A stretch of DNA of 64,000 nucleotides, taken from Methylococcaceae bacterium (lineage in GTDB: Bacteria; Pseudomonadota; Gammaproteobacteria; Methylococcales; Methylomonadaceae). Location: NCBI GenBank assembly GCA_030693065.1, contig JAUYBL010000030.1:1-64000 (forward strand), in the 5' to 3' direction. Shown one piece after another: positions 1 through 64,000 of this stretch. The translations under genes and the position numbers were made by a program. The notes under the pieces were generated by a model. That model was not told where the DNA came from. It saw only the letters and a list, made by a program, of their open reading frames with translations, and did no database searches. Within the stretch, counting starts at the first letter, position 1; each line of letters begins with the position of its first letter.

Positions 1-160
1 CGGGAGAAGGTTGGGATGAGGGGAATCTAAGTGATTGATTTTAATCTCCTCACCCCAACCCTCTCCAGCAGGAGAGGGAGTAAAATGGCTTTACAACTCA
101 TTGATTCTAAATTGTAAAAAAGTTGTGTAGATACTTATGCATCTGGAGAGGGATTTTTGC
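1..160 (+). repeat. Dispersed composite repeat, copy 1 (without the 48-bp module)
   Basis: Non-coding repeat before urtB. Bases 35-158 match the reverse complement of 56385-56512 over about 125 bp, with shared blocks such as TTGATTTTAATCTCCTCACC and GTAGATACTTATGC. Bases 1-19 match the reverse complement of the stretch just beyond the module copy at 56528-56574. The inner hairpin CCCTCTCCAGCAGGAGAGGG is self-complementary. The element probably continues past the left edge of the window. Confidence 0.8.
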
Positions 161-246
161 TTCGCGCTGAATCGTTACAGTAATTTTTGTTGTCGGCTCT
201 CACTGCCCAATGCGGTGAGAGTCTCTACCGAAGGGCTGGAGAGAAC

Positions 247-1893
247 ATGAAAGCGAAATTTTTTAAACGATGCAGTTGGCTAGTTGCAATGATATTGCTG
301 ATATTTTCTATTCCAACCATTGGCCAGGATGTATTACAGACGAATACATTTAACGACATTTTGTCAAAGCTGAAACTAGGCTCCATGCAAGAGCGCGAAC
401 AAGCCATTGACCAACTGGCAGGCAGCGGTCATGCGCGGGCACTGCCAATCGCGCAAGCCTTGCTAGACGGTAAATTGTTGCTGTTAAAAGCCGATGAAAA
501 ACTAATTATCGGCCTGGAAAATAATCAAGGCTATGATATAAGCGATGCAGTCACGGGTGAAAAATCCGGCACTGTCGCACGCGAAGCTGTCACTAAAATC
601 AACTTGACCAACAAACTCAGAGGCTCGCTGCGCAAAATTATCGGGCAGTTGGAATTAAGCGCTGTAGATCCAGCGGTGCGATTAGCGGCAGTTAAGGCGA
701 TGGCAAAAGAGGCTGATACTAATACCTTGGAACTGTTGAAGAGTCGCTCAGCAGTGGAGCCGGATGCCGACGTAAAAAAGGCCATTGCGTTGGTGTTCTT
801 ATTGCAGGACATGAATAGCGCTGATAAGGCTGTGCGTATCAAGGCAATTGACGCACTTAAAGACCATAACAGCCTGGATGCCGTCAACCAGCTCAAAGTC
901 ATGGTGGAAAAAGATGCCGACGGCCAGCCTTTGGAAGCAGATGCCGATATTAGAAACTTGGCGGAGACCGCCTTGGCAAAAATCAGTACTCGCTTAAAGA
1001 TTTACAGCTCCATCGAAACCGTGTTTTTTGGTTTAAGCCTGGGTGCCGTGCTGGTGCTGGCGGCGATAGGCTTGGCGATTACCTTTGGCGTGATGGGTAT
1101 TATCAACATGGCGCACGGCGAACTGATGATGTTGGGGGCCTACACCACTTATGTGATGCAGCAATTGTTGCCGAATCATTTGGGCGTGGCATTGATTGTG
1201 TCGATCCCGGTGGCGTTTTTGGTGGCTGCTTTAGTCGGTGTGGCTATTGAACGCGGCATTATTCGCTTTTTGTATGGTCGACCACTGGAAACCTTGTTGG
1301 CTACTTTTGGCGTCAGTTTATTTTTACAACAAACCGTGCGCTCTATTTTTTCACCCTTAAACCGCAGCGTCGCCACACCGGAATGGATGAGCGGCTCCTG
1401 GCAGATTAACGATTTTCTGTCGTTGACCTGGAACCGTTTTTATATCCTGGTGTTCTGTTTGCTAGTGTTTATCGCATTGTTGCAAATCCTTAAACATACC
1501 AAGCTGGGCTTGGAAGTGCGAGCCGTTGCGCAAAACCGCAATATGGCGAAAGCCATGGGCATCCCAACTGCTCGCGTTGATGCGATGACCTTTGGTTTAG
1601 GTTCAGGCATTGCCGGAGTCGCTGGTGTGGCTTTAAGCCAGATTACTAATGTCGGCCCCAATTTAGGTCAGGCCTATATCGTCGACTCTTTTATGGTGGT
1701 GGTATTTGGCGGGGTCGGCAATTTACTCGGCACCCTGGTGGCAGGTTTCACGCTGGGGATTGCCAATAAGTTTCTTGAGCCATTTGCTGGAGCGGTACTG
1801 GCAAAAATTCTGGTGTTGGTATTCATCATCCTATTTATTCAAAAACGCCCGCGCGGATTATTTCCGCAGAAAGGCAGATCAGCGGAGGCCTGA
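247..1893 (+). CDS. urtB: Urea ABC transporter permease UrtB
   Basis: Inner-membrane permease of the high-affinity urea ABC transporter (UrtABCDE). The protein is 548 aa from ATG 247. This start is chosen over an upstream in-frame TTG at 187 because it follows a GGAGAG-type ribosome site and opens a signal-like segment (MKAKFFKRCSWLVAMILLI). Residues about 30-250 form the soluble alpha-helical, HEAT-like N-terminal region usual for UrtB. From about residue 255 there is a LivH-type membrane domain with the GIINMAHGELMMLGAY stretch typical of branched-chain amino acid/urea permeases. urtC follows 2 nt after the stop. The substrate-binding gene urtA, normally just upstream, is not in the window. 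Confidence 0.93.
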   Translation: MKAKFFKRCSWLVAMILLIFSIPTIGQDVLQTNTFNDILSKLKLGSMQEREQAIDQLAGSGHARALPIAQALLDGKLLLLKADEKLIIGLENNQGYDISDAVTGEKSGTVAREAVTKINLTNKLRGSLRKIIGQLELSAVDPAVRLAAVKAMAKEADTNTLELLKSRSAVEPDADVKKAIALVFLLQDMNSADKAVRIKAIDALKDHNSLDAVNQLKVMVEKDADGQPLEADADIRNLAETALAKISTRLKIYSSIETVFFGLSLGAVLVLAAIGLAITFGVMGIINMAHGELMMLGAYTTYVMQQLLPNHLGVALIVSIPVAFLVAALVGVAIERGIIRFLYGRPLETLLATFGVSLFLQQTVRSIFSPLNRSVATPEWMSGSWQINDFLSLTWNRFYILVFCLLVFIALLQILKHTKLGLEVRAVAQNRNMAKAMGIPTARVDAMTFGLGSGIAGVAGVALSQITNVGPNLGQAYIVDSFMVVVFGGVGNLLGTLVAGFTLGIANKFLEPFAGAVLAKILVLVFIILFIQKRPRGLFPQKGRSAEA

Positions 1894-1895
1894 AA

Positions 1896-2987
1896 ATGTA
1901 CAAATCATGGTGGGTTAATGACAAAACAGGCAGCGCGGTAATGCTGACTCTTGTGGCAGTGACGTTGATTATTCCGGTGTGTAATCTGTTATCGCCAGTG
2001 GATTCGCCGCTGCATTTTTCAGCTTATACGGTGTCGTTGCTTGGCAAATACATCACCTTTGCTTTGTTGGGCTTATCGCTCGATTTGGTCTGGGGTTATG
2101 CCGGGATATTGGTGCTGGGGCAGGGGGCGTTTTTTGCGCTGGGCGGTTATGCCATGGGCATGTATTTAATGCGCCAAATTGGTAATCGCGGCGTCTACGG
2201 CGACCCGCTGTTACCGGATTTTATGGTGTTTTTAAGCTGGAAAGAACTGCCTTGGTACTGGCTGGGTTTTGATCACTTTTGGTTTGCGATGCTGATGGTG
2301 GTGCTGGCGCCGGGCATCTTGGCCTTTGTATTCGGCTGGCTGGCATTTCGATCCAGAGTGACAGGTGTGTATTTATCCATCATCACCCAGGCGCTTACTT
2401 ACGCCTTATTACTGGCATTCTTTCGCAATGAAATGGGCTTTGGCGGCAACAATGGCTTGACCGATTTTAAAGATATTTTAGGTTTTAATATTCAGTCCGA
2501 AAACGTTCGGTCAATGTTGTTGATGTTGTCGGGTGTAAGTTTAATCACCGCGTTTATGGTCTGTCGCTGGTTGGTCAATACCAAGTTGGGACGTGTGGTG
2601 ACGGCAATACGCGATCAGGAATCCCGGGTTCGATTTTTGGGTTACCGCGTTGAAATGTTCAAACTCTGGTTATTTGTATTCGCTGCGATGCTGGCCGGAA
2701 TTGCCGGTGCCTTGTATGTGCCGCAGGTAGGTATCATTAATCCCAGCGAATTCTCACCGCTAAATTCCCTGGAAATTGTCATTTGGGTCGCGATAGGCGG
2801 GCGCGGTACATTAGTCGGCGCGATTATCGGTGCCATATTGGTTAATTACAGTAAAACCGTATTAACTGGTTTACTGCCGGAAATATGGCTATTTACCTTG
2901 GGTGCGGTGTTCATACTGGTGACCTTGTTATTGCCGGACGGCATCGTCGGCTTACTGCGCCGTTATCGTAAGGAGCAAAGCGCATGA
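1896..2987 (+). CDS. urtC: Urea ABC transporter permease UrtC
   Basis: Second permease of the urea transporter, 363 aa, LivM-type. Several hydrophobic segments and the block LGLSLDLVWGYAGILVLGQGAFFALGGYAMG (described here by its key residues GYAGxLxLGQGAFFALGGY, about 60-80) are characteristic of UrtC. The C-terminal part (IWVAIGGRGTLVGAIIGA) is the conserved EAA-like loop that contacts the ATPases. The stop overlaps the start of urtD by 4 nt, so the two are translationally coupled. Confidence 0.93.
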   Translation: MYKSWWVNDKTGSAVMLTLVAVTLIIPVCNLLSPVDSPLHFSAYTVSLLGKYITFALLGLSLDLVWGYAGILVLGQGAFFALGGYAMGMYLMRQIGNRGVYGDPLLPDFMVFLSWKELPWYWLGFDHFWFAMLMVVLAPGILAFVFGWLAFRSRVTGVYLSIITQALTYALLLAFFRNEMGFGGNNGLTDFKDILGFNIQSENVRSMLLMLSGVSLITAFMVCRWLVNTKLGRVVTAIRDQESRVRFLGYRVEMFKLWLFVFAAMLAGIAGALYVPQVGIINPSEFSPLNSLEIVIWVAIGGRGTLVGAIIGAILVNYSKTVLTGLLPEIWLFTLGAVFILVTLLLPDGIVGLLRRYRKEQSA

Positions 2988-3796
2988 ATTCATTCATAGT
3001 TAATTTGGTTCCAGATAATAACAGCAACGTCGATCTGAGCAGTGTGCTGGATACTCGGCATGGCCCGATACTTTATCTTGAAGATGTCAGTGTCAGTTTT
3101 GATGGCTTTAAGGCGCTCAATCACCTGTCACTTTATATCGATGCCGGAGAATTACGTTGTTTGATCGGTCCAAACGGCGCGGGTAAAACCACCTTGATGG
3201 ACGTGATCACCGGCAAAACCCGTCCGGATACCGGTTCGGTGTTCTTTGGTCAAACCATCGATTTGTTAGAGCTTGATGAACCGGCCATTGCTCAGGCCGG
3301 TATTTGTCGTAAATTTCAAAAGCCCAGTGTTTTCGATGCGCTGACCGTATTTGAAAACCTGGAGCTGGCGCTTAAATGCGACAAGCGTACCTGGCCGACC
3401 TTGTTTCATCGACTTAATGAAGAGCAGCGCGATCGCATCCACAGTGTTTTACAAACGATTGGTTTACCGGAATTGGTGAAACAACCGGCCGGAATATTGT
3501 CCCACGGCCAAAAACAGTGGCTGGAAATCGGCATGCTACTGATGCAGGAACCCAAAGTGATGCTGGTCGACGAACCCATTGCCGGGATGACTCATCAGGA
3601 AGTGGAACGTACCGCTGAATTGCTGTTGTCATTGCAAGGCAAGCATTCGATTGTGGTTGTCGAACACGATATGGAATTTGTGCGCAGTATTGCTCGCAAA
3701 GTCACGGTACTGCATGAAGGGTCGGTACTCACGGAAGGCACGATGGATGAAGTGCAAAACGATCCGCGCGTCATTCAAGTTTATCTGGGGGGCTAA
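2984..3796 (+). CDS. urtD: Urea ABC transporter ATP-binding protein UrtD
   Basis: ATPase of the urea importer, 270 aa. It has a Walker A motif (GPNGAGKTT, about residues 63-71), the UrtD-type signature LSHGQKQWLEIGMLL, a Walker B motif (VMLVDEPIAGMT) and the switch histidine in VEHDMEFV. About 25 residues precede the usual start of the ABC domain; a later start is possible, but ATG 2984 overlaps the urtC stop in the ATGA arrangement. The last base of its stop is the first base of the urtE start. Confidence 0.93.
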   Translation: MNSFIVNLVPDNNSNVDLSSVLDTRHGPILYLEDVSVSFDGFKALNHLSLYIDAGELRCLIGPNGAGKTTLMDVITGKTRPDTGSVFFGQTIDLLELDEPAIAQAGICRKFQKPSVFDALTVFENLELALKCDKRTWPTLFHRLNEEQRDRIHSVLQTIGLPELVKQPAGILSHGQKQWLEIGMLLMQEPKVMLVDEPIAGMTHQEVERTAELLLSLQGKHSIVVVEHDMEFVRSIARKVTVLHEGSVLTEGTMDEVQNDPRVIQVYLGG

Positions 3797-4578
3797 TGCT
3801 AAATATAAGCGGTTTACAACAATATTACGGTGCCAGTCATACCCTATGGGATTTGAATTTGCATATCCCGGCTGGTAGCTGCGTGTGTTTGATGGGTCGC
3901 AACGGCGTGGGTAAAACCACCTTGCTGAAAACCCTGATGGGACTGATCCCAGCTCAAGAGGGCAGTATTTTATTCGATGGCTTGGAGTTAAATCGCGCCA
4001 AAGCCGAAACACGCGCCGAACTGGGGATTGGTTATGTGCCGCAAGGTCGCGAGATCTTTCCATTGCTGACAGTTGAGGAAAATCTTAAAACCGGTTTACG
4101 CGCCGCGCACAAAAACGGTGTCAAAAAAGTACCTGAGTCTATTTACGAGATTTTCCCGGTGCTTAAACAGATGCTCAAACGACGCGGCGGTGACTTGTCC
4201 GGCGGCCAGCAACAACAGTTGGCTATCGGCCGGGCATTAGTGTTAAATCCAAGATTGCTGATTCTGGATGAACCCACCGAAGGCATTCAACCCAATATTG
4301 TCAGCGAAATCGGTGATGTAATTATTCGCCTCAATCGTTCTCGCGGTACGCCTATCTCAATGCCTAAAGCCAATCCCAATGCTTTGGGGGAAGTGCATGA
4401 GGCGATAGCAAAAATCAACCACGACTTAGGTGTAACGGTTTTATTGGTAGAACAAAAACTTCCTTTTGCTCGTAAGGTAGCGGATCAATTCTGTATCATG
4501 GATCGCGGTCGCACAGTTGCCTCGGGAATTATGAACGAGCTGAGCGACGACATGGTGAAACGCTATCTAACGGTATAA
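3796..4578 (+). CDS. urtE: Urea ABC transporter ATP-binding protein UrtE, with an insertion
   Basis: Second ATPase of the urea importer, 260 aa. Visible motifs are Walker A (GRNGVGKTT, residues 34-42), the signature LSGGQQQQLAIGRAL (134-148), Walker B (LLILDEPTEGIQPNI, 154-168) and LLVEQ at 216-220. UrtE is usually about 230 aa. Here roughly 26 extra residues (about 181-206, starting RSRGTPISMPKANPN) lie between the helix after Walker B and the strand leading to the LLVEQ switch region. All catalytic motifs are intact, so the protein is probably active. It ends 12 nt before the ribosome site region of the ureJ-like gene. Confidence 0.9.
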   Translation: MLNISGLQQYYGASHTLWDLNLHIPAGSCVCLMGRNGVGKTTLLKTLMGLIPAQEGSILFDGLELNRAKAETRAELGIGYVPQGREIFPLLTVEENLKTGLRAAHKNGVKKVPESIYEIFPVLKQMLKRRGGDLSGGQQQQLAIGRALVLNPRLLILDEPTEGIQPNIVSEIGDVIIRLNRSRGTPISMPKANPNALGEVHEAIAKINHDLGVTVLLVEQKLPFARKVADQFCIMDRGRTVASGIMNELSDDMVKRYLTV

Positions 4579-4596
4579 ATCAATAAAGGAATGGTT

Positions 4597-5172
4597 ATGA
4601 AAACTAAAATATGCAGTGTTGTTTCAGGGGTACTGTTGTTCTGGTGTTTGTCCGCCGAAGCGCATACCGGCGCCGGTGCGGTACATTACTTTGTGGATGG
4701 CGTGCTGCATCCGCTACAGGGCGCCGATCATTTGTTGGTGATGATAGCGATAGGTCTTAGCGCAGCGATGATAGGCGGACACGCATTGTGGCTGTTGCCG
4801 GGCATTTTTTTAGTCATGATGATGGCTGGCGCCGGACTGCATGTTGCCGGATTAACAATCAACTCTGCAGAAACCTGGGTGGCTTTGTCGGTACTGATGT
4901 CAAGTGTGATGGTCTGGCGACAACGGCAATTGCCGATAGCATTCGCCGCGAGTTTGGCGGCGTTATTTGCTTTAATTCATGGCTATGTCCATGCTGCAGA
5001 AGCAGGTTCTTCTTTGACCAGCTATGCCACAGGATTTTTACTGACTACAGCCGTTTTGCATGGCATTGGTATCGGCATGGGTTTACTCAGTGGCGTCAAA
5101 TTAACCATGATCAGGATTATTTTTGCGATGGCCTGCACCGTTGTCGGCACGAGCTTGTTGGCAGGCATTTAA
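4597..5172 (+). CDS. ureJ: HupE/UreJ family membrane protein (nickel/urease accessory)
   Basis: Predicted nickel permease of the HupE/UreJ family, 191 aa from ATG 4597. An upstream in-frame ATG at 4591 directly abuts the AAAGGA ribosome site, so the second ATG has the better spacing. It has an N-terminal signal sequence ending near AEA, then the family signature with HPLQGADHLLVMIAIGLSA. Six or so hydrophobic helices follow, with histidines in the sixth (HGYVHA, LHGIGIGMG). Its place between the urea transporter and ureD suggests it feeds Ni2+ to urease assembly. Confidence 0.85.
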   Translation: MKTKICSVVSGVLLFWCLSAEAHTGAGAVHYFVDGVLHPLQGADHLLVMIAIGLSAAMIGGHALWLLPGIFLVMMMAGAGLHVAGLTINSAETWVALSVLMSSVMVWRQRQLPIAFAASLAALFALIHGYVHAAEAGSSLTSYATGFLLTTAVLHGIGIGMGLLSGVKLTMIRIIFAMACTVVGTSLLAGI

Positions 5173-5176
5173 GCTA

Positions 5177-6025
5177 ATGTTTACCGACATGGATGCCAGT
5201 AATCTTAATAGTTCGGGCTGCGGTTCAGGCTGGGAAGCCCGATTAAAATTGGGTTTTGTGGCTAAAAACGGCAAAACCGTATTGGCTCAGCGCGACCATT
5301 ACGGTCCGTTAACCGTGCAGCGGCCGTTTTATCCGGAAGGCGGCGTCTGTCATGTCTATGTGCTGCACCCACCGGGTGGCATCGTCGCTGGCGACCGTCT
5401 GTCGATTTCGGCGAGCGCGGCGGCTGAAAGCCAAGCGTTAATCACCACCCCGGCGGCAGGCAAGTTTTACCGCAGCGGCGGCGCACAGGCCAGTCAGTCG
5501 GTCTCGTTAAATGTCGCGAGCCATGCGACCCTGGAATGGCTGCCGCAAGAAACCATTATTTATGAAGGCGCGCGCCTTGTCTCCACTATGAATATCGAAC
5601 TTGAGGCAGAAGCCGGTTTTATCGGTTGGGAAGTGTTGGCACTGGGCAGACCGGCATCCGGCGAAGGCTTCGACAGTGGCGAGGCTACTCTGAATTGGCG
5701 AATTAGCCGGGCAGGGCAACTGTTTTATCAGGAGCGGCTGTGCATTGATGCCAATGCCTTTGCCGCACGTTGGGGATTGAATGGCGCTTCAGCCTGTGGA
5801 ACATTATTTGCCTGCCCCATTTCACTCGCTCATCTGGAAGCCGTGCAGCAGTTGATTGGCGAGCACCCCAATCGCGGCGTAACCCGCATTGACGATATGC
5901 TGATTTGCCGGGCCATTGATGCCCGCGCCGACCGATTGCGGGACTTTTTTCAACAAGTTTGGCAGTTAATCAGAAACGACATCGTTCATCGTCCGGCATG
6001 CGCCCCGCGCATCTGGGCCACTTAA
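5177..6025 (+). CDS. ureD: Urease accessory protein UreD
   Basis: Urease maturation scaffold (UreD/UreH), 282 aa. It binds apo-urease and, with UreF and UreG, directs nickel insertion and lysine carbamylation. Recognisable blocks are ARLKLGFVAKNGKTVLAQRDHYGPLTVQRPFY (key residues RDHYGPLxVQRPFYPEG), HPPGGIVAGD, and TPAAGKFYRS near residues 90-105, all typical of the family. The reading frame is open further upstream, but ATG 5177 lies just after the ureJ stop, giving a normal family length. ureA begins 12 nt downstream. Confidence 0.93.
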   Translation: MFTDMDASNLNSSGCGSGWEARLKLGFVAKNGKTVLAQRDHYGPLTVQRPFYPEGGVCHVYVLHPPGGIVAGDRLSISASAAAESQALITTPAAGKFYRSGGAQASQSVSLNVASHATLEWLPQETIIYEGARLVSTMNIELEAEAGFIGWEVLALGRPASGEGFDSGEATLNWRISRAGQLFYQERLCIDANAFAARWGLNGASACGTLFACPISLAHLEAVQQLIGEHPNRGVTRIDDMLICRAIDARADRLRDFFQQVWQLIRNDIVHRPACAPRIWAT

Positions 6026-6037
6026 CACGGAAACATC

Positions 6038-6340
6038 ATGCAGCTGACACCACGCGAAAAAGACAAATTATTGCTATTTACCGCGGCTTTACTGGCAGAG
6101 CGCCGCCTTGCCCGCGGAGTTAAATTAAATTACCCGGAAGCGGTGGCATATATTTCAGCGGCCATCATGGAAGGCGCCCGAGACGGCCGCACCGTTGCTG
6201 AACTGATGGCCTATGGCCGCACCTTGCTTAGCCGGGACGATGTGATGGATGGCATTCCGGAAATGCTGCACGATGTACAAGTGGAGGCGACTTTTCCGGA
6301 TGGCACCAAATTGGTGACGGTGCATGATCCGATTGTTTAA
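6038..6340 (+). CDS. ureA: Urease subunit gamma UreA
   Basis: Smallest structural subunit of nickel urease, 100 aa, the normal length for a separate gamma subunit. It begins [23 protein letters not shown] and contains [24 protein letters not shown], both diagnostic (only key residues quoted). The C-terminus [20 protein letters not shown] is the standard ending. A 93-nt gap holding a small palindrome (6364-6391) separates it from ureB, although these genes usually lie closer. Confidence 0.95.
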
Positions 6341-6363
6341 GCAGGTTAATACCTTTTGCGTAG

Positions 6364-6391
6364 GCTGGGTAGAGCGCTAGCGAAACCCAGC
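6364..6391. repeat. Short palindromic (REP-like) repeat between ureA and ureB
   Basis: The arms GCTGGGT (6364-6370) and ACCCAGC (6385-6391) are perfect inverted repeats around a 14-nt loop. It sits in the 93-nt ureA-ureB spacer and could form an RNA hairpin within the operon transcript, with possible effects on mRNA stability or polarity. Confidence 0.6.
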
Positions 6392-6433
6392 AATGGACTC
6401 GAAAAACACCAATAAATTGCCAAGGAGCCAACT

Positions 6434-6751
6434 ATGATCCCCGGAGAAATCCTCCCCGCCGACGGCGACATTGAACTCAACGCCGGTCGGCCGACTGTCA
6501 CCGTGCTGGTGGCCAACAGCGGCGATAGGCCTATTCAGGTCGGTTCACATTATCATTTTTATGAAACCAATTTGGCTTTGCATTTCGATCGGGATTTAAG
6601 TCGAGGCTATCGATTGGATATTGCGGCCGGAACTGCCGTGCGTTTTGAACCCGGTCAGCAGCGCGAAGTGCAGTTGGTTGCGTTTGCCGGGCATCGCCGG
6701 GTGTATGGGTTTAGGGGTGACATTATGGGCGCGTTGGAGGAGCAGTCATGA
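6434..6751 (+). CDS. ureB: Urease subunit beta UreB
   Basis: Beta structural subunit of urease, 105 aa, usual length. It starts [20 protein letters not shown] and has [23 protein letters not shown] and [28 protein letters not shown], all hallmark blocks. A good ribosome site, AAGGAG, lies at 6422-6427, 6 nt before the ATG. It overlaps ureC by 4 nt. Confidence 0.95.
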
Positions 6752-8451
6752 GCAAAATCAGTCGTCAAGCTTATGCCGACATGTTCGGCCCCACTACCGG
6801 CGACCGGGTGCGGCTGGCAGATAGTGAATTATTTTTAGAAGTGGAAGCCGATTACACCGTCTACGGCGACGAAGTGAAATTCGGCGGCGGCAAGGTAATC
6901 CGCGACGGCATGGGCCAAAGCCAGCTTGATTCATCCGTCGCAGTGGATTTGGTTATCACTAACGCGCTGATCGTCGATTACTGGGGCGTCGTCAAAGCCG
7001 ATGTTGGCGTCAAACACGGTCGTATTGCTGCAATCGGTAAGGCCGGTAATCCTGATATTCAACCGGGTGTAAACATTGTCATCGGTCCCGGTACCGAAGT
7101 GATTGCAGGGGAAGGTCAAATTCTCACTGCGGGTGGGATCGATGCCCATATTCATTTTATTTGTCCGCAACAAATCGAAGAAGCGCTGTGCTCCGGGGTA
7201 ACCACCATGATCGGCGGCGGCACTGGACCGGCAACCGGTACCAACGCGACCACTTGTACGCCGGGGCCTTGGTATGTTCACCAAATGTTAAAAGCGCTGG
7301 ATGGCTTTCCAATGAATTTTGGCTTGTTGGGGAAAGGTAATGCCAGTTTACCGGGCGCGTTGGAAGAACAAATCCACGCCGGGGCGATGGGCTTAAAACT
7401 GCATGAAGATTGGGGCACCACACCTGCAGCGATCGATTGCTGCTTAAGTGTGGCAGATCGTTACGATGTGCAGGTCGCTATCCACACCGATACTTTGAAT
7501 GAATCCGGTTTCGTTGAAGACACCTTTGCCGCCTTCAAAGGCCGCACCATTCATACCTATCACACCGAAGGCGCAGGCGGCGGTCATGCGCCGGACATCA
7601 TTAAAGCTTGCGGGCTGAGCAATGTATTGCCGTCGTCTACTAACCCGACCCGTCCGTATACCGTTAATACCGTCGACGAACATCTGGACATGTTGATGGT
7701 CTGTCATCACCTTGATCCCAGCATTCCGGAAGACGTGGCTTTCGCTGAATCGCGTATTCGCCGTGAAACCATCGCCGCCGAGGATATTCTTCATGATTTA
7801 GGCGCGTTTTCGATGATTTCCTCAGATTCGCAAGCCATGGGCCGAGTCGGTGAAGTGATTATCCGCACCTGGCAAACCGCACATAAAATGAAAGTGCAGC
7901 GCGGCAGTCTGGCTGATGATCCCAGTCGTCATGACAACTTCCGCATTAAACGTTACATCGCCAAGTACACTATTAATCCAGCCATCAGCCACGGCATTTC
8001 TCATGAAGTCGGCTCCATCGAAGTCGGCAAACTGGCTGATTTGGTTTTGTGGCAACCGGCGTTTTTTGGTGTCAAACCCAGTCTGATTTTAAAAGGCGGC
8101 ATGATCGCCGCCGCGCCCATGGGGGATGCCAATGCCTCAATCCCCACGCCGCAGCCGGTGCATTACCGGCCGATGTTTGGTGGATTTGGTATGGCGGCGT
8201 CCAGCACCTCGATGTTTTTCTTACCTCAAGTGGCAGCCGATGCCGTAGTTATCGCTAAGTTGGGCTTGGGAAAACAGGTTGGTATTGTTAAAAATACTCG
8301 CAATATCGGCAAAAAGGATTTGAAGTTAAATGACTACCAGCCGAATATCGAGGTCGATCCGCAAACGTATCAAGTCAGGGCAGATGGGCAGTTATTAACG
8401 TGTGAACCGGCGGTGGTATTGCCTTTTGCTCAGCGGTATTTTTTGTTTTGA
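6748..8451 (+). CDS. ureC: Urease catalytic subunit alpha UreC
   Basis: Catalytic subunit of nickel urease (urea + water to ammonia and carbamate), 567 aa, full length. Active-site elements are visible. HIHFICPQQ holds the first metal histidines. [12 protein letters not shown] contains the lysine that is carbamylated to bridge the two nickels. [10 protein letters not shown] and [16 protein letters not shown] give further ligands. [20 protein letters not shown] is the mobile flap with its cysteine and general-acid histidine. [12 protein letters not shown] supplies the last aspartate. No key residue is missing. It ends the ureDABC block; ureEFG follow only after a 1.4 kb repeat-bearing insertion. 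Confidence 0.97.
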
Positions 8452-8485
8452 TTTTTTTAAAATAATTCAGCACGAAGTCCATGAT

Positions 8486-8523
8486 TCCTCTCCTGCTGGA
8501 GAGGGTAGGGTGAGGAGAATCAA
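8486..8523 (-). repeat. Fragment of the dispersed composite repeat
   Basis: The stretch holding CCTCTCCTGCTGGAGAGGG and GGTGAGGAGAATC matches bases about 45-85 of the window in reverse orientation and 56465-56505 in the same orientation. Only the central hairpin part of the element is present, 35 bp after the ureC stop. Confidence 0.65.
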
Positions 8524-8587
8524 AAGGGTTTTTAACGTGGACTAAAAAGGTCTTTGTTTGGCCTGATTATTAATAATTAGTTGGTAG

Positions 8588-8613
8588 GTCGGGTTAGCGC
8601 AGCGTAACCCGAC
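8588..8613. repeat. REP-like palindrome GTCGGGTTA/TAACCCGAC
   Basis: Perfect 9-bp inverted arms (8588-8596 and 8605-8613) flank an 8-nt GC-rich loop. The form is typical of short intergenic repeats. It could act as a transcript-end hairpin after ureC, but there is no following T run. Confidence 0.65.
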
Positions 8614-8640
8614 ATGAAGCGATTAGTGTATTGGAAACCT

Positions 8641-8903
8641 TTATTTTTAATGTGTCGCTATCGCGACGGATTATTTAGATGTCGGTTCTCGGACCGACAG
8701 CCGAGATACTTTCTTTTGCTTCGCCAAAAGAAAGTATCCAAAGAAAAGGCGACCCGGATTCCGCCTTTATCCTGCGCTTCTCACTTTTGACGAGGGTTTT
8801 CAGAAGGGGCTTCCCAGCCCCTCTGAAAACGAGCGGCATCCCTGCCGCTCCCCTAACGGGCTGATCCCGCCAAAAGCTCCGATGCTCGGGGCGGAATAAC
8901 GGG
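8641..8903 (+). repeat. Long inverted repeat, left arm
   Basis: About 263 bp that reappear in reverse orientation at 9558-9866. Shared blocks include GTCGCTATCGCGAC at the outer end, AAAGAAAGTA, GGCGACCCGGATTCCGCC, TGACGAGGGTTTTCAGAAG and GATGCTCGGGGCG at the inner end. This copy lacks the 48-bp module present in the right arm. The two arms enclose one small lipoprotein gene. Confidence 0.85.
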
Positions 8904-8964
8904 AATAATCCCGTCACTTGACGAAAGACTGATATTGAATTTTGCAAGACAGATTTATGAATAC

Positions 8965-9017
8965 TGTAGGATGCTGCCGACGAAGGAGGAGCATCACCAA
9001 GTTCAGCACATCCTACG
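8965..9017. repeat. GTAGGATG-type short repeat
   Basis: GTAGGATG at 8966-8973 and CATCCTAC at 9009-9016 form inverted ends around about 35 nt that include a GATGCT/AGCATC inner pair. The same terminal words form the palindrome at 17750-17786, so it is a dispersed family in this genome. Confidence 0.6.
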
Positions 9018-9068
9018 GACTGTGGCAGTGAAAACATCATTCACAACGCACAATGTGTTGGAATCCAG

Positions 9069-9404
9069 TTATTTACAGTCATAGTAGTCAGCAAGCGATG
9101 TAGTTTGTTCACCGCCAAAAGCAACGTTGTTAGCAATTGATAAGGTTGAAACTTTGCGTGAAGAGGTAATAACCACAGTATTAGCATCATATTTAGTGGC
9201 AGTTTTCTTATGCCAATCATAACAATCATTGGCGACGAACAATCCTTGTGGACAAGACATTTGGGCTTTATAGGTACATTTTTTTGTAGAAGGAATACCG
9301 TTTTCTTCTATGCGTACCATTTCCCAACCTGGATATTTTAACGATGCGCATCCGTATAGAGTTAATGAAGAGATAATAGTGATTAATATGGTGTGTGGTT
9401 TCAT
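9069..9404 (-). CDS. Small putative lipoprotein enclosed by long inverted repeats
   Basis: A 111-aa protein with a lipoprotein signal: hydrophobic residues 5-16 then the lipobox LYGC, with C19 as the predicted lipidation site. The mature part has five cysteines in all (counting C19) and no motif I recognise; its C-terminus is DYYDCK. It is the only gene between the two arms of a long inverted repeat inserted between ureC and ureE, and it runs against the operon. The function is unknown. It may be a passenger of the repeat structure rather than a urease gene. Confidence 0.65.
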   Translation of the reverse strand: MKPHTILITIISSLTLYGCASLKYPGWEMVRIEENGIPSTKKCTYKAQMSCPQGLFVANDCYDWHKKTATKYDANTVVITSSRKVSTLSIANNVAFGGEQTTSLADYYDCK

Positions 9405-9557
9405 AGGTGTTTGTTCTTTTTAGGATTGAATGAGCCTGGTTGAGCAATGCTTTTTCTGCTCATCCTTATAGCTTGATTCTGTTCTTTTTAAAAGCCAAAA
9501 TCCCTAATCACAACGTGAGGGTATAAGATCTACCGCCGAATTTAGGATGGTTTTAGT

Positions 9558-9866
9558 CCCGTTATTTCGCCCCGAGCATCGGAGCTTTTTGCGAGATCAG
9601 CCCGTTAGGGGAGCGGCATGGATGCCGCTCGTTTTCGGTGGGGCTGGGAAGCCCCTTCTGAAAACCCTCGTCAAAAGTGAGAAGCGCAGGATTTAGGCGG
9701 AATCCGGGTCGCCTTTTCTTTGGGTACTTTCTTTTCGACTGCATGGATGCAGGAGGTAGAGCAACGCATGGAGCAGTTGCCGAGGCGAAGCAAAAGAAAG
9801 TACCTCGCCTTCGGGTGCGAGAACCCGATTTAAATAACCCGTCGCGATAGCGACACAAAAATAAAA
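9558..9866 (-). repeat. Long inverted repeat, right arm (carries the 48-bp module)
   Basis: Reverse-orientation partner of 8641-8903, about 309 bp. It runs from CCCGTTATTTCGCCCCGAGC at the inner end to GTCGCGATAGCGACAC at the outer end. Relative to the left arm it has one clean extra block, 9736-9783, between CTTTCTTTT and GGCGAAGC. With its partner it could form a stem of more than 200 bp. Confidence 0.85.
9736..9783 (+). mobile_element. 48-bp module, copy A (candidate miniature mobile unit)
   Basis: Runs from CGACTGCATGG to GCAGTTGCCGA. It is absent at the matching site of the sister repeat arm, where TTTT joins GGCG directly. A 47-bp near-identical copy with the same ends lies at 56528-56574 on the other strand, and a diverged copy at 56601-56644. 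It is too short to encode anything, so mobility would have to be in trans. It may instead be a recombining repeat block. Confidence 0.55.
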
Positions 9867-9877
9867 CAGCTAAGCAA

Positions 9878-10309
9878 ATGCTAAAACTCACCGAAACCAC
9901 CAACACCCAAGAACCCCCAGACGATACCTTGACCCTCCCTTACAACGAGCGCCAAAAATCAAGACAACCGGCGGTCACCCAAGGCGGAAGACACGTCGGC
10001 GTATTCCTGCCACGGGGCCAAACGCTACGTCACGGTGTGATACTGACTAACAGCCAAGGCTTTAAAGTGCGAATCAACGCCGCGCCGGAAGAACTGTCGG
10101 TTGTTAAATGCGCAGAACCATTACTGTTTGCCAGAGCTTGCTATCACCTCGGTAATCGACATATTGCCCTGCAAATTTTGCCTGATGAGCTGCGTTATCT
10201 GGCTGATCATGTGCTTGATCAGATGCTGATCGGTTTGGGTTTGAGTGTCGAACATCACACGCTACCGTTCGAACCGGAAGCCGGTGCTTATCATGGTCAT
10301 GGACACTGA
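9878..10309 (+). CDS. ureE: Urease nickel metallochaperone UreE
   Basis: Nickel chaperone that delivers Ni2+ to the UreDFG-apourease complex, 143 aa. The N-terminal half contains [11 protein letters not shown] and [21 protein letters not shown], matching the UreE peptide-binding domain. The C-terminal half has [12 protein letters not shown] and [15 protein letters not shown] with the metal-binding histidines. The tail is short but histidine-rich (YHGHGH). The start is ATG 9878, with no strong ribosome site because the inverted repeat ends just upstream. Its stop overlaps ureF. Confidence 0.92.
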
Positions 10310-10973
10310 TCTTTCGCTGCTCAGGCTGCTGCAACTGGTCAGTCCCGGCTTGCCGATTGGTATGTACAGCTATTCGCAGGGTATGGAAAGTGCTGTAAAC
10401 GACGGCTGGATAGTTACTGTCGATGATGCAGAAAACTGGCTGAACGGCCTGCTTTCAGAGGGTTTGGCCCGCGTCGATGCGCCAATTCTGGCAAGGCTTT
10501 ATGATGCCTGGAGCGACAACGATGCGGAGGCCGTTAAACATTGGAGTCAACACTTAATCGCCTGTAGGGAAACCGGCGAGTTGCGCAGTGAAGATCGCCA
10601 AACCGGCCAAGCTTTGGCTCGTTTGCTGGACAAGCTGGAAATATCCGAAGCGCAAGCCTGGCTGCGGCGACCGGATGCGACGCTGGCAACGTTGTTCAGC
10701 TTGGCTGCAGTGCGTTGGCAAATCAGCAAAACCGATGCGATTGCCGGTTATTTGTGGGGCTGGCTGGAAAATCAAGTGTTATGTGCAGTGAAACTGGTGC
10801 CGTTGGGGCAGGTGGCGGGTCAGCAATTGCTTAAAAAGTTGGCCGGAAAATTACCGGTTCTGGTGCAACAGGCGCTGGCGCTCAGCGATGATGAAATAGG
10901 CGGTAGCGTCTTTGGGCTGGCATTAGCCAGCAGCCGCCATGAAATGCAGTATTCCCGATTATTCCGTTCCTAA
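10293..10973 (+). CDS. ureF: Urease accessory protein UreF
   Basis: All-helical urease accessory protein that bridges UreD and UreG and gates nickel transfer, 226 aa. It begins near [24 protein letters not shown], the family signature (key residues SPxLPIGxYSYSQG). The C-terminal part has [11 protein letters not shown]-like residues ([14 protein letters not shown]). The start is placed at ATG 10293 (or 10299), overlapping the ureE end by 17 nt. An upstream start would give a non-homologous leader. Confidence 0.92.
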
Positions 10974-10981
10974 AGAGAATT

Positions 10982-11602
10982 ATGATGAGCGACAAACAAG
11001 TGTTAAGAGTAGGTATAGGCGGACCCGTCGGTTCAGGCAAAACGGCACTGGTCGATGCCTTATGTAAATTGATGCGACACGATTTTGAAATTGCCGTGGT
11101 GACCAACGACATTTATACCCGTGAAGATCAGCAGTTTTTGATTCGAAGTCAGGCCTTACCGGAAGAGCGCATTGTTGGCGTTGAAACCGGTGGTTGCCCG
11201 CATACCGCCATTCGTGAAGATGCCTCGATGAATCTGGCCGCAGTCGACGAACTTTGTGAGCGTTGGCCGACGCTGGACTTCATCATGGTAGAAAGCGGCG
11301 GTGACAATTTAAGCGCTACCTTTAGCCCGGAATTAGCGGACTTAACGATCTATGTCATCGATGTGTCCGCCGGTGACAAAATCCCTCGAAAAGGCGGGCC
11401 AGGCATTACCCGTTCCGATTTGTTGGTCATCAATAAAATAGACTTGGCGCCTTATGTCGGCGCGTCGTTGGAGGTAATGGATAGAGACTCAAAAAAAATG
11501 CGCGGCGAGCGACCGTTTGTTTTTACTAACATTAAAGTTGGGACTGGAGTAGACGCTGTTGCTAACTTTATTATTGATCAAGGCATGCTTAAAACCAGTT
11601 GA
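10982..11602 (+). CDS. ureG: Urease accessory GTPase UreG
   Basis: SIMIBI-class GTPase that powers nickel insertion into urease, 206 aa. It has the P-loop [11 protein letters not shown] near residue 14, the nickel-binding CPH in [34 protein letters not shown], and the guanine-specificity motif [10 protein letters not shown]. All expected motifs are present. A second ATG lies immediately after the first. The gene ends the urease operon and is followed by a hairpin terminator. Confidence 0.95.
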
Positions 11603-11641
11603 TTAAGCAAATGCCATAGGTCTGATTTGCTATTGCTTAAT

Positions 11642-11686
11642 GCCCTTTGATAAAGCCTTTGTGGGCTAGTCAAAGGGCGTTTTGTT
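11642..11686 (+). terminator. Rho-independent terminator of the urease operon
   Basis: The arms GCCCTTTGA (11642-11650) and TCAAAGGGC (11670-11678) form a perfect 9-bp stem, followed by GTTTTGTT. It lies 40 nt after the ureG stop and also faces the convergent gene ending at 11697. Confidence 0.8.
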
Positions 11687-11696
11687 ATCCAAACAC

Positions 11697-12644
11697 CTAC
11701 TCTGGTTTGTTAGTTCTACGAAACCAGATGTAACAACCGATCAGCAATGTGGTTAACAGTAAAAGAGGAAACAGGACCAGGGGATCGTTGGCTTTAACGG
11801 TAGAGTTTTCATCCTTGAATTTAAACTTGGTCAAAATGCCTAAATTGGGATCGGTAATGTCGATGGCAATTGAGTGGGCTGCAAGATGTGTTAGCTGAAT
11901 TTCACTGCCGTCAAATGGCTTGTTGTTTTTATCATAAAAGCTGACAAAGCTTGATACTAAGGCGGATTGACTTAACTGAGACGAGGCTAACTGTTTAGCT
12001 ATTTCTTCTTCAAGCGCGCGAGTAGTCTTACCATCAGTTTTAATCGTAATGGGTTGCTGATCATCTACGGTAATAACAATCTCACCTTCAGACGCGGTTG
12101 ATGATTTCTTAGTGGTAAATCCTTCTATGTATTCAACATCAGCCGCCAACACCAAATCCAGCGCAATTTGTACACCGGCAGCGCTAAAGTTTTTATCGGC
12201 TAGATCATATTTTAAAGACTGGTTGGTATAGTCTCTGACGGTGACTGAAGTTATGGAGTAACCGGCTTTATTAGCAACGCTTAACAGTGTCTGGTTTTCT
12301 GGGTTGTTGATAGTGATGCCGCGCCAAATCGGTTCCAGATGCATCAAACCATCTTTTAAGGCGTTGAATAATTTTTTGGTAATCAAGGTGCCGTCACTCG
12401 AGGCATCAATTTTGGCAGCGTTAAAAAAGCCAATGCCGGTAGCACGATACAGATCACCACTATCTACTCGCCATTCAGTCGTGTAAGAAAACAACGAATC
12501 ACTGGCTTTCTTGGGAATACTGGTATGAATGCGTAACTGGTCCTGTCCGGCAGCTGAGGTAACGGCCAGTGCGGGTTGATATAACATGCCGGATAAAAGA
12601 ATCGGAGCCGTGACTGCTAGATGTAATAGGTTAGATAGTTTCAT
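11697..12644 (-). CDS. Secreted, C-terminally membrane-anchored protein of unknown function
   Basis: A 315-aa protein from the ATG at 12644; a longer form from 12677 is possible but would add 11 non-signal residues. It has a Sec signal peptide (KLSNLLHLAVTAPILLSGM...ALA). A polar extracytoplasmic region of about 260 residues follows, rich in D, T and S. A single C-terminal helix (LVLFPLLLLTTLLIGCYIWF) ends in RRTNKPE. I do not recognise the family. The C-terminal layout resembles sorting tails, but the PEP motif of exosortase substrates is absent. It faces the urease operon convergently. Confidence 0.7.
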   Translation of the reverse strand: MKLSNLLHLAVTAPILLSGMLYQPALAVTSAAGQDQLRIHTSIPKKASDSLFSYTTEWRVDSGDLYRATGIGFFNAAKIDASSDGTLITKKLFNALKDGLMHLEPIWRGITINNPENQTLLSVANKAGYSITSVTVRDYTNQSLKYDLADKNFSAAGVQIALDLVLAADVEYIEGFTTKKSSTASEGEIVITVDDQQPITIKTDGKTTRALEEEIAKQLASSQLSQSALVSSFVSFYDKNNKPFDGSEIQLTHLAAHSIAIDITDPNLGILTKFKFKDENSTVKANDPLVLFPLLLLTTLLIGCYIWFRRTNKPE

Positions 12645-12757
12645 GTCCGTGGGATTTAAATAGATAAAAAATTTCAACTTATCATGATGTCGCGTAACAG
12701 CAATAGTTGTGTTTATGCAATGCCCAGGGAATTAATACCCTAAGTATTAACGAGAAA

Positions 12758-14080
12758 TCACGCAGTTGTATTGGCAATCGCTTTATGAATGCGCCTGAAG
12801 CCTAAGGCGATGATGACAAGTATAAAGGGGATGGCAACGCCTTCTGCGATGGCAGGATTCACCGGCAGGCCTTCTTCATGTAAGGCATGGGCGATAGCGC
12901 CGACCAGGCTGGCGGCGTAGTAAGTAATCGCAACGATGGAGATACTTTCAACGGTTTGCTGCATTCTAAATTGCATTTTGGCGCGTAACGCCATTGACGT
13001 CAGCAAACCTTGGTTTTGGCGCTCGATAATAATATCGACGCGGGTACGTAACAACTGACTGGCATTGCCGACGCGCTCTGACAGCAATGTAAAGCGTGTC
13101 GACGTCGCCCGGCAAGTGTTCATGGCCGGTTCTAAACGACGCTTGATAAACTCTCCCAAGGTTTGAATGCCTTGAATTCTTACTTCCCGCAAATCGGCGA
13201 CACGCTGTTCGACTAAGTGGTAATAAGCATCTGCAGCAGCAAAGCGGAAATGATTGCTGGAGATGTGGTTTTCTATTGCGGCGGCTAAGGTGGTCAATTC
13301 GTCGAGCAGTTGACCGTCGTTACTATCGGGCAGAGTCATCGCGCTGGTGATGGTGTAGAGCTGACGGTCCGCTTTTTTTAATTCCGGATTCAATTTGCGC
13401 GCGATCGGGAAGGCCAGTAAAGCCATGATTCGATACACTTCAATTTCAAACAATCGGTGTAATAAACGCCCGGATTGTTCCGGTCTTAAATCACGATTGA
13501 CGATTAAAAATCGACTAAAGCCGTCGTTGTGAATGCGAAAATCGGTAAACACCCTGGCCGCGCCGCCGGTGACTTGTGAGCCGACGACCGGGTTATTCCT
13601 AAAATAACTTTTGGCGATGTTTGATATTTCAGGATCGGATTCGGCATCATCGCTAATGTCTGCATCCGGGCTGGCGGCAATAATGACTGCGTGCGTCGCG
13701 ACCATTATCTGGCCTGGCATCATCGCCAGCCAATCCACCGGCACACACTTCAGTGCCGGTTTAGTAAACGGGCCTTCGGGATTGCCTTGGGCGTAAAACG
13801 TGTAAGTGCTGAATTCGCCATGTTGTTCCCAGCGAATTTGAAAACCATCAAACTGTGCGCTGTAGTGATCAGCCTCTTTGCCCGGCGCTTGTGTGCCAAA
13901 ACGCTGACAAAGTTGCGCGAGGTGTTCGCGTTCCTGCAATTTTTCTTCGCTGGTCAGCATCAGTGCCAGATGACTGGCGCGTATCGGCAGCTCCAGCATC
14001 AGTGATGCTCGGGCATGCACCTCGTTATGCAGCAAAAAGCGTTGCGGGTGATTTTCTGGGATGGGGAACAAGTTAGTCAC
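12758..14080 (-). CDS. DUF3422 family membrane protein
   Basis: A 440-aa protein matching the DUF3422 family: it opens with HPQRFLLHNEVHARASLML and has a long soluble region with PEQSGRLLHRLFEIEVYRIMALLAFPIAR (key residues RLLHRLFEIExYRxMALL). The C-terminus has two hydrophobic helices (YYAASLVGAIAHAL and AIPFILVIIALGF). The biochemical role of the family is unknown; it is probably an inner-membrane-anchored cytoplasmic protein. It appears to be a single-gene unit. Confidence 0.85.
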   Translation of the reverse strand: MTNLFPIPENHPQRFLLHNEVHARASLMLELPIRASHLALMLTSEEKLQEREHLAQLCQRFGTQAPGKEADHYSAQFDGFQIRWEQHGEFSTYTFYAQGNPEGPFTKPALKCVPVDWLAMMPGQIMVATHAVIIAASPDADISDDAESDPEISNIAKSYFRNNPVVGSQVTGGAARVFTDFRIHNDGFSRFLIVNRDLRPEQSGRLLHRLFEIEVYRIMALLAFPIARKLNPELKKADRQLYTITSAMTLPDSNDGQLLDELTTLAAAIENHISSNHFRFAAADAYYHLVEQRVADLREVRIQGIQTLGEFIKRRLEPAMNTCRATSTRFTLLSERVGNASQLLRTRVDIIIERQNQGLLTSMALRAKMQFRMQQTVESISIVAITYYAASLVGAIAHALHEEGLPVNPAIAEGVAIPFILVIIALGFRRIHKAIANTTA

Positions 14081-14203
14081 GGGCTTATAATGTGCTCGAG
14101 CAGATAACGGTTTTTAGGCGGGTAGACCGATGACTGATTGGCGGTCATAATGCGGTCGTTTAAAGCAACCCGTTAACAGCCACATCCTTGTGGCGTGTTG
14201 AGA

Positions 14204-14440
14204 TTATTGGCTGGATGCGTCGTCGCTAGGTACAAAGGTACTTTTGTTAAGACCGGAATACACTGGGCACCAGCCTGAATAACCGGTAGCAACCAGAATC
14301 AAACCAATCAAGAGTAAAGCAATTTTTGCTGTAAAAACTGAAATCAACAATAAGGCAATACCCGCATACAAGCGGTATTTTTTTTCCTTTTCGCCGACGT
14401 TATGTTCAAACTTAACCATGCGTTTATAATCAAAACTCAT
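14204..14440 (-). CDS. DUF2892 family small membrane protein
   Basis: A 78-aa protein with the DUF2892 pattern: NVGEKEKKYRLYAGIALLLIS, then two adjacent hydrophobic helices and GYSGWCPVYSGLNKST, including the conserved WCPVY. The family includes membrane tails of rhodanese-like proteins, but no rhodanese domain is present here. Its role is unknown. Confidence 0.8.
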   Translation of the reverse strand: MSFDYKRMVKFEHNVGEKEKKYRLYAGIALLLISVFTAKIALLLIGLILVATGYSGWCPVYSGLNKSTFVPSDDASSQ

Positions 14441-14544
14441 CTTAATTTCCTTCTGTGTTGTTTGTAATTTTTATCAATAGCCCGCGCTATTGTAACGCAA
14501 AGCAACATACAGAGCTCCCCAAAATCTGCAAGTGATAAAACCCA

Positions 14545-16725
14545 ATGGATGTAACCTCAATAATTGATTCTTTAAACGATGCTCAGCGCGCGGCAGTGAC
14601 TGCGCCGTCTCAGCCGATGCTGGTGTTGGCCGGTGCCGGTAGCGGCAAAACCCGTGTTTTGGTGCATCGGATTGCCTGGCAGATTCAGGTCTTAGGCGTA
14701 CCGGCGCACAGCATTTTAGCGGTGACGTTTACCAACAAAGCCGCCAAAGAGATGCGCGGCCGGATTGAAGAATTGCTTAATATTTCTGCACAGCCATTGT
14801 GGATCGGCACCTTCCACGGCATTGCGCATCGCTTGTTACGGCGTCACGCCAAACAAGCCAAATTGCCGGAAACCTTTCAGGTAATGGATTCGAGCGATCA
14901 GCTGCGCGTTATCAAACGATTGCTGGCTTCGCTGAATCTTGATGAGGCCAAATGGCCTGCCAAGCAAATGCTGTGGTACATCAATGCGCAAAAAGATGAA
15001 GGTGTTCGTGCTCGGCATATCGCCGATTCCGGCGATATGCTGCAGCGGCAGATGGTCACTATTTACCGTGCGTATGAAGAGTTGTGCGATCGTTCCGGCT
15101 TGGTCGATTTTGCCGAATTATTGCTCAGGGCGCATGAGCTGTTGCGTGACAATGAAGACGTGCTGGCGTTTTATCAACAACGCTTTCGGCAAGTGCATGT
15201 GGATGAATTTCAGGATACCAACACCATTCAATATGCCTGGCTGCGGCTGTTGACGCAGGGCAAAGACAATATTTTTGTCGTTGGCGATGATGATCAGTCC
15301 ATTTACGGCTGGCGCGGCGCGAAAATTGAAAACATCTACAGTTTTCAAAAACATTATCCCAATCACCAAGTTATCAAGCTGGAACAAAACTACCGCTCGA
15401 CCGGCAATATTCTTAAAGCCGCCAACAAAGTCATCGCCAATAACGACGGGCGCATGGGTAAAGAGTTATGGACTGAATCCGGGGATGGCGAACCGATTGC
15501 TCTTTACGCCGCCTTTAATGAGCAGGACGAAGCACATTTTGTGGTCGAACGCATACGCTCTTGGGTGAATGACGGCGGCATGCGTTCGGATGTGGCGATA
15601 CTGTATCGATCCAACGCCCAATCTCGGCAATTCGAAGAAAAACTAATGACCACCGGCACGCCGTATCGCGTCTACGGCGGTTTACGCTTTTTTGAACGTG
15701 CGGAAATCAAAAACGCGCTGGCGTATTTACGGCTGACTTCCAATCGCCACGATGATGCCTCGTTTGAGCGTGTGATTAATACGCCGACTCGCGGCATCGG
15801 CGCGAAAACCCTGGACGAAATTCGTAACATCGCCCGTGACCGGGCTGTTTCATTGTGGACCGCTGCCATTGCGTTGCTCACGCAAGGCGGTATGAGTGCC
15901 AGAGCCGGTAATGCACTTGATGCTTTTTTAATACTTATCAAACAACTGGATACAGACACAGTCGGCTTGGAACTGTTTGAAAAAGTCCAGTTGGTGGTCG
16001 AAAAAAGCCAACTGATTGAACTCTATAAAAAAGACAAAGCCGATAAAGGCGAAGAAAAAGTAGAAAACTTGGAAGAGTTGGTCAACGCCGCGCGCCTGTT
16101 TGATAAAGCCAGCGTGCAAATGGTTGATGAGAATGATGCTAACCTGAGCGAGTTGGACATGTTTTTGGCCAATGCTGCACTGGAAGCAGGCGACATGCAA
16201 GGCGATGATTTTGACGATTGCGTGCAATTAATGACCTTGCATTCCGCCAAAGGTCTAGAGTTTAAACTGGTGTTTTTGGTCGGTGTGGAAGAAGGCTTGT
16301 TTCCATCACAGCAATCCGTTGACGATGTCGGTCGCTTGGAAGAAGAACGCCGCTTATGCTACGTCGGCATGACCCGCGCCATGCAACATTTGTATATTAC
16401 CTATGCCGAATCCAGACGCTTGTATGGCCGGGAAAGCTACCCCAGACCGTCGCGATTTTTACGTGAAATTCCAGCCGAACACATGCAAGAAGTACGCTTG
16501 CGCGCCAGCGTCAGTCGGCCTGCCACCGTGGTTAAACCGAGGAGCGGATCTATACAAATGCCGAGTCGTTACAAGCTCGGCCAACGCGTCAGTCATGTCA
16601 AATTCGGGGAAGGCGTAGTGTTACAGCTGGAAGGCGAGGGAGCCCAAGAGCGTATTCAAATCAACTTTAAACAAGTCGGCATCAAATGGCTGATTGTTTC
16701 TATGGCGCAGTTGGATGTGTTGTAG
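14545..16725 (+). CDS. uvrD: DNA helicase II UvrD
   Basis: 3'-5' superfamily 1 helicase for nucleotide excision repair and mismatch repair, 726 aa. It has motif I GAGSGKT (about residues 31-37), motif Ia TFTNKAAKEM, motif II DEFQDTN, motif III GDDDQSIYGWRGA, motif IV-like YRSNAQSR, motif V HSAKGLEF and motif VI VGMTRA. The C-terminal YKLGQRVSHVKFGEGVVLQLEG segment, a small RNA-polymerase-binding Tudor-like domain, favours UvrD over Rep. It is complete. Confidence 0.95.
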   Translation: MDVTSIIDSLNDAQRAAVTAPSQPMLVLAGAGSGKTRVLVHRIAWQIQVLGVPAHSILAVTFTNKAAKEMRGRIEELLNISAQPLWIGTFHGIAHRLLRRHAKQAKLPETFQVMDSSDQLRVIKRLLASLNLDEAKWPAKQMLWYINAQKDEGVRARHIADSGDMLQRQMVTIYRAYEELCDRSGLVDFAELLLRAHELLRDNEDVLAFYQQRFRQVHVDEFQDTNTIQYAWLRLLTQGKDNIFVVGDDDQSIYGWRGAKIENIYSFQKHYPNHQVIKLEQNYRSTGNILKAANKVIANNDGRMGKELWTESGDGEPIALYAAFNEQDEAHFVVERIRSWVNDGGMRSDVAILYRSNAQSRQFEEKLMTTGTPYRVYGGLRFFERAEIKNALAYLRLTSNRHDDASFERVINTPTRGIGAKTLDEIRNIARDRAVSLWTAAIALLTQGGMSARAGNALDAFLILIKQLDTDTVGLELFEKVQLVVEKSQLIELYKKDKADKGEEKVENLEELVNAARLFDKASVQMVDENDANLSELDMFLANAALEAGDMQGDDFDDCVQLMTLHSAKGLEFKLVFLVGVEEGLFPSQQSVDDVGRLEEERRLCYVGMTRAMQHLYITYAESRRLYGRESYPRPSRFLREIPAEHMQEVRLRASVSRPATVVKPRSGSIQMPSRYKLGQRVSHVKFGEGVVLQLEGEGAQERIQINFKQVGIKWLIVSMAQLDVL

Positions 16726-16740
16726 GTTGTGGAACTTGCG

Positions 16741-16816
16741 GTAGGGTACGCATTGCGTACCTTTTCAGAGTATTCTGGTAATTAAGCCCTCAAAAGGTAC
16801 GCGGTGCGTACCCTAC
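16741..16816. repeat. Palindromic repeat GTAGGGTACGC...GCGTACCCTAC
   Basis: The arms 16741-16766 and 16792-16816 are almost perfect inverses (GTAGGGTACGCATTGCGTAC against GTACGCGGTGCGTACCCTAC). Each arm also has inner self-complementarity (GTACGC/GCGTAC). It lies 15 nt after uvrD, between convergent genes, and could terminate both. Confidence 0.75.
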
Positions 16817-16828
16817 ATGGCTAAAGTA

Positions 16829-17716
16829 TTATTGGACAAATTCACCATTTCTAAATGTGCCTACTTTTCGGGTGCCATCGGGTAAAACAAGCGTTGCTTG
16901 CCCTACTATGGCACCATTTTTAAATTCGCCAATAAATTTAGTATTATTAGGCCAACTCATTTCTCCTGGACCTTCGAGTTTTCCATTTTTTAAATTGCCA
17001 ATGAATTTAGTTCCATCTGGCATAGTCATAACCGTTTTCCCTTTCAGAGAGCCATCCTTAATTTCGGTATCGATTTTTGTACCATCTGGTAAGGTAATTG
17101 TTTTTCCGTCAGGCATCTCATTTTTAATCTTAGTAGTCGAATTTTGGTTAACCAAAGTTGGTGAAATATCTATATTGGTACTTACACCATTACCTTGTAT
17201 TAATTCAAAAAGTAAACGTTCGATAATGCCAGTGGAATAACAATGTGAGCCTTTGTCAATCCAATCAGTGCCCTGCACTGCGTAACCATTTACGTAACCA
17301 ACCACCTCCCCAGGCACCTTAACTGAGTAATTTTCATGAAAACTACTGTTGATTTGAACACGAGTCGACGAACCTTGTGGTGTAAAAATAATGCCGATTT
17401 TTCCATGATCCAATCCGTTCCAAATATTTGCCCAACCCCCATTATTGGCTACGTTACATTCAGTAAAACTTGAGTCGTTAGGTTTATAATTTTTAATGAT
17501 TAAAGCCTCTCCTAAATCAACTGTTTTTCTTTCAATAGCTGGTGGTGTAGAAGAAGTCTCAAAAAACTCAGGTAATTTCTCACGCAACTTATTTATGATT
17601 TGCGGGGATGGAATATCAAAAGTTCTTACATTGTTAACTAGTGGCGGTTTAAAAGGGGCACTTGAACACGCACTAAAGCAAATGGTGATGATTGCTAAAA
17701 TTATCTTTTTTTTCAC
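16829..17716 (-). CDS. MORN-repeat putative lipoprotein
   Basis: A 295-aa protein. The N-terminal lipoprotein signal ends in the lipobox FSAC, with C17 lipidated. Residues about 30-200 are an unrecognised domain. The C-terminal 90 residues hold at least four MORN-like repeats of the form MPDGTKFIGNLKNGKLEG, WPNNTKFIGEFKNG and LPDGTRKVGTFRNG. MORN repeats form beta-hairpin solenoids used for protein or membrane contacts. It is probably attached to the outer membrane; the function is unknown. Confidence 0.8.
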   Translation of the reverse strand: MKKKIILAIITICFSACSSAPFKPPLVNNVRTFDIPSPQIINKLREKLPEFFETSSTPPAIERKTVDLGEALIIKNYKPNDSSFTECNVANNGGWANIWNGLDHGKIGIIFTPQGSSTRVQINSSFHENYSVKVPGEVVGYVNGYAVQGTDWIDKGSHCYSTGIIERLLFELIQGNGVSTNIDISPTLVNQNSTTKIKNEMPDGKTITLPDGTKIDTEIKDGSLKGKTVMTMPDGTKFIGNLKNGKLEGPGEMSWPNNTKFIGEFKNGAIVGQATLVLPDGTRKVGTFRNGEFVQ

Positions 17717-17749
17717 TTTATTATATTCCTTAGATTCAACTCATTAGGC

Positions 17750-17786
17750 TGTAGGATGTGCTTCACACAGTGAAGCACATCCTACA
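17750..17786. repeat. Perfect 37-bp palindrome, GTAGGATGTGC family
   Basis: TGTAGGATGTGCTTCAC (17750-17766) and GTGAAGCACATCCTACA (17770-17786) are perfect inverses around a 3-nt loop (ACA). The related words CCACATCCTACGG follow at 17811-17823, and a looser copy is at 8965-9017. It lies between the MORN lipoprotein gene and vapC. Confidence 0.75.
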
Positions 17787-17914
17787 CAAGCGATGCGGTT
17801 CGTAAACTCACCACATCCTACGGTACTAACATAACTCGTTTTCCTGGTTGTTGATTTTGATTTGGTTAACAAAGGTGGCAGGTTTTAATGCCCATCGATA
17901 TAAGCATGTTTTCA

Positions 17915-18319
17915 TTAACCCACCCAATTTTCTAATTTCAGCCCGTTAACCCGCTTAAATTCACGAGTATTGTTGGTTAACAAGGTCATATTTAACGATA
18001 AGGCAATAGCGGCGATTTGAATGTCATAGGCACCAATCGGCGTACCTAGTTGTTGCAAGTTACTACGGATTTTTGCTGCTTTTTTTGCCGCATCCAGTGT
18101 AAAGTCGACAACCGTTAACGGCGCAATAAAGTTTTCCAATGCCGCCAGATTACGTTGCTGGGAATTGTTTTTTTCGATGCCGTAGTAAAGCTCGAACAGG
18201 GTAATAGTGGGGATGTGCAGTTGTTTCAGTTGGATCTGTTGGAAGCGGGCCAACACTTCGGACGGGTGTTTTTTAATCAGATAAATGCAGATGTTAGTAT
18301 CCAGCAAATAACGGATCAT
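17915..18319 (-). CDS. vapC: VapC-type PIN-domain toxin
   Basis: A 134-aa PIN-domain ribonuclease toxin. The acidic metal-binding residues are visible: D in YLLDTNICIYL (near residue 7), E in TLFELYYGI, D in GAYDIQIAAIA, and the final TNNTREF block. Length and motifs fit VapC/FitB-like toxins that cleave tRNA or rRNA. It overlaps the upstream antitoxin by 4 nt, which gives translational coupling. Confidence 0.92.
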   Translation of the reverse strand: MIRYLLDTNICIYLIKKHPSEVLARFQQIQLKQLHIPTITLFELYYGIEKNNSQQRNLAALENFIAPLTVVDFTLDAAKKAAKIRSNLQQLGTPIGAYDIQIAAIALSLNMTLLTNNTREFKRVNGLKLENWVG

Positions 18320-18558
18320 TCAAATACGCTCCAATCGCGCTCTTGTGCTTGCTCTGGCTGTTCGCGGCCATTTTCCATAAAGTCATCGGAAAATTGGGAT
18401 AGTGATGCAAACCATTGTTCCCATGAGTCTTCTATGGGCTCTAAAATGATTTTATTGCCTTCTTTGGAGATTTTTACTTCCTTGCCTTGAAGGCGAAATT
18501 CTTTAGGCAAGCGCACGGCTTGTGAGCGACCGTTTTGAAAGAGTTTTGCTGTTGCCAT
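18316..18558 (-). CDS. vapB: VapB-type antitoxin
   Basis: An 80-aa antitoxin. The N-terminal half is an AbrB/SpoVT-like DNA-binding fold (AKLFQNGRSQAVRLPKEFR, then GKEVKISKEGNKIILEP). The C-terminal half is acidic and would wrap the toxin. It is the first gene of the vapBC operon and probably represses it through the inverted repeat just upstream. Confidence 0.9.
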   Translation of the reverse strand: MATAKLFQNGRSQAVRLPKEFRLQGKEVKISKEGNKIILEPIEDSWEQWFASLSQFSDDFMENGREQPEQAQERDWSVFE

Positions 18559-18572
18559 GATATGTAACCTTT

Positions 18573-18603
18573 AAAAGATATATCCGAAGAGTATATACCT
18601 TTT
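18573..18603 (-). promoter_or_regulatory. Candidate VapB(C) operator
   Basis: A 31-bp inverted repeat lies 15-45 nt upstream of vapB: AAAAGATATAT (18573-18583) and ATATACCTTTT (18593-18603) around a 9-nt centre. The arms match at 10 of 11 positions. Position and symmetry fit the autoregulatory site of a toxin-antitoxin operon; binding itself is inferred. Confidence 0.6.
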
Positions 18604-18743
18604 GACTGTTTACGACGCATAAATAGTTAAGTGGTAGCTCGGTTGAAGGGGAGTGCAATCCGGGGGTATGGCTGAACCGGTAAGTGGTCTAGCGGATATT
18701 TCAAAAATCCGTGTTTTAATGACTCTTCAATCTGACAAGAGAC

Positions 18744-20003
18744 ATGATAATGACTGCCCCCGTCCACCCTGTTGCTAATGCTTCCAATCGCCAAACGCTT
18801 TATGTCGCCTTGGCACTCGTGTTGGGCATTTTGGTAGGTGAACTACTCAATTTAAGCTTTGCTAACACGCCTCTGTTAAAGCAGTTGATAGAAATATTTG
18901 CGGTGTTGACGGATATTTTTCTGCGTCTAGTCAAAATGATTATTGCACCGCTGGTGTTTTCCACATTGGTGGTGGGCATGGCCAAAATGGGCGATATTCA
19001 GACCGTGGGCCGCATCGGTACTAAAGCTATTTTGTGGTTTTTTTCAGCATCGCTCTTTAGCCTGTTGTTAGGCATGTTGTTGGTGAATACCTTCCAGCCC
19101 GGCAGTTCGTTGCATATGGCATTACCGGCGGTTGGTACTGATATTGGCTTGCCGCAGGTTAAGCCGACCTTGGCCAGTTTTGCCGCGCATATGTTCCCTA
19201 AGAGCATTGTCGAAGCGATGGCGAATAATGAGATTTTGCAAATCGTGGTGTTTGCCATGTTCTTTGGTGTGGCCTGTGCGTCATTAGGCGATCTGGCGCG
19301 GCCAACGGTTAAATTACTTGATTCGCTCAGTCACATCATGCTTAAAGTCACCAGCTATGTCATGCACTACGCGCCGGTAGCGGTGTTTTCTGCGATAGCG
19401 TCGGTGATTGCCCAAAACGGTATTAGCGTGTTGTTGTCTTACGGTAAATTTATCGGGCAGTTTTATTTTGGGCTGGTGCTGCTGTGTTTGGCGCTTGGCT
19501 GTTTTGCCTGTTTGTTTATTGGGCGACGGATATTTTCGTTGCTACGGCATATTCGCGAACCGATGCTGTTGGCGTTCGGTACGGCCAGCAGCGAAAGTGC
19601 TTACCCAAAGCTGTTGCAGCAGCTGGAACGTTTCGGTTGCGATGAGAAAGTCTGCGGCTTGGTGTTGCCGCTGGGATATTCGTTTAATCTCGACGGCAGC
19701 ATGATGTATATGACTTTTGCGGTATTGTTTATCGCCCAAGCTTACGGAATTGATATGCCTTTGATGGACCAACTCATCATGCTGCTGGTGCTGCTGTTTA
19801 CCAGCAAAGGCGTAGCAGGTGTGCCTCGGGCTTCGTTAATCGTCATTGCCGCTACCTTGTCGATGTTTCATATTCCTGAGGCTGGCCTGCTTCTATTATT
19901 GGGCATCGACCAGATTCTGGACATGGGACGCAGTGCAACCAATGTGTTTGGCAACAGTATTGCCGCTACTTTGGTTAGCCGGTGGGAAAAGGCGTTGCGG
20001 TAA
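18744..20003 (+). CDS. Dicarboxylate/amino acid:cation symporter (DAACS family), first of two
   Basis: A 419-aa sodium- or proton-coupled symporter of the GltP/DctA family. Diagnostic elements are VKMIIAPLVFSTLVVGM in the third helix region, the re-entrant serine-rich loop FGTASSESAYPKLLQQLE, the NLDGS motif in [14 protein letters not shown], and the second hairpin TSKGVAGVPRAS. It resembles the glutamate/dicarboxylate branch but is less DctA-like than its neighbour, so the substrate is uncertain. The start ATG 18744 has an alternative at 18750. Confidence 0.88.
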   Translation: MIMTAPVHPVANASNRQTLYVALALVLGILVGELLNLSFANTPLLKQLIEIFAVLTDIFLRLVKMIIAPLVFSTLVVGMAKMGDIQTVGRIGTKAILWFFSASLFSLLLGMLLVNTFQPGSSLHMALPAVGTDIGLPQVKPTLASFAAHMFPKSIVEAMANNEILQIVVFAMFFGVACASLGDLARPTVKLLDSLSHIMLKVTSYVMHYAPVAVFSAIASVIAQNGISVLLSYGKFIGQFYFGLVLLCLALGCFACLFIGRRIFSLLRHIREPMLLAFGTASSESAYPKLLQQLERFGCDEKVCGLVLPLGYSFNLDGSMMYMTFAVLFIAQAYGIDMPLMDQLIMLLVLLFTSKGVAGVPRASLIVIAATLSMFHIPEAGLLLLLGIDQILDMGRSATNVFGNSIAATLVSRWEKALR

Positions 20004-20042
20004 ATTGCAATTTATCGCTCTATACAAATCTAAAAAATACTC

Positions 20043-21314
20043 ATGCAAGCTAAAAAACCTCATCAACATCTCTATGTTCAAGTTTTAACCGCCATCAGCC
20101 TCGGCATTTTGCTTGGTTACTTTTATCCAGAAACGGCTGTGAGTATGAAGCCGCTGGGCGATGGTTTTATCAAGCTGATCAAGATGATTATTGCGCCGAT
20201 CATTTTTTGCACGGTGGTAACCGGCATCGCTGGCATGCAGGAGCTGGATAAAGTTGGGCGTGTTGGCGTTAAAGCGTTGCTGTATTTTGAGGTGGTCAGC
20301 ACTTTGGCGCTGATTATCGGTTTGCTGGTGGTGCATATTATTCAACCTGGCGCGGGTATGAATATCGACGTCAGCACCTTAGATACTAAAGGGCTGGCGG
20401 CTTATACCGAGGTGGCAAAAAATCATAGTACGGTCGATTTCCTGCTCAATATTATCCCTGCCACGGTCATCGATGCCTTTGCTAAGGGCGATATATTGCA
20501 GGTGCTGCTGTTTTCGTTGTTGTTCGGATTTTCACTCGCTGCGATGAAAGAGACTGGCGCCGAAGTGGTGGTTTTTATCAACAAGATTTCCCATGTCTTG
20601 TTTGGTATCGTCGAAACAATCATGAAGCTGGCGCCTGTCGGTGCGTTCGGTGCGATGGCGTTTACGATCGGTAAATACGGGCTGGGTTCGTTGGCACCGC
20701 TGGCGAAGTTGATGGGTAGTTTTTATCTCACCTGCCTGCTGTTTATTTTTATCGTACTGGGATTGATTGCCCGAATGACGGGGTTCAGCATTGTTAAATT
20801 CATTGTGTATATTAAAGATGAACTGTTTATCGTGTTGGGAACATCATCGTCAGAATCGGTATTGCCGAGAATTATGCTGAAGCTGGAAAAGCTGGGCTGT
20901 TCCAAGTCGGTGGTCGGATTGGTCATCCCGACCGGGTATTCTTTCAACCTGGACGGCACATCTATTTATCTGGCGATGGCGGCCATTTTTGTTGCCCAAG
21001 CGACCAATACGCCGCTGACGCTAACACAGGAACTGACCTTATTCGGTGTGCTGATAATTACCTCGAAGGGCGCAGCTGGTGTTACCGGCAGTGGCTTTAT
21101 TACTTTGGCGGCGACGTTGTCGGTGATTCCGACTATTCCGGTGGCTGGGCTAGCGTTGATATTGGGGATTGACCGATTTATGTCCGAAGCCCGGGCGCTG
21201 ACCAACCTAATTGGTAACGGCGTTGCTACAGTGGTCGCGGCAAAATGGGAAAATGAATTGGATGTTCAAAAGCTTGAAGTCGAACTCAACACGTTACCAA
21301 TAGAGGCAAAATAG
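20043..21314 (+). CDS. dctA: C4-dicarboxylate:cation symporter, DctA-like
   Basis: A 423-aa DAACS symporter, 39 nt after the first one. DctA-like blocks include [63 protein letters not shown] and [27 protein letters not shown], which bear the substrate and ion ligands. It probably takes up succinate, fumarate or malate in the inner membrane. The next gene begins on the base after its stop, so the pair plus the kinase form an operon. Confidence 0.9.
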
Positions 21315-22196
21315 ATGATTGATTGGGCATCAATTACAAATCATATTGCTGAGGCGAATGGCTCGCCTTGTGCTTTTAAGGCTGCGCAGTCTATAGCAGG
21401 CGGCGATATTAATAGCGCTTATATATTGAAAGCTGAAGATAAGACTTACTTTGTCAAATTAAACCGTGCGTCGTTGTTGGCGATGTTTGAGGCCGAATGC
21501 GCCGGTTTGATTGAGCTGGCGTTAGCCAATGCGGTAAAAGTGCCGAAACCTGTGGTATTTGGGGTGGCGGCACAACAGGCATTTTTAGTGCTCGACTATA
21601 TCCCACTCAAATCCAAAACTGCCCAGGCCGATATCTTGCTTGGACAGCAATTGGCTATGTTACATCAGCAAATCAAACCCTATTTTGGTTGGCAACAAGA
21701 CAACACGATCGGCAGTACTGCGCAACTGAATCGGGCCAAACATCACTGGGTTGATTTCTGGCGTGAGCAGCGCTTAGGTTTTCAGTTGCAGTTGGCGGCG
21801 CAAAATGGCTTTGGCGGTCGCTTGCAGACGCAAGGGCAACAATTACAGGCAGATCTTGAGGTTTTTTTTAACGGCTTTCAGCCGCAACCTTGTTTGTTGC
21901 ACGGTGATTTATGGGGCGGCAATGCCGCTGCCGATGCGGCAGGGCAGCCGGTGATTTTTGATCCGGCGTGTTATTACGGCGATCGCGAGACCGACATAGC
22001 AATGACCGAGCTATTCGGCGGTTTCGGTGCGGATTTTTATGTGGCATATAACGAGAGTTATGCTTTGGATGTTGGGTTTAAAGTCAGAAAAAACTTGTAC
22101 AACCTTTATCACATTTTGAATCATCTAAATCTATTTGGCGGTGGTTATCTGGGTCAGGCCGAGCGATCCATCTCTTTATTACTGGCAGAGGTTTAA
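21315..22196 (+). CDS. Fructosamine kinase family protein
   Basis: A 293-aa small-molecule kinase of the fructosamine-3-kinase/ketosamine-3-kinase family, related to aminoglycoside phosphotransferases. It has GGDINSAYILKAED near the N-terminus, the catalytic HGDLWGGN (about residue 195) and the metal-binding FDPACYYGDRETDIAM. The family phosphorylates sugar-amine adducts so that they fall off proteins. Its start directly follows the dctA stop. Link to the symporters is by position only. Confidence 0.88.
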   Translation: MIDWASITNHIAEANGSPCAFKAAQSIAGGDINSAYILKAEDKTYFVKLNRASLLAMFEAECAGLIELALANAVKVPKPVVFGVAAQQAFLVLDYIPLKSKTAQADILLGQQLAMLHQQIKPYFGWQQDNTIGSTAQLNRAKHHWVDFWREQRLGFQLQLAAQNGFGGRLQTQGQQLQADLEVFFNGFQPQPCLLHGDLWGGNAAADAAGQPVIFDPACYYGDRETDIAMTELFGGFGADFYVAYNESYALDVGFKVRKNLYNLYHILNHLNLFGGGYLGQAERSISLLLAEV

Positions 22197-22315
22197 TCAT
22201 CCTTATCTGGTTCCAAGCGGCCCAATATTCTCAGTTAATGTGGTCCACAAAATCGGATGTTATCGGTTCCTGTGATTTATGTTATCAGGCCGTCACAGCT
22301 ATTTACCAAGCAATC

Positions 22316-23149
22316 TCATTTGAGTAATTCCCAAACAGGCTGTATTTGTTTGGGTAAGGGCGCAAGTCTGCCGAGCTCTACCCAGACATTTGCTGGGTTG
22401 TGAAAATCTGAACCGACAGAGCCGGCCAATTGAAACTGGCTGGCAAAAAGACTGGTACGCCTTATTTCATCTGGATTCGTTCTGCCTGTGACTACTTCCA
22501 TCGATTGGCCGCCGGCATCTTTAAAAGATGTAAGCAGACGCCTTAGCCTGCTGGCAGTTAATTTATAACGTAACGGATGGGCCAATACGGCTACCCCGTC
22601 GGCTTCAGTTATCCAGCTGACTGCGTCCCTTAGTTCTGCCCAAGTACTCGAAACATAAGCAGTTTTGCCGCTTCCTAAATAGCGATCGAAGGCTTCTTGC
22701 TGGGTTGATACATGGCGTTGTGACAACAAAAAATCAGCAAAATGGGTACGAGTAATCATGCCAGTGCCGGCAATCTCCTTTACTGCTGTTAATGCGCCGG
22801 GAATTCGATTTTTAGCGAGTTTCGCGGCAATTTGTTCCGCACGTTCAGTGCGAATCAATTGCAGATTTTTTATCCCGTCTGTCAACGTTCTATTTGAAGG
22901 ATCAATTCCTAAACCGACGATATGAAAGCAGTGATTTTGCCAGCTGGTGGATAACTCAATGCCATTGATAAGTTGGATTCCACAGGCATCTGCAGTGGCG
23001 TGAGCTTCTGCTAAACCTTGAGTGGTGTCGTGATCAGTTAATGATAAGTGGGTAACACCATGTTGACTGGCACGCTGAACCAATTCAGTTGGCGATAAAG
23101 CGCCGTCAGAGGCGGTTGAGTGGCAATGTAGATCATATGTTTCAGACAT
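22316..23149 (-). CDS. PHP-domain phosphoesterase, RNase AM/YciV-like
   Basis: A 277-aa PHP-superfamily metalloenzyme. Metal-binding motifs are DLHCHSTASDGALSP at the N-terminus, LTDHDTTQG, GIELSTSW, AHPLRYKLT, and a C-terminal GSDFHNP. The family includes YciV (RNase AM, a 5'-3' exonuclease of rRNA maturation) and 5'-3' exoribonucleases. It is separated from the ABC exporter gene by 2 nt and probably shares its transcript. Confidence 0.85.
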   Translation of the reverse strand: MSETYDLHCHSTASDGALSPTELVQRASQHGVTHLSLTDHDTTQGLAEAHATADACGIQLINGIELSTSWQNHCFHIVGLGIDPSNRTLTDGIKNLQLIRTERAEQIAAKLAKNRIPGALTAVKEIAGTGMITRTHFADFLLSQRHVSTQQEAFDRYLGSGKTAYVSSTWAELRDAVSWITEADGVAVLAHPLRYKLTASRLRRLLTSFKDAGGQSMEVVTGRTNPDEIRRTSLFASQFQLAGSVGSDFHNPANVWVELGRLAPLPKQIQPVWELLK

Positions 23150-23151
23150 GT

Positions 23152-24942
23152 TTATTGATATTCACCATACAGTTTTGCGTAAAGCCCCTGTTGGTTGATT
23201 AATGTTTCGTGGCGGCCTTGCTCGCAGATTTTGCCTTCTTCAAAGACATAAACATGATCAGCTTGTTTTACGGCACTTAATCGATGAGCAATGATAATAG
23301 TGGTTCGGTTTTTCAAAAATAAACTAAGTGCCTTGTGTAGTTTATGCTCTGTTTCGCTATCCAATGCTGACGTTGCTTCGTCCAATATCACCACGCTTGG
23401 GTTAGTGACTACCATGCGGGCAATCGCCATGCGCTGGCGTTGACCGCCGGACAAACGCATTCCTTGTCGGCCGACGATCGTATCCAGGCCCTGATCTAGG
23501 TCTTTTACCGTCTCGAAGAGCTGAGCGATGGTTAATGCATTCCATAATTGTTCATCTGTGGCGGGTTTGCCTAAGGTTAAATTAGCACGAATGGTGTCAT
23601 TAAAAAGAATGGGATGCTGCAGTACTGTCACAACATGCTCCCTGACAACATCAAGACCAATTTGGTCGATCGGCGCATCATCAAAATAGATTTGGCCCTG
23701 ATCTGGCGGGTATAGCCCTATTAGTGTTTGCACTAACGTGGATTTGCCACCGCCACTTGCTCCAACCAATGCCACTTTCTCACCGGCTTTAATATGTAAT
23801 TGAATACCGTTAAGAACTTTTTCATCACCATAACTAAAATGCAGGTTGTCGACCTTGATTGATACGGTTTTTTTGTTGAGGAAAGGATCGATATTGTGCG
23901 GGTAATCCGGTTCCTGTTTTAAGGCGCCAAGTCGATTAATTCGGGTCAACGCTGCTTTTGCGGCAAAAAAAGCGTATTGAATACTGAGTATTTCTTGTAC
24001 TGGTGCCATCATAAACCAGAGATAACCAAAGACGGCCAACATCTGGCCAATACTAAGATCAGAGTAAAACACCATTAACATCGCACAAGCACGAAAAATA
24101 TCGAAGCCAAACAAAAACACTAGAAAGCTTAAGCGCGAGGCGGCGTCGCTTTTCCAGGCAAAGGCAATGGAGGTCTCTTTTACTGAGCGGGCGGAATCGA
24201 TTAGTTGGTTGCAGTAATGGCGTTCGCGGTTGCTGGAACGAATTTGATTGATGGCTTCTAAAGTTTCAGTTAACGATTGCTGGAATACTTCATAGGCTGA
24301 GTTTTCTTTGGATTTAAGGTCTTTTACTCGTGACCCTACCGTGCGAGTAAAGTAAATAACGATAGGATTTAGTAATAAGATGAACAGGCCAAGTTGCCAA
24401 TGCATCAATAACAAAATAACGCCCGTACCGGCGATGGTTAAGATAGCCACCAATGATTTGCTTATGGTGTTGCCTACAAAATTATCAATGGTATCGAGAT
24501 CTTTAACTAAATAAGTCACTACTGTACCAGTTCCCAAGCTTTCATATTCGGACATGGAAATAGTTTGTAAATGACTCAGTAGGCGCTTGCGAATACGAAA
24601 AACAATATCTTTAGAAATAACCGAAAATTGTCGCGACTGAATGACACCAAAAATGATGGCAATAATGCGTAGTATTACGCTGATTACCAGCACTACGGTG
24701 ATATAGACGATAGGTAAATGCCATTCTGGAGGGGACAGTTTGTCAATTGTCGAAGTTATAAGGCCAGGCTTATTTAATAGGACTTCATCAACCAGTAATG
24801 GCATTAATAAAGGGATTGGAACACTGACGACCATGGCCAAAATGGCAACTAAGTGGGCATAAAAGAGTTCTTTTTTATGCTCTAGGGCAATATGCCGAAT
24901 GTTTGTCCAAGTATAAATTGAGTGGGTAGGTTTTGTTGACAC
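23152..24942 (-). CDS. ABC transporter, fused permease and ATPase (exporter type)
   Basis: A 596-aa half-transporter. The N-terminal six-helix type-IV exporter domain spans about residues 20-320. The nucleotide-binding domain has Walker A GASGGGKST, the Q-loop in VLQHPILFND, the signature LSGGQRQRMAIARM, Walker B VVILDEATSALD and the H-loop IIAHRLS. It is expected to homodimerise. The substrate cannot be told from sequence; lipid, peptide or drug export are all possible. Confidence 0.88.
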   Translation of the reverse strand: MSTKPTHSIYTWTNIRHIALEHKKELFYAHLVAILAMVVSVPIPLLMPLLVDEVLLNKPGLITSTIDKLSPPEWHLPIVYITVVLVISVILRIIAIIFGVIQSRQFSVISKDIVFRIRKRLLSHLQTISMSEYESLGTGTVVTYLVKDLDTIDNFVGNTISKSLVAILTIAGTGVILLLMHWQLGLFILLLNPIVIYFTRTVGSRVKDLKSKENSAYEVFQQSLTETLEAINQIRSSNRERHYCNQLIDSARSVKETSIAFAWKSDAASRLSFLVFLFGFDIFRACAMLMVFYSDLSIGQMLAVFGYLWFMMAPVQEILSIQYAFFAAKAALTRINRLGALKQEPDYPHNIDPFLNKKTVSIKVDNLHFSYGDEKVLNGIQLHIKAGEKVALVGASGGGKSTLVQTLIGLYPPDQGQIYFDDAPIDQIGLDVVREHVVTVLQHPILFNDTIRANLTLGKPATDEQLWNALTIAQLFETVKDLDQGLDTIVGRQGMRLSGGQRQRMAIARMVVTNPSVVILDEATSALDSETEHKLHKALSLFLKNRTTIIIAHRLSAVKQADHVYVFEEGKICEQGRHETLINQQGLYAKLYGEYQ

Positions 24943-25052
24943 GGGATTGCGAGAATAGAATCAGAATGTTGCGATTGTAACAGCTCGACCTAGCTAAATT
25001 AACTATCGTTGTATTGATAGATTTGAGAATTTTTATGGGTGATTCTGATGTT

Positions 25053-25084
25053 CCGGCTGGTTTCTAAAAGCAAAAACCAGCCGG
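25053..25084 (-). terminator. Strong hairpin after the macro-domain gene
   Basis: CCGGCTGGTTT (25053-25063) and AAACCAGCCGG (25074-25084) form a perfect 11-bp stem 9 nt past the stop of the minus-strand gene. No U-run follows on the minus strand; on the plus strand ATTTTCTG follows. It may therefore stabilise the 3' end rather than terminate by itself. Confidence 0.5.
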
Positions 25085-25093
25085 ATTTTCTGT

Positions 25094-25585
25094 TTAAGCG
25101 TTAGGTTCTTGCGCCTGATGGTTCGCGTGATAAGTCGTGTAAAGATAAACGGGAATATCAAGCTTACCCAGGTGGCTGTCAATAAGTGGCCAGACGTCAT
25201 CCCATTCCAAACCGCCGATTCCGGTGGCAAGTTTTGGTAGAGCTAAAGAATTAATCTTTTCATGTTCAATGATTTTTACCAGCGCACGTAAAGCATGATT
25301 AACAATAGTCAAGGTAGCCTTGCCTAAACGATGGTCATGGCCGTCTATGCCTTCCTGGGTAATCAAGTTAATGATACGTATACCATTAACACCACCCCAG
25401 ATCCACGCATCACCGGGCTCTGGATGGTGTTGATGACACCAGTGGTGAAAATCTTTATGCATACCTGGGTATTGATTGTGCAATGCTAAGGCCAAACCTT
25501 TGTCCATAGGGTCATTGATTTTCACACCATGCGCAACGGCTTGGGCTTTGCTAAGTAAAATATCACCTTCAACTTGAAAAATCAT
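25094..25585 (-). CDS. Macro-domain protein (ADP-ribose binding)
   Basis: A 163-aa protein that is almost wholly a macro domain. The start is at ATG 25585 (MIFQVEGDIL), which is in family register; a frame open to 25624 would add 13 residues. It has VEGDILLSKAQAVAHGVK, the loop WGGVNGIRIINLIT, and the glycine-rich ADP-ribose loop LPKLATGIGGLEWDDVWPLI. Macro domains bind or hydrolyse ADP-ribose groups. No partner ADP-ribosyltransferase gene such as darT is adjacent. Its target is unknown. Confidence 0.8.
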   Translation of the reverse strand: MIFQVEGDILLSKAQAVAHGVKINDPMDKGLALALHNQYPGMHKDFHHWCHQHHPEPGDAWIWGGVNGIRIINLITQEGIDGHDHRLGKATLTIVNHALRALVKIIEHEKINSLALPKLATGIGGLEWDDVWPLIDSHLGKLDIPVYLYTTYHANHQAQEPNA

Positions 25586-25697
25586 AATTTTGCCTTTAGT
25601 AATGGTACGGGTAGTCAGTAACAATTTGCTTTCATTGATGACTAATTCAAGATGATTAGTAGGTTTGCTGTTGAAACTTAGCTAAGCGAAAAAAGAT

Positions 25698-25961
25698 TTA
25701 CCGTCTGCCTTTCTTGCCTGCAGTGACATCTTCGAATTTAACTTTTAACGGTTTGCCGCAGTATAGATTGCCATCTAGGCTGGTTATTGCTGCTCTTGCT
25801 TCGTGACCTTCCATGCCGACAAAGCCGAAGCCGCGGCATTTGCCGCTAAAAATATCAGAAACAAGTTGGATGGAGCGTACTTTGCCGTATTGGGAGAATA
25901 ATGCTTGCACAGATTCTTCGGTGGCGTCGCTAGGTAAATTTCCTACAAAAAGTCGTTTCAA
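25698..25961 (-). CDS. RNA-recognition-motif (RRM) RNA-binding protein
   Basis: An 87-aa single-RRM protein. RNP2 is KRLFVGNLP at residues 2-10 and RNP1 is KCRGFGFVGM near residue 43, both with the aromatic residues that stack on RNA. The tail ends in a basic AGKKGRR. Such bacterial RRM proteins are often cold-induced, and the neighbouring minus-strand gene is a cold-shock protein, so a shared RNA-chaperone role is plausible. Confidence 0.9.
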   Translation of the reverse strand: MKRLFVGNLPSDATEESVQALFSQYGKVRSIQLVSDIFSGKCRGFGFVGMEGHEARAAITSLDGNLYCGKPLKVKFEDVTAGKKGRR

Positions 25962-26042
25962 AAGACATATCCTAAAAATTTGGTTGGTTTATATTAAAGG
26001 CCGCTAGGCCATTTGTGCATAGTTGAAAAAATAGTATTATTT

Positions 26043-26249
26043 TTAAGCGGCTGCGACATTTAATGCTTGCGGACCTTTTGCGCCTGACTCTACGTCATAA
26101 CTAACCGATTGGCCTTCTGCCAATGTGCGAAAACCACCATTTGCAGTGATTGCAGAAAAATGTACAAACACATCTGCACTGCCATCACTTGGGGAAATAA
26201 AACCAAAACCTTTAGAATCGTTAAACCATTTAACGGTACCAGTTGCCAT
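26043..26249 (-). CDS. Cold-shock protein (Csp family)
   Basis: A 68-aa OB-fold nucleic-acid chaperone. It has the standard start [18 protein letters not shown] (RNP1 KGFGFI) and DVFVHFSAI (RNP2), with conserved aromatics intact. A good AAGGAG ribosome site is 5 nt before the ATG. The long AT-rich region upstream (26250-26468) fits a cold-regulated leader, though no specific element was identified. Confidence 0.94.
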
Positions 26250-26468
26250 TAGAAACTCCTTAAATAAATCAATAAAAAATTTGATTGCAAATCATGCCGG
26301 GCAATTTTGAGGAGAAAAGCGAATGGAATTTCTGAAAAAAAAGCTGAATAACATGCAAAAAGTGAGTAGATGTCTTAAAGCTGAGTAAAAGTACATTTAC
26401 CAAGTTGCCTATTATAAAGTTATCTGATCCTTATAACCATCTTAAAATTTGTTGGTCAGTAATCAGCG

Positions 26469-26786
26469 CTAACGGTAATTCTGGTTAAAATGTCTTCCAT
26501 ACCCCTCATTTTGGTAATAATGGTTATGATTTCCGGAATGGTGAGATCGCTCTTTTTGCTCATCATGAGATCTTGAATATGAGCCCTGCCATGATGATCG
26601 TGGATCGGTTTGAGATCTTGGTTGTTGAGGATAATAGTGATTACTATACGTTCCGTATCCTTCTGCATAGTAGCTTCTAGTATAGGAAGCAGCGGGATAG
26701 TAAGAGTAATTATGAGGGTAATGGGCACAACCTGTTGTAGCAATTATTAAACTAGCAAGTAACAGCTTTTGAACTAATGTATTCAT
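26469..26786 (-). CDS. Small Tyr/His-rich putative lipoprotein
   Basis: A 105-aa protein with lipobox TTGC (C20 lipidated). The mature part is low-complexity and strongly enriched in Y, H, S and N (for example YPHNYSYYPAASYTRSYY), with no domain I recognise. An overlapping frame in the same strand is a shadow. Its role is unknown; metal or surface binding by the His/Tyr stretch is speculation. Confidence 0.65.
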   Translation of the reverse strand: MNTLVQKLLLASLIIATTGCAHYPHNYSYYPAASYTRSYYAEGYGTYSNHYYPQQPRSQTDPRSSWQGSYSRSHDEQKERSHHSGNHNHYYQNEGYGRHFNQNYR

Positions 26787-26907
26787 TATCTACTCCAGCT
26801 CTCAATAGTTGAATGGCGGAAGAATGTTATCTTGTTCATACTGAATACTTAGTGAATCAAAGCTAGAATAAATTCTTTAGCCTAACAAAAATAACTACCT
26901 ACCACCT

Positions 26908-28278
26908 ATGAAACTCCCTGTCATTGATGCGCAAATTACCCCCGAAGGTCGTTTGGATATATTGTCTAAACTCGAGGTCAATACACTTCTTGATACCAGT
27001 CAGAGTGGGTTGTATCAACTATTTCGAAATTGTTCGTTAGCGGTGCTCAATTGTGGAAGCGATATGGATGATGGTAAGGAGTTACTGAATCGATATTCGG
27101 ATTTTGATATACGAGTGATTCAAGAACAACGTGGTATCAAATTAGAAGTCAAGAATGCTCCCGCGCATGCTTTTGTAGACGGCAAGATGATAAGAGGAAT
27201 CAGTGAACATTTATTTGCCGTGCTACGCGACATTATTTTTGTTAGCGACGAGATAAACGATAACCCCAAATTTGACCTCAATGTTTCCGAAGGTATTAGT
27301 AATGCAGTATTCCATATTCTTCGCAATGCCAATATTCTGAGGCCGATGACAAATCCCAATCTTGTAGTGTGTTGGGGTGGGCATTCTATTAATCGTGAAG
27401 AATATCAATACACCAAAAAAGTTGGTTATGAATTGGGGCTACGCGGCTTGAATATTTGTACTGGCTGCGGCCCAGGTGCAATGAAAGGGCCAATGAAGGG
27501 GGCAACTATTGGCCATGCCAAGCAACGAATTAAAAATGGACAGTATCTGGGGATTACGGAGCCAGGTATTATCGCTGCTGAATCGCCTAATCCGATTGTA
27601 AATGAACTGGTTATCTTGCCAGACATAGAAAAGCGTCTGGAAGCTTTTGTTAGAATGGGTCATGGCATTATTGTGTTTCCTGGTGGTGCAGGCACCGCCG
27701 AGGAAATTCTTTATCTATTAGGTATTTTGTTACATCCTGACAACAAGGATATGCCGTTTCCATTGATATTTTGTGGTCCGGAAAGCTCGCGCTCATACTT
27801 TAAACATATCGATCAATTTATTGCCGGTACTTTGGGGCAAGAAGCTCACCAGCGCTATCAGATCATTATTGAACAGCCTGATTTAGTTGCCAGGGAGATG
27901 CAGGTGGGCATTAGACATGTTCGAGAGTTTCGTAAGACTGCAGGAGATGCGTATTACTTCAATTGGTTGCTGAAAATTGATCAAGTCTTTCAGCAGCCAT
28001 TTAATCCTACTCATCAAAATATGCGTAGTTTGGAGCTACATAAAAATCAGTTGAGTCATCAACTCGCTGCTAATTTAAGGCGCGCTTTTTCTGGGATTGT
28101 CGCCGGTAATGTAAAAAATGAAGGTATCCTAGCGATTGAAAAATACGGGCATTTTGAAATATGCGGCGATCTGAGCATTATGAGTCTTATGGATTCTTTG
28201 CTGGCTTCCTTTGTGGAACAGCACCGCATGAAATTACCTGGCAAGCTATATTCTCCTTGTTATCGCATCATTCAATAG
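26908..28278 (+). CDS. ppnN: Nucleotide 5'-monophosphate nucleosidase PpnN
   Basis: A 456-aa LOG-family nucleosidase that splits purine and pyrimidine nucleoside monophosphates into base and ribose 5-phosphate; in E. coli it is controlled by (p)ppGpp. The catalytic signature is FPGGAGTAEEILYLLG, preceded by GCGPGAMKGPMKGATIGHAKQR. N- and C-terminal extensions around the core match the long PpnN (YgdH) form. It is complete and appears to be a single-gene unit. Confidence 0.92.
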   Translation: MKLPVIDAQITPEGRLDILSKLEVNTLLDTSQSGLYQLFRNCSLAVLNCGSDMDDGKELLNRYSDFDIRVIQEQRGIKLEVKNAPAHAFVDGKMIRGISEHLFAVLRDIIFVSDEINDNPKFDLNVSEGISNAVFHILRNANILRPMTNPNLVVCWGGHSINREEYQYTKKVGYELGLRGLNICTGCGPGAMKGPMKGATIGHAKQRIKNGQYLGITEPGIIAAESPNPIVNELVILPDIEKRLEAFVRMGHGIIVFPGGAGTAEEILYLLGILLHPDNKDMPFPLIFCGPESSRSYFKHIDQFIAGTLGQEAHQRYQIIIEQPDLVAREMQVGIRHVREFRKTAGDAYYFNWLLKIDQVFQQPFNPTHQNMRSLELHKNQLSHQLAANLRRAFSGIVAGNVKNEGILAIEKYGHFEICGDLSIMSLMDSLLASFVEQHRMKLPGKLYSPCYRIIQ

Positions 28279-28341
28279 TCAGCCAAGAAAATTACAATAC
28301 ACTTGGATGCTGTGCTATGCAGATCAAAACTTAAATTCGGT

Positions 28342-28371
28342 TTGAGCTTTTGCCCTAAACCAGTTGATAAT
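28342..28371 (+). promoter_or_regulatory. Candidate sigma-70 promoter of ssb
   Basis: TTGAGC (28342-28347) and GATAAT (28366-28371) are separated by 18 nt and lie 32 nt upstream of the ssb ATG. The match to consensus is moderate; it was assigned by eye. Confidence 0.5.
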
Positions 28372-28403
28372 AACGGCATTGTTAATTCAACTAAGAGAAA
28401 AAA

Positions 28404-28841
28404 ATGAGTAATGTATTTAGTTTTACCGGCACAGTCGGTGCAGATGCTGAAGTTAGATATTCACCATCCGGCCAGCCTGTGTTAAATGTGAGAGTGGCAA
28501 ATAACGTAGGTTTTGGTGATAAACAACAAACTCTATGGATTAGGGTTGCCGTATGGGGTAAACGTGCAGAAGGACAGCTTGCCAATTACTTAAAAAAAGG
28601 CCAGCAAGTTTTTGTGTCCGGCGAATTGTCGCAAAGCGAATACCGCGCCAATGATGGCTCGACTAAAACTAGTTTGGAATTAAATGCTAATATTTTAGAT
28701 TTGGTTGGCAAAAGAGGAGACTCAGGCGTGCAACCGCAACAAAGCTATGCCACTTCTTCGGCGCCGAATTCATCTATTACTCAGTCAGGCGTAAGTGTGG
28801 ATAATTTCGACACACCTTACGATGACGATATCCCATTTTGA
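28404..28841 (+). CDS. ssb: Single-stranded DNA-binding protein
   Basis: A 145-aa SSB. The N-terminal OB fold starts NVFSFTGTVGADAEVRYSPSGQPVLNVRVA (key residues TGTVGxDxExRY). A flexible linker rich in Q, S and N follows. The C-terminal acidic tip DDDIPF docks repair and replication proteins. It is short of the 170-180 aa seen in E. coli, mainly in the linker. The start diverges from the usual N-terminus (no leading basic residues), so this may be a secondary SSB paralogue. Confidence 0.9.
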   Translation: MSNVFSFTGTVGADAEVRYSPSGQPVLNVRVANNVGFGDKQQTLWIRVAVWGKRAEGQLANYLKKGQQVFVSGELSQSEYRANDGSTKTSLELNANILDLVGKRGDSGVQPQQSYATSSAPNSSITQSGVSVDNFDTPYDDDIPF

Positions 28842-28881
28842 GAAAATATTTCTTTAGCACTATTCAATAAACGGATAAAAA

Positions 28882-31311
28882 ATGACCAAAAAACCTTGGT
28901 ATTCAAATAGAAAAATATTAGTTGTATCCATTATTTCAGTATTTTCGATGCTTGAGGGATGTAACAAGGAAGAAGATGCTGAGGCTCATTTACAGCGGGG
29001 TAAGGAGTATTTCGAGAAAGGTGAATACGATAAAGCCAAGTTGGAATTGAAATCTTCCAACCAAACAGATCAAGAAACAGCTGAGACCTATTATTACCTT
29101 GCGTTGTTGGATGAAAAAAACCAGCAGTTCAAAGCGATGAAGGAAAATCTAAGCAGAACTATCGAGTTAGCACCTACATTTACAGATGCCAGATTAAAAT
29201 TAGGCAAAGTGTTATTACTATTCGGACAGTTAGATGAGGCTACGGAGCAGGCTGAATATGTGCTTAAGGATGAAAGTCGAAATCTTGAAGCATTAGCATT
29301 AAAAGCTTCAATTTTGATTAGGCAAAAGAAAGAAGCTGACGCGTTGGCGATTCTCGATAATATTTTAAAAGATCATCCAGACAATGCTGATGCATTGTCT
29401 TTAAAAGCGATGGTTTATATGCAAAAAGAAGATTATCCAAAAGCATTGGAACTAATTGAAGCAGCTAAAAAATATGATCCTAAAAATATCAGCTTGGATA
29501 TGTTTAAAATCCAAATGGATGCAAAAACTAAAAATTTGGATGCAGTAATTACCGATTATCAAAAATTAGTTGAGTCCAATCCAGATAATCAAGAGTTTAA
29601 GGTAATATTGGCAAAAATCTATTCTCAATCAGGTAAAACAAAAGAAGCAGAGGATATATTGCTAGGCCTTGTTGATTCTGAACCAAACAATATAAGAGCA
29701 GAGTTGCTGTTGCTTGATTTTTATCAAGCAACAGCCCCAGACAAAATCGACAAGCAATTTTTGCAATTCACTGAACAACATAAAAAACAGCCTCGTATGT
29801 TGTTAGCTTTAGCAGATTGGATGATTGCCAGAAAGAACTTTGATCAAGCTAAAAAAGTACTAAATACGGTCATCAAATTAGAAGAAAACTCCAATGTTGG
29901 GTTAGGTGCTAAAACAATTTTGGCAAAAATTGCTTTTGATTTGAAAAACACTGATGAAGCACAGAAGATTATCGATGAAATTTTGGAGTCCAATTCCAAT
30001 TATGACGATGCAAAAATTCTTAATGCCCGATTGTTATTGGTTAAAGAGCAGTACGATGAAGCTATCGATTTGTTAACTAAGGTAACCTGGAGCAAGCCTG
30101 ATTCAGATGAAGCAATGTTGCTACTGGCACAATCTCTTTTAGTTAAGGGAGATACTAAAGCGGCTGATAAACAATTTATTAGTGCTTTAGAAGCTAATCC
30201 AGGGAACTTACAGGCTTTTGTTTATGTATATGAAAAATCACTAAAGGCTGGGGATTTGCAATATGCAAAAGAAATACTTGAAAAAACACTTAGGCTTTAT
30301 CCTGCTAATTTAGGCTTACTTGAAAAGCAAGGCCAATTACTTTTGTCAGAAAAGAATTGGAGTGCGGCTAAGGAAACTGTAGAGAAAATAGCTAAAACAC
30401 CTGATCCGCTTGCAAATAATTTAGCATCAATATTGTCAGGAAAAATTCTTCAAGGGCAAGGTGAATATGCTAAAGCTGCTGAAATATATAAACAAGTTTT
30501 GGTCCAAATCCCTGAAAATAGTGATGTCCTTGGGAATCTTGCGCAATGCTATGAAAAGTTAAATAAACGGGGGGAAATGATTGTTTTTTTAAACAGTTTG
30601 CTCAATAAAAATTCCCAAAATATTTCTGCGGGTATTTTATTGAGTGACTTACTTATATTAGATAAGCAGTTTGATAAAGCGTCAGTAATTGTTGCCAGCC
30701 TTATTACCAATAATAATAGAATCGCATCTTTATACATTTCACAAGCCAATATCAAATTAGCGCAGAACGATAAGCAAGGTGCCTTATCTGTTTATCATGA
30801 AGGACTTAAAAATAATCCCGATGATCTTAAGCTAAGTTTATCTTTAGCCGCATTAAATAAAGTAATGGGAGATTATGCAGCAGCGATTGAACGATATGAG
30901 TCTTTGCTAGTAAAAAATCCTTCATTTGATATAGCTATTAATAATTTGGCTATAGTATTGGCTGAAAATTTCGATGATGAAGTACATCTTAAAAAAGCTG
31001 GTGAATTAGCTGAAAAATTAAAAGATTCTCCACAGCCCTACTATAAAGATACCTATGCATGGGTTTTAATCAAGCGAGGTGAGTTTCGCCAAGGTTTAAA
31101 CGTTCTCAATGAGCTTGTTACCAAATTTCCAGATGAACCTATTTTTAGATACCATTTGGCGTTTGCGCATCATAAAAATGGTCAAATAGGATCAGCAATA
31201 TCGGAACTTAAGCAATCGCTTGAAATAGGGAAAAGAAACGGCTCGTTTTCTGAACAAAAAAATGCAGAGAAACTGCTTGAGGAAATTTTAGCTAAGCCAA
31301 AACAAAGTTGA
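28882..31311 (+). CDS. prsT: XrtA/PEP-CTERM system TPR-repeat lipoprotein PrsT
   Basis: An 809-aa tetratricopeptide-repeat protein. Its lipoprotein signal ends in LEGC (C27). About 18-20 TPR units follow, in the pattern of paired helices, for example AEAHLQRGKEYFEKGEYDKAK and ALSLKAMVYMQKEDYPKALEL. Its position as first gene of the exopolysaccharide locus matches PrsT of PEP-CTERM loci, where it is thought to scaffold polysaccharide assembly or export in the periplasm. The codon use is strongly AT-rich compared with the genes to its left. Confidence 0.82.
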   Translation: MTKKPWYSNRKILVVSIISVFSMLEGCNKEEDAEAHLQRGKEYFEKGEYDKAKLELKSSNQTDQETAETYYYLALLDEKNQQFKAMKENLSRTIELAPTFTDARLKLGKVLLLFGQLDEATEQAEYVLKDESRNLEALALKASILIRQKKEADALAILDNILKDHPDNADALSLKAMVYMQKEDYPKALELIEAAKKYDPKNISLDMFKIQMDAKTKNLDAVITDYQKLVESNPDNQEFKVILAKIYSQSGKTKEAEDILLGLVDSEPNNIRAELLLLDFYQATAPDKIDKQFLQFTEQHKKQPRMLLALADWMIARKNFDQAKKVLNTVIKLEENSNVGLGAKTILAKIAFDLKNTDEAQKIIDEILESNSNYDDAKILNARLLLVKEQYDEAIDLLTKVTWSKPDSDEAMLLLAQSLLVKGDTKAADKQFISALEANPGNLQAFVYVYEKSLKAGDLQYAKEILEKTLRLYPANLGLLEKQGQLLLSEKNWSAAKETVEKIAKTPDPLANNLASILSGKILQGQGEYAKAAEIYKQVLVQIPENSDVLGNLAQCYEKLNKRGEMIVFLNSLLNKNSQNISAGILLSDLLILDKQFDKASVIVASLITNNNRIASLYISQANIKLAQNDKQGALSVYHEGLKNNPDDLKLSLSLAALNKVMGDYAAAIERYESLLVKNPSFDIAINNLAIVLAENFDDEVHLKKAGELAEKLKDSPQPYYKDTYAWVLIKRGEFRQGLNVLNELVTKFPDEPIFRYHLAFAHHKNGQIGSAISELKQSLEIGKRNGSFSEQKNAEKLLEEILAKPKQS

Positions 31312-31362
31312 GTTTTCCTAGATTGTATCTATGCTTAAATTAATGACTTATAGGATGATATT

Positions 31363-32373
31363 TTGAAAATACTAGTTACCGGTGCAGCTGGTTTTATTGG
31401 CTCTAGTCTTAGTGTGAGATTATTGGAGCGTGGTGATGAAGTTGTCGGGATTGACAATCTAAATGATTATTACGACGTAAATTTAAAATTAGCTAGACTA
31501 GAGCGTTTAAAAAAATATGCTAATTTTAAGTTCATAAAATGTGAAATTGCCGACAGACAATCGATGGAGGAGCTTTTTACTAAAGAGCAGTTTCAACGGG
31601 TGATGCATTTAGCAGCTCAAGCTGGGGTGAGGTATTCAATTACCAATCCTCATGCATATATAGATTCAAATATTGTTGGCTTCTTAAATATTCTGGAAGG
31701 CTGTCGTTATAATAATGTTGAACATTTAGCCTATGCTTCGTCAAGCTCGGTATATGGCGCAAATACCACCATGCCATTTTCTACCCATGATAATGTCGAT
31801 CACCCGGTTTCACTTTACGCGGCAAGTAAAAAAGCCAATGAGTTGATGGCTCACACCTATAGTCATCTTTATAACTTGCCAACGACCGGGCTACGTTTTT
31901 TTACTGTATATGGGCCATGGGGAAGGCCGGATATGTCATTGTTTATGTTTACCCGAAATATTATTGAAGGCAAACCAATAGATGTTTTCAATAATGGGAA
32001 TCATCGCCGTGACTTTACTTATGTGGATGATATTGTTGAAGGCGTAATCAGAGTTATAGATAAACCTGCGCAAGGTGATCCCAATTGGTCAGGTAATAAT
32101 CCAGACTCGGCTTCTAGTCATGCCCCTTATCGAGTTTATAATATTGGAAATAATAATCCTGTGCATTTGCTAACTTTTATTGAGACGTTGGAAAAATGCC
32201 TGGGTAGATCGGCGATAAAAAACATGCTTCCTCTTCAAGCTGGCGATGTGCCTGATACTTACGCGGATGTTTCAGATTTGGTGGCCGATTTAGGATATAA
32301 GCCCGCAACATTGTTGGAAGACGGTATTAAAAATTTTGTTGAATGGTATAAGAAATTTTATAGGATCAATTAA
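31363..32373 (+). CDS. NAD-dependent UDP-sugar epimerase (UDP-glucuronate 4-epimerase type)
   Basis: A 336-aa short-chain dehydrogenase-type epimerase. It has an N-terminal [10 protein letters not shown] dinucleotide motif, a catalytic YAASKK (Tyr and Lys), and SSSSVYG before it. Close resemblance to CapI/UDP-glucuronate 4-epimerases comes from [16 protein letters not shown] and [12 protein letters not shown]. It supplies a UDP-uronic acid or galacto-configured sugar to the polysaccharide. The start is TTG 31363, with AGGA 8 nt upstream; no nearby ATG fits. The next gene starts on the last base of its stop. Confidence 0.88.
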
Positions 32374-33665
32374 TGAGTAAACATAATAGGAAAATATCCG
32401 TTGTCGGTTTAGGCTACGTTGGTCTGCCTGTAGCTGTAGAGTTCGGTAAAACTCAGCGAGTTGTTGGTTTTGATATAAATTCAGTTCGAGTTGATGAATT
32501 GAAGCAAGGGATAGAACGAACAAACGAGGTTGAGCTTGATGAGCTTGCATCAGCCGACATTTTATTTACATGTGACCCAGCTGACCTTAAGAGAGCAGAT
32601 TTTCACATTATCGCTGTACCAACGCCGGTAAACCAAGCTAAACAACCAGATTTAACACCAGTTATTAGTGCGTCAAGAACTGTAGGTCGACAGTTAAAAA
32701 AAGGCGACATTGTTGTTTATGAATCAACCGTATATCCCGGTGCAACCGAAGAGGATTGCATTCCAGTACTTGAACAAGAGTCTGGTTTAAGGTGGGGTGA
32801 GGATTTCAATGTAGGGTACTCACCAGAACGTATTAATCCAGGGGATAAAGTCCATACTTTTAAGACTATTACTAAAGTAGTTTCAGGAGATACCCCTGAA
32901 ACACTTGCCTGCGTGGCTGCTGTTTATGAGTCCGTTGTTGTTGCTGGCGTTCATAAAGCCGCAACTATAAAAGTCGCTGAAGCCGCCAAAGTTATAGAAA
33001 ATACTCAGAGAGATTTGAATATCTCATTAATGAATGAGTTAGCATTAATATTTAATAAAATGAACATCGATACTAGAGATGTATTGGCTGCAGCCTCTTC
33101 AAAATGGAATTTTTTACCTTTCGATCCTGGATTAGTGGGAGGCCATTGTATTGGTGTTGATCCTTATTATCTGACCTACAAGGCTGCAGTACTTGGGTAT
33201 TCACCGCAAGTGATTTTGGCTGGACGTAGTATTAACGACAGTATGGGGAGCTTTATTGCAGCCCAGACAGTAAAAGAGCTGATCAAGAAAGGAGTTACCG
33301 TTAAAGGTAGTGTCGTAACCGTTCTGGGATTTACATTTAAAGAAAATGTGCCTGACATAAGAAATACCAGAGTCATAGATATTGTTAATGAATTGCAAGA
33401 CTATGGAATACATGTCCAGGTGTTTGATCCAATGTCCGATACCCACGAAGTTTTTGAAGAATATGGTCTCGAATTAGTAGGTAGTGAAGAAGATTTGAAA
33501 GTAGCTCAAGCTTTAATTTTTGCAGTCCCACATAAATATTTTTTAGATAAAAACTGGTCATATTTGACAGGGCTGTTAGATAACAATTCTGGTGTAGTTA
33601 TTGATGTCAAGGCAAAATTGGATAGAGGCAATGTCCCTAATGGTGTGACCTTGTGGAGACTTTGA
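32373..33665 (+). CDS. Nucleotide sugar dehydrogenase (TviB/WbpO type)
   Basis: A 430-aa UDP-sugar dehydrogenase, two-step NAD-dependent oxidation of UDP-GlcNAc or UDP-GalNAc to the uronic acid. It has an N-terminal Rossmann motif VVGLGYVGLPVAVEFG. The catalytic cysteine lies in PGLVGGHCIGVDPYYL, and the C-terminal domain contains TFKENVPDIRNTRV. It matches the Vi-antigen TviB branch better than Ugd of UDP-glucose. It acts with the adjoining epimerase. Confidence 0.9.
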   Translation: MSKHNRKISVVGLGYVGLPVAVEFGKTQRVVGFDINSVRVDELKQGIERTNEVELDELASADILFTCDPADLKRADFHIIAVPTPVNQAKQPDLTPVISASRTVGRQLKKGDIVVYESTVYPGATEEDCIPVLEQESGLRWGEDFNVGYSPERINPGDKVHTFKTITKVVSGDTPETLACVAAVYESVVVAGVHKAATIKVAEAAKVIENTQRDLNISLMNELALIFNKMNIDTRDVLAAASSKWNFLPFDPGLVGGHCIGVDPYYLTYKAAVLGYSPQVILAGRSINDSMGSFIAAQTVKELIKKGVTVKGSVVTVLGFTFKENVPDIRNTRVIDIVNELQDYGIHVQVFDPMSDTHEVFEEYGLELVGSEEDLKVAQALIFAVPHKYFLDKNWSYLTGLLDNNSGVVIDVKAKLDRGNVPNGVTLWRL

Positions 33666-33717
33666 ACTTAGGGCTATTCATTAACATAACGAAATCTTGG
33701 TTTAAGGTATTGAGAGG

Positions 33718-34371
33718 ATGAAAGTGAGATTTTTTTATAAATTAATACTTGCATATTTGTTTATTTTGCTTGCGTCAGGGTGCGGATATCATCAATTGAG
33801 TCAGGATGATGCTGTGGCTGTCCCTTCGGATTATACTTATATAATCGGCCCCGGGGATAGTGTAAATATTTTTGTATGGGGTAATCCCGATATTTCCACA
33901 ACCGCAACAGTCCGCCCAGATGGAAAAATAACTATTCCATTAGCAGAGGATTTGCCTGCTAGTGGCAAAACACCTTCCCAATTAGCTAGGGAAATGGAGA
34001 AAAAGCTTGCTAAATATGTACGTGATCCACAGGTTGTTATTATGGTTGGTGGATTTCAGGGGGTATACAGTCAACAAGTAAGGATTGTTGGCCAATTAAG
34101 TGGTGGCAGTTCTTCCGGTTCCGGTGGTGGTCGATTTTCTGCCAAGGCTTTCCCATATAAAAAAGATATGACATTGCTGGATTTAATGATTCAACTTGGA
34201 GGTTTAGGTCAATATTCAGACGGTAATAGAGCAAGTATTGTTCGGAATATCAATGGAGAACTTCAGCAATTTGGTATTAGAATTGATAACTTAATTAATG
34301 ATGCCGATTTATCTGCTAATGTTTTAATTTTACCTGGCGATATCGTTATTATTCCAGAAGCATTTTTTTAA
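33718..34371 (+). CDS. Exopolysaccharide export lipoprotein (Wza-type, XrtA system)
   Basis: A 217-aa outer-membrane auxiliary protein. Its lipoprotein signal ends in ASGC (C22). It then has a polysaccharide-export (SLBB-preceding) domain: YIIGPGDSVNIFVWGNPDISTTATVRPDGKITIPLAEDL (key residues GPGDxxxIxVWxxPDxS...RPDGxI). It is shorter than Wza (about 380 aa), with one SLBB-like part, as is usual for the PEP-CTERM-associated export protein. A serine/glycine stretch (SGGSSSGSGGG) interrupts the second half. Confidence 0.88.
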   Translation: MKVRFFYKLILAYLFILLASGCGYHQLSQDDAVAVPSDYTYIIGPGDSVNIFVWGNPDISTTATVRPDGKITIPLAEDLPASGKTPSQLAREMEKKLAKYVRDPQVVIMVGGFQGVYSQQVRIVGQLSGGSSSGSGGGRFSAKAFPYKKDMTLLDLMIQLGGLGQYSDGNRASIVRNINGELQQFGIRIDNLINDADLSANVLILPGDIVIIPEAFF

Positions 34372-34421
34372 CAGCTAATTAAAAAATCAATTACTAATGA
34401 TACAAAGGGCAGTTAAATAAT

Positions 34422-35999
34422 ATGCAAGAACAATTATCCGCAATATTTTATTACGTTAAAGGAACATTGAAATACAAATGGACTTTACTGGCTGTTGCTT
34501 CATTGCTATCGATTAGTGGGTGGTTATTCGTTTTAACCATGCCCGATAAATATGCTTCTGAGGCTCGTGTGCACGTAGAAACAAGAACAATGCTGCAACC
34601 TTTACTGCGCGGTATGGCTATTCAATCTGATATTAGAGGCTTGCTTAGAGTAATGCAGTTGTTGATGTTTACTAAAAGTAATATCGAGCAAATAATTAAG
34701 CTATCTGATTTAAATAAGACGGTTAAAACCGAAGGCGAAAAGCTAGCTTTAATAGCGCAATTAAAAAAAGACATTCAAATAAATGGAGGCGTCGAGGATA
34801 TTTTTACAATAAAGTATCAAGCAAAAGATCCTGTAATGGCTAAAAATGTTGTACAAGCTGTATTAACTGTTTTTTCTGAGCAAACCCAATTAAATACTTC
34901 AGGTGATACTACGGATGCACAGCGTTTTATTGAAAATCAAATTCAAGATTATGAAACTCGTTTAAGAAATGCAGAAAAGGCTAGGGAAAATTTTCAGCGT
35001 GCAAATCTTGGTTTACTGCCAGGTCAAGGAGGTGGGCAAATTGGTCAGATTCAGGAGATGACAACCGCATTAGAAGAAGCAAATTTGAGTCTGAAAGAAG
35101 CCATTTCTAGAAAAGAAACCTTACAAGAACAATTTGATGAAGCATTGGCTTCCGAAGAAGATGAGTGGGGGGGGGATGACTCGGGTGGTGAAGCCACGGA
35201 AGAAAGCCCTCAAATTAGTTCACTCAAGCAAAGAAGAGATGACTTACTTATAAAGTTCACAAACAAACATCCGGAAGTAGTCCATATTGATAAGACAATC
35301 AAAGGCCTGGAAAAAATTAGAAAGGAGAAGTTGGCAAAAACCGATGATGCAGGGCTTTTAAGTTCAGCTGTAAAAACTAATCCATATGCACAGTCAATTA
35401 AAATTGCTTTAAATGAAGCAGATGCAAATATAGCATCTATACGTTCTCGGGTAGAAATTTACCAAAAGCGATTGGAGAAAGCACAGGAAGAAATAAATAC
35501 CCGGTTATCTGTAGAAACGGAAATGCAAAATTTAAATCGCGATTACAGTGCAATTAAAAGTAATTATGAGAATCTACTAGCTAGTAGAGAGCAAGCACGG
35601 ATGACTGAAAAGGTCGGTGACCAGGCTGAGGCGTTAAAATTTAAAATTGCAGATCCACCCAACACTCCTTTGAAGCCTTCATCGCCTAATCGCTCTTTGT
35701 TTTATACTGGAATATTAGTTGGAGGTATCGTCTTAGGATTGTGCGTATCTTTTTTAATTCATTTGCTAAGACCAACAATTATGACGCCATTACAGCTTAG
35801 GCAGGTTACTGGTCTGCCTGTGCTAGGTACGGTTTCAATGAAACTTAATAGTGGAAAAGTAGAAAAAAATAGAAAATATTTAGCTATATATGCTGCCACA
35901 TGGTCTGGACTAGTTTTGATTTATTCATGTTTTATGATGATTGATATTTTTGAGATTAAAATTCCAGGTCTTTCCATATTGTTAAAGAGTATCAACTGA
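34422..35999 (+). CDS. Polysaccharide chain-length determinant (Wzz type, XrtA system)
   Basis: A 525-aa inner-membrane co-polymerase. A transmembrane helix near residues 20-40 is followed by a Wzz domain (MPDKYASEARVHVETRTML) and a long coiled-coil periplasmic region (about 150-400). A second helix lies near 425-445, preceded by the proline-rich PPNTPLKPSSPNRS, and a final hydrophobic segment is at the C-terminus. A run of nine G at 35167-35175, inside the coiled-coil part (encoding EWGGDD), is an obvious slippage site. It works with the following kinase. Confidence 0.87.
   Translation: MQEQLSAIFYYVKGTLKYKWTLLAVASLLSISGWLFVLTMPDKYASEARVHVETRTMLQPLLRGMAIQSDIRGLLRVMQLLMFTKSNIEQIIKLSDLNKTVKTEGEKLALIAQLKKDIQINGGVEDIFTIKYQAKDPVMAKNVVQAVLTVFSEQTQLNTSGDTTDAQRFIENQIQDYETRLRNAEKARENFQRANLGLLPGQGGGQIGQIQEMTTALEEANLSLKEAISRKETLQEQFDEALASEEDEWGGDDSGGEATEESPQISSLKQRRDDLLIKFTNKHPEVVHIDKTIKGLEKIRKEKLAKTDDAGLLSSAVKTNPYAQSIKIALNEADANIASIRSRVEIYQKRLEKAQEEINTRLSVETEMQNLNRDYSAIKSNYENLLASREQARMTEKVGDQAEALKFKIADPPNTPLKPSSPNRSLFYTGILVGGIVLGLCVSFLIHLLRPTIMTPLQLRQVTGLPVLGTVSMKLNSGKVEKNRKYLAIYAATWSGLVLIYSCFMMIDIFEIKIPGLSILLKSIN
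35167..35175 (+). repeat. Poly-G tract (9 G) inside the chain-length gene
   Basis: Nine consecutive G within the codons TGG GGG GGG GAT. Gain or loss of one G would frameshift the chain-length determinant at about residue 250 of 525. This is the only homopolymer G run of this size noticed in the window. Confidence 0.8.
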
Positions 36000-36020
36000 T
36001 AAAAATCTGGAGAGATTGTA

Positions 36021-36905
36021 ATGAGTATTATTGAAAAAGCGTTTAACAAAGCAAAAGGTCAAGGACAGATCACAATCAATCCAGTTGATTTACCCAATGA
36101 AGATCGTGATCTTTTGGACGTTGCTGAGATTGAAAAAGAAGCTCGTGTTAGGCCTGCTACCAGATTATCAAATCAAAGTAAGGTGGCAGAAATTGACTGG
36201 GTTAAGTTAGCTGAATTAGGTTTTGTAACTCCAGGCGATTCAAATACTCAAGCCATTGAGGAATATAGAAATATCAAGAGGCCTTTAGTTAATAACGCAT
36301 TTGGTGAAGCAAGCTCAGGAATTAATCGTGCAAATTTAATCTTAATAACAAGTAGTGTGCCAGGTGAGGGTAAAACATTTACCGCTATAAATCTCGCACT
36401 TAGTATTGCAAATGAACGCGATAAGAAAGTACTTTTGATTGACGCAGACGTCGCACGACCTTCAGTTTCTAAAACCTTGGGAATTCAGTCATCACCTGGA
36501 TTGATTGAATATTTGGAAGGTCAGGATGTTGAATTTTCCGACATTGTTCTAAAAACTAACATGCCGGGGCTTAGAATAATTCCTGCAGGTAAGCAGCATA
36601 AGCATTCTACTGAATTACTAGCAAGTAACAGAATGGTTTTGTTAGCCCAGCAATTAAGCAATAGATATCCCGATCGAATTGTTATTTTTGACTCACCGCC
36701 ACTTCTTGCGGCAACCCAGGGGCAAGTATTAGCTGAATTAGTTGGGCAAGTCGTTCTTGTTATTGAGGCAGAGACCACACCTCAGAGCATGGTAATGGAA
36801 TCGGCTAGCCGGTTAGCATCTTGTGATGTGGTTTTGACAGTTTTAAATAAAGCTAAAAGCACTGGGGATGCTAGTTATTATGGATATGGGCAGTATGCGC
36901 ACTGA
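36021..36905 (+). CDS. XrtA-associated tyrosine autokinase (BY-kinase)
   Basis: A 294-aa cytoplasmic BY-kinase that controls polysaccharide chain length through the membrane co-polymerase. It has Walker A SSVPGEGKTFTAINLAL (about residues 113-129), Walker A' VLLIDADVARPS, and Walker B VIFDSPPLL. The C-terminus YYGYGQYAH is the expected tyrosine cluster for autophosphorylation. The kinase is a separate protein from the Wzz part. The next gene overlaps its end. Confidence 0.9.
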   Translation: MSIIEKAFNKAKGQGQITINPVDLPNEDRDLLDVAEIEKEARVRPATRLSNQSKVAEIDWVKLAELGFVTPGDSNTQAIEEYRNIKRPLVNNAFGEASSGINRANLILITSSVPGEGKTFTAINLALSIANERDKKVLLIDADVARPSVSKTLGIQSSPGLIEYLEGQDVEFSDIVLKTNMPGLRIIPAGKQHKHSTELLASNRMVLLAQQLSNRYPDRIVIFDSPPLLAATQGQVLAELVGQVVLVIEAETTPQSMVMESASRLASCDVVLTVLNKAKSTGDASYYGYGQYAH

Positions 36906-38502
36906 TGGCGCTTGTGAACTTAAACCGTTCGCAATATTTCGATTTCTACAGCTGAGGGGCATACCATTTATATATCTGATAGGATTTAATAATGTAGCTT
37001 ATCCATACAGTCTAACAGTGACCCCTACTGCAACTATCCAGGAAACATATTCCGATAATATCAATTTATCTTCTGATAAGAAGCAAAATGCTTTTGTTAC
37101 AGAATTGAATCCTGGGGTTTCTATTATTAGACAATCAGCACGTTCTATGTTGAATTTTAATTATAGAATGCAAAACATATATAATTCTGGTGGTAATTCG
37201 GGTTTAAAAACATTCAATCAGCTTCAATATAATTCTCACAGTATTTTTATACCAGATCGGCTTTTTTTAGATTCACGAAGTTCAATTTCACAACAGAATT
37301 TAAATAATAATCGCTTGGCAAACGATAATATATCTGGTGCTGGTAATAGTACAAATGTTTCAACCTTTGGTTTATCCCCCTATTGGACCCCGCATTTTAG
37401 TAATTTCGCCAATGGTAATTTTAGAGCCAACTTTGATACTTTTACTGTAGGCAGTGGAGCAACAGCCAATCAAAATACAATATCGAGTTCACCTACCCCA
37501 ATTTCAGATTCTGCAAATTTGAGCGAAGTGGCTCAATTGACAAGCGGTAACTACTTCAAAAGAATTAATTGGTATTTGTCATTTAATAATTATGACAGTA
37601 TAAGAAGCCAAGGGGATAATATACAGTTTCAAAACTCTTCGGGGCTAATAAGAACATATATCAATAAATATTTTAATGTGTTTGCCCAAGGCGGTTATAG
37701 TAATAATACTTTTCAGTCGGTTAATAATAACCAGGGAAATGGTGCTTTTTATACAGTTGGAGGTCAATGGACGCCAAGTCAGCACTATAGTATTGAGGCT
37801 GGCGCGGGTAATAATAGCCATGTCACGGTGAGAATTTCACCAATGCAGCGGTTGAACTGGGTAACTACTTACCGTGACAATTCTGTAGGCTTAAATACCA
37901 CCAGTCAAGTAGGTCAAGTAGGTCAAGTAGGTAAGACCTGGGAAACAGCATTGACTTACCAAACAAGACAGTCAAACTGGTCAATAACTCATAATAATCT
38001 TACCACCACATCTCAACAAATTCTTTTACAAGATCAGAATAATCTAACTAATACTCAAATTACTGGTCCAATTGTTACTCAACAAACGCCAAGATCTATT
38101 AATAATGGTTTTTTATCTAATGAAGTAATTGTTCAAAAAATATGGAATGCTTCAGTATCGTATATAACTGGTAAAAGTACGGTATCTACCAATGCATATA
38201 GTCGGGATAGCGTATATCAAATTAGTGGCAACAAACAAAAAGCAACAGGCTTAAATGCAACATGGAATTGGAAGTTTGCTAGTCAAACCAGTGCATATTT
38301 GAGACCACAATGGCAACAAACTGAATATGGAAATACTAGTAATAAGGATCAATATTACGATATTTCGGTTGGTCTAACTCGTTCTATTACTCCTCAAATG
38401 AACGGTAGATTAGAAATTAGACATTCAGATCAAAGTTCTGATATTGAAACTAATAATTATCAAGAAAATCGTGCCACAGCTAGTTTATTTATGAGATTTT
38501 AA
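36895..38502 (+). CDS. PEP-CTERM-system outer-membrane beta-barrel protein
   Basis: A 535-aa protein from ATG 36895; upstream in-frame ATGs at 36868-36886 are also possible, all overlapping the kinase gene. It has an N-terminal hydrophobic export segment (FLQLRGIPFIYLIGFNNVAYP). The rest is a long series of amphipathic strands rich in N, S, Q and aromatics, ending in ASLFMRF with the terminal phenylalanine typical of outer-membrane barrels. It resembles the TIGR03016-type protein found in these loci, possibly a polysaccharide porin. A threefold 9-bp repeat (37904-37930) encodes QVG units. Confidence 0.78.
   Translation: MRTDGACELKPFAIFRFLQLRGIPFIYLIGFNNVAYPYSLTVTPTATIQETYSDNINLSSDKKQNAFVTELNPGVSIIRQSARSMLNFNYRMQNIYNSGGNSGLKTFNQLQYNSHSIFIPDRLFLDSRSSISQQNLNNNRLANDNISGAGNSTNVSTFGLSPYWTPHFSNFANGNFRANFDTFTVGSGATANQNTISSSPTPISDSANLSEVAQLTSGNYFKRINWYLSFNNYDSIRSQGDNIQFQNSSGLIRTYINKYFNVFAQGGYSNNTFQSVNNNQGNGAFYTVGGQWTPSQHYSIEAGAGNNSHVTVRISPMQRLNWVTTYRDNSVGLNTTSQVGQVGQVGKTWETALTYQTRQSNWSITHNNLTTTSQQILLQDQNNLTNTQITGPIVTQQTPRSINNGFLSNEVIVQKIWNASVSYITGKSTVSTNAYSRDSVYQISGNKQKATGLNATWNWKFASQTSAYLRPQWQQTEYGNTSNKDQYYDISVGLTRSITPQMNGRLEIRHSDQSSDIETNNYQENRATASLFMRF
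37904..37930 (+). repeat. Tandem 9-bp repeat, three units
   Basis: GTCAAGTAG occurs three times head to tail inside the outer-membrane protein gene. In frame it encodes QVG repeats. Changes in copy number would keep the reading frame and alter one loop. Confidence 0.75.
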
Positions 38503-38504
38503 TT

Positions 38505-39530
38505 ATGTACGATGGTTTTTATAATTTAAGTAAAAAGCCTTTTCAATTATCTGCTGATACAGAATTCTTTTTTAACAGTGCTGTACATAGAAGAGCATTA
38601 GCATATATGCGTTATGGCTTGACGCAGGGTGAAGGTTTTGTTGTTGTAACTGGTAAACCTGGTACCGGTAAAACTATGCTAGTCAAAGAGCTAGTTAAAA
38701 GTTTAGATAATGACAATATTGCTATAGGGATAATGGTTTCATCCCAGGTTGGTGCTGATGATTTATTGAAGATTATTTCAGCTACTTTTGGTTTACCTTA
38801 TGACGGCGAGGATAAATCAACGCTGTTGACTAGGATTCAACGTTTCTTCATTCAGCAAGCCAGGGACGGTAAAAGAGTATTGATGATTGTCGATGAAGCG
38901 CAAAACCTTCCTAAGGATTCATTGGAAGAGTTGCGTATGTTGACCAACTTTGAACTCTCCGGCAAGGCGCTGTTTCAAATATTCTTAATAGGACAGCCCG
39001 AATTGGGTGAAACGTTGTTTCTACCCGAATTAGAACAATTGCGGCAGCGTATTGTTGCAACTTATCAGTTAAAGCCACTAAGTGAAGAAGAAACCAAAAG
39101 CTATATTTTATTTCGATTGGAAAAAGCAGGTTGGAATAAAACCCCTGAATTCGAAGATGATATATTTGCGGTAATTTGCTCTTACACGCAAGGAATTCCT
39201 CGAAGAATAAACACCTTATGCGATAGGGTGTTGCTATTTGGTTATCTTGAAGAGTTAGCTGTTATCGGTTTGGCAGCTGTCAATAAAGTGATAGCAGAAA
39301 TCGAGGAAGAATCATCAGTTGTAACAGATGAATTTCATGATCTAGTTTCAGCGTCAACATCACTGGCAATTAATGCTGATGGCACATTAATTGAACGAAT
39401 TCAGGCGCTAGAAAAAGTGGTTTCATCTTTGCAGACCACGCTTAATAAGGAACGAACATTGTTACGTAAAGCTATTTTGATTCAACTAGACATGGATCAC
39501 GTATATGACAATGAAGCAGGACAAGAATAG
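38505..39530 (+). CDS. XrtA/PEP-CTERM-associated AAA ATPase (ExeA-like)
   Basis: A 341-aa AAA ATPase of the ExeA/GspA-like group. It starts MYDGFYNLSKKPFQLSADTEFFF, typical of this family, then Walker A VTGKPGTGKTMLVK (about residues 44-57), Walker B VLMIVDEAQNL, and an arginine-rich sensor region GIPRRINTLCDRVLL. The C-terminal 60 residues may form a coiled coil. In PEP-CTERM loci it always sits near the kinase; its exact role in polysaccharide assembly is unknown. Confidence 0.87.
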   Translation: MYDGFYNLSKKPFQLSADTEFFFNSAVHRRALAYMRYGLTQGEGFVVVTGKPGTGKTMLVKELVKSLDNDNIAIGIMVSSQVGADDLLKIISATFGLPYDGEDKSTLLTRIQRFFIQQARDGKRVLMIVDEAQNLPKDSLEELRMLTNFELSGKALFQIFLIGQPELGETLFLPELEQLRQRIVATYQLKPLSEEETKSYILFRLEKAGWNKTPEFEDDIFAVICSYTQGIPRRINTLCDRVLLFGYLEELAVIGLAAVNKVIAEIEEESSVVTDEFHDLVSASTSLAINADGTLIERIQALEKVVSSLQTTLNKERTLLRKAILIQLDMDHVYDNEAGQE

Positions 39531-39539
39531 GACTGTTGG

Positions 39540-40658
39540 ATGAATAAGAAAACTCTGGTATGTGTGGTAGGTGCGCGGCCTAATTTTATGAAAATGGCAC
39601 CTATTATTAAGCAGCTGAATTGCCTAAAGGAAACTATTTCGGTCTATTTGGTTCATACCGGCCAACATTATGATCAGGCAATGAAGGCCTCGTTTTTTGA
39701 GCAACTTGGTATTCCTGAGCCTGATGTTGATTTGGGCGTCGGATCTGGATCCCATAGTAACCAGACAGCCAATATTATGTTGCGCTTTGAACCCGTTCTT
39801 GATGCTGTCAAACCTTGTGCGGTTCTTGTCGTCGGTGATGTCAACTCAACCATTGCTTGCAGTTTAGTGGCAGTCAAAAAGCAAATTCCTATTATTCATG
39901 TTGAAGCAGGCTTGCGTAGTGGTGATAGAACCATGCCTGAAGAAATCAATCGTATATTAACCGATCAGATTTCAGACAGTTTGTTTACGACTGAACGTAG
40001 CGCAGAAGTAAACTTGAATAATGAAGGTATAGATAGTAAGCGTATCCATTTCGCTGGCAATGTGATGATTGATACCTTGTTAGCTAACTTACAACTGGCT
40101 AGCCCTTTTGCTGAGACATTGAAAGATTATTGTAATTCTGAAACGATTAAAGAAGGTGGGTATGCATTGTTGACTATGCACAGGCCTTCTAATGTTGATG
40201 ATCCAGAAACGCTGACAAGATTATTACATGTTATTGTTGATATTAGTGAGCAGTTACCTGTCATTTTTCCGGTACATCCAAGAACACTTAATAGAATTGA
40301 GCAAACGGGGCTATCAACGCTTATAGCTTCAGGCAATATCATTTGTCTGCCGCCAGTCGGATATTTGCAAATCTTAGGTTTGATGAAATCGGCAAAAATG
40401 GTTCTTACGGATTCAGGCGGTTTACAGGAAGAAACTACTGCTTTAGGTGTGCCCTGCGTTACATTACGTGACAATACCGAGCGACCAATTACTGTTGAAC
40501 AAGGCACCAACACAATAGTTGGCTCTGATGCCAATAAAATACGCGCATGTGTCGATGATATTTTGATCACTGGTGGTAAGACAGGTCGTATTCCTCAATA
40601 TTGGGATGGTAAAGCTGCCGAACGCATTGTTGAAAACATAAAGTCCCTTTATTTTTAA
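39540..40658 (+). CDS. wecB: UDP-N-acetylglucosamine 2-epimerase (non-hydrolysing)
   Basis: A 372-aa enzyme that interconverts UDP-GlcNAc and UDP-ManNAc. It has VVGARPNFMKMAPIIK at the N-terminus, VHTGQHYDQAM, VVGDVNSTIA, HVEAGLRSGDRTMPEEINR, and LTDSGGLQEETTALGVPC with the UDP-binding and catalytic residues. Length and motifs are complete. It probably supplies ManNAc-type sugar to this polysaccharide. Confidence 0.93.
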   Translation: MNKKTLVCVVGARPNFMKMAPIIKQLNCLKETISVYLVHTGQHYDQAMKASFFEQLGIPEPDVDLGVGSGSHSNQTANIMLRFEPVLDAVKPCAVLVVGDVNSTIACSLVAVKKQIPIIHVEAGLRSGDRTMPEEINRILTDQISDSLFTTERSAEVNLNNEGIDSKRIHFAGNVMIDTLLANLQLASPFAETLKDYCNSETIKEGGYALLTMHRPSNVDDPETLTRLLHVIVDISEQLPVIFPVHPRTLNRIEQTGLSTLIASGNIICLPPVGYLQILGLMKSAKMVLTDSGGLQEETTALGVPCVTLRDNTERPITVEQGTNTIVGSDANKIRACVDDILITGGKTGRIPQYWDGKAAERIVENIKSLYF

Positions 40659-40667
40659 ATTACCTGC

Positions 40668-41528
40668 ATGACTAATTCCATTTGTAAATCAGAACGAGGG
40701 CTTATAAACGCCCTTACCGTCGATGTTGAAGATTATTTTCAAGTATCTGCATTCGAACCTTATATAGATAAAAAAGAGTGGGACAATCTTCCTCATCGTG
40801 TGTTGGAAAATACACTAAGGGTACTCGATCTTTTTGAAGAACGAGGCGTAAAAGCGACTTTTTTTACCTTAGGTTGGGTCGCGGAGCGTTATCCACAGCT
40901 GATCCACCGTATTGTTAATGATGGACATGAATTAGCTTGTCATGGTTACGAACATATCCGTGTGACTGAGCAAACGCCTGATCAATTTCGTAGCGACGTC
41001 AGCAAAACAAAAAGCATTTTAGAAGAGCTTAGCGGAAGCGAAGTTAAAGGTTACCGAGCAGCCAGTTATTCCATTGGGGCAAAAAACTTATGGGCCTTAG
41101 ATGTCTTAAAAGAATTGGGTTTCCAATATAGCTCAAGTATTTATCCGGTTAAGCATGATTTATACGGTATGCCGGATGCGCCAAGATTTATTTTTGAACC
41201 GATAGCGAATAATTCTTTCAAGGAAATCCCGATAACGACAGTTAGGTTTGGCGACAAAAACATACCTTGCGGTGGCGGTGGTTTTTTCAGGTTTTATCCT
41301 TACGCCTTTTCGAAGTGGGCATTCAGACACGTCAATAATAAAGAACAACAGTCGGGTATTTTTTATTTTCATCCTTGGGAAATTGATCCTGAGCAGCCAC
41401 GTCAGCCTGGCTTGAGTCTGAAAGCCAAGACCCGACATTATCTTAATCTTCATAAGATGGAAAGCAGAATCAACCAGTTACTAACTGATTTTAATTGGGA
41501 CACTATGGAAAATGTGTTTTTGAAATAA
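40668..41528 (+). CDS. XrtA-system polysaccharide deacetylase (NodB domain, DUF3473)
   Basis: A 286-aa carbohydrate esterase family 4-type deacetylase. It has LTVDVEDYFQVSAFEP (metal and catalytic aspartates), ATFFTLGWVAERYPQLI, and the histidine pair in LACHGYEHIRV. GYRAASYSIG and the tail FYFHPWEIDPEQPRQ mark the DUF3473 subtype found in PEP-CTERM loci. No signal peptide is evident, so it is probably cytoplasmic and modifies lipid-linked or nascent sugar. Confidence 0.9.
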   Translation: MTNSICKSERGLINALTVDVEDYFQVSAFEPYIDKKEWDNLPHRVLENTLRVLDLFEERGVKATFFTLGWVAERYPQLIHRIVNDGHELACHGYEHIRVTEQTPDQFRSDVSKTKSILEELSGSEVKGYRAASYSIGAKNLWALDVLKELGFQYSSSIYPVKHDLYGMPDAPRFIFEPIANNSFKEIPITTVRFGDKNIPCGGGGFFRFYPYAFSKWAFRHVNNKEQQSGIFYFHPWEIDPEQPRQPGLSLKAKTRHYLNLHKMESRINQLLTDFNWDTMENVFLK

Positions 41529-41570
41529 TTCCGCAGTTCCAGTCAACGAGTATAAGCAGGTTAAATAAAC

Positions 41571-42590
41571 ATGATTAAAACATTGGACGCTGCCGATTAT
41601 CAGCGCTGGGATAATTACGTCAGTACCAAACCCGAAGCCACTTTTTTTCACCAAGCAGGCTGGAAAGAAGTTATCGAAAAATCTTTTGGTCATAACACCT
41701 ATTATCTTTATGCTGAGAAAGAAGGCAAGATTACTGGTATTTTCCCTTTAGTGCATATCAATAGTCTGCTGTTTGGCAATACGCTGGTTTCGAACGCTTT
41801 TTGCGTTTATGGCGGTATTGTCGCCGATGATGAGCAAATTTATTCAGAGTTAGACTCATACGCTTGTCAGTTAGCTAAGCAATTGGGTGTCGATTGCTTA
41901 GAAGTGCGCAATAGAGCGCGCAAGTCGCCTGACCGACCTTTCAAAGATCTCTACGTCACGTTTAGAAAAGAACTCGACTCGGATGTGGAAAAAAATCTCC
42001 TGGCCATTCCCCGTAAACAAAGGGCTATGGTTAGGAAAGGCATTGACGCCGGCCTTGTCAGCGTCATCGATGGTAATGTTGATAGACTTCATCTGGCCTA
42101 TTCCGAGAGCGTTAGAAACTTAGGTACACCGGTATTTTCAAAAAAATATTTTCAGACACTCAAAGATGTGTTCGCTGAGCAATGCGAAATATTAACGGTT
42201 GAGCGTGATGGGCAAATTATCGCCAGTGTGATGAACTTCTACTTTAGGGATGAAGTGTTGCCTTATTACGGTGGCGGCACTAGTTTGGCGCGCGACGTTA
42301 AAGGGAACGATTTTATGTACTGGGAAGTAATGCGCCGAGCTACGGAAAAAGGTGTGAAAATATTTGATTATGGCCGCAGTAAAATAGGAACCGGTTCTTA
42401 TAGTTTCAAGAAAAATTGGGGCTTTAATCCGGAGCCGCTTTTTTACGAATTTCATCTGGTTAAGTCCGATTCTTTGCCTGACATCAATCCGCTTAATCCA
42501 AAATATCAATTATTTATAGCCGCTTGGAAACGATTGCCGCTGTTTGCGAGTCAATTATTGGGCCCAATTTTATCTAAAGACTTAGGCTAA
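41571..42590 (+). CDS. FemAB-like XrtA-system-associated protein
   Basis: A 339-aa protein with a FemAB/GNAT-like acyltransferase fold. Visible features are EATFFHQAGWKEVIEKSFGHNTYYLYAEKEG at the N-terminus (key residues FFHxxxWxxVIExSFGH), IPRKQRAMVRKGIDAGL, and FDYGRSKIGTGSYSFKKNWGF near the C-terminus. It fits the PEP-CTERM-associated FemAB group. It presumably transfers an aminoacyl or acyl group to the polysaccharide or its precursor; the donor is unknown. Confidence 0.85.
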   Translation: MIKTLDAADYQRWDNYVSTKPEATFFHQAGWKEVIEKSFGHNTYYLYAEKEGKITGIFPLVHINSLLFGNTLVSNAFCVYGGIVADDEQIYSELDSYACQLAKQLGVDCLEVRNRARKSPDRPFKDLYVTFRKELDSDVEKNLLAIPRKQRAMVRKGIDAGLVSVIDGNVDRLHLAYSESVRNLGTPVFSKKYFQTLKDVFAEQCEILTVERDGQIIASVMNFYFRDEVLPYYGGGTSLARDVKGNDFMYWEVMRRATEKGVKIFDYGRSKIGTGSYSFKKNWGFNPEPLFYEFHLVKSDSLPDINPLNPKYQLFIAAWKRLPLFASQLLGPILSKDLG

Positions 42591-42647
42591 ACTCTATCAA
42601 AGCCCAGCGTATGGGCTAGTCTCAAGTAACTAACAGTCCAGGCTCAT

Positions 42648-43838
42648 ATGGAAAACCTGCTTTTTCTTGTTCACAGAATTCCGTATCCCCCTAATAAAGG
42701 CGACAAGATACGTTCGTATCATTTGCTAAAACGGCTAGCGAAACATTATCAAGTCCATTTAGGTACTTATATTGATGATCCTGCTGATTTGCAGCACATT
42801 GATAAAGTTAATGCTATTTGCGTGAAAACTAATTATGTGGAGTTGACGCCGTGGCAGGCCAAAATAAAAAGCCTGAGCGGTTTGTTGAGTGGGCTGGCAT
42901 TAAGTCTTCCTTACTACAACAATCAATCCATGCAGACTTGGGTTGACCAGAGCATTAACCAAAACCACATTAAAAAAGTACTGATATTTTCTTCGGTAAT
43001 GGCGCAATTTATCAATGACAGTCACGATGTTGAGATGATTGTCGATTTTGTCGATGTCGATTCTGACAAGTGGCGGCAATACGCGAACAAAAAGTCAGGG
43101 CTGGCAAAATGGATTTATCAGCGTGAATCTGAATATTTGTTGAAATATGAACGCGTAATAGCCGCCAAAGCCAAAGCCAGTCTTTTTGTTTCTGAACAAG
43201 AAGCTCTGTTATTTAAACAACTGGCTCCTGAATCCGATTCCAAAATAACGCATATCAACAATGGCGTTGATACCAATTATTTTTCTCCTGAACATGAGTT
43301 AGCTTCCCCCTTCCATGCTGATGAAACAGCGCTTGTATTCACAGGGGCGATGGATTATTGGGCAAATGTCGATGCTGTAGTCTGGTTTGCCACTGACGTT
43401 TTCCCAAGCATTCTTAATAATTACCCAACTGCAAAATTTTATATCGTTGGCTCCAGACCCAGTAAAGAAGTTCAGGCTCTCGCCAAACTGAATAATATTG
43501 TCGTAACCGGAGCTGTAGACGATGTCAGACCTTATATCGCCCATGCTAAATTGGTTGTTGCTCCTTTAAGAATTGCCCGCGGCATTCAAAATAAAGTGTT
43601 GGAAGCCATGGCAATGGGTAAATATGTAGCCGCTACATCAGCGGCGATGGAAGGCATTGTTGGCGAAGAACCGATTGATGTTTCGATTAACGATGCAGCA
43701 GACGCAATGGCAAATCAAATAGTTGAATGGCTAAAGTTAAATCCCCAGGCGCCAGTATCATTAACCAATCGTATTTTTGTACAGCTTAAATTTAGCTGGG
43801 AACAGAATCTAAGCCAGCTTTTAGCATTGTTGCAATAA
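42648..43838 (+). CDS. Glycosyltransferase, PEP-CTERM/XrtA type (TIGR03087-like)
   Basis: A 396-aa GT-B glycosyltransferase. It opens LFLVHRIPYPPNKGDKIRSYHLLKRLA, typical of the TIGR03087 group, and has a C-terminal nucleotide-sugar binding region with AMDYWANVDAVVWFA, VGSRPSKEVQAL and a glutamate-containing NKVLEAMAMGKYV. It adds a sugar to the lipid-linked unit at the membrane face. In well-known XrtA loci the exosortase gene often follows here; instead only 47 nt separate it from the amidotransferase. Confidence 0.87.
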   Translation: MENLLFLVHRIPYPPNKGDKIRSYHLLKRLAKHYQVHLGTYIDDPADLQHIDKVNAICVKTNYVELTPWQAKIKSLSGLLSGLALSLPYYNNQSMQTWVDQSINQNHIKKVLIFSSVMAQFINDSHDVEMIVDFVDVDSDKWRQYANKKSGLAKWIYQRESEYLLKYERVIAAKAKASLFVSEQEALLFKQLAPESDSKITHINNGVDTNYFSPEHELASPFHADETALVFTGAMDYWANVDAVVWFATDVFPSILNNYPTAKFYIVGSRPSKEVQALAKLNNIVVTGAVDDVRPYIAHAKLVVAPLRIARGIQNKVLEAMAMGKYVAATSAAMEGIVGEEPIDVSINDAADAMANQIVEWLKLNPQAPVSLTNRIFVQLKFSWEQNLSQLLALLQ

Positions 43839-43885
43839 AGCTGCTATTTAAGGCAAACCTAACTTATTAACTTTGGAATAAAACC

Positions 43886-45778
43886 ATGTGTGGAATCGTC
43901 GGCATTTTTGATCTCAAAGAAAAACGAGAAATCAATCGGGACTTACTCTCGCGGATGAATGAAACCCAGTTTCACCGTGGCCCCGATGAAGGTGGGCTGC
44001 ATGTAGAACCAGGCTTAGGGTTTGGGCATAGACGGCTATCGATTATCGATTTATCCAGCGGCCAACAACCGATGATCAGCCGGGATAAAAATGCCGTATT
44101 GACGTTTAACGGTGAGATCTACAACTTTTTGGAGTTAAGACAAGAGTTAGAAGATTTAGGCTATCGCTTTGAATCCCATTGCGATACCGAGGTGATTCTC
44201 TATGGTTGGCAAGCCTGGGGCGAGGGCTGTGTTGATCGTTTGCGGGGCATGTTTGCCTTTGCTGTTTGGGATCGTGATCTGCAAACCTTATTCCTAGCTC
44301 GTGACCGACTGGGTGTAAAACCGCTTTATTACGCCGAGCTGGCCAACGGCCAATTTATTTTTGGTTCCGAGTTAAAGTCCCTTAAAGAGCATCCCGACTT
44401 GCCGCGTAACTTAGATCCGACAGCAATTGAAGACTATTTTGGTTTTGGTTACGTGCCGGATCCCAAGACCATCTATAAAAATGTTTATAAATTGGAGCCG
44501 GGATATTGTTTAACCATTAAACATGGCGCCAAAAGTTACCAGCCCAGGCAATATTGGGATGTGCATTTTGCCCCCCAAGCGCAGCAGGACGAACGTGCGG
44601 TCGCCGATGAGTTGATTGAACGGCTGCGCGAGGCGGTAAAAATCCGCATGGTCGCTGATGTGCCATTAGGCGCGTTCTTATCCGGCGGGGTTGATTCCAG
44701 CGCGGTTGTTGCTTTAATGGCTGGTTTATCACTGGACCCGGTTAATACCTGTTCAATTTCTTTTGGTGATCCCGCGTTTAATGAATCTGAATTTGCCGCC
44801 AAAGTCGCTGATCGCTACCACACCGCACATCGTGTTGAACAAGTCGATCCAGAGGATTTTAGCCTGATCGACCAGTTGGCCGGGCTTTACGATGAACCCT
44901 ATGCTGACAGTTCGGCCTTGCCTACCTATCGGGTATGCGAAATGGCCAAGAAACAAGTTACCGTAGTGCTTTCCGGCGATGGTGGTGATGAAAATTTAGC
45001 CGGTTACCGTCGATATCGTTGGCATACCTATGAAGAACAAATGCGCTCATGGCTACCGGACAGCATTCGCAAACCGGTGTTTGGCCTGTTGGGGCGGGTT
45101 TATCCGAAAGCCGATTGGGCACCGAAAATTTTCCGCGCCAAATCCACTTTTGAATCGATTGCCCGTGATTCTCTGGAAGGCTACTTCCACAGTGTTTCGG
45201 TATTGTCGAATGAATTGCGCAACAATTTGTTCAGTGATTCATTTAAACAAGAATTGCAGGGCTACAAAGCCGTCGAAGTCTTCAAAAGATATGCCGAACA
45301 GGCACAGACCGATAATCCGTTATCCTTGGTTCAATATCTGGATATTAAAACCTATCTGCCCGGTGACATCTTAACCAAGGTTGATCGAGCCAGCATGGCG
45401 CATGCTTTGGAAGTGAGGGTGCCATTGCTGGATCACAAACTGGTGGAATGGATGGCGACATTACAACCGGACGTGAAATTGAAAGGCCGCGAAGGTAAAT
45501 ATATATTCAAAAAAGCGCTGGAAGATTATCTGCCCAATGACATTTTATATCGCCCCAAGATGGGCTTTTCCGTGCCCTTGAACGCCTGGTTTAAAGGGCC
45601 GTTAAAAGACCGGGTGCGTGAAGCGTTGCTGGGTGAAACGATGGCACGATCAGGTTTGTTTAATCAGAAATTTTTAGAGCAGATGGTTAATCAACATCAG
45701 AGCGGCTTGCGTGATTACAGTGCCGCGATCTGGTCGTTATTGATGTTTGAGGCGTTTTTGCGAAATGAAGGATTCTAA
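43886..45778 (+). CDS. XrtA-system asparagine-synthase-like amidotransferase
   Basis: A 630-aa AsnB-type enzyme. N-terminal glutaminase domain: catalytic Cys2 (MCGIVGIFD), HRGPDEGG, and FNGEIYNFLELR. C-terminal synthetase domain: the pyrophosphatase motif AFLSGGVDSSAVVALM near residue 260, and SGDGGDENLAGYRRYR. The length and context match the XrtA-associated amidotransferase, likely amidating a uronic acid or modifying the sugar chain. Its GC content is higher than in the first half of the locus. The next gene overlaps its 3' end. Confidence 0.9.
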   Translation: MCGIVGIFDLKEKREINRDLLSRMNETQFHRGPDEGGLHVEPGLGFGHRRLSIIDLSSGQQPMISRDKNAVLTFNGEIYNFLELRQELEDLGYRFESHCDTEVILYGWQAWGEGCVDRLRGMFAFAVWDRDLQTLFLARDRLGVKPLYYAELANGQFIFGSELKSLKEHPDLPRNLDPTAIEDYFGFGYVPDPKTIYKNVYKLEPGYCLTIKHGAKSYQPRQYWDVHFAPQAQQDERAVADELIERLREAVKIRMVADVPLGAFLSGGVDSSAVVALMAGLSLDPVNTCSISFGDPAFNESEFAAKVADRYHTAHRVEQVDPEDFSLIDQLAGLYDEPYADSSALPTYRVCEMAKKQVTVVLSGDGGDENLAGYRRYRWHTYEEQMRSWLPDSIRKPVFGLLGRVYPKADWAPKIFRAKSTFESIARDSLEGYFHSVSVLSNELRNNLFSDSFKQELQGYKAVEVFKRYAEQAQTDNPLSLVQYLDIKTYLPGDILTKVDRASMAHALEVRVPLLDHKLVEWMATLQPDVKLKGREGKYIFKKALEDYLPNDILYRPKMGFSVPLNAWFKGPLKDRVREALLGETMARSGLFNQKFLEQMVNQHQSGLRDYSAAIWSLLMFEAFLRNEGF

Positions 45779-47003
45779 AGCGCAAACGCCAAAGCTTGTC
45801 GTTTTTAGCTCGCTTTACCCGAGCCAAGTTCGGCCTACTGCCGGTGTTTTTATTCGCGAACGCATGTCTAAAGTGGCCGAGCAATTGCCGTTGGTTGTGG
45901 TTTCGCCAGTCCCTTGGTTTCCGCTACAAGGATTGATAAGGCTATGTAAACCGGAATTTCGCCCACAACCGGCTCTATTTGAGCAACAGCATGGTATTGA
46001 CGTTTATTACCCGCGCTTTTTTTCCATCCCCGGCTTACTGAAATCCTGGGACGGTTGGTTTATGGCGATGGGCAGCTTTTGGACTTTATACCGGCTGCGT
46101 AAGCAATTTCAGTTCAATATTATTGATGCGCATTTTGCTTATCCAGATGGCTTTGCCGCGACCTTATTAGGGAAGTGGTTTGCCGCTCCGGTAACCATAA
46201 CGCTCAGAGGCACCGAAGTTCCCCAATCAAAATTGCCTCATATTAGAAAACGTTTATTACAAGCTTTAAACAATGCGACTCAGATTTTCTCTGTATCAGA
46301 ATCTTTAAAGCACCATGTCGTTGCCCTGGGTGCTGACGCAGACAAAATTCAACGCATCGGTAACGGCGTTGACACTGATAAATTTTATCCCGTTGATAAG
46401 CAGATCGCGCGGCAGCAGCTGAACTTACCTGGAGATGCCAAAGTGCTTATTTCGGTAGGTGGTTTGGTGGACAGAAAAGGCTTTCATCGGGTGATTGATG
46501 TGCTGCCTGCGCTGGTTAAACAGACTCCGAATCTCATCTATTTAATTGTCGGTGGCCCTAGCCCTGAAGGCAACATCAGTGAACGTTTGCAGCAGCAGGT
46601 TAGTGGGCTTGGCTTGACACAGCATGTTCGTTTTCTCGGTGCATTGCCTAGTGATCAGCTTAAAACTCCATTGTCAGTGTCTGATGTGTTTGTATTGTCT
46701 ACGGCTAATGAAGGTTGGGCCAACGTATTTTTGGAGGCCATGGCCTGCGGTTTACCGGTAATTACCACCGACGTTGGTGGTAATGCAGAAGTGGTCAATG
46801 ATGAAGCTTTGGGAACAATAGTCTCCTTTGGCGATTCCCAAGCTTTACAGACGGCACTCTCCGCAGCATTAGCAAAAACCTGGGATAAAGCCAAGATTAT
46901 CAAATATGCTGAAGCTAACGCATGGCAGCAACGCGTCGATAAACTGGTAGTTGAATTTAAAAGTTTGCTTGATAAGCCATCCCAAAATAGCCCTTTAACA
47001 TGA
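45747..47003 (+). CDS. Glycosyltransferase family 4 protein
   Basis: A 418-aa GT-B glycosyltransferase of GT4. It has SSLYPSQVRPTAGVFIRERMSKV at the N-terminus, IDAHFAYPDGFAATLLG, then SVGGLVDRKGFHRVIDVLP and NEGWANVFLEAMACGLPVITTDVGGNAEVV with the EX7E donor-binding motif. The start may be ATG 45747 (overlapping the preceding gene by 32 nt) or ATG 45765. It is the last gene of the exopolysaccharide locus. Confidence 0.88.
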   Translation: MRRFCEMKDSKAQTPKLVVFSSLYPSQVRPTAGVFIRERMSKVAEQLPLVVVSPVPWFPLQGLIRLCKPEFRPQPALFEQQHGIDVYYPRFFSIPGLLKSWDGWFMAMGSFWTLYRLRKQFQFNIIDAHFAYPDGFAATLLGKWFAAPVTITLRGTEVPQSKLPHIRKRLLQALNNATQIFSVSESLKHHVVALGADADKIQRIGNGVDTDKFYPVDKQIARQQLNLPGDAKVLISVGGLVDRKGFHRVIDVLPALVKQTPNLIYLIVGGPSPEGNISERLQQQVSGLGLTQHVRFLGALPSDQLKTPLSVSDVFVLSTANEGWANVFLEAMACGLPVITTDVGGNAEVVNDEALGTIVSFGDSQALQTALSAALAKTWDKAKIIKYAEANAWQQRVDKLVVEFKSLLDKPSQNSPLT

Positions 47004-47098
47004 AAGGGCTAGTCAATTTAAATGTCTATCCAGAATACATAGCTTAATTAAACGCTGGATGTTGCCCCGCATTTTTAATTTTCAAAGCAACGAGAACC

Positions 47099-47118
47099 AT
47101 GTAATCAATGGATTACAT
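47099..47118. promoter_or_regulatory. Perfect inverted repeat upstream of the ba3 oxidase operon
   Basis: ATGTAATC and GATTACAT are perfect 8-bp arms around AATG, 177 nt before the first oxidase gene. A further GAATTACAT follows at 47163-47171. The symmetry and spacing suggest a dimeric regulator site in the 292-nt intergenic region. The regulator is unknown, and it does not match the FNR consensus TTGAT-N4-ATCAA. Confidence 0.4.
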
Positions 47119-47295
47119 ACCTTCATAAGCGCATAATGCAAATGCCATAATCTTTACAAGTGAATTACATAAGTGAAGGGTATAGCAATAAAGTCCAGTA
47201 GAGTTTTTCTCAACAACGGCGGCATTTTTCTTGTTGAAGAAATACAAATAATCAGTTTTTGCTGGCGATAATTAATAAAAATGAAGGGGTAGGAT

Positions 47296-47439
47296 ATGGA
47301 ACAAATGACAGAAGAAGAACGTAAAGCTATTCTCGAAAGCTCTCCCGTGGGGACCTTCGCGTTAATGGCAACAGTGGTGGGCGGGATGGTGCTCGCCTGG
47401 CTGTTTTTGTATTACGGCGTATTTTTGCCGCGCGGCTAG
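47296..47439 (+). CDS. ba3-type cytochrome oxidase subunit IIa (47 aa)
   Basis: A 47-residue single-helix membrane protein. Its hydrophobic segment is about residues 20-42, and it ends in WLFLYYGVFLPRG. That ending closely parallels the 34-aa subunit IIa of Thermus ba3 oxidase. A ribosome site (AAGGGGTAGGA) precedes the ATG. It lies 8 nt upstream of subunit II, in the same order as known ba3 operons. Its small size makes it easy to miss. Confidence 0.8.
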   Translation: MEQMTEEERKAILESSPVGTFALMATVVGGMVLAWLFLYYGVFLPRG

Positions 47440-47447
47440 GGGGAAAG

Positions 47448-48059
47448 ATGCAAACCGATGCTTTAAAAGCCAAAAGTGCGCAGCTCTATCGAGATTTACT
47501 GACACAACTTAGCGCTATCCATATCGATCATCTGGAACGAAAATGGATTGCCATCTCTATCTTAATCATCACCTTATTGGTCGGTATTATCACTATCGAC
47601 GCGTTATTCCACGGTATTAATCCACCCAGTAAAGTCGAAACCATTGATTCAGCGAGTCTGCATTTAAGTAAAGAATTTGCTGAAGAAAATCTGGGTGTGC
47701 AAACCGATGATAACGGTAACATCGTCGTTCGTATGGTCGCCGGACGCTATTCTTTTTTCCCAAAACACATTGATGTGCCTGCTGAAACGCCGATTACTTT
47801 TCGATGGGTGAGCATGGATGTTTTACATGGAGTCCATATCCCCATGACCAATATGAGCACGATGATTGTGCCGGGTTATGTGGCTGAAATTACAACCAGC
47901 TTTCCTAAGCCGGGCGAATATCCTCTGTTGTGTAATGAATATTGCGGCTTAGGTCATAACCATATGTGGAGCAATATCTCGGTTATCGAAAAAGAACAAT
48001 GGACGGCCAAACAAAATGCGCCAGCGTCTGCACCAAAGGGAGGATCAGCTAATGAATAA
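47448..48059 (+). CDS. ba3-type cytochrome c oxidase subunit II
   Basis: A 203-aa subunit with one N-terminal transmembrane helix (IAISILIITLLVGIITIDALF) and a periplasmic cupredoxin domain. The CuA site is complete: a histidine in VLHGVHIP and the cluster CNEYCGLGHNHM. It receives electrons from cytochrome c and passes them to subunit I. It has one helix rather than two, as usual for B-type (ba3) oxidases. A ribosome site, GGGGGA, precedes ATG 47448. It overlaps subunit I by 8 nt. Confidence 0.92.
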   Translation: MQTDALKAKSAQLYRDLLTQLSAIHIDHLERKWIAISILIITLLVGIITIDALFHGINPPSKVETIDSASLHLSKEFAEENLGVQTDDNGNIVVRMVAGRYSFFPKHIDVPAETPITFRWVSMDVLHGVHIPMTNMSTMIVPGYVAEITTSFPKPGEYPLLCNEYCGLGHNHMWSNISVIEKEQWTAKQNAPASAPKGGSANE

Positions 48060-49677
48060 TGCAGCAGAAAAAAAACTCGCATTAAGCCATCTATGGGTGG
48101 CATTTGCTGCTTTTATAGTGGCCTGTTTTATGGGCGAATATCAGGTCTTGGAACGTAGCGGCTTATTTCCCTCATTAGAATCGCCTACTGTCTATTTTGC
48201 TTCCGTTAGTACCCATGGCGTATTGATGGCATTTGTGTTGACGACCTTCTTTATCATGGGTTTTGGCTACTACATTGCCAGTACCAGCCTTAAACAACCA
48301 GTTTGGAATAAACCGCTGGCATGGGGCGGCTTCTGGCTAGCTTTAATCGGCGTTGTGCTGGCCGCTTTACCATTGCTGAGCGGTAAAGCCTCAGTGTTGT
48401 ATACCTTTTATCCGCCGATAGTCGCGCATGCGGCGTTTTATATTGGTGCGACTTTGCTAGTAGTGGGTTCATGGGTTTGGTGCTTGATCATGCTGGTGAT
48501 GTTCACCCAGTGGAAAAAAGCCAATCCTGGTCAAAACGTGCCCTTAGCGATGTTTGCCACCGCAGCCAATGCCTTGTTGTGGCTTTGGGCCAGTGCCGGT
48601 GTAGCCTTGGAAGTGCTGTTTCAATTGATTCCTTTTTCTTTGGGATGGATTGATACCATCGATCCGGGCCTAGCTAAAACCTTGTTCGCATGGACCTTAC
48701 ATCCGATTGTGTATTTCTGGTTGATTCCGACATACACCGCATTTTATGTGTTCGTACCCAAACAAGCCGGTGGCTTTTTATTCAGTGATGAAATGGCCAG
48801 ACTGGCATTTGTCGTGTTGGTGGTATTTGCGTTGCCGATTGGTTTCCATCATTTGTATATGGATCCGGAACAAGCCAAAGGCTGGAAGTTACTGCACGGT
48901 ATCGGTACTTTTGTGGTGGCTTTACCTACCTTGGTAACTGGCTTTACCGTAATTGCGTCGCTGGAAATCGCAGGAAGATTACGTGGTGGCAAAGGCTTGT
49001 TCGGCTGGATAGGCACTTTGCCGTGGACTAATCCGATGGTGTTAGCGGTCATTCTGGCGTTGTTAATGTTAATCTTCGGCGGCTTCGGCGGCATTGTGAA
49101 TGCCAGCTATGCAATGAATGCGATGATTCATAACACCGCATGGGTACCGGGCCATTTTCATCTGATTTTTGCCGGGACTACCGTCATTATGTATCTAGCT
49201 ATTGCCTATTATTTGTGGCCAATTTTGGTGGGCAAACCGCTTTTTTCTAACTCGATGGCGCTGGTGCAGTTATGGACCTGGTTTATCGGTATGAGTGTGT
49301 TGACAACACCGTGGCATGTACTGGGTTTGTTAGGTCAACCGCGGCGTATTTCCACTGTGGTGTATAACAATCTATTGACCTTGTCGTGGAAGCCTTATGA
49401 ACTGATGATGATCTTAGGAGGTCTGATTTTGTTGGGTTCAGCGTGTTTATTTATTTACAACTTAGTTAAAACCCAGCTAACACCGCTTGTTGGTGAATTT
49501 ACCGCTGAGATTGAATACGCCGAGCCGATTCATGCCGTCGGTGTATTGCCTGAATATCTCAATGATTTGAAGCTTTGGAATAAAGTTATTGCTGTGTTAA
49601 TGGCGATTAGCTTTGGCTATCCGATTTTGCAATTCTTTTTTATGAAAACCTTTGGCTCAAGCGTGTGGGGATATTAA
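48052..49677 (+). CDS. ba3-type cytochrome c oxidase subunit I
   Basis: A 541-aa haem-copper oxidase catalytic subunit with 12 or more helices. Haem and CuB ligands are visible: H in FASVSTHGVLMAF, HPIVYFW (the His-Tyr pair), GFHHLYMDPE, and VPGHFHL. The blocks FTVIASLEIAGRLRGGKGLFGWIGTLPW and IVNASYAMNAMIHNTAWVPGHFH match Thermus-type ba3 oxidase closely. It is a high-affinity oxygen reductase suited to low oxygen. The start is ATG 48052, overlapping subunit II. It is not a NO reductase: the B-type tyrosine is present. Confidence 0.93.
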   Translation: MNNAAEKKLALSHLWVAFAAFIVACFMGEYQVLERSGLFPSLESPTVYFASVSTHGVLMAFVLTTFFIMGFGYYIASTSLKQPVWNKPLAWGGFWLALIGVVLAALPLLSGKASVLYTFYPPIVAHAAFYIGATLLVVGSWVWCLIMLVMFTQWKKANPGQNVPLAMFATAANALLWLWASAGVALEVLFQLIPFSLGWIDTIDPGLAKTLFAWTLHPIVYFWLIPTYTAFYVFVPKQAGGFLFSDEMARLAFVVLVVFALPIGFHHLYMDPEQAKGWKLLHGIGTFVVALPTLVTGFTVIASLEIAGRLRGGKGLFGWIGTLPWTNPMVLAVILALLMLIFGGFGGIVNASYAMNAMIHNTAWVPGHFHLIFAGTTVIMYLAIAYYLWPILVGKPLFSNSMALVQLWTWFIGMSVLTTPWHVLGLLGQPRRISTVVYNNLLTLSWKPYELMMILGGLILLGSACLFIYNLVKTQLTPLVGEFTAEIEYAEPIHAVGVLPEYLNDLKLWNKVIAVLMAISFGYPILQFFFMKTFGSSVWGY

Positions 49678-49679
49678 TC

Positions 49680-50321
49680 ATGAAAACTTTCATATTGTTC
49701 CTGGCGCTTGTTGCCCCGACGGTTGTGTTTGCGGGTTCGTCATCCAGTATTGCCTGGACACCTGAAACACTCAATTTTGTAAAACACGGCAATGCCGATA
49801 AAGGTAAAGAGCTGGCGCAAACTTGTGCCGCTTGTCATGGTGAGGAAGGGGTTAGTGCCATGCCGGAAACGCCATCCTTGGCCGGACAATTGGCGACTTA
49901 CACCTACAAAGAACTGCGTGATTATGCCCAAGATAATCGCAGTCACCCGATGATGACTGCGATAGCAAAAGGGCTTTCCGAGCAACAGTCCGCCGATTTA
50001 GCTGTTTGGTTTAGTACCTTAAAATCAGCCAGCGGTGAAGCGGTTAAACAGTTAGCTAAAGCCGAAAAGATGGTCGAAGAAGGTGATGGCAAGCGTATTT
50101 TGCCACCGTGTTTCGTATGTCATGGTGCCAACGGCAAGGGTGAAAAGCTGGATATTCCCGCGTTATCAGGACAACGCGCCGACTATCTAGCTAAAACCTT
50201 GCTGGAATATAAAACCGGTCAACGTCATAACGACATATACAGTCGTATGCGTTTGATTGCTCAACAATTGAGTGAGACCGAAATTAAAGATCTAGCCGAG
50301 TACTATCAGCAAATGAAATAA
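49680..50321 (+). CDS. Dihaem cytochrome c (c4-like)
   Basis: A 213-aa periplasmic cytochrome with a signal peptide (MKTFILFLALVAPTVVFAG) and two CxxCH haem sites: CAACH at 49-53 and CFVCH in the second half. Each half resembles the class I cytochrome c fold with a later methionine ligand. It starts at ATG 49680, 2 nt after subunit I, so it is very probably the electron donor for the ba3 oxidase. Confidence 0.92.
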   Translation: MKTFILFLALVAPTVVFAGSSSSIAWTPETLNFVKHGNADKGKELAQTCAACHGEEGVSAMPETPSLAGQLATYTYKELRDYAQDNRSHPMMTAIAKGLSEQQSADLAVWFSTLKSASGEAVKQLAKAEKMVEEGDGKRILPPCFVCHGANGKGEKLDIPALSGQRADYLAKTLLEYKTGQRHNDIYSRMRLIAQQLSETEIKDLAEYYQQMK

Positions 50322-50340
50322 CAACGGTACCAAATCAGAA

Positions 50341-50476
50341 GGCTATTACCGGAACTTTCGCAAATCCGGTATTAGCCGGACGACCCGAAGATTTAACTTG
50401 CTATATACCAGCTAAGGCTTTGAAAGTATTAGGTCATCAAACTATACTTTTTTGATGAGGCAAATTTTTATTTGCC
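50341..50476 (+). promoter_or_regulatory. Structured leader upstream of the HD-GYP gene
   Basis: Three strong hairpins lie in the 189-nt gap. GGCTATTACCGGA (50341-50353) pairs with TCCGGTATTAGCC (50365-50377) with one T:T mismatch. TCATCAAA (50434-50441) pairs with TTTGATGA (50451-50458). GGCAAAT (50459-50465) pairs with ATTTGCC (50470-50476). The first may terminate the cytochrome operon. Together they could be a regulated leader; the sequence does not match the c-di-GMP-I riboswitch consensus I know. Confidence 0.45.
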
Positions 50477-50510
50477 AGATACTTTTGCAACCCTTATATG
50501 TGATTGATTT

Positions 50511-51857
50511 ATGACTTTTAAAGATTGGTTTTTCTTCTGGCGAAGAAAAAAAACACGACAGATTATTGACAATAGATATTCAATACCTGAAAGAGTCTAT
50601 ACCCCGTTGGGCATGCTGAAGATCGGCATGTATGTTATCGAATTGGACCGTCCTTGGCTTGAGACTGAGTTTTTATTTCAAGGATTTGAAATAAAAACGG
50701 AAGAAGATATAGAAGCCCTTAAAGCTCAATGTAATTACGTATACATCGACACGACGAAGTTACGGAAGGGTAAACCTATCAATGTCAACAAAACGCGCAT
50801 AGAGCCGAAAAGTCAAGCATTCTACCCAGCACCGCAGCCAAAACTCAGTTTTTTTGAAGATGAAATTCGTCGAGCTGAAGAAACTTACCAATCAACAGGC
50901 GCACTGGTGGCTGATTTTATGGATCGTATTGCCAAAGGCGATAGTCCGGATACCAAGCTAGCCAAACAAGCTGTCGCCGAGTGTGTTAACAGTATTTTGC
51001 ATTCCCCCGATGCCACTTTATGGTTAACACAGTTAAAAAACAAAGATGAATATACGGCTCAGCACAGTCTTAATGTATGTGTTTTATCCATTGTTTTAGG
51101 TCGACATATTAATTTGTCAGAAGGTAATTTAAATGATGTGGGGCTATGCGGATTAATGCACGATGTAGGGAAAATGTTAGTGCCGCTGCACATCCTAAAC
51201 AAGCCGGGTAAATTGACTTCTGAGGAACAAATCATTATGCAGTCCCATACTACCTTGGGGCATGAGCTCTTAAAATCCAGCCAGGGTATGTATATCGGTG
51301 CAATTAACACTGCACTTAGTCACCATGAGCGACTTGATGGCAAAGGTTATCCTCTACAAATTGGTAGAAATGACCTTTCGTTGTACACAAAAATAGTGAC
51401 CATTGCAGACCTATACGATGCAATTACCAGCGACAGAGTTTATCAGCAAGGCCGCACGCACCTTGAAGCGACTAAAATTATGTTCGATTTAATCGGGCAA
51501 CATTTGGATGAAACCTTAGTCGTTAAATTCGTAGAAAGTTTGGGGGTTTATCCACCAGGCTGTTTTGTTGAGTTGACCAATGGTGCGGTTGGATTGGTAA
51601 TTGAGGTCAATGAAAAATTTAAATTACGCCCCAAAGTAATGCTCATCTTGGACGAAGATAAAAATCCTGCGTCCGAAGTAATCATTGATCTGTCCTTCTT
51701 GCCCGAAGACCTGTTAGGTAACATTTTTACCATCAGGGGCATTATCAAAGCGGCAGATTACGGGATAGATTCAGGAAAGTATTATCAAGAAGGCGTGTTA
51801 CAAAAAGGCTTTGTCATGGGGAAACGGTCGATTCAAACCATTGCAACTTCGCTATAA
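50511..51857 (+). CDS. HD-GYP domain protein, putative cyclic-di-GMP phosphodiesterase
   Basis: A 448-aa cytoplasmic protein. The N-terminal DUF3391-like region, about residues 25-130, has IGMYVIELDRPWLETEFLFQGF (key residues GMYVxxLDRPWxxTPFxxQGF). The HD-GYP domain, about 160-360, keeps the metal motif HDVGKM and the diagnostic HHERLDGKGYP. A short C-terminal domain follows (NGAVGLVIEVN...). It probably degrades c-di-GMP, favouring motility over biofilm. It sits between the oxidase operon and the NO genes and has no membrane segment. Confidence 0.92.
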   Translation: MTFKDWFFFWRRKKTRQIIDNRYSIPERVYTPLGMLKIGMYVIELDRPWLETEFLFQGFEIKTEEDIEALKAQCNYVYIDTTKLRKGKPINVNKTRIEPKSQAFYPAPQPKLSFFEDEIRRAEETYQSTGALVADFMDRIAKGDSPDTKLAKQAVAECVNSILHSPDATLWLTQLKNKDEYTAQHSLNVCVLSIVLGRHINLSEGNLNDVGLCGLMHDVGKMLVPLHILNKPGKLTSEEQIIMQSHTTLGHELLKSSQGMYIGAINTALSHHERLDGKGYPLQIGRNDLSLYTKIVTIADLYDAITSDRVYQQGRTHLEATKIMFDLIGQHLDETLVVKFVESLGVYPPGCFVELTNGAVGLVIEVNEKFKLRPKVMLILDEDKNPASEVIIDLSFLPEDLLGNIFTIRGIIKAADYGIDSGKYYQEGVLQKGFVMGKRSIQTIATSL

Positions 51858-51905
51858 CTGCGTTGGGTTAAAATCATACTGTTACCAAATAGATCAGGAA
51901 GTGAA

Positions 51906-52559
51906 ATGAGCGAACTCTACGGCGATCAGCATTTAGCGATGCAAGATCAGTTTGATACCCTGCGGTTGGCAGAAAGATTGGATCAAATCATTGTTTTGGC
52001 TGATATTGATGATAGCCATAAGGGATTTATAGAAACCCGCGATTTGTTTTTTCTAACGACCGTCGATCATCGCGGCTATCCAACCTGCTCATACAAAGGT
52101 GGAACGCCCGGATTTGTGAAGGTGCTTGATAATAAAACCATTGCATTTCCCAGTTATGACGGCAATGGCATGTTTTTATCGATGGGTAACATTACAGCCA
52201 ATAATAAAGTGGGCTTGTTGTTTATTGACTTTGAAACGCCGCATCGAGTCCGTGTTCACGGAAACGCCAACATTGATAAAAATGATCCGCTGCTTAATGA
52301 TTATCATGGTGCGGAATTGATCGTGCGAGTTAGCGTTGAGGAAATATTTGTCAATTGTCCGCGTTACATTCATCGTTATCAGCGTATTGAGGCCTCAAAA
52401 TACGCACCGCAAGCAAATTGCTTTACTCCGCCGACCCAATGGAAACGTATCGATGCGTTACAGGATGTGTTGTCAGAACAAGACAAAAAAGTTGCCGATG
52501 CAGCAGGGACAATTACACCGGAAGAATATTTTGTAATGGTTACCAATGGCGATGGCTGA
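51906..52559 (+). CDS. Pyridoxamine 5'-phosphate oxidase-like FMN-binding protein
   Basis: A 217-aa split-barrel flavoprotein. It has FFLTTVDHRGYPTCSYKGG, TIAFPSYDGNGMFLSMGNI, and KVGLLFIDFETPHRVRVHGNA, the usual FMN-binding blocks of the PNPOx-like family. The true substrate is unknown; it is not the PdxH enzyme. It is co-directional with the HD-GYP gene but separated by 48 nt. Confidence 0.85.
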   Translation: MSELYGDQHLAMQDQFDTLRLAERLDQIIVLADIDDSHKGFIETRDLFFLTTVDHRGYPTCSYKGGTPGFVKVLDNKTIAFPSYDGNGMFLSMGNITANNKVGLLFIDFETPHRVRVHGNANIDKNDPLLNDYHGAELIVRVSVEEIFVNCPRYIHRYQRIEASKYAPQANCFTPPTQWKRIDALQDVLSEQDKKVADAAGTITPEEYFVMVTNGDG

Positions 52560-52608
52560 TTCCTCTTGTGATTATAAAAGGAATCAATACTGCCTGCTAT
52601 TGAACTAT

Positions 52609-53121
52609 CTATCCTCTACCCAACACCTTATTTCGAGCACTTTCTGCTACCGTCAGAATCTCTTCTTGTAAATCTTCAGCTACCGCGAGTTCTTTAAGTG
52701 TATTAGTTAAATGTCTGATTACGACATCGTAGTGAAAATCGTCTGGCTTTAGTTTTAACAAATGAGAATGAGCATCGGATAAAAAGATAAGGACGCGAGT
52801 ATCTTTGCCTCCTGCAATCTCCAGCAGAAAATCAAAATCGCTGGCAATATGAGTGCGCTGCATGCCTGGCTTGCCGAATGCGGCCATGAAATAATCATCA
52901 ATTAAAGCGGTAATCTGATCTGGGTTAGTTAGTCCGGCAAAAATTGATGTTAATAATTTCTTCAATGGTTTAGTTTGCTCAATCACCGGATTGCCGCTAA
53001 AAAACCGGTTTATCGCGTAGTCATCAAGCATCTTGTCGTAAAAAAGATCAACAATCTCGTTGAGCAAATTGTCATCAATTTCAATATAGTGTTTTGCAGG
53101 GGTTATGTTGATTACGCTCAT
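52609..53121 (-). CDS. Truncated haemoglobin-like protein, long form
   Basis: A 170-aa globin of the truncated type. Core features line up with the second globin in the window: FYDKMLDD (B helix), FMAAFGKPGM, then LSDAHSHLLKLKPDDFHYDVVIRHLTNTLKELAV with the proximal histidine in AHSHL, and a C-terminal VAESARNKVLGRG. It is about 45 residues longer than usual, with an N-terminal lead and an extra segment between E and F helices (IASDFDFLLEIAGGKDTRVL). It likely binds O2 or NO. It is at the end of the respiratory block, facing the PNPOx gene. Confidence 0.75.
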   Translation of the reverse strand: MSVINITPAKHYIEIDDNLLNEIVDLFYDKMLDDYAINRFFSGNPVIEQTKPLKKLLTSIFAGLTNPDQITALIDDYFMAAFGKPGMQRTHIASDFDFLLEIAGGKDTRVLIFLSDAHSHLLKLKPDDFHYDVVIRHLTNTLKELAVAEDLQEEILTVAESARNKVLGRG

Positions 53122-53319
53122 ATTCTTCTCCCGGGTGTCGATCTTATAATTGGATAACTTTCGGATCTTTTGGCTATTAGAGAGTTGCTAACTTTATGCA
53201 AGCCAACTAGAAAAGAACTTATACTCAAAACACTGCTTGTCAAATCATAGCTATGGCTGAAAGTCAGCATCAATTGCCGGCATCTGCTGCAGCAAAACAA
53301 TATTTAAGAAGGCGCATAA

Positions 53320-53754
53320 ATGATGACAGAACTCCCGCTCACCACAATTGCTCATGCCATTCAGCTGGCTGTGGCGCCAGTGTTTTTACTGACCGGTGTG
53401 GCCGGCATTTTGTCGGTGTTGACGAATCGATTGGGACGAATTATTGATAGATCGCGATATTTGCATAGCAAATCGTTGTCAACGGAGGAAATAGATGAAA
53501 CTGTTCAGTCTGAGCTGAAAGTATTAAAACAGCGGGCCCGGCTGATTCATTGGGCAATTGGCTTATGCACGACTTGTTTATTATTTATCTGTTCGGTGGT
53601 CGCAGTATTATTTTTAGGGTCGTTTTTTAAGTTAAAGATGGAGGTGGTCATTGCCTCGTTATTTGTCGCGGCGATGATTTGTTTAATCGTGGCATTAATC
53701 AATTTCATCTCTGAAATTTTTCTAGCTACAGCGCATGTGCGACGTGGGCATTAA
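53320..53754 (+). CDS. DUF2721 family membrane protein
   Basis: A 144-aa protein matching DUF2721: AIQLAVAPVFLLTGVAGILSVLTNRLGRIIDRSRYL, followed by two further hydrophobic helices (LCTTCLLFICSVVAVLFLG and VVIASLFVAAMICLIVALI). It is an inner-membrane protein of unknown function. It is divergent from the long globin, with a 198-nt shared upstream region in which I see no clear operator. Confidence 0.82.
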   Translation: MMTELPLTTIAHAIQLAVAPVFLLTGVAGILSVLTNRLGRIIDRSRYLHSKSLSTEEIDETVQSELKVLKQRARLIHWAIGLCTTCLLFICSVVAVLFLGSFFKLKMEVVIASLFVAAMICLIVALINFISEIFLATAHVRRGH

Positions 53755-53792
53755 GGATGGGGCTAGAAATAACTTTTTGTTATGCATTGGTA

Positions 53793-53898
53793 ATTTTTCC
53801 GTTCGTGGTGAACTTGTCGAACCATAAATGGAAAAATCACTAACAAGCTCCGTCAAACCGTTCATGCATAGACAAGCTCAGCACGAACGGTTTGACGG
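53793..53898. repeat. Composite palindromic repeat between DUF2721 gene and norB
   Basis: Two adjacent inverted repeats: ATTTTTCC (53793-53800) with GGAAAAAT (53830-53837), holding a GTTCG...CGAAC core, and CCGTCAAACCGTTC (53850-53863) with GAACGGTTTGACGG (53885-53898), perfect 14-bp arms. It lies between convergent genes and could end both transcripts. Confidence 0.7.
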
Positions 53899-53934
53899 AT
53901 CGGGGTTGAATTTTACGATTAGCTAACTTTGGGT

Positions 53935-55428
53935 TTATTGTTGAGTAATCACCTTAGCTTTACGTGTTTCGCCTTTGCCGATGGTTAATAAATCCCAAAT
54001 CAACAAACCTAAACCGGCAGCTGTAACGACGCCGAACAACAAGCGCCAGACCATCGCACTCTGGAATGACGGGTGATTTTGCGCAGTAAAATAGCCGCCC
54101 CAAGTGGAGCCTTCAACCGCACGTTCGATAAACGATTGCTCATAACCGGCAATTAACATCGCAATCGTCATCCCCAGCACGCCGACATTAAGCAAACCTA
54201 TCGCCCATTTCCAACGCCAGGCATTGGCGGTGCCTTCACCCATCCAAACGCCGCCGCGCCAATGCTGTATGGCCAGATAAAAGAAAGCGATATTGATAGT
54301 GGCGTATGCGCCGAAAAACGCTAAATGCCCATGCGATGCCGACCACTGAGTGCCGTGGGTGTACATGTTAATTTGCGGCAGTGTATGCATAAAGCCCCAC
54401 ACGCCGGCACCGAAGAAATTGCCGAAAGCGTGGGCGATTACCCAAGCCAGGGCAGGGTGGTTACCGTTCTTGAAGGCATGACTGCCGGAGTCATAAACGG
54501 CGTGCACGACCATTGCAACCAACGGAATAGGTTCCAGTGCCGAGAAAAATCCGCCGATGGTTAGCCAGTATTCTGGTGTGCCGATCCAGAAATAATGATG
54601 TCCCAAACCCAAAATGCCGGAGCCGAACATCAACGCAACTTCGATGTACAACCAGGTTTGCACGATTTTGCGTCTGACGCCCAACAGCTTCATCAATGAC
54701 CAAGCCATAATTACGCCGACCAACACTTCCCACGTGGCTTCCACCCATAAGTGAATTACCCACCACCACCAGTATTGCTCATGGGTGATATTGGTCATAT
54801 AAAACATACCTGCCACATATAAACCTGCCAAAGCCACCAAATCCAGCGTTAATACGCCCGCGATACCCGACCACTTACCCTTAGTGAAGGTTGCAACTAC
54901 GTTATAGAAAAAGATCAGCATCACGACCACGATGCCAATATCCGCCCAGCGTGGGGCTTCAATGTACTCGCGACCTTCGTTGATAAACCACAGACTGGAG
55001 TCTTTGCCCGGCCCGATCTGTACCAACAAATACACCAGTACCACCACGGTGACGGCGGCAGTCAGCACCCAGAAGGCGATATTGCCCAATTTAAGGCCGA
55101 CAATTTCGGTCTGGCTTTCATCTTCCAGTAACCAATAGACGCTGCCGATAAAACCGTACAGCATCCAGACGATCATGGCGTTGATATGCACCATACGGTT
55201 GACGTTAAAATCCAGGATTTCAAACAAAAATCCGGGCCAGATAAACTGGGTCGCAGCTAGCAAGCCAAACAGAATCTGGGCTACAAACAAAATAACGGCT
55301 ACCGTAAAGTATTTAACCGCCAGTTGCTGGCCGTCCGATAAATTGGTGCTGTCTAATGCTACCCAGGTTTTGAAATCCTTAAAATATGCGGTTGTTTTTT
55401 CAACCAATCCAATTGCGCTCATGCTCAT
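53935..55428 (-). CDS. norB: Nitric oxide reductase subunit B
   Basis: A 497-aa integral membrane subunit of the cytochrome-c-type NO reductase (2 NO to N2O). It has 12 helices. The haem and non-haem iron ligands are visible: VNRMVHINAM, HLWVEATWEVLVG (the glutamate and histidine ligating FeB), LGLGHHYFWIG (the FeB histidine pair) and GHLAFFGAYAT. HLWVEATWE replaces the more usual HLWVEGVWE. It lacks the long N-terminal extension of quinol-type Nor and pairs with norC, whose end it overlaps by 4 nt. Confidence 0.92.
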   Translation of the reverse strand: MSMSAIGLVEKTTAYFKDFKTWVALDSTNLSDGQQLAVKYFTVAVILFVAQILFGLLAATQFIWPGFLFEILDFNVNRMVHINAMIVWMLYGFIGSVYWLLEDESQTEIVGLKLGNIAFWVLTAAVTVVVLVYLLVQIGPGKDSSLWFINEGREYIEAPRWADIGIVVVMLIFFYNVVATFTKGKWSGIAGVLTLDLVALAGLYVAGMFYMTNITHEQYWWWWVIHLWVEATWEVLVGVIMAWSLMKLLGVRRKIVQTWLYIEVALMFGSGILGLGHHYFWIGTPEYWLTIGGFFSALEPIPLVAMVVHAVYDSGSHAFKNGNHPALAWVIAHAFGNFFGAGVWGFMHTLPQINMYTHGTQWSASHGHLAFFGAYATINIAFFYLAIQHWRGGVWMGEGTANAWRWKWAIGLLNVGVLGMTIAMLIAGYEQSFIERAVEGSTWGGYFTAQNHPSFQSAMVWRLLFGVVTAAGLGLLIWDLLTIGKGETRKAKVITQQ

Positions 55429-56021
55429 TCCTCCGCATAGATGGTTTTGAAGTTATAGGGAAAGCCATTAGTATCGATGCTGGACATCCACTTCAAAAAG
55501 GCAATCAGGCCTTTGGCTTCTTGTTCGGTAATACCCAGATTAGGCATTTTGCGATTGCTGCCGTAGGTACGGGCATTGTTTTCCGGGTCCATTAAAAACT
55601 TCATCATCAAATCTTCACGTACATCAGTGCCTATCCAACCTTTGTCCAGCCAGGCTTTGGTTAAATCCGGCGCGTAATAAGCACCGTTACCCAATAAGGT
55701 GTGGCAATTCATGCAGTTTTTGGCTTGTGAGGTTTTCTTGCCCAAATCCACCAGTTGCCGGGCTTCTTCTTCGCTAAATTGCTGGCCGAATAAAAATTCA
55801 TCGCCGCCGATTACCGGTATCGATTTATGCAGCTTTTCCTGATATTGGTAATCGATTTTTTTGTTGATCACCGAATAAGCCTGAACGCGTTTACCACCAG
55901 CGCTAGTCTGGCTTAAAGAATCCATGGTTAATACCACCAGAATCAGAAACGATCCGGCCGTCACCCAGATGGCGACTTTTTTCCAGAACGATTCCGACGC
56001 CCATAAAGGTTCATCATTCAT
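55425..56021 (-). CDS. norC: Nitric oxide reductase subunit C (cytochrome c)
   Basis: A 198-aa membrane-anchored monohaem cytochrome with one N-terminal helix (IWVTAGSFLILVVLTM). The haem site is CMNCH (C103, C106, H107), followed by TLLGNGAYYAPDLTKAWLDKGW, typical of NorC. The axial methionine is in RKMPNLGIT. It is longer than many NorC (about 150 aa) because of an extra stretch between helix and haem site. It overlaps norB and the upstream membrane protein by 4 nt each. Confidence 0.93.
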   Translation of the reverse strand: MNDEPLWASESFWKKVAIWVTAGSFLILVVLTMDSLSQTSAGGKRVQAYSVINKKIDYQYQEKLHKSIPVIGGDEFLFGQQFSEEEARQLVDLGKKTSQAKNCMNCHTLLGNGAYYAPDLTKAWLDKGWIGTDVREDLMMKFLMDPENNARTYGSNRKMPNLGITEQEAKGLIAFLKWMSSIDTNGFPYNFKTIYAEE

Positions 56022-56335
56022 TGTTTATCCTCCGTTGTTGGTTCGGCGTGAGTTTTGACACACAAATGCCAAATGCCGATAGGGGCAAAAAAATAGCCGA
56101 GCACCATCACCACGGATAGCGCCAGCCAAACTCCTGAAAAATTTGCCGCGCGTGTCAATTCCGCCACGCTGACCAGCAGCACGGCATACGAGACATAGGC
56201 GGCCCATTTAATTCGGGGATTGGATTTCATTTTGGACCAGGCAAACAGCAGCGCGTAGCTTGCGCCAGACAAAATAATTAAAGCGGCAGTAAAAAAACTG
56301 ATAAAAAAATCTTTTAATGCAATAGGTTCAATCAT
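56018..56335 (-). CDS. Small membrane protein at the head of the nor operon
   Basis: A 105-aa protein with three hydrophobic helices (about residues 11-31, 45-60 and 68-92), starting MIEPIALKDFFISFFTAALII. It overlaps norC by 4 nt, so it is co-translated with the NO reductase. I do not recognise the family. Possible roles are assembly or an accessory subunit of the Nor complex. Confidence 0.7.
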   Translation of the reverse strand: MIEPIALKDFFISFFTAALIILSGASYALLFAWSKMKSNPRIKWAAYVSYAVLLVSVAELTRAANFSGVWLALSVVMVLGYFFAPIGIWHLCVKTHAEPTTEDKQ

Positions 56336-56384
56336 GCTGATTTAGACAAGCCTTGGCTTGTGATTGGTTTTGTGGGTACATCTA

Positions 56385-56512
56385 AAAATCCCTATCTCTC
56401 TGGGAGCATAAGTATCATCACAAGATTTTTTATAGTTTAAAATCAATGAGTTGAAAAACAACTTTGCTCCTTCTCCTGCTGGAGAGGGTAGGGGTGAGGA
56501 GATTAAAATCAA
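56385..56512 (-). repeat. Dispersed composite repeat, copy 2
   Basis: About 128 bp matching the reverse complement of window bases 35-158. Its outer boundary is near the nor operon start. Unlike copy 1, the neighbouring unit carries the 47-bp module. Confidence 0.8.
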
Positions 56513-56527
56513 CAAGTTATATTTCCC

Positions 56528-56574
56528 TCGGCAACCGCTCCTGCGTTGCTCTACCTCCTGCATCCTTGCAGTCG
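56528..56574 (-). mobile_element. 47-bp module, copy B
   Basis: Minus-strand sequence runs from CGACTGCAAGG to CGGTTGCCGA. It differs from copy A (9736-9783) at only a few positions, including one missing T. In copy 1 of the surrounding repeat (window start) the module is absent: there GGGATGA (near base 13) joins directly to GGGGAATC. Confidence 0.55.
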
Positions 56575-56600
56575 TCATCCCAACCTTCTCCCGCTGGATG

Positions 56601-56644
56601 CCTACATGGATGTAGGTGTAGGGCAATGCAGGAGCAATTGCCGA
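56601..56644 (+). mobile_element. Diverged module, copy C, inverted to copy B
   Basis: A 44-bp stretch reading ATGGATGTAGG ... GGAGCAATTGCCGA. It aligns to copy A in the plus orientation with several substitutions. With copy B it forms an imperfect palindrome around 56528-56644. Confidence 0.5.
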
Positions 56645-56656
56645 GAAGGAGCCAAA

Positions 56657-56690
56657 AGACTTGTGTAGATACTTATGCTCTGGGAGAGGG
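56657..56690 (+). repeat. Fragment of the dispersed composite repeat, forward
   Basis: Contains TTGTGTAGATACTTATGC followed by GGGAGAGGG, matching the end of copy 1 (bases 122-152). With copy 2 in reverse, it makes the whole interval an inverted composite. It ends 7 nt before the rubredoxin stop codon. Confidence 0.7.
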
Positions 56691-56696
56691 TATCAA

Positions 56697-56876
56697 TCAA
56701 AGCGGGCTTTCCATCAGTGTAAAAAAATCTTTAGGTGCCCCACAAATCGGGCAAGACCAATCATCGGGAATATCGGCCCAGCGAGTGCCGGGAGCCAGGC
56801 CGCTATCAGGGTCACCTTTAGCTTCATCGTAAATATGCTCACATTCCCGGCATTGATATTTTTTAAAATCGGACAT
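56697..56876 (-). CDS. Rubredoxin (59 aa)
   Basis: A 59-residue rubredoxin: [19 protein letters not shown] at the start, a middle [19 protein letters not shown], and the second knuckle [12 protein letters not shown]. The four iron-binding cysteines are C9, C12, C42 and C45. It is a one-electron carrier. It lies 14 nt downstream of the reductase gene on the same strand, which makes the reductase its probable electron donor. Its small size makes it easy to miss. Confidence 0.93.
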
Positions 56877-56890
56877 GATAATTTTCCTGT

Positions 56891-57871
56891 TTAGGATGAT
56901 TTACTGACATTGAAGGCATCGGCATAGATGTCTTTCATCGAGGCTCCCGCCAAAAAGGCTTTCATCTTGGCGGTTTTGACCATGTCCGGATGCCCACACA
57001 AAAACAATCGCCAGTTCTTAAGATTGGGGATCTGCTGAAAAGCGACATCATGAGCGCGTCCTGCCACATAGCCATGAGGAACGTCCTCACCGGAAAGGCA
57101 AGGCACATAGTTAAAATTCGAATATTGGTTGACTAAGTCCCGCAACTCTCCTGTCAGATACAAGCCGTTCAAATCACGGCTACCGTGAAATAAATGAATA
57201 GGGCCGGTATGGCCCTGGCTGAGCGCATCACGAATGATGCCGTAAAGCGGGGCAAGACCGGAACCGGTACCGATTAAAATCAAGCCTTGATCGTTATTTC
57301 CGGGTATGTAAAAGCAATCACCGCCGGGGCCGCGAATCTCGACGGTTTCGCCGGGACGTAGTTCATCATGTATCCAACCGCTGACCCGGCCCTGCGGCAG
57401 TCGGCGGACATGCAGATGCAGGTGATCATCTTCATGCGGCACACTGGCAAGCGAGTAACTACGGCCAAGCGTTTGATGTTGAAACAGGTTGATAAATTGT
57501 CCGGCCCGGTAATCGATGGGTTCATGACATACAAGTTCGACATGCATGATTTCTGCGTTCAGTAACTTCAAACTCAGGACTGTCGCAGGAATTACTGCCT
57601 GGACATCCTTATCATCCGGCAGCGCGACTTCTAAATCGGCATCGGGATAACACACACAAGCGAGAAAATAGTTTTGCAGCTTGAGGCTGTCTTTCAAGCC
57701 TTGTTGCGACGTTTCAGGCAGCTTGCCGCCTGTCGCTCGCATCAGACAAGTTTGACAGACGCCGCTGCGGCAGGAAAACGGTACGGGCACGCCGTGATTG
57801 GTCAAACACTCCAATACGGATTCGTTTGGCTCCAGTTCAAATTTATCGTTTGCGTAACGAATGGTAGTCAT
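56891..57871 (-). CDS. 2Fe-2S/FAD/NAD(P)H oxidoreductase (ferredoxin reductase type)
   Basis: A 326-aa electron-transfer flavoprotein with the domain order of methane, phenol and toluate oxygenase reductases. The N-terminal plant-type 2Fe-2S domain has cysteines in CRSGVCQTC and ACVCYP. The FAD-binding barrel has RSYSLASVP. The NAD(P) domain has [14 protein letters not shown] and a C-terminal [10 protein letters not shown]. It has no oxygenase partner here. It sits between a truncated globin and a rubredoxin, so it may reduce either or both. Confidence 0.92.
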
Positions 57872-57889
57872 TACCCGTGCCTATTTTAG

Positions 57890-58261
57890 TTATCGATCCA
57901 GCACGTCATTACGTGTGCTTTCGGCAATCGCAGCCACTTGCGCGATCAGTTCTTCTTTTACGCCTAATTCACGCAAAGTAGCGCCCAGATCCTCGATCAC
58001 CGCATCAACATGCGAGTCATTCAAGCCACGCGCGACCAAATGCGCATGACCTTTTCGCATATCCAAACCGGTATAGTTATGCGGTCCGCCGAAAGCCATG
58101 GTCAGGAAAGCTTTTTGCTTGGCGGCCTGTTTTTCCATGTCCACGTCTTCAAAGAAGGCGCTGATGCGGTCATCGCTCAATACTTTGCGGTAAAAAATAT
58201 CAACGGCGGCATTCACAGCTGCTTCACCGCCTAATTGTTCGTATAAAGATTGTTCAGACAT
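57890..58261 (-). CDS. Truncated haemoglobin, group I
   Basis: A 123-aa trHbN-type globin. The start is at 58261, where GGAGAG lies 5 nt upstream; the frame runs to 58273 without such support. Features are YEQLGGEAAVNAAVDIFYRKVL (B helix with tyrosine Y24), FAFGGP-like TMAFGGPHNYTG, and MRKGHAHLVARGL with proximal H72. It ends in VAAIAESTRNDVLDR. NO dioxygenation (NO to nitrate) is the usual function, needing a reductase, which is encoded next door. It is preceded by an NsrR-type operator. Confidence 0.93.
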   Translation of the reverse strand: MSEQSLYEQLGGEAAVNAAVDIFYRKVLSDDRISAFFEDVDMEKQAAKQKAFLTMAFGGPHNYTGLDMRKGHAHLVARGLNDSHVDAVIEDLGATLRELGVKEELIAQVAAIAESTRNDVLDR

Positions 58262-58288
58262 TTTGCTCTCCAAATATTAAAAAGGCGT

Positions 58289-58304
58289 TTAAGATGCATC
58301 TTAA
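58289..58304. promoter_or_regulatory. Second NsrR-like palindrome
   Basis: TTAAGATGCATCTTAA is a perfect 16-bp palindrome containing the AAGATGCAT half-site of NsrR. It lies 28 nt upstream of the globin start, downstream of the predicted -10, where binding would block elongation. Confidence 0.55.
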
Positions 58305-58316
58305 GTGAACTCTTGA

Positions 58317-58345
58317 TTCATAGAGGGCTTTGATATTTCGTTCAA
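58317..58345 (-). promoter_or_regulatory. Predicted promoter of the globin-reductase-rubredoxin unit
   Basis: On the minus strand, TTGAAC (58345-58340) and TATGAA (58322-58317) are separated by exactly 17 nt. The -35 abuts the upstream NsrR-type site and the start region is bracketed by the second palindrome, consistent with a repressor that occludes polymerase. Confidence 0.55.
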
Positions 58346-58347
58346 AT

Positions 58348-58370
58348 AAGATGCATCTGAAATACATCTT
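58348..58370. promoter_or_regulatory. nsrR box: NsrR-type operator
   Basis: The half-sites AAGATGCATCT (58348-58358) and AAATACATCTT (58360-58370) are inverted around one central base, the 11-1-11 layout of the enterobacterial NsrR consensus (AAGATGYATTT half-sites). It lies in the divergent region between the truncated globin and the Rrf2-family regulator. Binding is inferred from the match and from the neighbouring nsrR-like gene. Confidence 0.75.
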
Positions 58371-58456
58371 ATTGTTTGATTATAAAATCGTCAATCGCTA
58401 TCTTCTATTTTTTAAGGCCTCCCAGGAACTCAGGCAAATTTAAAGGAGTATCAAAA

Positions 58457-58915
58457 ATGCAACTTACACAATTTACGGATTTATCATTGCGCTTACTGAT
58501 CTATCTGGCGCGCTTGCCTGAGCCCGGCTTGGCGACCATTGCCGAAATCGCCGACTATCATCAAATTTCCCGCAACCATTTGGTGAAGGTGGCGAATAGC
58601 TTGGCCAATCAAGGTTTCATTATGTCGACCCGCGGTAAAGGCGGCGGCCTGCAGCTGGCTCGGCCTGCCTACGCCATAGGTTTGGGAGAAGTAGTGCGAC
58701 GCACCGAGCAGAACATGAATCTGGTCGAGTGCTTCGATATTCCTTCCAATCAATGCCGCCTCATTCGGAATTGCTTTCTCAAAGCGACATTGTATGAAGC
58801 GCAACGGGCATTTATGACCGTGCTGGATAAATACACGCTGGCGGATGCGGCCAGTTTAGGTGCCAATACTGAGTTATCATCGCTACCTGTCGCCGATATG
58901 CCGCCGCTTACTTGA
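58457..58915 (+). CDS. nsrR: Rrf2-family NO-sensing repressor NsrR
   Basis: A 152-aa Rrf2-family winged-helix regulator. The start ATG 58457 has an AAAGGAG ribosome site at 58442-58448, 8 nt upstream. The N-terminus MQLTQFTDLSLRLLIYLA and recognition helix region NHLVKVANSLANQGFI-STRGKGGG match NsrR. Three cysteines follow in LVECFDIPSNQCRLIRNC, the expected Fe-S cluster ligands. It is divergent from the globin unit, with the NsrR-type box between them; it probably represses the globin and itself until NO destroys the cluster. Confidence 0.9.
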   Translation: MQLTQFTDLSLRLLIYLARLPEPGLATIAEIADYHQISRNHLVKVANSLANQGFIMSTRGKGGGLQLARPAYAIGLGEVVRRTEQNMNLVECFDIPSNQCRLIRNCFLKATLYEAQRAFMTVLDKYTLADAASLGANTELSSLPVADMPPLT

Positions 58916-58929
58916 GTCATAGTCATGTT

Positions 58930-59907
58930 TTACCGTTTGTTTGTAGTAATAATTTGCTGGATACGTTGCTCTACACCGTCTAACTCGTTTTCGTAAATGC
59001 CGGTTCGATAGGCATCGCCATCGACGCTAACGGTGGAGGTTAATAACGGCTTACCGGCTTCACTGATATTGATACGAGTTACTGTAGAAAGCCCCGGCCG
59101 CAGCGGATTGTCTTTCAACTCTTTGGGATCCAGCCCGATTCGCACCTGCACGCGTTCGGCGACATGAATAAAGTTGCCGGTGGCATTGTCGGTCGGTAAG
59201 AGCGCAAACGTGCTGCCAGTACCAGGGGTGATGCCTTGTACTTTGCCGTGATAGATCAACTTATCGCCATAGGCATCGACCATGATTTCGGCTGCTTGCC
59301 CTGGACGGATGCTGGCGATCTGGGTTTCCAGAAAGTTGGCATCAATCCAAAGATTATCTAGCGGCACAATGTTTAACAAAGGCGCGCCCGCTTTAACGTG
59401 GCCGCCTATTTGCGCTTTGCGTTTGGCGACATAACCAGAAATCGGCGCAATGACGTTGCGACGTTGATAATTTAGAAAGGCGCTGCGAACCCGGCTTTTC
59501 GCTTTTTCGATAGCGGGATGGTTGTCAATGATTGTGCTGTGTATCAGGGTTTGTTTACGGTTAACCTTATCGACGTTCGCAATACTGCGTATTGTTTCGC
59601 CCAACTCGGCTTCAGCGTGTTGCAAAGTAAATTCTGCTTGAGCGCCATCCAGTTTTATCAATACGTCACCTTTATGTACATGCAGGGTATTTTCAGTGAG
59701 GATTTCGATAATCGTGCCTTCCGTCTGCGCTTCTAATGTAGTTACATTCCCCATCACAAAGGCATCGTCGGTACTAACCCAATCCTTATTGACCAGCCAC
59801 CAGTAGCCGTAAACACTTAAGCCAGTCAGCACTATCAACAGCGTCGCCAGTTGGAGGTGGCTGTTGCGTTGCCGGATAATTTCTTTAGGACGAATGTGAT
59901 TTTGCAT
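58930..59907 (-). CDS. emrA: HlyD-family membrane fusion protein (EmrA-like)
   Basis: A 325-aa periplasmic adaptor with one N-terminal helix (LATLLIVLTGLSVYGYWWL). A lipoyl-like half (TEGTIIEILTENTLHVHKGDVLIKLD and GYVAKRKAQIGGHVKAGAPLLNIV) follows, with the beta-barrel part after it. It links an inner-membrane pump to an outer-membrane channel. It overlaps the pump gene by 1 nt. No TolC-like gene is in the window. Confidence 0.88.
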   Translation of the reverse strand: MQNHIRPKEIIRQRNSHLQLATLLIVLTGLSVYGYWWLVNKDWVSTDDAFVMGNVTTLEAQTEGTIIEILTENTLHVHKGDVLIKLDGAQAEFTLQHAEAELGETIRSIANVDKVNRKQTLIHSTIIDNHPAIEKAKSRVRSAFLNYQRRNVIAPISGYVAKRKAQIGGHVKAGAPLLNIVPLDNLWIDANFLETQIASIRPGQAAEIMVDAYGDKLIYHGKVQGITPGTGSTFALLPTDNATGNFIHVAERVQVRIGLDPKELKDNPLRPGLSTVTRINISEAGKPLLTSTVSVDGDAYRTGIYENELDGVEQRIQQIITTNKR

Positions 59908-61487
59908 TAAGGCTCTTCCACCAGTATTTCTTGCGTTTCACGGCGTTGTTCTTGTTCAACCGTGCGTTGCGCAGGTTGCTTGGTTGGGTTGGCAAACCAA
60001 ACCAGCAGTGCCAAGCCCACAAAAATATACGCTGCCATCCAAAAGGCATCATTCATACCGTGGATTACCGAGTTGCGCCCGGCCAATTTGGCGAGCTTGG
60101 CGACAGCCGTTGCTTCGCTAAAGCCCGCCGCAATTAAGCTGTCCAATGTTTGCTCAAAGCTTGCATCGAATACCGTGTGTGTTTCGGCGAATCGGCTCAT
60201 ATGCACTGGCACTCGGTGATAAAGCACAATGCCTTGCATCGTGATGCCCATAGCACCCGCGGCGATACGTATCAGGCTTGCGAGCTCCACTGCCCGCCAT
60301 TGACGCTCCTGCGGCAATCCATGCAGCACTAATGCGGTTAAGGGCACAAAAAAACTGCCCAAACAGATACCTTCCAGTAATTTTGGCCAGAACAATTGTG
60401 CAAAAGTATCTTGCCCATCAAACCCGCTTAACCAAAAATAGATTGCTGCAAAGCCCAGACAATTAAGTGATACGAGCAAGCGGGCATCGAAGTGTTTGAC
60501 GATTTCATGAAATACGCTGGCCATCGGTTTAGCGAAAATCGCCATCGGCAGAAATACCAAGCCAGCCAGTAATGATGAATAACCTAAGGACAGCTGCAAT
60601 TGGACGATCAACATTGATAGCAATCCTTGAAACATCAGAAAGCCCATGAACAAAATGATGATGCCAATCGTAAAATTGCGGTGTGCGAACAAACGTATAT
60701 CCAGAAACGGTCGGCGCAGGCTTAGTTCCCAAATAACCCAATAAATCAGCGTCATGACGATGAAGACAACCAAGCCGTTAATATAAAAAGAATTAGACCA
60801 GTCCCAGTCATTGCCTTGGTTTAGCAAGGTCTGCACACCAAAAAGTAGCAGCGTTATCAGCACAAATCCCACGCTATCGAAACGATGCCGGAGTCGTTTA
60901 CTGCCCCTTTGATAAAGTAATGCGCCGACAATGCCGCCGACAGCCAGAGCTATCGGGATATTGAACCAAAACAGCCAGCGCCAACCCAGTGTGTCGGCGA
61001 TCCAGCCGCCGATGGGCGGGCCGAAGGTAAACGGCGTCAAGGTGAACACGTTCCAAACGCCGATGCCGATGGATTTTTGTTGATCAGGATATTCTTTGAT
61101 TAACAGTGATTGTCCCAAAGGCAGCGTCAATCCCCCGGCAAAACCAAGCAGTATGCGCCCGGCCAAATAGCCGTAAAACGAAGTTACGGTGGCGCAGATT
61201 ATCGAAGCCAGTCCAAACACAAACAAGGCGGCTACAAAGGGGCGATATTCACCCTGCCGCCGCGACAACCAGCCACCCACCGGAAACGCAAGAGCCAGAC
61301 CGATCATGTAATCGGTCTGTGTCCATGTGGCAAAGCTGGGAGGAATACTCAGGCCTGCCGCGACTCTCGGCAGCATTGCGATATAAGCCCCGGCATTAAA
61401 TGCGACCAGGGCATGGCTCAGGCCCAAACAGGTATTGAATAAAACAAAACGCCATCCTTGAAGCTGTTTATCGTCGATGATAGCCAT
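59907..61487 (-). CDS. emrB: DHA2-family MFS efflux transporter (EmrB-like)
   Basis: A 526-aa major-facilitator drug:H+ antiporter with 14 predicted helices. It has the DHA2 motif RILLGFAGGLTLPLGQSLL and WRWLFWFNIPIALAVGGIVGALL. The partner HlyD gene follows. The likely substrates are hydrophobic toxins, not deducible from sequence. A LysR gene diverges 169 nt upstream and may control it. Confidence 0.88.
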   Translation of the reverse strand: MAIIDDKQLQGWRFVLFNTCLGLSHALVAFNAGAYIAMLPRVAAGLSIPPSFATWTQTDYMIGLALAFPVGGWLSRRQGEYRPFVAALFVFGLASIICATVTSFYGYLAGRILLGFAGGLTLPLGQSLLIKEYPDQQKSIGIGVWNVFTLTPFTFGPPIGGWIADTLGWRWLFWFNIPIALAVGGIVGALLYQRGSKRLRHRFDSVGFVLITLLLFGVQTLLNQGNDWDWSNSFYINGLVVFIVMTLIYWVIWELSLRRPFLDIRLFAHRNFTIGIIILFMGFLMFQGLLSMLIVQLQLSLGYSSLLAGLVFLPMAIFAKPMASVFHEIVKHFDARLLVSLNCLGFAAIYFWLSGFDGQDTFAQLFWPKLLEGICLGSFFVPLTALVLHGLPQERQWRAVELASLIRIAAGAMGITMQGIVLYHRVPVHMSRFAETHTVFDASFEQTLDSLIAAGFSEATAVAKLAKLAGRNSVIHGMNDAFWMAAYIFVGLALLVWFANPTKQPAQRTVEQEQRRETQEILVEEP

Positions 61488-61656
61488 AAGGTGTTAGTCC
61501 GCAGTTAATAACTGTGTCACGGCGATACCCAAACCAAATTTGTTTTAACTAAAAACAATTGCCGCGATGTGGTTGCCGACAACTATAAGAACCGTGTTGA
61601 TATAAGACAAACGATTTTTATTGGACTTTAATATTGATGAATCCGATACTAAGAGC

Positions 61657-62523
61657 ATGGATATTGATCAAATAAGAACTTTTTTAAGTGTCTCCGCTAA
61701 CGGCAGTTTTCTGGAAGCCGCCAATAGACTGTATGTCACGCAATCGACAGTCAGCACACGCATACAACGACTGGAAGCCTATTTAGGCGTTACATTATTT
61801 GTGCGTAACCGCTCCGGTGCGACGTTAACATTGCCGGGACGGCGCTTTTTGCGTCATGCTAAATCGTTGTTACTGACGCTGGATCAAGCGCGGCACGACA
61901 TCGGTTTGCCAAGTCGCTATCGCGCCAGCATTACTATTGGTGCACGGATTGCGTTGTGGGAAGCATTGTTACCGGAATGGATAGGTGTGATCCGCCAACA
62001 AGTGCCGGATATTTCAATACGGAGCGACATTGGTTTTGAAGAGGATTTAATGCGTGGATTGATTGAGGGCACCATGGATATAGGCATGATGTATACGCCG
62101 CAACACAGCCCCGGACTGCAAGTTGAGCATTTATTTGATGAAACCTTGCTGTTGCTGACCACCCATCCTGAGAAGCCCTGGCCCAATGATGATTACATCT
62201 ATGTCGACTGGGGACCGGGGTTTTACGCACAACACAGTAATAGTTACCCTAATGTAGAACGCCCGGCTCAAGTCGTTAACATCGGCTGGCTGGCGATACA
62301 GCTAATCCTCAGCAATGGCGGCTCCTGCTTTTTACCTATTCGCATCGCCGAATCGTTGATTAAAGCTCAGAAACTGTTTCCTGTGCCTGACAGCCCGCAA
62401 TTCAAGTTGCCAGCCTATATGGTGTCGCCACGCGACAGCGATTCCGTTATCTTGCAACAGGTACTCGATAATTTAAGATCACTGGCCGCGCTTGAGCGTT
62501 ATAAAAACTATCTTGATCGTTAG
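61657..62523 (+). CDS. LysR-family transcriptional regulator
   Basis: A 288-aa LTTR. The start is at ATG 61657 (MDIDQIRTFLSVSANGSFLEAANRLYVTQS in register with the family; a TTG at 61621 gives extra residues). The winged HTH (about residues 18-37) has ASNRLYVTQSTVSTRIQRLE. The C-terminal effector domain spans about 90-288. It diverges from emrB and is convergent with fhcA; regulation of the efflux pair is the simplest reading. Confidence 0.88.
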   Translation: MDIDQIRTFLSVSANGSFLEAANRLYVTQSTVSTRIQRLEAYLGVTLFVRNRSGATLTLPGRRFLRHAKSLLLTLDQARHDIGLPSRYRASITIGARIALWEALLPEWIGVIRQQVPDISIRSDIGFEEDLMRGLIEGTMDIGMMYTPQHSPGLQVEHLFDETLLLLTTHPEKPWPNDDYIYVDWGPGFYAQHSNSYPNVERPAQVVNIGWLAIQLILSNGGSCFLPIRIAESLIKAQKLFPVPDSPQFKLPAYMVSPRDSDSVILQQVLDNLRSLAALERYKNYLDR

Positions 62524-62625
62524 TGGGGCAGGGGGCCACTCTGTGGGATGTATAAAATTTTCTGTTCAAGCACAATCGTGATGCTTTAACGTTGACTGGG
62601 ATGCATTCGATAAGCTTATTTGAGT

Positions 62626-64000
62626 TTATTTTGTCTCAACAAGTGTATTCGCAAGATAAGGTTGCCCACACTTATGCATCATAAAACGCTCACCATCAGT
62701 TTGGTTAAAACTCACATCACCTACCGCAAAATTATCCAGACTTAAATTATAAAACCGGTTGTAATAGGCTTGAACGTCGCGTTTGATATGGGGATCAAAC
62801 TGCGCTTGTATCGTTTGGGTGCAGCCATGAAGGCGCAGTTGAACCACGCCATTTTTAACCACTAATTCGCCATTTTTGAACACCATATGAGCATGGGTAA
62901 ACATGGCTTCTTTGTCTGCTTGTTTACTGTACACGGCAATATCGGCAATACCACCGGGCAGTAAATGTCCGCGATCATGCAAGCCAAGCATCCGCGCTGC
63001 GGCGGTGCGGGTCATGATGGCTATTTCGTAAAGAGAAAACTCTTTTTTCAGGTCTTTTAATAAGCTCATTGCGACTGCTTCTTGGTTGAGCTCGGCCATA
63101 CACGCCAGACGAAAATCGGCATCCATCAACAAGCGAATTAAATGCGGATAACGGGTAAACGGCCCGCCGTTGGGATGATCGGTGGTGAAAAATAAGCGCC
63201 ACGGGTCTTCGGCCAACAAAAATATTTCCAGGCCGATCAGCCATTGCAGACTATTTACAAAACTTTTTTGCTGATAACGATACGGCACCGCACCGCCGCT
63301 ACCTTCGCATTCGGCATCCCACATCACCCATTTGCTTGGACTGGCATCATTGCGACGGCTGTATTGGGCAATCACGTCGCCGGAAATCGTCACGGTCTGT
63401 CCAAACAACACTTGCCCGACATCCATGGTGATATTGCGATGTTTGTTAAAACTGTCTATCAGTTTTGCCGCTGCCGAAGAAAAGCCCTTATCGCCGTCAT
63501 TGCCATAGCCGTAAAACTGGATATGCGCCAAATGCATTGGCAAGCCCTGCGCGGCTTCCATGGTGGCGATGGCAGTATCGACATTGCCGGGCATGCCTAG
63601 GTTATTGCAATGTACATGCACCGGATGCGGTAATTGAATTTCGCAAGCCGCACGTTGCAGCGTTTGCAAAATCTGCCGGGAACTGACACCGTAATCGGGT
63701 ACCACATCATCCAGATCAAAGCTGCGCACATTGGATTTAAAAGCATTCGCACCACCGGCGTTAATCACCTTAAGGCCTAAACAGCGGGTGGCTTGTAAGG
63801 TCCAGGCCACATAATCGTTGATTTGGTTTTGACTGGCTCTGCCGCGCATTAGTCTCAGTAAAAAGTCATCGTTTCCGAGAATTGCCAGGCCAGCGGTATC
63901 GATGATGGGAATATCTGCCATCTGTAAATGCGCATCCAAAGCATTGGCGGGCAACACGGCGGGTTCAACGACGGTGGTGTAGCCCATTTGTGCGTAACGA
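62626..64000 (-). CDS. fhcA: Formylmethanofuran dehydrogenase/hydrolase subunit A FhcA (partial)
   Basis: Amidohydrolase-fold subunit of the formyltransferase/hydrolase (Fhc) complex, which releases formate from formylmethanofuran-type C1 carriers in methylotrophs. 458 residues are visible, C-terminus inside the window. The first codons at the edge read RYAQMGYTTVVEPAVLPANAL, and the N-terminus (about 90-100 residues, including the first metal histidines) lies beyond base 64000. Visible blocks are HVHCNNLGMPGNVDTA, HLAHIQFYGYGNDGDKG, and FTTDHPNGGPFTRYPHLIRLLMD (aspartate and histidine metal residues). The complex is widespread in methanotrophs, which supports the host assignment. Confidence 0.93.
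   Translation of the reverse strand, partial: RYAQMGYTTVVEPAVLPANALDAHLQMADIPIIDTAGLAILGNDDFLLRLMRGRASQNQINDYVAWTLQATRCLGLKVINAGGANAFKSNVRSFDLDDVVPDYGVSSRQILQTLQRAACEIQLPHPVHVHCNNLGMPGNVDTAIATMEAAQGLPMHLAHIQFYGYGNDGDKGFSSAAAKLIDSFNKHRNITMDVGQVLFGQTVTISGDVIAQYSRRNDASPSKWVMWDAECEGSGGAVPYRYQQKSFVNSLQWLIGLEIFLLAEDPWRLFFTTDHPNGGPFTRYPHLIRLLMDADFRLACMAELNQEAVAMSLLKDLKKEFSLYEIAIMTRTAAARMLGLHDRGHLLPGGIADIAVYSKQADKEAMFTHAHMVFKNGELVVKNGVVQLRLHGCTQTIQAQFDPHIKRDVQAYYNRFYNLSLDNFAVGDVSFNQTDGERFMMHKCGQPYLANTLVETK

Follow-up and report, generated by a model that had tools for sequence, protein, structure and literature searches.

The DNA analysed here, referred to as the window, is the whole 64-kb stretch (64,000 nucleotides) at the start of a contig from a Methylococcaceae genome. 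At positions 8640–9865 there is a long inverted repeat, flanked by a urease-like gene (7207–8451) on one side and by what we take to be ureE and ureF (9878–10973) on the other, and the repeat encloses a small frame which is presumably lipoprotein-like; these gene names near the repeat were all read from the first residues of the frames. At the Rfam gathering threshold the matches in the window are limited to the 5′ ureB small RNA (6898–7183, minus strand, 108 bits) and none falls on the element described below. At locus L056 of the source genome, copies of the same inverted-repeat arm flank a RAYT gene on either side, and this layout resembles the "TIRtrons" described in PMC3733652.

The right arm of the inverted repeat contains a block of 48 bp, module A, and a composite repeat at 56.5 kb contains a block of 47 bp, module B (Table 1). 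Both modules have identical ends, namely CGACTGCA and TTGCCGA. For each of them an empty partner is present within the window: the left arm of the inverted repeat has TTTT directly abutting GGCG, and the first copy of the composite repeat, at the very beginning of the window, has GGGATGA (ending at position 19) followed by GGGG. When the arms are aligned, they match gap-free on both sides of module A, and the composite repeat does likewise when compared with the window start. These two filled and empty pairs had been noticed in the original prediction, and our alignments confirm them as well as a third, diverged copy facing module B (profile match, E 1.3e-8), which could pair with module B as one large hairpin (z −8.1). 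In agreement with the prediction a terminal inverted repeat is absent; both ends of the module carry CGA in direct orientation. The core of the module matches the window twice, versus 0.00 matches expected from 100 shuffles.

Table 1. Positions of the modules, their parts and their empty partners in the window
Feature	Position	Strand	Basis
Module A (48 bp; long inverted repeat, right arm, filled)	9736–9783	+	
Hairpin 1 of module A: CTGCA, loop TGGA, TGCAG	9739–9752	+	fold and paired changes
GTAG tag of module A, 1 base 5′ of hairpin 2	9756–9759	+	
Hairpin 2 of module A: GCAACGC, loop, GC-A-GTTGC with bulged A	9761–9780	+	fold and paired changes
Empty counterpart of module A in the left arm (about 8640–8908) of the inverted repeat	8725–8726	−	
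Module B (47 bp; composite repeat, filled)	56528–56574	−	
Empty counterpart of module B, composite repeat copy 1, GGGATGA joined to GGGG	19–20	+	
Third module, diverged, hairpin 1 changed to CTACA/TGTAG	56602–56644	+	profile match

Copies of the module and their spread

The central 21 bases of the module, with up to three mismatches allowed, were searched for in the source genome and in genomes of the same genus, family and order (151 genomes including the source genome). The source genome has 42 core matches and none with the reversed-pattern control. The core was matched in 63 of the 151 genomes, with a maximum of 142 places in one genome, at least five of the 63 being look-alikes with a single coding match devoid of the module ends (G093, G108, G126, G129, G150). 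A class-wide draw was searched with a 23-base core and up to two mismatches, and 48 of 369 genomes, from 41 of 272 genera, had the core; these are counts of core matches, of which at least one is a look-alike (G503, coding, without the module ends), the check for such single-match look-alikes having covered a part of the single-match genomes. In named records, the exact 48-bp pattern found at least 118 stretches; among the 80 listed, carriers of the module include Methylobacter, Methylomonas lenta, Methylovulum, Sedimenticola, Endozoicomonas, Thiohalomonas, Dokdonella, and tubeworm symbionts. As these stretches were chosen by the exact pattern, their inner conservation and their length are uninformative, and the tests of the module ends were therefore confined to copies picked by the core.

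Large plasmids of Pseudoalteromonas account for five of the seven matching plasmid records, and in three of these five (L215, L216, L217) the copy is located between converging genes. The phage collection searched had no match to the module, and the literature searched, which consisted of open-licence papers, did not contain the strings of the module or of its peptide in print. In one genome (G029, C1:953178–953822) four core matches with an exact spacing of 208 bases mark a tandem repeat containing the module.

Ends, target and folding

Picking by the core only yielded 92 distinct copies, which were grouped by their flanks into 38 site families. The left end is present in 73 of the copies, the right end in 77, and both ends (CGACTGCA and TTGCCGA) in 65. 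Thus, ragged edges, which the original prediction held to speak against a mobile unit, were looked for and the edges turned out to be fixed in 65 of the 92. The other 27 copies comprise nine longer variants that keep the right end, three with another inner right part, three with another right end (CAAAGCCGA), six look-alikes, and six in which one end is lost or changed. In a second version, seen at L261, L271, L067, and in the pglX gene of L212/L213, the left half of the module is the same and the right end is CAAAGCCGA instead of GTTGCCGA.

The flanks of the 38 site families have base preferences at three positions next to the module: A in 31, T in six, and G in one at position −1 (1.2 bits), G in 27 at position +1 (0.7 bits), and a purine in 33 at position +2 (0.5 bits). 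As the remaining flank positions printed carry less than 0.3 bits and are near random, the module has a weak target, W/GR (A or T before the junction, G and a purine after it). The same pattern of ends and target is seen in the larger set of 155 copies from all sources (63 site families), which contains the named copies chosen by the exact pattern.

Searching both flanks of each copy against the loci compared, we found 106 flank pairs that meet without the module. Their gap is exactly 0 in 86 cases and otherwise 2 (10 pairs), 11 (5), −1 (3), 4 (1), and 1 (1); these pairs all go back to 22 query copies, belong to at least six host repeat families, and are not independent. Comparison of filled and empty sites, in repeats as well as in genes, shows target bases that are neither duplicated nor lost. 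Host repeats such as TACTTTCTTTT joined to GGCGAAGC had prompted the idea that insertion into a hairpin loop might be the rule. This was rejected: with at least five enclosing pairs as criterion, the joined flanks fold around the junction in a fraction of 0.508 of 61 site families versus 0.455 of 1220 control sites.

The module strand folds into two hairpins (z −3.1 to −4.2), with GTAG at module bases 21–24 and hairpin 2 at bases 26–45. In an alignment of 50 distinct modules, pairing is possible in 97.3% of the cells, and it is lost when one side is slid. Changes on both sides of a pair occur in 13 cells versus a shuffle mean of 1.4, and none of 500 shuffles reached this value, a score that can be inflated by relatedness of the modules. 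Readable exchanges are CTGCA/TGCAG to CTCCA/TGGAG and to CAGCA/TGCTG in hairpin 1 and GCAAC/GTTGC to GCAAT/ATTGC in hairpin 2. An additional GC-rich hairpin may be present on hairpin 1, and other versions of the right half exist.

Modules are also found within and next to each other. At seven loci of the source genome a module lies within a longer module, after GGAGGTA or GTAGGTA. Since the right half of the outer module (GGGCACC) follows in two of these loci and the host repeat in the other five, the seven may share one origin. In other genomes head-to-tail copies are 47–48 bp apart, once with three in a row. Among the loci scanned (212 core matches), neighbours within 250 bp form eight same-strand pairs versus two inverted pairs.

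Insertions inside genes

For the genic copies, open frames running through the module were listed and the likeliest ones were checked with Pfam, NCBIfam, and two solved structures. An in-frame module is found in hrpA (at two sites), valS, hypF, uvrC, pglX, and the genes of a squalene-hopene cyclase, an RND transporter, a histidine kinase, and a RAYT. At both HrpA sites the module is either covered by the family match or directly enclosed by it, and the same applies to valyl-tRNA synthetase, the RND transporter, HypF, squalene-hopene cyclase, UvrC, the hybrid histidine kinase, and the REP-associated tyrosine transposase; the identity of PglX is taken from the record names. Less sure are CobN, AEP-TOTE, and IS66, in which the family match starts just after the module, as well as the frames at L132 (no family match) and L120 (a weak one). 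Of the 42 copies in the source genome, two are confirmed to be genic, those in hrpA and in the RAYT gene.

At the first hrpA site, the genes of two relatives (L078 and L076) have exactly 48 extra bases, which are absent from the source genome (L007) and from L189, and the flanks in L078 and the source genome are 85–88% identical. At the second site the module is present in the source-genome hrpA and absent from L189, the one empty homologue compared, which is 73% identical and in which the aligner places the gap a few bases off. In pglX of a BREX system, the Moellerella gene has an insert of exactly 48 bases between GCAGA and CAA that is absent from three homologous genes. The same insert occurs in Salmonella and E. 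coli records (in E. coli in 2 of 5426 genomes); the filled genes of these two also differ from empty ones just upstream, so that Moellerella is the clean case. The valyl-tRNA synthetase gene harbors two modules of 48 and 66 bp, the hybrid histidine kinase gene two modules head-to-tail, and in squalene-hopene cyclase the module corresponds to a 16-residue gap versus the structure 1gsz. In the RAYT gene the module follows directly after the HLH motif (VVLPEHLH, insert, IWTLPSGD versus LPDHLHTVWTLP in an uninterrupted relative). This module-bearing RAYT is present in the source genome (C27, L062:1435–2019) and in L204, and in L085 and L086/L298 the gene is degenerate or incomplete and shares the right junction.

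Inside genes the 48-bp module adds 16 amino acids and leaves the reading frame unbroken. Two forward frames are used: one yields DDCMDAGGRATQGAVAE, for example in HrpA and PglX, and the other yields STAGMQEVEQRMEQLPS in the RAYT. The copies in UvrC and the histidine kinase are on the opposite strand, all three frames of which appear to be open as well.

From these sequence comparisons we consider it almost certain that the module moves as a unit, as originally proposed. The same ends are found in unrelated contexts (38 core-selected and 63 all-source site families), copies with the same edges are present in the source genome and its relatives together with empty sites, and filled and empty pairs occur in repeats and in genes. 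Gene conversion between repeat copies, which the prediction had offered as an alternative, cannot explain insertions into single genes, and its concern that the module might always be part of longer repeats is answered by the copies in genes, which argue against a mere sub-block. Many copies do occupy a single fixed position within a host repeat, one site family having 18 of them, and therefore part of the copy number probably stems from amplification of the host repeat with the module inside. As the whole explanation, a mere sub-block of longer repeats that owes its movement to gene conversion or to host-repeat amplification is very improbable, being refuted by the gene insertions with their empty homologues and at odds with the 63 site families.

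Known systems and the candidate mover

We place the module best among the small palindromic mobile repeats, with a REP-like right half and the build of a double-hairpin element. The claim that no named class fits stands only in part: the right half resembles a GTAG-tagged REP, and REPs and Rickettsia palindromic elements are described as behaving in genes much as the module does (PMC3733652). The GTAG REPs and the module have in common an unpaired GTAG tag just before a bulged hairpin and a dispersed distribution in many copies, most of which, so far as this was tested, lie outside genes. Like the module, GTAG REPs are found inside palindromes and in frame in uvr genes, RNA helicases, and tRNA synthetases, according to PMC3733652. 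Nevertheless, the module should not be called a REP, as a single palindrome, inverted pairing, a cognate RAYT, and the cleavage dinucleotides were all tested and none of them was found. A REP is a single palindrome of 20–40 bp with the tag at one end, whereas the module has two unlike hairpins, a central tag, and ends outside both hairpins. REPINs are mostly inverted pairs, and such pairs are rare for the module (see above). In RAYT-REP systems the cognate RAYT is flanked by the element and cuts occur at CT or CA, whereas the module frames none of the genes at 66 Y1/RAYT loci and its junctions in 63 site families do not follow CT or CA.

Several other systems share part of these properties. 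The Rickettsia palindromic elements, which belong to another taxon and are likened to the module by description, are also small palindromic DNAs found in frame in unrelated genes. Some of them are classed as CGTC repeats in PMC3733652, and in this respect they differ from the module, which by inspection is not a CGTC repeat. The double-hairpin elements and GC clusters of fungal mitochondria are, like the module, a few dozen bases long with two hairpins, sporadic, and nested or merged, and among them GC42 is palindromic and a 48-nt GC cluster has been reported within a coding gene (PMC4478555). The GC clusters listed there, which are mitochondrial, are flanked by AG or ACT direct repeats, and the module is without flanking repeats. 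Terminal inverted repeats and target duplication, both features of MITEs, are absent from the module. Elements of the IS200/IS605 group have subterminal hairpins, no terminal inverted repeat, and no target duplication. The module is similar to them in having a hairpin near each end and in both absences (PMC8266576). IS200/IS605 elements differ by their fixed target tetranucleotide, whereas the module is far shorter, has a target constrained on its 5′ side only at the last base, and lacks a replication-strand bias. The SDR repeats of Nostoc, cyanobacterial elements of 21–27 nt, are like the module very short, structured, and nested in one another and in other repeats.

We suggest that the module is a non-autonomous mobile element of 47–48 bp, made up of two hairpins and a GTAG tag between fixed ends, which inserts as a unit at a loose target with the target bases neither duplicated nor lost. 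We infer that a HUH single-strand enzyme of the RAYT/IS200 kind would move it in trans by reading the half with GTAG and hairpin, and that copies in genes may survive because 48 bp are 16 codons and two forward and three reverse frames are free of stops. Comparison of the copies shows the features on which this proposal builds, namely fixed ends, insertion as a unit without target duplication, conserved hairpins, copies nested or placed head-to-tail, a distribution throughout the Gammaproteobacteria, and in-frame insertion in genes. To the explanation as a whole, including mover and frame-based survival, we assign a probability of roughly 0.4.

A RAYT-like mover acting in trans is a tentative proposal and our best single guess. 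It is suggested by the GTAG one base before the bulged hairpin and by the gene and palindrome sites of GTAG repeats: GTAG directly before a bulged hairpin is a recognition feature of RAYTs (PMC8266576), and GTAG repeats have been described within palindromes and within the same classes of genes (PMC3733652). RAYT genes were matched in 135 of the 151 genomes, 110 of them over the cut-off, so that a suitable enzyme would be available; as RAYTs occur in module-free genomes too, their presence is not diagnostic. The matching transposase that the original prediction had envisaged was not found. Among 66 Y1/RAYT loci (two scanned sets with one gene in common), a module lies within ∼1.5 kb in five and in none does it frame the gene; one further case of a module near a RAYT, in genome G116, was found from the coordinates. 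Cleavage by RAYTs is described to occur at the dinucleotides CT or CA, and this rule is not followed, with CT or CA at the left junction in 17 of 63 site families and GA at the module end in 61 of 63. With the replication strand judged from GC skew in 20-kb windows, a strand bias is absent (46 versus 43 events in three genomes, 12:20, 10:7, and 24:16). A search for an autonomous parent or lone ends around a gene gave nothing convincing among the loci compared.

Rather unlikely, in our estimate, is a separate bacterial class of double-hairpin mobile elements whose mechanism is neither RAYT nor IS200/IS605 and possibly goes through RNA, and which has spread throughout the Gammaproteobacteria in defence, transposase, and housekeeping genes. 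For another recombinase or transposase unrelated to RAYT and acting in trans, for example, of the IS110 type or another type without target duplication, the W/GR target and the absent RAYT signatures leave room; no candidate gene emerged from a search that covered the Y1/RAYT families, and we regard such an enzyme as unlikely. It is also doubtful that the module moves through a folded RNA with two hairpins from which DNA is made. The two conserved hairpins, the tiny size, and the lack of a transposase would suit this route, whereas Rfam finds no family on the module and the copies in genes lie on both strands. For the cyanobacterial SDR repeats a copy-back of RNA was reportedly once suggested. 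Modules merge and nest as is described for GC clusters, and for those of yeast mitochondria the authors proposed RNA copy-back (PMC4478555).

Whatever moves it, a stretch of 48 bp here acts as a mobile unit complete in itself, for which exact ends, empty sites, and a target can be given. This is a countable case, so that the minimal needs of a mobile element become directly testable. The 16-residue peptide added to unrelated proteins, among them a helicase and a transposase as well as a tRNA synthetase and a phage-defence enzyme, represents a natural experiment on insertion tolerance, and for annotation it serves as a warning, since DDCMDAGGRATQGAVAE in a protein is the footprint of mobile DNA. 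If the reading as a double-hairpin class of its own were true, the module would be among the smallest mobile DNAs that invade genes.
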